IMG/VR virus record: IMGVR_UViG_3300040815_002100
Span: 1 to 24,781 of that record
Source of the DNA: a virus
Length of the DNA: 24,781 nt
Reading direction: 5' to 3' (one strand)
Below, in pieces: positions 1 through 24,781 of this stretch; positions within the stretch are counted from its first letter, which is position 1, and each line of letters starts with the position of its first letter. A program made the translations under genes and the position numbers. The notes under the pieces were generated by a model. That model was not told the origin of the DNA, ran no database searches, and was given only the letters and a program-made list of their open reading frames with translations.

Positions 1-9
1 CAGGCAGGC

Positions 10-1266
10 ATGTCTGGTGCAGAGCGTCTTCTAGAAGAAGTTAAGAAGTCTTTTGATGAAAGCCGCGTTAACACCCAACAAGAAATTGAAGCGCTTAAAA
101 AAGCCCTTCAAGACCGTTCTGAAGAGGTTACTGCTCTTCAGAAGTCTAAGCGTCAATTTGTCGCTCAAGGCACCACCGACTGGAAGAAAGCATTTGAAAG
201 CGATATTCGCGACGCTTATCTTCTAGGTGTTGTAACTCAAAAAGGTTGGAATACCCGTTTTGGTCAAGACCTTATTGAAAAAGTCGACACCCAGTCTGGT
301 GTCGAAATTCCCGCCGCACAAAACCTCGCAACCTTCGAGACTCTTGCGGCTACCACGATCGAAAAGGATATCCAGAATAACCTAATTCTTGCTCCGCTTT
401 TCCGTGAGATTCAAATGAACTCCAAGCGGATGGCTATCCCTCTAGGCCCAGACGCCGGGTATGCTGAGTTTAACCCAACTTACAGCAACTACACTGGCGG
501 TGACGGTAACCTAGAAGATCGTGATGGTGCTCGTTCTTCTAACAACGGCATCACCCTAACTCAGAAGAACCTAGAAGCACAAACTCTTGTTTCTGTGTCC
601 TTCATGGCTAACGATACTGAAGAAGATTCTGTTATCGCTCTTCTGCCGTTCCTGAACGAGTCTATGGCTCGTGCACACGCTCGTGCTATTGAAAACATGC
701 TTCTCGTTGGTAACTTTGCTGACGAAGGTGGCGATACCGCAACGGGAACTCCTGATGGCCTAGTCAAAATTGCTGACACTCTTGGTGGAACTTCTAAGGT
801 TGAAGGACACATTCAGGCTTCTGGCACGATTAGCACTGCTAACCTTCTTGATCTACGTCAGAACATGGGTAAGTATGGTACGCGTCCTCAGGATGTTATC
901 TACATCGTTAACCAGGAAGCATACTATCAGCTTCTAGACGATGCAGAGTTCCAGGACATGAACCTAGTTGGTTCTGACCTTGCTTCTAAGGTTACTGGGG
1001 TTGTTGGTAACATCTACGGGTCTGCAGTTCTTCTTTGTGATGAATTTGCTTCTCCTGCAAACGATCGCTACCATGCTGTTGCTGTTAACCCACGCAACTA
1101 CGTCATGGGACGCCTTCGTGGTGTTACTCTTGAGTCTCAGTATGTACCTCGCCTACAGCATCGTGAACTTATCGCTACTCAGCGTCTTGGGTTCACGGAA
1201 CTGTTCGCAGGTAGCGGCACCAACCGTCCGGTTGTTGCACGTCACTATGATACCGACGGCTCTTAA
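10..1266 (+). CDS. Major capsid protein, HK97 fold
   Basis: This protein forms the icosahedral head shell. The first 60 residues or so are rich in Glu, Lys and Gln and look like a coiled-coil scaffolding (delta) segment that is normally cleaved during maturation. From about residue 100 the sequence resembles phage capsid proteins of the HK97 family: an N-arm and E-loop region (NLATFETLAATTIEKDI), a beta strand with IQMNSKRMAIPLGPDAGY, and the long spine helix (ESMARAHARAIENMLLVGN) followed by a TPDGL turn. The length of 418 residues is normal for an uncleaved HK97-type capsid protein. The frame is open back to base 1 (Gln-Ala-Gly) and no clear Shine-Dalgarno sequence fits in the nine visible bases, so the true start may lie upstream. 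Codon use differs from the neighbours: 35 of 40 leucines are CTT or CTA, and no AGA or AGG occurs, which fits very high expression. The family call is firm; the start is uncertain. Confidence 0.9.
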   Translation: MSGAERLLEEVKKSFDESRVNTQQEIEALKKALQDRSEEVTALQKSKRQFVAQGTTDWKKAFESDIRDAYLLGVVTQKGWNTRFGQDLIEKVDTQSGVEIPAAQNLATFETLAATTIEKDIQNNLILAPLFREIQMNSKRMAIPLGPDAGYAEFNPTYSNYTGGDGNLEDRDGARSSNNGITLTQKNLEAQTLVSVSFMANDTEEDSVIALLPFLNESMARAHARAIENMLLVGNFADEGGDTATGTPDGLVKIADTLGGTSKVEGHIQASGTISTANLLDLRQNMGKYGTRPQDVIYIVNQEAYYQLLDDAEFQDMNLVGSDLASKVTGVVGNIYGSAVLLCDEFASPANDRYHAVAVNPRNYVMGRLRGVTLESQYVPRLQHRELIATQRLGFTELFAGSGTNRPVVARHYDTDGS

Positions 1267-1283
1267 TAGCTTAACAATTAGGT

Positions 1284-1303
1284 GGACCCCCTTCGGGGGG
1301 TCC
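1284..1303 (+). promoter_or_regulatory. Stable UUCG hairpin after the capsid gene
   Basis: An eight-base-pair perfect stem (GGACCCCC with GGGGGTCC) closes a TTCG tetraloop as C(UUCG)G, one of the most stable RNA hairpins known. It lies 17 bases after the capsid stop codon and 20 bases before the next start. It is followed by CCCCGACCC and not by a run of T, so it is not a standard intrinsic terminator. I infer a role in protecting the 3' end of a processed capsid mRNA or in lowering readthrough into the connector gene. A Shine-Dalgarno AAAGGA at 1313-1318 serves the next gene. Confidence 0.7.
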
Positions 1304-1323
1304 CCGACCCTTAAAGGATACAG

Positions 1324-1896
1324 ATGGCAGACTTGGTTACTATCAATGCATATAAGGCATTTCGTGGTATTACTGGAACCACGGATGACACGAGACTAAA
1401 CGTTATCGTTCCGTCTGTGTCTAATCTAGTAAAAACTTATTGTGGTCGCAATTTTATTGATAACTACTCTGTAGATAAAGTTCAATTTTTTTCTATCAGG
1501 TGGCCTCAAAATGTAGTATTTCTAAATGAAATCCCACTAGTTTCAATTACTAGTGTCGAAGAATTTAAAAACGAACAAGAACAGGATACGTATCAAACAC
1601 TTACTAGTGCCCAGTATGAATATGATACAAATCTAGATGCTATATATCGCATTGAAGCAGGCGCTAGACGCGACTTTCCAATGGGTATCAACAGTGTAAA
1701 AGTTACATATAAGGGTGGTTACAGCGCTCTCCCAGAGGATTTGAAGCTGGCAGTAATTGACCTTATTACATATTATCTAAAAGAAGAACACAAACCAGAA
1801 AAGAATCACGCTAGTTTTACTATTCGTAATACTGGAGCGGAGCCAGATTTTCCAGACCACATTAAACGGGTACTAGATTTATATAGAGATACGTAA
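1324..1896 (+). CDS. Head-tail connector, HK97 gp6-like
   Basis: This is probably the adaptor ring that docks on the portal vertex and joins the packaged head to the tail. The N-terminal part (VTINAYKAFRGITGTTDDTR, then VSNLVKTYCGRNF) is the short helical bundle typical of gp6-like connectors. The central part (LNEIPLVSITSVEEF) and the YKGGYSALPEDLKLAVIDLI segment are also characteristic of the family. In those proteins a beta hairpin is followed by a phrase like GYxxLPEDLKxA and a last helix. The length of 190 residues is usual. It follows the capsid gene directly and precedes the neck gene by two bases, the expected place. Codon use is more AT-rich than in the capsid gene, with AGA present, in keeping with a protein needed in few copies. 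Confidence 0.85.
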   Translation: MADLVTINAYKAFRGITGTTDDTRLNVIVPSVSNLVKTYCGRNFIDNYSVDKVQFFSIRWPQNVVFLNEIPLVSITSVEEFKNEQEQDTYQTLTSAQYEYDTNLDAIYRIEAGARRDFPMGINSVKVTYKGGYSALPEDLKLAVIDLITYYLKEEHKPEKNHASFTIRNTGAEPDFPDHIKRVLDLYRDT

Positions 1897-1898
1897 TT

Positions 1899-3689
1899 AT
1901 GGCTAAATATGTAGATCCTTACAAAGTTAATGACGCCGATGTAACCCGGCTTCATAAAGATATGGTAAATGCCTCTAGTAATGAAGCTCGTAGGAATCAA
2001 ATAAAAAGACATTTGAAAAAATCAAGAAGTAGCGCTATCGAAAAAGCTGACTTTGCAATATTTCATAATGGTAAGCCAGTAGACGAAGGAAAATTCGTAC
2101 ACGAAGCACTAAATGCGCTTGAACAAGGCAAGCTACCTGCAGCTCAAGGATTAATTTTAATAGAAATTGAAAGTTTAAAAGAAACAGATCCTGTTGCATA
2201 TAACGAATGGCTTACTTCGGGTATACAAGCTGTTAAATGGCAAGACGGCCCTATTTCTAAAATTAATGCTGATCTACAAGAAACCAACTCTACATACATA
2301 AAAACCAAAAATAAAGCAAAAGCAGAAGTAGGAGTTTATTTTGCAAATGATCAGTATGCAGGACAAAGTTTAAAAGACTATTTTAACTCTGTTGTTGTTC
2401 CTCAAGCTATAAAACAAAAAATGAAGGTTGGCGGTAAGGGTAAAAAATTTTTTGTAGAAGATGTTGTAAATAATGTTTTACTTTCTGGCAATATTGTATA
2501 TGGTGGTATGCAAGGCACCGAGTTTGACGAGACAAAAATAAGGGCACTTGACAAAGAGCCAGAAGTTCTGCGGTATAATACACAAGCCTTAGATAAGGTT
2601 CTTACTGAACAAGTTGATATGGGGCACACAGCTGGAGATGCTACCCAAAGAGTTAAAAGGAATATAGAGCTATTAAGTAGAGCAAAAATTTTAGCACAAA
2701 AAGAAAACAATAAAGACCTTGAAAAGTTTTATGATGAATTTTTATCTGTTCTTAAACCTTTAGTAGAGCGTATGGAAGCTATTGATAAGCTTCAAATACA
2801 AACGGAAGCACTTATCAATAGTAAAGCTTCTGTTGAAAAAAAGTTTGAGAAACTTTTAACTTTAACAGCTAGTCTAGGTGCAGATCAAATCTTTATGATT
2901 GAAGAAACAACTCCTGGACAAATTACTGATAGAGTAGGAAAGATGGATTTTGGGGCTAGTGCAGAAGTATTTTTTGCAGAACCTGCAGATCCTAACTCTT
3001 GGAAAGGGGCCAAGCAACAAGCTCTTTTACTAATATGGGAAAAGTTTTTAACTGGGGCATACGGCAGTGAAGAAGCTGCAAACTATCTTGTCCAAAAGAT
3101 GAGTTCTACACCCCTTATAGATGCTTTACTACTTAAAAAACTTTCTAAAATATTTCAAGATGAAGCATTTGCAAAACAGATAAAAAATCCTCGTCGCAAA
3201 AAAGAAATAGTTAAAAAAATAGGTCTTTCTACAGGTAATAAGGTACTAGATACAAAAGCCTTAAAAGCATTAGTTAAGCAAATAGATGCAGAGCTTACAA
3301 AAGACATTAAGTCAATTAAACAAGGCAAAAGGCCAACCACAACACCTACGGGAAACGTTGTAGGAACATCACAAGTTATTGGCTTAGAACTAGTATCTGC
3401 TTTAAATGCCGAACTTAGAGACTATGTTTTGATGGAAATGAACTATCCTGCCTTAGAAAATAGAACGGGTAGATTTGCTAATAGTGCGAGGGTACTAAGT
3501 GCAGAGCAAGAGCAGGCAATAAGATTTACATACCAGAGATCACCTTATCAAGTATTTTCTACCGCTAGGGGTAAAAGACCGTGGAATTATCCAGAGGACA
3601 GAGATCCAGCCAAAATTATAGACAAGGCCATAAAAAAGTTAGGCATGGCTAAATTTGGGGTTGTATTTAGAACGGTGGAGGACGCATGA
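1899..3689 (+). CDS. Long virion or neck protein with HK97 gp10-like C-terminus
   Basis: The product has 596 residues and I do not recognise most of it. Residues 1-480 are mostly helical, rich in Lys, Glu, Ala and Gln, with no signal peptide or membrane segment. The last hundred residues (about 492-596) look different. They contain a helix, then ALENRTGRFANSARV, then RFTYQRSPYQVFSTARGKRPW and a final RDPAKIIDKAIKKLGMAKFG segment. This pattern recurs at the C-terminus of virion proteins in many marine siphophages and resembles HK97 gp10-type neck or tail-completion proteins. The gene sits exactly where separate small head-closure and neck genes normally lie, between connector and tail terminator, so I infer a neck role with an added N-terminal region. 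The start follows the connector stop by two bases with only a weak ribosome site, suggesting translational coupling. The stop overlaps the next start as ATGA. Confidence 0.6.
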   Translation: MAKYVDPYKVNDADVTRLHKDMVNASSNEARRNQIKRHLKKSRSSAIEKADFAIFHNGKPVDEGKFVHEALNALEQGKLPAAQGLILIEIESLKETDPVAYNEWLTSGIQAVKWQDGPISKINADLQETNSTYIKTKNKAKAEVGVYFANDQYAGQSLKDYFNSVVVPQAIKQKMKVGGKGKKFFVEDVVNNVLLSGNIVYGGMQGTEFDETKIRALDKEPEVLRYNTQALDKVLTEQVDMGHTAGDATQRVKRNIELLSRAKILAQKENNKDLEKFYDEFLSVLKPLVERMEAIDKLQIQTEALINSKASVEKKFEKLLTLTASLGADQIFMIEETTPGQITDRVGKMDFGASAEVFFAEPADPNSWKGAKQQALLLIWEKFLTGAYGSEEAANYLVQKMSSTPLIDALLLKKLSKIFQDEAFAKQIKNPRRKKEIVKKIGLSTGNKVLDTKALKALVKQIDAELTKDIKSIKQGKRPTTTPTGNVVGTSQVIGLELVSALNAELRDYVLMEMNYPALENRTGRFANSARVLSAEQEQAIRFTYQRSPYQVFSTARGKRPWNYPEDRDPAKIIDKAIKKLGMAKFGVVFRTVEDA

Positions 3690-4138
3690 CAGAACGCACT
3701 TATTCTACAAGACGGTATGCGATTGTTGATGCACTTGTTGAAAAGGTAAAAGAGATAAATGGTACTGGCTCCTATGTATCTAACTTAAATCGAAATGTTT
3801 TTAATAAGCTAAAATTTTACGACGAAGTAAACAATTTTCCTTGTGTTTGTATATGCGCCTCTAATGAAACAAGAGAATACCAAGCAGGCGGATATAGAGA
3901 TAGACACTTAGAAATTAAGTTTATGATTTTTGTTCAAGAAGATAATCCTCTATATATCACAGAAGCTATACTAGAGGATCTTGAAACCGTTATTGAAACA
4001 AACAGTAAACTGGCATATGTAGACCGAACAGGCACAACCCAGTATACTCATGATATAGTGGTCCTATCTATCGGAACCGATGAGGGAACACTAGACCCCA
4101 TCTCTATTGGAGAGATGACAGTACGGGTCCATTACTAG
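3686..4138 (+). CDS. Tail terminator protein (gpU-like)
   Basis: This protein is expected to cap the head-proximal end of the tail tube, stop polymerisation at the right length and mediate joining to the head. The 150-residue length fits. Features shared with tail-terminator proteins of related siphophages are FPCVCICASNETREYQAGG near residue 55, an ILEDLETVIETNSKLAYVDR helix near residue 105, and a C-terminal alternation of strands (IVVLSIGTDEGTLDPISIGE) ending in MTVRVHY. It overlaps the preceding gene by four bases (ATGA), with a strong Shine-Dalgarno GGAGGA just upstream. Immediately downstream is the major tail protein, the usual order. Family assignment rests on pattern and position; an alternative name is minor tail or tail completion protein. 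Confidence 0.75.
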   Translation: MTERTYSTRRYAIVDALVEKVKEINGTGSYVSNLNRNVFNKLKFYDEVNNFPCVCICASNETREYQAGGYRDRHLEIKFMIFVQEDNPLYITEAILEDLETVIETNSKLAYVDRTGTTQYTHDIVVLSIGTDEGTLDPISIGEMTVRVHY

Positions 4139-4164
4139 GAAACTAGTTTATAAGGAGAGTCACA

Positions 4165-5658
4165 ATGACCCTATTTTTACAACGCGATAGTAAGGTCTTC
4201 CTAGAGAAGACCGTAGGATCGCAGACACAGTATTGGGAAGTCCCTGTTCTTGAGGGTTTCTCTTTTAGTCAAGGAAATGAAACAACGGAAACTGTTCTTA
4301 GCGAAATGGCCGATGATAATGGGCTAACTCGTCGTGGACGCCGTATGTTTAATGATGCTCTGTCTCCAGCAGAATGGTCGTTTAGCACATATATTCGTCC
4401 ATTTAAATCTTCTGCTACGGGTAGCGGTAAGGCAGATACTACAGGAGCACATCACCTAATTGAAGAAGCACTTTGGGCAAACTTTGTTGGTGATGGTGGT
4501 TGGATGACCAGCACTTCTGGTGTTGCTACAGTAGATACCCCTGCAGGCGGTGCAAGTGGTGCAGCCGGAACATATGAAATTGATCAGCTAGAGTACACTA
4601 CAGACAGTGCTGCTGGTTCTGGGGCAACCTTTAGAATTACTCATGGTGGAGGAACTCTAGACGCGTCTGCTGTTACTATTGTTAATCCCGGTTCTGGATA
4701 TGTAATCAACGATACGTTTACTATCCCAAAAGAGAGTATTGGAGACGCATCAAGTGATTTTACTTTTGATGTCGCATCACTAACTTCGGGAGCTGGTGCA
4801 GCTTATGATTATGAACTAGAAAATATAGTTCATGGAACGTCTAGTAGTGCTATATACTTTACGGGTTCAAATCAGGCAGAACTAGGCACTTTTGCTCTTT
4901 ATTTTGTTCTTGGTGCCCAAAATGCTGCTACAGCAAATAACTACACTTCTGCTGAAATTGCAGATGGCAAAATTAAAATTTATAAGATTGCTAACTGTGT
5001 AGTAAATGAAGCTACTATCAACTTTGATGTAGATGGTATTGCTATGATTGACTGGAGTGGTAATGGTACAGAAATTACTGCTTATACTTCTGCTCTTAAT
5101 ATGACAACAGCTTCTGGCTCAAACGGTGGTGTAGTTACAGAAGATATTACGGCTACAGATAACTTTATTCGTAATAAGCTAACTGCTCTAAGTGCTACCG
5201 CAGCAAACGATACTGTTTTTGATGGTGCTGGTAGTGGTGTATATAACTTTACACTTACAGGAGGGTCTATTACGTTCTCAAATAATATTACCTTCCTAAC
5301 ACCAGAAGAACTGGGAACAGTTAATACACCTATCGGGCATATTACAGGTAATAAGTCTATTTCAGGTAACTTTACTTGTTATATTAGTGCAGGTCTTGCT
5401 GGAGACTCTGCTGACTTCTATGCTGATATGGTTAGCAATTCTGCAAAAGAGATTATCACGAATAGTTTCGATCTAACATTTAAGCTAGGTGGATCTAGTG
5501 GTACACCTCGCCTTGAAATCAATTTGCCAACTACGCACATTGAGATTCCAACTGTAAACATTGAAGATGTTATTGCTGTAGACATGAGTTTCCATGGAAT
5601 TCCATCTTCGATTGAAGCAGCAGACGAAGCAACTCTTACCATCGTAGGGGCAGCATAA
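4165..5658 (+). CDS. Major tail tube protein with inserted beta domain
   Basis: Stacked hexamers of this protein form the tail tube. The N-terminus (TLFLQRDSKVFLEK, VPVLEGFSFSQGNETTETVLSEM) and the repeated strand segments near the end (HIEIPTVNIEDVIAVDMSFHG) fit siphophage tail tube proteins. At 497 residues it is long for the family. Residues about 142-209 appear to be an insertion: the phrases GSGATFRITHGGG and NPGSGYVINDTFTIP match a small beta repeat found decorating many phage structural proteins, probably exposed on the tube surface. A strong Shine-Dalgarno AAGGAG lies at 4152-4157. Codon use is closer to the capsid gene than to the neighbours, as expected for an abundant protein. It is followed by a promoter-like sequence and a terminator before the chaperone genes. 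Confidence 0.85.
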   Translation: MTLFLQRDSKVFLEKTVGSQTQYWEVPVLEGFSFSQGNETTETVLSEMADDNGLTRRGRRMFNDALSPAEWSFSTYIRPFKSSATGSGKADTTGAHHLIEEALWANFVGDGGWMTSTSGVATVDTPAGGASGAAGTYEIDQLEYTTDSAAGSGATFRITHGGGTLDASAVTIVNPGSGYVINDTFTIPKESIGDASSDFTFDVASLTSGAGAAYDYELENIVHGTSSSAIYFTGSNQAELGTFALYFVLGAQNAATANNYTSAEIADGKIKIYKIANCVVNEATINFDVDGIAMIDWSGNGTEITAYTSALNMTTASGSNGGVVTEDITATDNFIRNKLTALSATAANDTVFDGAGSGVYNFTLTGGSITFSNNITFLTPEELGTVNTPIGHITGNKSISGNFTCYISAGLAGDSADFYADMVSNSAKEIITNSFDLTFKLGGSSGTPRLEINLPTTHIEIPTVNIEDVIAVDMSFHGIPSSIEAADEATLTIVGAA

Positions 5659-5674
5659 TTTAGAAAAATTTAAC

Positions 5675-5703
5675 TTGACAACCAAATCATGTTAAGATAA
5701 ACT
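5675..5703 (+). promoter_or_regulatory. Sigma-70-like promoter upstream of the tail chaperone genes
   Basis: A perfect -35 hexamer TTGACA at 5675-5680 is followed after 17 bases by TAAACT at 5698-5703, which matches the -10 consensus at four of six positions. The predicted transcription start, near 5710, lies inside the left arm of the terminator at 5705-5738. A transcript beginning there would lack most of the left stem. The site is in a 95-base gap between the major tail gene and the first chaperone gene. The weak -10 keeps this tentative. Confidence 0.45.
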
Positions 5704-5704
5704 T

Positions 5705-5738
5705 ATAGCATCTGGGTAATCTCAGATGCTATTTTTTT
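5705..5738 (+). terminator. Intrinsic terminator after the major tail gene
   Basis: A perfect nine-base-pair stem TAGCATCTG / CAGATGCTA (5706-5714 with 5723-5731), extendable by one A-T pair, encloses an eight-base loop and is followed directly by seven T residues (5732-5738). This is a textbook Rho-independent terminator. It probably reduces readthrough from the highly expressed major tail gene into the chaperone and tape measure genes. The ribosome site AAGGAG for the next gene begins only four bases after the T run. Confidence 0.85.
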
Positions 5739-5753
5739 GTATAAGGAGATAAA

Positions 5754-6170
5754 ATGAGTAAAATTTCGTCAATGTTGACAAATAAACTTGAAGCCTGGAT
5801 TGAAATGGAAGGCTTTGATGGATTTGAGGTAAAAGTCGCATACCTCTCCCGAGATGAACTAAATAAGATTCGTAACACAGTAACTCGTACAAGCTGGAGT
5901 CCAAAGACTCGCCAAAAAGAGGAAACTATTGATAACGAACTATTTATGCGCGAATTTACAAAAGCAGGTGTACTAGACTGGAAAGGCCTAACTCTAGAGC
6001 ACGCAAGCAAACTGCTACCACTTGATGTTTCAGATGTAGAAGACATGAGTGTTGAAATTGAATATAGCCCAGAAGAAGCTATTGCACTTACAGAACATTC
6101 TAATGTATTTGACTCTTGGCTAAATGATGTGATTTTTGATCTGGCCAATTTTCAAAGAAAAGGAAATTGA
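5754..6170 (+). CDS. Tail assembly chaperone (lambda gpG-like)
   Basis: This protein, together with its frameshifted longer form, is expected to coat the tape measure protein and recruit tail tube subunits during tail assembly. It is not part of the finished virion in lambda. The 138-residue length equals that of lambda gpG (140). The core EGFDGFEVKVAYLSRDELNKIR, then KTRQKEETIDNELFMREFTK and DWKGLTLEHASKLLP, is the common pattern of these chaperones: a beta hairpin, a basic loop and helices. A strong Shine-Dalgarno AAGGAG lies ahead of the start. The gene lies between the tube and tape measure genes, as in almost all siphophages. Its 3' end overlaps the next frame, enabling programmed frameshifting. 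Confidence 0.85.
   Translation: MSKISSMLTNKLEAWIEMEGFDGFEVKVAYLSRDELNKIRNTVTRTSWSPKTRQKEETIDNELFMREFTKAGVLDWKGLTLEHASKLLPLDVSDVEDMSVEIEYSPEEAIALTEHSNVFDSWLNDVIFDLANFQRKGN
6133..6167 (+). other. Programmed frameshift zone, +1 or -2
   Basis: The first chaperone frame ends at the TGA at 6168-6170. The second frame is closed upstream by a TGA at 6130-6132, so any frameshift must happen within these 35 bases. Moving from the first frame to the second needs +1 (equivalent to -2), unlike the -1 shift of lambda. Three slip sites give good codon-anticodon re-pairing. TTT C at 6150-6153 allows a +1 slip of tRNA-Phe. AAA G at 6159-6162 allows a +1 slip of tRNA-Lys. The five T at 6133-6137 allow a -2 slip of tRNA-Phe. 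The fusion product would have about 261-262 residues, close to lambda gpG-T (279). I cannot tell which site is used. Confidence 0.6.
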
Positions 6171-6540
6171 AGAATTACTAAAGATTATGGAGAAGTTTAT
6201 GAAAGACATAGACTCTCCAATAGATAAAGAAAAATATTTAAAAATACAAGAACAAATGGGATTAGAACCCGATCCCAAAAAGATACCTCTAGGGTTTGAA
6301 GATATACCTGCCGACTGTCAGTTGGCTTTTAGCATTTATACTAAACTTGGAAACCGTGTTTATGGGGATGTTGGATACACAGGCAAAGATTATACCAACC
6401 TCCCAATTCTCATCGAAATACATAATATTTGTGATAAAGGATTACTAATAGAACTTCTAAATGTAATAGAAGGATACTATATAGATAAAAACCAAAAGCA
6501 AATTAAGAAGATGTACGATGACTTAAAGAAAAAGAAGTAA
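6136..6540 (+). CDS. Tail assembly chaperone extension (lambda gpT-like)
   Basis: This frame is the C-terminal domain of the long tail assembly chaperone, made by frameshifting from the preceding gene. The T domain is thought to contact the tail tube subunits. The segment FEDIPADCQLAFSIYTKLGNR, followed by GYTGKDYTNLPILIEIHNI, is typical of gpT-type extensions, with a conserved aromatic and Leu-rich helix. The first possible initiation codon in the frame is TTG at 6136, without a good ribosome site. An internal ATG at 6187 is also poorly placed for initiation. Independent translation therefore looks unlikely, and the stated start simply marks the frame. It ends in a Lys-rich tail and overlaps the tape measure start as TAATG. 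Confidence 0.75.
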   Translation: MIWPIFKEKEIEELLKIMEKFMKDIDSPIDKEKYLKIQEQMGLEPDPKKIPLGFEDIPADCQLAFSIYTKLGNRVYGDVGYTGKDYTNLPILIEIHNICDKGLLIELLNVIEGYYIDKNQKQIKKMYDDLKKKK

Positions 6541-9500
6541 TGGCAAAAAGGACAATTTCTATCAAAGCCCGTCTCCAAGCAGACACTAAAGGCTTTGAAA
6601 AAGCAGAAAAGTCATCCAAAAACACTGCTAAACATATGCGGGATCAGGCACGTGCGTCTGAAAGAATCAAGGAAAATATGAAGCATACGGGCAGCAAAAC
6701 TGCCAAAACGGGTATGTCAAGAACAGAATATCTAGGTACTAGAAGTACTGTGGGGACCGGACGCTCTGCCGCCAAAAACTTTAGTGGCATGGCTCAAGCA
6801 GGTGGAATGACTAGTGGTTTTGTTGCTGCATATGCTACTCTTGCAGCTAACATCTTTGCCTTAACCGCTGCTTTCCAAGCCTTGTCCGATGCAGCTAAAG
6901 TTCAGCAACTTACCCAAGGGCTAGAACTTATGGGTGCTCGTGGGGGTGTTGCTCTTAAAGTAACCGCCGACGGTCTAAGAGAAGTCACAAATAATGCTAT
7001 TTCTACGGCAGATGCTATGCGCTCAGTTGCACAGGCATCTTCAGCGGGTTTAGGATCAGAAGAAATTGAAAGACTGGGTAGAGTAGCACAAGGTGCTGCT
7101 TTGGCTTTAGGCAGAGACACTTCTGAGGCTATGGATCGTCTAACTCGTGGTGCAATCAAACTAGAACCTGAATTGCTTGACGAACTTGGTATTATGGTAC
7201 GTCTTGACGAGGCTGTAAAAGAGTATGCAGCAGCTAACGGAATAGCGGCCTCTAGTGTTACACTTACCCAAAAAAGACAAGCATTTTTAAATGCTGTTTT
7301 GGCAGAGGGGGAGCGCAAGTTTGGTGATATTAATGAGCAAATTGACTCTAACCCGTATGATAAACTTTCTGCTTCTGTAAGAGATTTTGGCACAGATGTT
7401 ATGAAAATAATAAATGGTGCACTAGTTCCTTTTATTAAAGTTTTAACAGAAACTCCATCCCTAGGCTTAGTACTAGCTCTTGGCATCCTAAAGCAAAGTT
7501 TTAGTAAAGTTCTTCCTTCAATGGAAAAAACCTATATGGCTAGTGTTAATAGAATGGAAGCTTATAGGGCAAGTGCTGGAGCACTTAAGCCAGATATTGC
7601 AGATGCTAAAAGACAAAAAGATCTTCTAACAGGGGCTGATCAAGTTAAAGCACAAAGAGAGTATAATAATCTAGTAACTAGGCAAAAAAACGTAGAAGCT
7701 TTAATTGCTATTGAAAAGAAAAAGCAGGCAGCTTATGAAGCCTATAGATCAAACTTAGCTAAAGGCAATGTTATTACTGCTCGCAAAGAATATTTATTAA
7801 CGCTTGCTACACTTTCTGCTGAAGAAAAGAGAGTACAAGCACAAGCAAAAATGAATGTGCTTACAAGTGTTAGACTTGCTCTGTCTGGTGTAGGGGCTGC
7901 ACTTACTATGGTAGTTGGTGTTCTTAGTACTGTGATGACAGTTCTTGCTATTGGATATGCACTATTTGCGGGTATTAAGGCTCTGTATAAGTACCTTAAC
8001 CCACCAACAGAAGCACAAAAAAGGTTAGAAGCACAAAATGAAAAGTTAAAAGAAATTACAGAATCCGCAGAAAAAACAAGAGAGCAGTTAGATAAACTAA
8101 GTGTAGGAGAAGCTACAGATGCATTAGCTAATTCTACACTAGACCTAATTACCGCACAGAAGAGAGTTCTTGAATTAGAAAAACAGATAGCACGAGAATC
8201 TGCACTAGCATTCGAAGCAAGAGCTAAACGTATAAGGTTAGCTCATGAAGAATATAAGCTGGCCCAGCTTATGGTGGATCTTAGAAGCGCTGAAGATAAA
8301 GCGCTAGATACCTCTGCGATAGAACAACAAATAGTAGCGCAGGAAAACGTTGTAGCAAGCTTTGAAGCACAGATGCAAAGTGCAGCAGATAAAGTTGCAG
8401 CAATAAAGTTTTTTAAAGACGAGGACAAAAGTATACAGCTTATCTATCAAGGAGTAAAAGATTTAGTTCCTGAGCAGGCTGCGCTTGTAGATCAAGCTAT
8501 CAGAGAAGGAAAATCCAGAGAAGAAATTGTTGCTCTTCTTTATGCAGCAGAACCAGCAGTTAGACGACTACAAAATATTAATAAAGATCTTGCAGAGTCT
8601 ACACGCCAAATTTCCGAAGGTTTTAGAGATCTAAGACTAAAAGATCTAGATACTAACTTTACAGAAATAGCTGGAAGTGTCGGAAGTATCATGAGCCGGT
8701 TCGATCAGCTAACAATGGCAGGTCAAGACACAAGTAGAGCAGTATCCGCATTAAGAGAGAATTTAATAAAAACAGGAGAAGTTGATATTAACTCTATGGT
8801 TAATATCGCAGCAAACTTAGGTATTGAAATAGAAGGTATAGAAAAACTAAGTGAGCTAGCTGATGCAATATATGAAGTTGCTGATGCTCAAAGCTACTTT
8901 AATATGCTTGATGAAAATGACCCTATGAAAACAGCTGCAGCAACTTTATTGCGAGTAGCTCAAGAAAAAGTAGATAGTCTTCTTAATCCTGAGACTATCA
9001 AGACTATAGACGCTGCGGCACAAGGTATAGAAGATCGCTTACAGGAAAATATTATATCCGAAAAGACTGCAAAAGCAAAACAAGCTATTTTAAAAGAAGA
9101 AAACGCTATTTTAAAAGATAACTTGCAGACAACAAGAAAAATAAATCAACTTGAAAATAGTAGACTTAATACAACAACTCGTTTTGATTCTATACTTAAA
9201 AGCGCTACAGCCCTTACTCAAAGTTTAGAAGATACAGAGATGAAAAGACAAGAGGCTGCTAATAATCTTGCTGCTATTACACAAAAAGATACAGAGTTAA
9301 GAGCACAGCTAGGAAGAGCACAAGCAGAGTTTGATGCACAGGAAACTGAAGCAAACCAAAGAACGATAGACTACTTAAATGCACAGATTAGTGCAAACGA
9401 AACTCTAGCACAAACGCAAAGAGATCGCATTAAAAACGAACTTAATAATGTTCTTAAAATACAAACAGCTCGTGCACAAGACCTTGCTTTTAGAACAGAA

Positions 9501-10985
9501 GCTGCTCAAATGGGGCTAAGGGCTACAGATTCTCTTATAGCACAAGTAGACTTAACACAACAGACCGAAGAGCAAGCACAGCTACTTCTTGCAGCAGAAG
9601 AAGCTCGTATTGCAGCACAAGACAGACTTATCAAACAAAAAAGAGAAGAGTTTGACTTACAAAATAAAATTAATGCTGCAAACAGGGCAAACGTACAAGC
9701 AGGTAGGGAAAGATTTGCACAGCGACTAGGCTTGGGTAGTATGCCAGAGCGCTTTGCAGAAACAGAAAATCTGCAAGCACGTTTAGATGTTATTGATGGT
9801 CAAAAAGCACTACTAGAACAAGAAAAACAAGCAGCTCTTAGTAAAATTAATCTTGAAGAACAAGTATTTATGGTTAGAATGGCTGCTGCAAAACTAGAGC
9901 TGCGAAATGCTATAACTAATGCAGATATATCAACACCCGAAGGCTTGGCTGCAAGAAATGAAGCACAAACTGCTCTTGATAGTCTTAGTGGATTAAATCT
10001 AAATGATTTTGCAAGAGACTTTGAAGAGCAAAGAAACGGTATTACAGAAACTTTTAGGCTTCGTGGAGAACTTCTAGCAGAAGAAAGAACTGGCGTAGAA
10101 CAGGCCCTTGCTGGAGTTATACAAGGTGCAGCTGGCATAAAAGAACAAATTATTGCTCAAATGCAACTTGGCACAGCATTTAACATCGGTACATTTGGCT
10201 TAGAGGGTCAGGCTAGAGAGTTTGTAGCGCAGGAAACTACAGGTATTCTTGCGGACAAAACTATGACCGACGAAGAAAAAGCAGCAGCTATTGACCAAGC
10301 TCGTGCTATGGGGTCAGAAATACAAACAGCACAAATGTTTGCAGATGGTCTAAGTAATATTATGGACACTGTTGCATCTTCTACAGAAGCAGCTTTTATG
10401 GCAATGATTGACGGCTCTAAAAGTGCTAAAGAAGCGTTTGCTGATATGGCAAAAGCAATTCTAAAGCAAATTGCACAGATGATTATTAAGATGCTAGTGT
10501 TTAAAGCTATTGAGATGGGTCTAAATGCTATTGCTCCTGGGTTTGGAACAATGATGGTAGGAGGTGCAAACGCATCAGGAGCCACAGGAAGCGGCGGTGT
10601 TGCCAGCTCTACGAAAGCCAAGATCAAATCAAAAGGTGCTGCTGGCGGTATCATAGGCTATGCAGATGGTGGTATCATTAAGCCCAGGGACGGTTTACAG
10701 GGCGTTGTTAAAAGACCCACATATCTTGTTGGAGAAGGTCGCTATAATGAAGCTGTTGTACCACTACCAAATGGACGAGCAATACCAGTGCAGATGCACG
10801 GCGGTCAAAGCAGCCAGCAAAATAATGTATCTGTAAGTGTAAATGTTGATAGTAACGGGTCTGCCTCAACTACCACTTCTGGAGACTATCAGGACCTTGG
10901 TGCAATTATTGGACAAGCGGTGCAAAAAGAACTTATTGCACAAAAAATGCCTGGGGGTATTCTTAATAGATATGGAGCAGCATAA
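6540..10985 (+). CDS. Tape measure protein
   Basis: This protein fixes tail length and is released into the host envelope during DNA entry. At 1481 residues it is the largest gene apart from the fibre region. Using the usual ratio of about 0.15 nm per residue, it predicts a tail near 220 nm (an estimate). It is almost wholly helical and rich in Ala, Gln and Glu. Hydrophobic segments lie at about residues 90-117 (TSGFVAAYATLAANIFALTA), 294-320, 444-488 (three closely spaced stretches before a Pro pair) and 1310-1345. The glycine-rich C-terminus, with GGIIGYADGGII, PTYLVGEGRYNEAVVPLPNG and a Gln/Ser/Asn tail, is the usual ending of tape measure proteins. No muralytic domain is evident. The gene overlaps both neighbours by one base (TAATG). 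Confidence 0.9.
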   Translation: MAKRTISIKARLQADTKGFEKAEKSSKNTAKHMRDQARASERIKENMKHTGSKTAKTGMSRTEYLGTRSTVGTGRSAAKNFSGMAQAGGMTSGFVAAYATLAANIFALTAAFQALSDAAKVQQLTQGLELMGARGGVALKVTADGLREVTNNAISTADAMRSVAQASSAGLGSEEIERLGRVAQGAALALGRDTSEAMDRLTRGAIKLEPELLDELGIMVRLDEAVKEYAAANGIAASSVTLTQKRQAFLNAVLAEGERKFGDINEQIDSNPYDKLSASVRDFGTDVMKIINGALVPFIKVLTETPSLGLVLALGILKQSFSKVLPSMEKTYMASVNRMEAYRASAGALKPDIADAKRQKDLLTGADQVKAQREYNNLVTRQKNVEALIAIEKKKQAAYEAYRSNLAKGNVITARKEYLLTLATLSAEEKRVQAQAKMNVLTSVRLALSGVGAALTMVVGVLSTVMTVLAIGYALFAGIKALYKYLNPPTEAQKRLEAQNEKLKEITESAEKTREQLDKLSVGEATDALANSTLDLITAQKRVLELEKQIARESALAFEARAKRIRLAHEEYKLAQLMVDLRSAEDKALDTSAIEQQIVAQENVVASFEAQMQSAADKVAAIKFFKDEDKSIQLIYQGVKDLVPEQAALVDQAIREGKSREEIVALLYAAEPAVRRLQNINKDLAESTRQISEGFRDLRLKDLDTNFTEIAGSVGSIMSRFDQLTMAGQDTSRAVSALRENLIKTGEVDINSMVNIAANLGIEIEGIEKLSELADAIYEVADAQSYFNMLDENDPMKTAAATLLRVAQEKVDSLLNPETIKTIDAAAQGIEDRLQENIISEKTAKAKQAILKEENAILKDNLQTTRKINQLENSRLNTTTRFDSILKSATALTQSLEDTEMKRQEAANNLAAITQKDTELRAQLGRAQAEFDAQETEANQRTIDYLNAQISANETLAQTQRDRIKNELNNVLKIQTARAQDLAFRTEAAQMGLRATDSLIAQVDLTQQTEEQAQLLLAAEEARIAAQDRLIKQKREEFDLQNKINAANRANVQAGRERFAQRLGLGSMPERFAETENLQARLDVIDGQKALLEQEKQAALSKINLEEQVFMVRMAAAKLELRNAITNADISTPEGLAARNEAQTALDSLSGLNLNDFARDFEEQRNGITETFRLRGELLAEERTGVEQALAGVIQGAAGIKEQIIAQMQLGTAFNIGTFGLEGQAREFVAQETTGILADKTMTDEEKAAAIDQARAMGSEIQTAQMFADGLSNIMDTVASSTEAAFMAMIDGSKSAKEAFADMAKAILKQIAQMIIKMLVFKAIEMGLNAIAPGFGTMMVGGANASGATGSGGVASSTKAKIKSKGAAGGIIGYADGGIIKPRDGLQGVVKRPTYLVGEGRYNEAVVPLPNGRAIPVQMHGGQSSQQNNVSVSVNVDSNGSASTTTSGDYQDLGAIIGQAVQKELIAQKMPGGILNRYGAA

Positions 10986-11344
10986 TGGCAGCTTATTTTA
11001 CAATACCCAGCTCTTTTACACTAGCACAGGATGAAACAATTCCCCTAGATAGAAATGTTTCTATTAGTGTAAAAAGATCAGAAAGAGTTACTGATTTTGG
11101 TGATGGTTACTTTAGTACCGTACCCTTAGGCCCTGCGGTAAAAACTTACCAAGCTTCATTTAGTAATCGTCCCACAGCAGAAATTGATCTGATTGAATCT
11201 TACTTTGATAGTTTACAAGGTGGCGTAATAAATGGACTTTACATTGATGAAAATGTAAATGGTTGTGTTCTAGAATACTCAAAAAACTATAGAAATGGAG
11301 AAGTATATTCTTTAACTGCAACAATAAAAGAGGTGTTTAGATGA
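10985..11344 (+). CDS. Tail tip protein, gpM-like, copy 1
   Basis: A 119-residue protein of the lambda gpM (phage minor tail) type, which builds a ring at the distal end of the tail tube near the tape measure C-terminus. Diagnostic parts are RVTDFGDGYFSTVPLG near residue 35, matching the family phrase FGDGYxQRVPxG, then TYQASFSNRPTAEIDLIESY and a final strand pair. It begins on the tape measure stop (TAATG) and ends with ATGA overlap with its paralogue. Both copies share the opening IPSSFT, so they probably arose by duplication. Confidence 0.75.
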   Translation: MAAYFTIPSSFTLAQDETIPLDRNVSISVKRSERVTDFGDGYFSTVPLGPAVKTYQASFSNRPTAEIDLIESYFDSLQGGVINGLYIDENVNGCVLEYSKNYRNGEVYSLTATIKEVFR

Positions 11345-11697
11345 ATTTTACTATTCCATCATCTTTTACAGGGTCTACAGATAGACAAATAAATATAAGT
11401 AGGGAGCCTTCTCTTACGGGTAGTATTAGAACGCACGAAGTTTCTGCAATGGGCTATCCATTACAGCAATCTCGTGCAGATGGTATTAATACTACAGATC
11501 ACAAAACATCTTTTGCAATTAATAATATTGTTGCTGCAGATGTTATATTAATTGATAGTTACTTTGCTTCTTTAAAAAGTTATATCAGCATAGTTTATCC
11601 TGATGAAACAAAAAAGGTTTATATTACAAACTGGAGTATTACCAGAACCTCACAGCCATATGGGTCTATTTCTGTTGAAGGGAGAATAGTAAATTGA
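11341..11697 (+). CDS. Tail tip protein, gpM-like, copy 2
   Basis: A 118-residue protein similar in length, opening motif (FTIPSSFTGS) and strand-helix pattern to the gene before it: ADGINTTDHKTSFAINNIV, then DVILIDSYFASLK and paired strands at the end. The family FGDGY phrase is lost and replaced by SAMGYPLQQSRADG, so this is the diverged member. It likely contributes to the same tip ring, or replaces a second ring subunit. It overlaps the previous gene as ATGA and its TGA stop overlaps the next start. Confidence 0.6.
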   Translation: MNFTIPSSFTGSTDRQINISREPSLTGSIRTHEVSAMGYPLQQSRADGINTTDHKTSFAINNIVAADVILIDSYFASLKSYISIVYPDETKKVYITNWSITRTSQPYGSISVEGRIVN

Positions 11698-12794
11698 TTG
11701 AAGACGTAAACAAACTCCATTTAGACTCAGACTTGATTGAACTTTTTATGGTTCAAACAGGTGAATCTAGCTATGTGTATTTTACCACTTACCATCAGTC
11801 TGTTGTTTTTAGAGATTATGAGTCTCCTTATACAGAAAGAACATACTCTTCTCTTCCTGTAGACTTTACAGGCTTTGAGCAAAAATCAGATGGTGCATAT
11901 GCTAGACCCCGTGTAAGTTTTGCAAATATACTTAATACTTTTGAAACCGCAATCGGTAGCAATGAAGACCTTATAGGACTAAAAGTTGTTAGACGAAAAA
12001 CACTACAAAAGTACACGGGCACTGGAGGCAGTGGAGCACCTACCGAGTTTCCAAAGCAAGTATTTATTATTGATCGTATTGAGTCTTCTAATGCTTCTTT
12101 TGTAACATTTGAATTAGCTACTCCTTTTGATCTTGCAGGAATTAAAGTTCCAAACAGATATATTATTCCTAACACGTGCCCCTGGAGATATCAAGGCTCA
12201 AGTACAGATTTTGGTGTTGGTGTTGGAGGTTGTAATTGGAATAACGATAATAACGGTTTTGCAGCCTATTTTGATAGAAATAATAATCTACTAATTGCTA
12301 GTACCTTGGTAGAGTCAACAGCACATACTGGGGGCAGCTATACAAAAGACTTGGTTTATAAAGTAGCAAATGCTTCTGGCACTCGGATAAATGTAGATGG
12401 TAGCACTACTACGACAACTATTTATGACTTATGGCAACCATATGCAACCGGAAGTGGTACTCTAAGTAAAACGGTTGCCAGAAGGGCTAGACAGTACACT
12501 ACATATAGTGGGGGTACTACTTACTACGCCTATAAAGATGGCAAAAATTATTCTGACGCTGTTATTTATGATAATAGCATCTGGGTAGTTACTCAGTCTC
12601 ATACTACTGCGCAGACTCCTTCAAATACCTCTGCTTACTGGGAACGAGCAGATGTATGTGGTAAAAAGTTAACAAGTTGCAAAGCACGTTTTCAGGTAAA
12701 AGAAGCTGCTACTAATGTTCCCTCTACAGATGAAGATAGCAGAAAGGTTCTACCTTATGGAGGATTTCCAGCTTCCCGAAGATATAGAGCATGA
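11694..12794 (+). CDS. Tail tip protein, gpL-like, with iron-sulfur cysteines and an insertion
   Basis: Lambda gpL joins gpM to the central tip and holds an iron-sulfur cluster through four cysteines. Here the four cysteines are C162 (NTCPWRY), C180 (GVGGCNW), C322 (ADVCGKK) and C329 (TSCKARF); the last pair has the six-residue spacing known from gpL. The end (KVLPYGGFPASRRYRA) is also typical. Between C180 and C322 lie 141 residues, much more than in lambda, forming an extra domain. Residues about 276-319 (YKDGKNYSDAVIYDNSIWVV, then TPSNTSAYWERAD) look like a carbohydrate-binding module of the CBM5/12 type. Initiation is probably at TTG 11694, eight bases after the ribosome site AAGGGAGA; the first ATG, at 11748, would cut into the conserved start. 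It overlaps the next gene by 38 bases. Confidence 0.8.
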   Translation: MIEDVNKLHLDSDLIELFMVQTGESSYVYFTTYHQSVVFRDYESPYTERTYSSLPVDFTGFEQKSDGAYARPRVSFANILNTFETAIGSNEDLIGLKVVRRKTLQKYTGTGGSGAPTEFPKQVFIIDRIESSNASFVTFELATPFDLAGIKVPNRYIIPNTCPWRYQGSSTDFGVGVGGCNWNNDNNGFAAYFDRNNNLLIASTLVESTAHTGGSYTKDLVYKVANASGTRINVDGSTTTTTIYDLWQPYATGSGTLSKTVARRARQYTTYSGGTTYYAYKDGKNYSDAVIYDNSIWVVTQSHTTAQTPSNTSAYWERADVCGKKLTSCKARFQVKEAATNVPSTDEDSRKVLPYGGFPASRRYRA

Positions 12795-13485
12795 TATAGT
12801 AAAGTCTTTCAAAAAAGACATAGAGTCTTGTGGCTTTATATTTTTACAAAAAGGAAAACTAAAATATATACCAACAAAAAATGTATCAGACTCTCCTAGA
12901 GACAACTTTATTATTGATCCAAAAGTTTATTCAAAATACTCTTTATTAGGTGATATACTATTTATAGTCCATACCCACCCCGATAATACTGTTCCTAGTG
13001 AATATGATATGCGAGCCTGTAATGCTTTAGGAATACCGTATATAATTTATAGTTGTAGTACATTAGAGCATTCAATAACTTATCCTAAAAACTATAAGCA
13101 TCTTTTAGGGAGAACATATGAGTTTGGAGTAAAAGATTGTTTTGAAGCAATAAGAGATTGGTACCTTGCTCATAATGTATATATCAATAAAAGGGGTGAA
13201 TGGGAAGATGACTGGTGGCTAGTAGGAAAAGACTATCTTTCTGATGAGATGCAAGACTGGCCCTTTAAAAAAGTAAATAATTTAAAATATGGTGACTTAG
13301 TTACTTTTGCTGTAGGACACGAAAAAGAAAATCATATGGCTATTTACCTAGATAATGATGTAATTTTTCATCATGCAGTAAATAGACTATCTTGCAGAGA
13401 AAATATGTACCCTATGTGGGGCAAGTGTTTAAGGAACATTTATAGATATGAAAAAGGTGATATTACAAGGACATCTTGGCGATAA
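12757..13485 (+). CDS. Tail tip protein, gpK-like: JAMM protease plus NlpC/P60 domain
   Basis: This two-domain enzyme probably acts in tail tip assembly and in opening peptidoglycan at DNA entry. Residues 1-115 are a JAB/Mov34 metalloprotease with the full JAMM zinc set: E23, H72 and H74 (VHTHPD), S81 and D84 (SEYD). Residues 118-240 are an NlpC/P60 cysteine peptidase, with C128 (GVKDCFEAI), H193 (NHMAIYL) and a following FHHAVN. The ATG at 12757 is chosen because it has the ribosome site AGAAAGG nine bases upstream and starts right at the domain (MEDFQLPEDI). An in-frame ATG at 12715 would add 14 residues without a good ribosome site. It overlaps gpL by 38 bases and gpI by 38 bases, as tip genes often do. 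Both catalytic sites appear intact. Confidence 0.85.
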   Translation: MEDFQLPEDIEHDIVKSFKKDIESCGFIFLQKGKLKYIPTKNVSDSPRDNFIIDPKVYSKYSLLGDILFIVHTHPDNTVPSEYDMRACNALGIPYIIYSCSTLEHSITYPKNYKHLLGRTYEFGVKDCFEAIRDWYLAHNVYINKRGEWEDDWWLVGKDYLSDEMQDWPFKKVNNLKYGDLVTFAVGHEKENHMAIYLDNDVIFHHAVNRLSCRENMYPMWGKCLRNIYRYEKGDITRTSWR

Positions 13486-14254
13486 GTATGGGCACACCTG
13501 GAATATTAAGGCACAAGGATATCAAGATGTTTTTGGTTGCATTGAAGCTAACTATCCCGGCTTTCGGCAAGACCTTATAGACTTAGCACACGCAGGGGGA
13601 GATCTAGATATACAGCAAGGGGAAAAGTTTTTAGAAGCAGAAGAACTTTTTTACCCTATTGATAACTCAGATACAATTATTATAACACCTATTCCTGCAG
13701 GAGCAAAGTCTGGAGGCGCAAAGATACTTGCAGCAATCGCTATTGTAGCAGTTACTTTAATGCTGCCAGGAGTAGGAGCCTCCTTGACTGCTTTGGCAGC
13801 TGGAACATGGAGTTGGACTGCCGCTGCTGCATTAGCTGCATTTGGTTTAGCTGCAAACCTAGCTTTGGTTGGGCTGGAACAACTGCTTGCTCCTGATCCC
13901 TCCACAGATGAAGAGGATCGAGACTATCTATTTAAAGAACCTGCAAATACTGTAGCAAGAGGAAATCCTGTACCAGTGCTTTTTGGAGAGTTAATTGTTG
14001 GTGGAGTAGTTATTAGTTCAGGTATAGGACCAGACGGGGGCAAAAGGTATGGGCATACGGGCACTCGATCTCCGGTTCCTATTAACCCCGTAGGATTTAC
14101 GGGAGGAGCTAGGTACGTAAGCGATTTGATAAATGAGTTGGAAAGGTATGGATTTCTTGCAGATATTGACCCTTTTGGTTTTCCTACAAACACTACCGAT
14201 CCTGTTACTTTTAATCAAGGTTCGACATTTGACCAAGCACTAGGAGATGGATAA
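13448..14254 (+). CDS. Tail assembly protein, gpI-like
   Basis: Lambda gpI is needed to start tail tip assembly around gpJ and is not found in the virion. The first 80 residues (VILQGHLGDKYG, EANYPGFRQDLIDLA, then strands ending DTIIITPIPAG) match the ubiquitin-like gpI domain. A long Ala-, Leu- and Val-rich stretch at 91-147 follows, which also occurs in the family. The remaining 120 residues contain RGNPVPVLFGELIVGGVVIS, again typical. The ribosome site AAGGAA at 13431-13436 supports the ATG at 13448, inside the gpK gene. The stop overlaps the gpJ start as TAATG. Confidence 0.85.
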   Translation: MKKVILQGHLGDKYGHTWNIKAQGYQDVFGCIEANYPGFRQDLIDLAHAGGDLDIQQGEKFLEAEELFYPIDNSDTIIITPIPAGAKSGGAKILAAIAIVAVTLMLPGVGASLTALAAGTWSWTAAAALAAFGLAANLALVGLEQLLAPDPSTDEEDRDYLFKEPANTVARGNPVPVLFGELIVGGVVISSGIGPDGGKRYGHTGTRSPVPINPVGFTGGARYVSDLINELERYGFLADIDPFGFPTNTTDPVTFNQGSTFDQALGDG

Positions 14255-17200
14255 TGGCAAGTTCAGGTTTATATAAATCATCAAAAGCATCTGTATATGA
14301 CCTTATTAGTGAAGGTCCTATTGTTCTAAAAGATGGACTATCTTCTATTTATCTTAACAGAACTCCTATCGCTAACTCGGGTTCTTCAGAACAAATTTCA
14401 CAGGACCTAGATGTAGATTACCCAATTAACGTTGATGGAACAAAAATTTTTTTAGTAGCATACAGACCCTCAGATATACCAGAAGGGCAGGAGTTTCCTA
14501 TTCTAGTTAAGGGAGGAGTGGCTGAAAGCACTGTAACAGCTTCTGCCGGAGATACTAGTATAACAACTGCGGGCACCTTTTTTACGGCAGGTATGGTAGG
14601 TAATAATCATGTTGGAGGAGCTTATGCAAAAGTAAGAATTGTTGGAGCTGGTCCTGGCGGAGAAGACTATGTAGGAATTGTTGTTTCTCAGTCTAGTAGT
14701 ACAGCAGGTGTTCTTAGTCCTGCTATAGAAACTTCAGTTACAAACGCAAAGATAACATATGACCTAGTTACCTTAGGTTCAATAGATACTTCTACCATAA
14801 CTACTTTTAGTGGTATAGCTAAGCAAGCGTACATTGATCTTGATGATACAGTTACAAATACCAATCTCCGAAATGATTTAAGTTCAGGAAGCTATACTAC
14901 TTGGACTCTTTCAAATATAGTTTTTTATACTTCTACCGCTTTTGGGCTGTATAACTTACCAGATAAAACAAATTTTGAAAGCGTTAGCGTAAGTTTTAGA
15001 AGTGGCACAGAGTTTCAAGCACCCTTATATAATACTATAGGATTTTCTAATGCGGCTAGTGGTATTGCCCCTAATGTAGAATTAAGCCAAGTTGATACAG
15101 TAGAAAACGAGTCTGGTGGCACTATAAATATTCATGGAGAAAAAACTACTCCTTTTTGGGCTACTAATGAAGCGGCAAGTGATATTGTTCCAGACACAGG
15201 AGGAACAGCAATTACTATTACTTCCGGGTCAGGAACCTATGGATTAAATGTAGGTACCCCAGGAGCAGTTGATGAACTAGCTTTTACTATAAACTTTCCA
15301 AATGGTCTCTATGGGCAAAAAGCAGATCAGGATGCTAGTAAGACAGATTCAGGGGTTATTTTTCAGGTAGTTTTTAAACACAAACTATCGGGAGAAGTAA
15401 ACTATAAAAGAGAAGTTGTTTTAGGGCCAAACACTGAAGAGATTAATGATGCTACAAGTTTCCTTGCTAGAAATGATGGACATTTAATCTTAAATAAAAA
15501 ACTAGCAACCGGCGTTATCACAGGGGGGCTGGCCGAAGCAGCAAGTGTAGATTTTAGAGTTGACGTAAGCGAGTTCCAACCTTTTGATGACTTTCAACTA
15601 GTAATTAGCAAGATAACACCCGATAGCTGGAAGTATGCTAAATGGACTTATTATCAACAAACAGTATTAACTTCTGTACAAGCCTTTATTCATGATAAGT
15701 TTAGTTACCCACATTCTGCGTATGCAGGCATTGAATTTAGTGCAAATGAATTTCAAGGTAAGCTTCCCCAAAGAGCTTATCATTGTTTTGGGGTGCAGCA
15801 TGATCTACCCACAAACTATATTACTAGAGAAGAAGCGGACGATGGAGTAGCTAAGTATACACGAAATATTTCTACTAAAGTTGATACAGGCTCTTATGTT
15901 CCTTGGGATGGCACGTTTAGAAAAGGGTTTTCTACAAATCCTGTTTGGAACCTCCGTGAGATTCTTGTCAATAAAAGGTGGGGATTAGGAAACTGGATTA
16001 CTTCTTCTGAAATAAACGATTACTCTCTTTACTCACTAGCAAGATATTGTGATGAGTTAGTGCCCGATGGTGAAGGTGGCTTAGAGCCTCGATTTACGTG
16101 TGGTGTATATTTAACACAATCTACTGAAGCCTATAAGGTAATAAAAGATTTTTGTACAATTATGTTAGCTTTACCTTACTGGGTAGATGGACAGCTAATT
16201 CTTGAAGGTGATAGACCCGCAGAGCCTGTATATACATTCACTAAAAGTAATATAGTTGGAGGGTTATTTGGATACGAAGGTACAGGAAATAGAACTAGAG
16301 TTAATCAGATAGCTGTAACTTATAATGATAGAAATAACTTTTTTGAGACTTCTGTAGAGCTTATTGATGACATAGAAAATATTGCTGCGACAAATAGAAT
16401 TAATACAGAAGAAGTTGTTGCTTTTGGTGCTACTAGCCGTAGTCAAGCAATTAGGTATGGCAAGTGGAAAATGCTAACGTCTAAGCTACAAAAAGAAGTT
16501 GTTAGCTTTAAAACTTCCGAAAATGCTTCTTATCTAAAACCGGGTAGTATTATTAATATCCAAGATGCAGATAGAGAAAGAGTTAGATATTCGGGTCGGG
16601 TTGTATCAGCATCAGATGCCTCAACCATCACACTAGACTCTAGCGTAACTCTTAGTGCTTCTTATGACTATGAACTACTACTTATTGTTCCCGGATCAGC
16701 AACTTATCTAGCGCAAGAGTCAGCCACCATTTCTAGCGTAGACTATGTTTTTGGTGATATAATTGCTGGAGTAACTACTCAAGCCGCAGCAGAAGTTCTT
16801 GAAGATGATAGCGGAAACGCAGTCACTGTTCAGTTTGCTCCTGATGTACACGTAGAAACAAGAGCCTTATCTACCCCTTCTACTGGTAGTACTGTAACTA
16901 CATCTTCTGCATTTACTTCTGCGCCCAATGCAGATACTGTCTGGGCTATAACAATTAAGGACGGGCAGGACACAGTAGAAGGCAGCCCAAAGCAATACAA
17001 AGTTTTAGGTATTTCAGAAGACTCTCCAGGAGTCTATAGTATCTCTGCCGCAGAACACTACAACTCAAAATTTGATTTGATTGATGAAGATTATCTCGCA
17101 GACCCGGTAGACTATGTTCCTAGAGACGATGATATTCCTAGTATTACACAGTTTAGTGGTAGAGTAGACTATGATGATCAATCGGCTTCTGCAAATGCTG

Positions 17201-17619
17201 CTCAACAGCCAATACCCAAAATTACACTTAATTGGAAAAGTCCAGTAGAGATCGTAAATGGAGCAGAACAAATATACACTAATTTTGATAATTATGTGCT
17301 AAAGTATGATCCAGGAGCAAGAGACTTTGTAGTAACAACAATACCAAAGCAATCAAACTCTTATACTATTCAAGGACTAGACTATGGCACGTACTTATTT
17401 TCTATTCAAGCAGTAAGTGCTGTAGGACCCGTCTCTACGCCTAAATATACTTACGTTACTTTTGCTCCTAAAGAAGAAGCCGCAGGAGCAGTAAAGCAAA
17501 GTGAACTTATGCAGGGCGGAAAAATTAATCGACCATTATTACTAGATGGCAGCACCATGTCTTTGCCATCTTCTTACACCTTTACATCTCCTTCTGGTAG
17601 AGTAAAAGTTGTATCTTAG
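14254..17619 (+). CDS. Central tail tip / host specificity protein, gpJ-like
   Basis: Three copies of this protein form the tail tip cone that contacts the host receptor. The opening ([29 protein letters not shown]) and the central segment ([40 protein letters not shown]) are strong matches to gpJ. The VGG residues around residue 110-190 belong to an inserted beta domain ([16 protein letters not shown]). Residues about 985-1075 form a fibronectin type III domain ([20 protein letters not shown]). After that the protein stops at 1121 residues, with a short tail ([17 protein letters not shown]). The C-terminal receptor-binding part usual for gpJ, with repeated strands and DGxLxxxSITA segments, is missing here and appears at the end of the next gene. 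A ribosome site AGGAG precedes the start. Confidence 0.9.
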
Positions 17620-17627
17620 GAGAATCA

Positions 17628-20600
17628 ATGAGTTTTACTAGTTTATCGCTTACAAATCTAGCATCTGGAGAAACAGGCTTTATTGTTTTTGACTCCGTAG
17701 ATGGCTTGCGGCTATTTAAAGAAGCCACTACTTCTGGAATAACCTACTATCAGGATATTACTTCTAGTGTAGGTAGCTCTTTGACTTCTTTATCTTCTAC
17801 GGTAAAAATGTCTGGCACATTGGTAACAGACATAGATAGCACTCCTGGTTTTTCTTCCTTGGAAAATCAGGTAGGAAGGCTAATTTATATTGGAACAACA
17901 TGGGCAAGACTACAAGAATATATTAGTACATCTAAGATAAGAATAGATAGAGGTATTGATAGCCCTGTTTCTACAACTATTAGTGTAGCCAGTCCAGGTG
18001 TTATTACTACATCTACTCCGCATGGTTTGTCTGTAGATGACTCTATTGCATTTGATGAAAGCTATGTCTTACCTACAGGAATTAGCGCAGATACAAGATA
18101 CTATGTAGGCACAGTGCCTAGTACAACAACTTTTACTTTATCCGCCTCTACTAGTAATGGGTCTCCTGTAAATACTACAGCAGCAAATAGTGGTGTAGGT
18201 GTCTATAGAAAAGTTTATTCTTTACAAGTACCTGCATACTATCCAGATGCTATTAATGATAGTATCATAGGTAAAGTTGTAAATAGCTCAGGTACATATA
18301 CTTTTGAGCCCTACTACAGTTTGATTGAAGGAAATGAAATTCCTATCACTATTGTCGCTAGTTTGCCTGCATCTGGTGCTTATACTGGAGAGTCAGTACT
18401 TCTTACTTCAGACAATAAACTGTACACATGGAACGGGTCTGCTTGGGTAGAATCAACAGATGGTCTAAGTGTTACACAAGTTGATGTGTTTAGACGAGAT
18501 ACAACTGGACCAGCTACTCCAAGTGGTGGTTCTTATAATTTTACGACAACTACCTTAACACCCCCTGCAGGTTGGTCTGTTAGCGTCCCTGCAGGAAGTG
18601 ATCCTATTTATATTTCTTCTGCCGGAGCATCAATAACTGGAACAAGTGGTACTGACTCTTCTTTAACTTGGACTAGTCCTATCCTATTTGTTCAGGATGG
18701 TGCAACTGGGCCTACAGGACCTTCTGGTCCTTCTGGTATAACAGGTATTGCAGGTGACACAGGTCCACAAGGTGTCCAAGGCGATACTGGTCCAGATGGT
18801 GCTACAGGCCCCCAAGGTATTCAAGGTGTTGCCGGTGATACAGGCCCCCAAGGTATTCAGGGTGTTGCAGGCGATACAGGTCCACAAGGCCCTCAAGGTG
18901 TACAAGGTGTAACAGGCGGCACAGGTCCACAAGGTATACAAGGTGTTGCAGGTGATACGGGTCCACAAGGTATACAGGGTATTGCAGGTGACACAGGCCC
19001 ACAAGGCCCTCAAGGTGTACAAGGTGTAACAGGCGGTACAGGTCCTCAAGGTATTCAAGGTATTGCAGGTGATACAGGTCCACAAGGTATACAGGGTATT
19101 GCAGGTGACACAGGTCCACAAGGCCCACAAGGTGTACAAGGTGTAACAGGCGGCACAGGTCCACAAGGTATTCAAGGTGTTGCAGGTGATACGGGTCCTC
19201 AAGGTATACAAGGCGTTGCAGGTGATACAGGTCCCCAAGGTATTCAAGGTATTGCAGGTGATACAGGTCCACAAGGCCCACAAGGTATTCAAGGTGCAAC
19301 TGGTGGAACAGGTCCCCAAGGTATACAAGGTATTGCTGGCGATACAGGTCCTCAAGGTATACAAGGTATTGCAGGCGATACGGGTCCACAAGGCCCACAA
19401 GGTGTACAAGGTGTAACAGGCGGCACAGGTCCACAGGGTGTACAAGGCCCTCAAGGTCCGCAAGGTGATACGGGGCTAGTAGGTGCTACGGGTCCTCAGG
19501 GTATACAAGGTATTCAAGGGGATACAGGTGCTACTGGTCCACAGGGTATTCAGGGCGTCCAAGGTTCTACAGGCCCCCAAGGTATTCAAGGTGTTGCCGG
19601 TGATACAGGCCCCCAAGGTATACAAGGTATTGCAGGCGATACAGGTCCTCAAGGTATACAAGGTATTGCTGGCGATACAGGTCCACAAGGCCCACAAGGT
19701 GTACAAGGTGTAACAGGCGGCACAGGTCCACAGGGTGTACAAGGCCCTCAAGGTCCGCAAGGTGATACGGGGCTAGTAGGTGCTACGGGTCCTCAGGGTA
19801 TACAAGGTATTCAAGGGGATACAGGTGCTACTGGTCCACAGGGTATACAAGGCGTTGCAGGTGATACAGGTCCACAAGGCCCACAGGGTATACAGGGTGT
19901 AACAGGTGGAACAGGTCCACAGGGTATACAGGGTATACAGGGTGTTGCAGGTGCTACAGGTCCCCAAGGACCCCAGGGAATTGCTGGTGAAACAGGTGTA
20001 ACGGGTCCTATTGGGGCTACTGGGGATAGCCCTACGGGTCCTCAGGGTCCTACCGGCCCAGCTGGAACTACTGGTGTAACGGGTCCTATTGGGGCTACTG
20101 GGGATAGCCCTACGGGTCCTCAGGGTCCTACAGGTCCTGCGGGGCTTACGGGTCCTCAAGGTATACAAGGTATACAAGGTATTCAAGGCGACACAGGTCC
20201 ACAAGGCCCACAAGGTGTACAAGGTGTAACAGGTGGAACAGGTCCACAAGGTATTCAAGGTATTGCAGGTGATACAGGTCCTCAAGGTCCGCAAGGTGTT
20301 CAAGGTGCTACAGGTCCACAAGGCCCACAAGGTATTCAAGGTATTCAAGGGGATAGAGGTGCTACTGGTCCACAGGGTATTCAGGGCGTCCAAGGTTCTA
20401 CAGGCCCCCAAGGTATTCAAGGTGTTGCCGGTGATACAGGCCCCCAAGGTATTCAAGGTATTGCAGGCGATACAGGTCCTCAAGGTATACAAGGTATTGC
20501 AGGCGATACAGGTCCACAAGGCCCACAAGGTGTACAAGGTGTAACAGGCGGCACAGGTCCACAGGGTGTACAAGGCCCTCAAGGTCCACAAGGTGATACG

Positions 20601-21938
20601 GGGCTAGTAGGTGCTACGGGTCCCCAAGGTATACAAGGTATTCAAGGGGATACAGGTGCTACTGGTCCACAGGGTATTCAGGGCGTCCAAGGTTCTACAG
20701 GTCCACAAGGTATTCAAGGTGTTGCCGGTGATACAGGCCCTCAAGGTATTCAAGGTATTGCAGGTGATACAGGTCCCCAAGGTATTCAAGGTATTGCAGG
20801 TGATACAGGTCCTCAAGGCCCGCAAGGTATTCAAGGTGTAACAGGCGGCACAGGTCCACAAGGTATACAAGGTATTGCAGGTGATACGGGTCCTCAAGGT
20901 ATACAAGGCGTTGCAGGTGATACAGGTCCGCAAGGTATTCAAGGTATTGCAGGTGATACAGGTCCGCAAGGTATTCAAGGTATTGCAGGCGACACAGGTC
21001 CACAAGGCCCACAAGGTGTACAAGGTATTGCAGGTGATACGGGTCCTCAAGGTATACAAGGTGTTGCAGGTGATACAGGTCCCCAAGGTATACAAGGTAT
21101 ACAAGGTGTTGCAGGTGATACAGGTCCCCAAGGTATACAAGGTATTCAAGGTGTAACAGGTGGAACAGGCCCACAGGGTATACAAGGTGTTGCAGGTGAT
21201 ACAGGTCCCCAAGGTATACAAGGTATTCAAGGGGATACAGGTCCACAAGGGATACAAGGTATTCAAGGTATTGCAGGTGATACAGGTCCCCAAGGTATAC
21301 AAGGTATACAAGGTATTCAAGGGGATACAGGTCCACAAGGGATACAAGGTATTCAAGGTATTGCAGGTGATACAGGTCCCCAAGGTATTCAAGGTATTGC
21401 AGGCGATACAGGTCCACAAGGCCCGCAAGGTGTGCAGGGTTCAACAGGTCCTACAGGTCCACAGGGTGAAAGTGGTGTACAAGGTGTTGTAGGGGCTACA
21501 GGTGCAAAAGGTACCGCAGGTAATGCTATTGCATTTGACACAGACGCAACTATTGATGATGATGCGGGTAAAACAACCTTTATTCATAATTTACGAGGAG
21601 AAAGCGTTGTAGTAGAAAATGATACGTATTGGCATATTCAAACAGGTAGAATCTGGCAATATAATATTCCCGGTACGGGACCAACAGGGCCTACTAGTGC
21701 AACAGGCTGGGTTGAAAAATCCGAGATTATTGATGGAGACCTTATCGTAGCAAGTAGTATTACAGCAGATAGAATGAGCGTAACACAGCTATCAGCAATT
21801 ACAGCAAATATGGGAACTATAACTGCCGGTACCATACAAAGCACTGGCTCAGGAGAAAGAATTGTTATAACTGAAGATGTAATCACAGTTTATGATAGTA
21901 GTAATAATGTTAGGGTAAAAATAGGAGACTTATCATAA
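17628..21938 (+). CDS. Collagen-like tail fibre with gpJ-type C-terminal segment
   Basis: A 1436-residue fibre, likely attached near the tail tip and involved in host adsorption. Residues 1-357 are beta-rich: a [13 protein letters not shown] and [15 protein letters not shown] unit around residue 130-150, a [14 protein letters not shown] strand near residue 265, and a segment ([20 protein letters not shown]) that usually occurs at the end of gpJ. Residues 358-1300 are collagen-like Gly-X-Y repeats, chiefly [15 protein letters not shown] and GDT. Residues 1301-1436 form a C-terminal cap with [17 protein letters not shown] and [13 protein letters not shown], again like a gpJ end. Such collagen stretches in phage proteins form triple helices. 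The ribosome site AGGAG overlaps the stop of gpJ. The composition is consistent with trimerisation but no catalytic domain or autoprocessing site is apparent. Confidence 0.85.
19383..19846 (+). repeat. Direct repeat within the fibre, offset 297 bp
   Basis: A stretch of 167 bases at 19383-19549 recurs without mismatch at 19680-19846. The offset of 297 bases equals 33 Gly-X-Y triplets, so the reading frame and collagen register are kept. A third, diverged copy of the same region starts near 20511 (offset 831 bases from the second), with single-base differences. Such identity in a family of otherwise drifting repeats points to recent duplication or gene conversion. Confidence 0.85.
19995..20131 (+). 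repeat. 59-bp direct repeat carrying the collagen interruption
   Basis: Bases 19995-20053 and 20073-20131 are identical over 59 bases, at an offset of 78 bases (26 residues). Each copy encodes [20 protein letters not shown] and contains the only break type in the collagen register (four residues between glycines instead of two). The pair would form two closely spaced flexible points in the triple helix. Confidence 0.85.
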
Positions 21939-22228
21939 TGGCTTATGGGATGCAAGTATTTGATTCTAGTGGAAATAAGGTACTCGATACTACAACCTTT
22001 ACGGGAAAAATTTTAGGCATTAGAGATATAACAGGTCCAAATACTAATGGCTCTGTTACTGATAGTGACTTTACTATTGGAACTCCTTTTTATTTTGCTG
22101 TCCCTCAAGGCTCTAGTTTGGGAGATGATGTACCAGAGTTTACTTTTACTAGTGGTACTAATACTTTGTCTTGGGATTGGGGCAGTTTTAGCGGTACTAC
22201 ACTAACATTAATATATGGAGTTTTTTAA
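21938..22228 (+). CDS. Small beta-rich fibre-associated protein
   Basis: A 96-residue protein of unknown function. It starts [20 protein letters not shown], a phrase also seen at the start of the next gene (MAYGIEIKNTSGVVQIDE) and at about residue 109 of that protein (YGIEVKDSSGNV). Small proteins of this kind are found after fibre genes in many marine phages. No signal peptide or membrane segment is present; the sequence is rich in Thr, Ser, Gly and aromatic residues and looks all-beta. It contains one Thr-Gly-Pro motif (DITGPN). The start overlaps the previous stop (TAATG) behind a ribosome site AGGAG. I infer a capping or decorating role on the fibre. Confidence 0.6.
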   Translation: MAYGMQVFDSSGNKVLDTTTFTGKILGIRDITGPNTNGSVTDSDFTIGTPFYFAVPQGSSLGDDVPEFTFTSGTNTLSWDWGSFSGTTLTLIYGVF

Positions 22229-23979
22229 TGGCGTATGGAATAGAAATTAAAAATACTTCCGGTGTCGTACAAATAGATGAAACACACTTAAATTTTGGTC
22301 TTGTAGCTTCTGGCTCAGCAACCTGTGATACTGCTGTAGGAGGTGCTTCTCGTTTATATCAAACATCCGTAACTGTTGCAAATCTTACATATCCTGTTCC
22401 CGCACTTCATACTTATGGTAATGGTATAGCTTATGTATCTAAACTTGTTTCTGGAAGTAATACTACTTTTTATTTTGTTGGTGGTCAAAATAATACATTT
22501 GATTATTATATTTTTGATGCTTATCCTGCAACAACATCTACATACGGTATAGAAGTAAAAGATAGTAGTGGAAATGTTACATTTAGTTCAGACTACCCTC
22601 CTATGGATGTAAGAGCTTTTGCTACAGGCCCAATTATTAGCGGGCTACCATCGGGACCCGTTTATGCAGCTGCAATTGTAGCCCCTGTTTATAGGGAAAC
22701 AACACTTTCAGAACTTACTTATCCTGATGGGTCTTTTCCTTTTACAAGCTATGTTAAAGCAGTGAATACAAATGCAACAGGAGCAGTTTCTGTTGATATA
22801 GTACATGAAACTTATGCTACTACAACAACAGGACCAACATACACAGAACGAGCAACAGAAAAGTTTGCTGTTATAGCTATTGGAGGAGGCACAACAAGCA
22901 CTGGCCCAACATACTCTATTGAAACAAGTACACTTAGTGCAGATGAAGGAGATACTGTAACTTTTGATATAGCTACTACCAATGTAGCAGATAGTACGGT
23001 ATTATACTGGACAACTACAGGACCCGTAGTAGCTGCAGATTTTAGTGATGCAACAGGCTCTGGAAGCGTAACAATTACTAGCAATGCTGCAACACTAAAT
23101 AGAATACTAGCAGAAGATACAATTACAGAAGGTGTTGAAAGTTTTCAAATTAACTTACATACAGGCTCAACAACAGGGCCTGTAGTATCTACCAGTAATA
23201 CTGTACAAATAAATGATACTTCTTTAAGTCCTTATAGTATAACTGAAGCTACTGGCTCTGTAGATGAGGGAAGCAGTGTAGTATTTAATGTTACTACTCC
23301 TAATTTACAAAACGGAACCTCGGTATACTTTAGTACCACAGGACCCGTAGCAGCAGCAGATTTTACAGATACTTCTCTTACGGGAAGTAATACGGTAACT
23401 AGTAATGCAACAACGTTTACTAGAAGTATCACTAGCGATCTTACAACTGAAGGATCTGAAACTTTTCAGCTATATTTACGCACCGGCTCAGCTACAGGTC
23501 CTATTCAAGCAACCAGTGGGGTTGTTACTATTAACGATACTTCGGTAGCTTCAGACGTTACAGTTACTATAACAATCGGTGAGACAAGTTCTGGCACTGA
23601 AACTTGGAATGGTTATACTGACGCAGACGGCGATACGTGGTCCAATAATACTGCTATTGGTTCTTGTAGTGATACCTTAGATGGTGATACTATTCATGGT
23701 ATTAGTACTCGCTTTAATGATGATAAGATTCTTGACACGTGGAATGTTTATGTTTCGATCGAGGGTGATCATACAAGTGGCTGGGGCTACAGTACTATAA
23801 CATTTGAAGATGTTAGCCCAGCAAGAACGCTAACATTTGGTACGGGAACGTACAATAGTTCACTCGATATGACTACATGGATTTGGTTTAGTAATAGTGG
23901 CGCAAGCGATCTATCGGCGATTTATAATTATTTGGACGCTAACGTAAGTTCAACAACAGATGTTACTTTTGAGGTTTAA
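22228..23979 (+). CDS. Adhesin-like virion protein with two Calx-beta domains
   Basis: A 583-residue protein, probably a receptor-binding or decoration component at the tail tip. Residues 1-108 and 109-228 are two related modules, each starting with YGIEIKNTSG or YGIEVKDSSG, homologous to the 96-residue protein upstream. Residues 230-333 and 336-440 are two tandem Calx-beta-like domains, each with (S)xDEG(D/S)xVxFxxxT near the start, (L/V)YWTTTG followed by AADF in the middle, TEGxExFQxxL later, and a closing INDTS. Such domains bind calcium in adhesins and recur in marine virion proteins. Residues 441-583 form a C-terminal domain (TWNGYTDADGDTW, EGDHTSGWGYSTITF) that I do not recognise. It carries seven Thr-Gly-Pro motifs. 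The gene overlaps the previous stop by one base. Confidence 0.75.
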   Translation: MAYGIEIKNTSGVVQIDETHLNFGLVASGSATCDTAVGGASRLYQTSVTVANLTYPVPALHTYGNGIAYVSKLVSGSNTTFYFVGGQNNTFDYYIFDAYPATTSTYGIEVKDSSGNVTFSSDYPPMDVRAFATGPIISGLPSGPVYAAAIVAPVYRETTLSELTYPDGSFPFTSYVKAVNTNATGAVSVDIVHETYATTTTGPTYTERATEKFAVIAIGGGTTSTGPTYSIETSTLSADEGDTVTFDIATTNVADSTVLYWTTTGPVVAADFSDATGSGSVTITSNAATLNRILAEDTITEGVESFQINLHTGSTTGPVVSTSNTVQINDTSLSPYSITEATGSVDEGSSVVFNVTTPNLQNGTSVYFSTTGPVAAADFTDTSLTGSNTVTSNATTFTRSITSDLTTEGSETFQLYLRTGSATGPIQATSGVVTINDTSVASDVTVTITIGETSSGTETWNGYTDADGDTWSNNTAIGSCSDTLDGDTIHGISTRFNDDKILDTWNVYVSIEGDHTSGWGYSTITFEDVSPARTLTFGTGTYNSSLDMTTWIWFSNSGASDLSAIYNYLDANVSSTTDVTFEV

Positions 23980-23981
23980 TT

Positions 23982-24482
23982 ATGATTATATGCAAAGATG
24001 CAACTTTAGAACAAAATGTAGAATGGGAAAATTTATTCGATCAAGCTTCAGAGTCTTTTGAAGCAGCCATGCCAGGTAAAAGTAAAGCAGAAGTTAAACA
24101 ACACTTTTTGCCCCGGTATCAATCACGCCTAAGCAAAAATAACTATTTCAATCTTATTTACTATGAAAATAGTAAGCAAATAGGTATGACCATTGCTCGT
24201 GTCCAGGATACTACTTGGCATATTATGGCTAGTATTGTAGGAAATGATAGCTCTAATTCAAAGGCATGGTTATTTAGTGATGAAGCTATACGTGCAACAA
24301 ATACAGCACTATTAGCAAAGGGCATAACCTCCGTTGAGGTTTACTTTCCTCCAAATAATAATGTGTATGATACATGGGGTCAAAACAATAGTCAATATCA
24401 TACAAATATAACAATAGAACAAATAAATAATCCTGAGCATTCCCTTAATGGTTATTATAAAATGAATTATGATTTACTTTAA
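23982..24482 (+). CDS. Hypothetical protein, possible GNAT-like fold
   Basis: A 166-residue soluble protein, the last gene of the structural operon, two bases after the adhesin gene. The middle part reads as strand-strand-strand (FNLIYYEN, KQIGMTIARVQ, TWHIMASIVG), then a helix (AWLFSDEAIRATNTALLAKG), a strand (ITSVEVYFPP) and a last strand (NGYYKMNYDLL). That order resembles a GNAT acetyltransferase, but the acetyl-CoA loop (Q/RxxGxG/A) is not present between strand and helix, so any such fold may be degenerate. Similar small proteins sit downstream of fibres in marine phages and may modify or help fold them. The ribosome site is modest (GAGG). Its stop is followed at once by a bidirectional terminator. 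Confidence 0.45.
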   Translation: MIICKDATLEQNVEWENLFDQASESFEAAMPGKSKAEVKQHFLPRYQSRLSKNNYFNLIYYENSKQIGMTIARVQDTTWHIMASIVGNDSSNSKAWLFSDEAIRATNTALLAKGITSVEVYFPPNNNVYDTWGQNNSQYHTNITIEQINNPEHSLNGYYKMNYDLL

Positions 24483-24483
24483 G

Positions 24484-24520
24484 AAAAAACCCCGGAACCG
24501 AAGTTCCGGGGTTCTTTTTT
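24484..24520. terminator. Bidirectional intrinsic terminator
   Basis: A perfect nine-base-pair stem CCCCGGAAC / GTTCCGGGG (24490-24498 with 24503-24511) with a CGAA loop is flanked by six A on the left and TTCTTTTTT on the right. It can therefore end transcripts from both sides. It closes the rightward structural operon and the leftward nrdB gene. The nrdB stop codon (24519-24521) overlaps the right T run by two bases. Confidence 0.9.
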
Positions 24521-24781
24521 AGAATATGTCGTCCCAGTTTCCTGTTGTAGCCGCTTTAGCATATTCTGTAGGTCTATTCTCAAAGAAGTTGGTATGTTCA
24601 ACTGCGTTAATCATAGCATCAATCCATGGTAGCGGATTTTTCTCTGCCTTGAAAATGTTTTTAAGTCCTAACTGATTTAGCCTGCGACCTGCAATATATC
24701 TAATATATTCTTTAACTTCTTCTGGTCGGAGATTTTCTAGTTCACCGCCTTCAAAACAAAGGTCAATGAAAGCATCTTCTA
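24519..24781 (-). CDS. nrdB: Ribonucleotide reductase beta subunit, C-terminal part
   Basis: Only the last 86 codons lie in the window; the gene continues beyond the right edge. The reverse-strand translation contains LRPEEVKEYIRYIAGRRL, then NPLPWIDAMINAVEHTNFFE and NRPTEYAKAATTGNWDDIF, followed by TAA. These are hallmark phrases of the class I ribonucleotide reductase small subunit: the region after the radical-bearing helical core and the C-terminal tail that docks on the alpha subunit. The radical tyrosine and iron ligands are outside the window, so subclass cannot be judged. The enzyme supplies deoxynucleotides for phage DNA replication. The opposite orientation suggests an early or middle operon converging on the late genes. 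Confidence 0.9.
   Translation of the reverse strand, partial: EDAFIDLCFEGGELENLRPEEVKEYIRYIAGRRLNQLGLKNIFKAEKNPLPWIDAMINAVEHTNFFENRPTEYAKAATTGNWDDIF

Follow-up and report, generated by a model that had tools for sequence, protein, structure and literature searches.

How can a stop signal for one set of phage genes and the promoter of the next set occupy the same few bases, and what would such an overlap accomplish? The question is raised by a stretch of viral DNA of 24,781 nucleotides (IMG/VR record IMGVR_UViG_3300040815_002100, here called the window), which carries the gene set of the tail module of a T5-like siphophage. Its major tail, chaperone and capsid proteins show roughly 27–39% identity to those of Demerecviridae by tblastn. 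No DNA-level relative was found among cultured phages, and a genome scan for the host returned only two distant metagenome-assembled matches, labelled Gammaproteobacteria and Halieaceae and too remote for assignment.

All features of the junction lie on the + strand. Upstream is the gene for the major tail (tube) protein (4165–5658, stop codon TAA at 5656–5658; PHROG 3575 major tail protein, E 1.4e-48), 32–36% identical to Demerecviridae major tail proteins by tblastn. Downstream is the tail assembly chaperone gene (5754–6170, ATG at 5754; PHROG 313, E 7e-15), the first of a unit that also holds the tape measure gene (6540–10985; PHROG 3779, E 9.2e-50). The 95 bases between the major tail and chaperone genes house a promoter, a hairpin, a T7 tract and the ribosome-binding site AAGGAG of the chaperone gene (5743–5748); the stop signal and the promoter of the next genes share about 75 bases directly after the tail-tube gene. 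The first-pass annotation had described a TTGACA-N17-TAAACT promoter with its start near 5710, inside the left arm of a strong hairpin with seven T, and this description holds. The −35 element TTGACA (5675–5680) and the −10 element TAAACT (5698–5703) match the consensus at 10 of 12 positions, and the usual sigma-70 spacing places the predicted start at A5710, 7 nt after the −10 and within the left arm. The terminator hairpin (5705–5732) is formed by ATAGCATCTGGG (5705–5716) and CTCAGATGCTAT (5721–5732) around the loop TAAT, with 12 pairs of which 5 are G-C, and runs into the T7 tract (5732–5738), whose first T pairs with A5705. Folding 5700–5740 gives a minimum free energy of −17.3 kcal/mol, where shuffles give −4.3 ± 1.9 (z −7.0). 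The window holds only two strong + strand terminator candidates, at 5705 and 24488; the latter (24488–24513) stands behind the last tail gene and is the probable end of the unit starting at 5710.

Other features of the surrounding genes were recorded. The chaperone ORF (5754–6170) and the ORF at 6136–6540, which overlap at 6136–6170, resemble one frameshifted pair. In L017, L019, L021, L022 and L023 a conserved UUU-C (UUU C at 6150–6153 in the window) marks the point where the chaperone protein passes into the +1 frame, and in L024 the continuation is apparently in the −1 frame. The major tail proteins of the window, L017 and L022 carry an insert of about 80 residues near position 110–230, and those of L019–L021 are without it. 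The major capsid gene is followed by GGACCCCC-TTCG-GGGGGTCC (1283–1306), a sequence with no T tract that may be a 3' stability element; at the corresponding position T5 carries an annotated terminator.

We read the overlap, with a probability of roughly 0.7, as a compact boundary of termination and re-initiation that parts the tail-tube mRNA from the chaperone and tape-measure mRNA. The mRNA from the head and major tail genes would hold the whole hairpin and U7, leading to release at about 5738–5740. A sigma-70-type promoter of the phage's own class, directly upstream of and overlapping the terminator, would then drive a fresh round of transcription, beginning at about 5710, through the chaperone, tape measure and distal tail genes. 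These new transcripts would be without the outer 5 stem pairs, and the polymerase should read through. The start site, the termination, the escape and the effect on protein ratios are predictions of this model.

A promoter match alone proves nothing, because promoter-like matches occur at chance level in the window: a consensus scan of its first 12.5 kb found 24 sites where shuffles predicted 30. Consensus scans, with counts at or below shuffle expectation, were rejected as proof. The junction site is lifted above chance by its conservation in relatives. It has TTGACA-like and TATAAT-like hexamers about 17 nt apart, as sigma-70-type promoters do, and an A-rich block near −43, a mark of promoters of the T5 kind. 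This block, AAAAAT (5664–5669, −46 to −41), fits the position of the proximal half of a UP element; its five As (5664–5668, −46 to −42) belong to the promoter and were absent from the first-pass annotation. In a gap-free alignment of 54 distinct junction promoters, A occupies all five positions from −46 to −42 in 54 of 54, T stands at −41 in 51 and C at −36 in 53, none of which was required by the search that gathered them. Wherever a class promoter is present at the junction it has TTGACW, a spacer fixed at 17 nt and TANNNT. The −10 had been called weak, and TAAACT is indeed off consensus; at the aligned position relatives have TATACT, TACACT, TATATT or TATAAT.

The class to which this promoter belongs, AAAAAT-N5-TTGACW-N17-TANNNT, occurs genome-wide in these uncultured T5-like phages, as judged from seven related contigs (G001–G007, the records behind L053, L017, L022, L062, L021, L099 and L002). 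These contigs hold 47 exact sites of the form AAAAA-N6-TTGACW-N17-TANNNT, 18 of them in one contig of 100 kb, and none of the reversed pattern used as a control. The window has exactly one site. Membership in a phage-wide class and the fixed 17-nt spacer support the junction promoter as a real one on comparative grounds. They also bear on the idea that the terminator alone works, the promoter-like sequence being a chance or decaying match and the downstream genes living on read-through. The off-consensus TAAACT and the chance-level matches in the window would suit that idea, but the invariant A5 block and spacing in 54 distinct junctions, the consensus −10 of relatives and the 47 class sites against none in the control make it very improbable.

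Inverted repeats, such as TTGACAA-AAAA-TTGTCAA, also cover the −35 and spacer (5675–5695 in the window) in several members of the nested clade described below, and the repeat TTGACA...TGTTAA is striking in L021 and L022. They are possibly operators; column covariation at these repeats was not above background across all junction promoters.

Is the hairpin simply a part that promoters of this class carry? The class scan used the pattern A5-N6-TTGAC-N18-TANNNT, and 46 of the 47 sites were read out for hairpins. A hairpin stands at the start site in all six tail-tube/chaperone junction sites and in none of the 40 other class sites, which have no terminator-type hairpin within −4 to +20 nt of the −10. 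The six junction hairpins are of the terminator type and begin −1 to +12 nt from the −10. A generic leader hairpin shared by all class promoters was rejected on this count (0 of 40). The distribution of six of six against 0 of 40 indicates that the hairpin is no standard leader but a feature of the 3' boundary of the major tail gene.

The relatives of the junction were reached by two routes. When viral contigs were scanned blind for TTGACA-N16-18-TAAACTTATAGC, 14 loci came up, of which eight share the promoter, with the exact form TTGACA-N17-TAAACTTATAGC, the hairpin and T7 at the same junction. A search with the chaperone protein independently recovered the same contigs. In the close relatives, whose chaperones are 73–100% identical to that of the window, the sequence hardly changes between −46 and the T tract. 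A more distant comparison used the interval between the stop codon of the major tail gene and the start of the chaperone at 205 loci, which reduced to 113 distinct sequences, and here three layouts appear. In type I, the nested layout, the left arm begins −4 to +2 nt from the end of the −10. In type II the whole hairpin begins +10 to +20 nt from the −10, past the predicted start. In type III a classic terminator finishes well before the −35 and the promoter follows. Both elements are missing from a further group, T5 and cultured Vibrio phages included, whose major tail gene leads directly into a minor tail gene. Where loci have both the module and an intervening minor tail gene, the module still lies directly behind the major tail gene.

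The nested layout marks one clade, to which the window belongs: a single branch (support 97/98) of a tree built from 59 major tail proteins separates all 15 type I rows from the rest. Types II and III, which occur in sister lineages, mix with each other on the same tree, and about five changes are needed for each. Within the nested clade, eleven representatives have about ten different stems of 12–17 bp, with no fewer than three kinds of pair at each of the first twelve positions, and 5–7 T follow the stem throughout. These comparisons indicate that the sequence of the hairpin has been replaced many times in the clade, with its pairing, its T tract and its register to the −10 conserved. The hairpin at the junction is a stable stem-loop directly followed by a U tract, in which pairing is conserved instead of sequence, as in an intrinsic terminator. 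The elements of the boundary, their register, their conservation throughout the clade and their restriction to the junction are properties of the sequences themselves. Type III shows terminator and then promoter at the same junction, which suggests that both activities are wanted there.

These data weigh on the proposal that the hairpin is mainly a 5'-terminal stem-loop that protects the chaperone/tape-measure mRNA or tunes its translation, with upstream termination incidental. From the predicted starts, new transcripts of the window and of several relatives would carry a 6–9 bp hairpin at their extreme 5' end, and type II relatives have a complete leader hairpin, some with a poor T tract (poor in L150 and L155, good in L065 and L056). 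The proposal is nonetheless unlikely, because 5–7 T stand behind the stem throughout the nested clade, almost no stable hairpin remains after the start in L149, L136, L017 and L053, the other 40 class promoters have no leader hairpin, and the type III terminator, lying upstream of the promoter, cannot be in a leader.

The register of promoter and hairpin is what the boundary model depends on. In RNA folded from the predicted start at 5710, the outer 5 of the 12 pairs are gone and 7 are left (−7.5 kcal/mol), with the base of the residual stem 5 nt short of the U tract. Displacing the base of a stem from the U tract should abolish most of intrinsic termination, and read-through from 5710 is expected because the residual hairpin is weak and set apart from the U tract. 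The earlier claim that promoter-born transcripts would lack the left arm needs to be narrowed accordingly: the outer pairs are predicted to be lost, but the arm is not wholly lost and a 7-bp hairpin stays. Escape hinges on the exact start, since a start at 5708 would keep 9 pairs and leave −14 kcal/mol. In relatives the shortened hairpins range from −0.4 to −11.8 kcal/mol, a range that leaves out the type II rows L056, L060, L088, L104, L106 and L117. The window is not the cleanest nested case, as several relatives (L017, L047–L053, L136 and L149) retain a far weaker residual hairpin of −0.4 to −4.6 kcal/mol.

Such dependence on two nucleotides lends something to another reading, a promoter with an attenuator, in which the hairpin partly stops transcripts of both sources and sets chaperone and tape measure low, truncation being a by-product. 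Besides the 9 pairs kept from 5708, the architecture of type II speaks for it: there the start lies upstream of a complete terminator, as in a leader attenuator, whereas in the window the predicted start falls inside the terminator. Type I registers, however, always remove 5–11 outer pairs and shift the stem base from the T tract, and we consider the attenuator a poor fit to this junction and rather improbable. The type II hairpins may be either attenuators or leader structures, or termination so near the start may be inefficient. They are the chief difficulty for the boundary model: lying wholly beyond the start, they would be carried intact by the promoter's own transcript, which indicates that truncation is not a general requirement for escape in this family.

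The boundary model has a cost of its own. Where the layout is nested, polymerases leaving the major tail gene cross the −35, the −10 and the start before stopping about 25 bp downstream, and traffic of this kind predicts promoter occlusion through transcriptional interference. The type III layout shields its promoter from upstream polymerases; the type I layout does not. Heavy upstream traffic should partly occlude the junction promoter, and the uncoupling is probably incomplete because upstream polymerases cross the promoter before they stop. Of the first proposal, that the overlap would uncouple chaperone and tape measure levels from tail tube expression, comparison backs the promoter, the hairpin behind the major tail gene and their register; the predicted uncoupling is to be tempered in its extent. 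Negative coupling or polymerase recycling is a possibility besides uncoupling. Two single-molecule reports (PMC6978380, PMC6978322) describe polymerase that often remains bound to DNA once intrinsic termination has occurred and is able to start again from promoters close by. The overlap could in this way be a coupling device beyond the saving of space: tail-tube polymerases would occlude the chaperone promoter and, after RNA release 22–30 bp past the start, slide back and re-initiate, tying the supply of chaperone and tape measure to tail-tube transcription. We regard this stronger version as doubtful.

A comparison of the junction with known systems shows familiar parts in a different order. 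The T5 promoters P-J5, P-G25 and P-N25 (Demerecviridae, AY543070) are of the sigma-70 type and, like the window, have an A-tract about 6 nt upstream of the −35 and 17-nt spacing. P-J5 reads AAAAA-N6-TTGACA-N17-TATACT, and of the 46 annotated T5 promoters 12 show the exact A5-N6-TT form, P-J5 and P-N25 among them. T5 often sets promoters directly behind terminators. Its order, however, is always terminator and then promoter, with overlap confined to the upstream A/T block and the start never in the stem; this tandem order is found in type III and not in the window, whose terminator starts downstream of the −10. Between the major tail gene and the chaperone of T5 there is a minor tail gene and neither of the two elements; T5 itself was rejected as a model since it has no such element at this junction. 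Ordinary intrinsic terminators resemble that of the window in its 12 bp stem with 5 G-C pairs, 4-nt loop and U7. They differ in that the left arm here overlaps the start region of another promoter, and the whole hairpin is predicted only for upstream transcripts. The gene VIII/gene III boundary of the filamentous phages M13/f1, unrelated to the phage of the window, likewise has a terminator after the most abundant structural protein and a separate promoter for the scarcer next one. Post-termination recycling resembles the junction in that a promoter adjoining a terminator can be reused by polymerase still on the DNA; it is a single-molecule phenomenon on test templates. We found no matching description in the open literature searched of a promoter that starts in a terminator arm, or of promoter–terminator overlap in phages, which is weak evidence that a start in a terminator arm is new.

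The junction presents a natural compact part in which one hairpin would stop one class of transcript and spare another by start position alone. It lies where the quantity of tube protein that siphophages need differs greatly from that of chaperone and tape measure. With three natural layouts, nested, promoter-first and terminator-first, occlusion, escape and polymerase recycling can be compared directly, and the A5/TTGAC motif offers a way to annotate promoters throughout a large group of uncultured T5-like phages.
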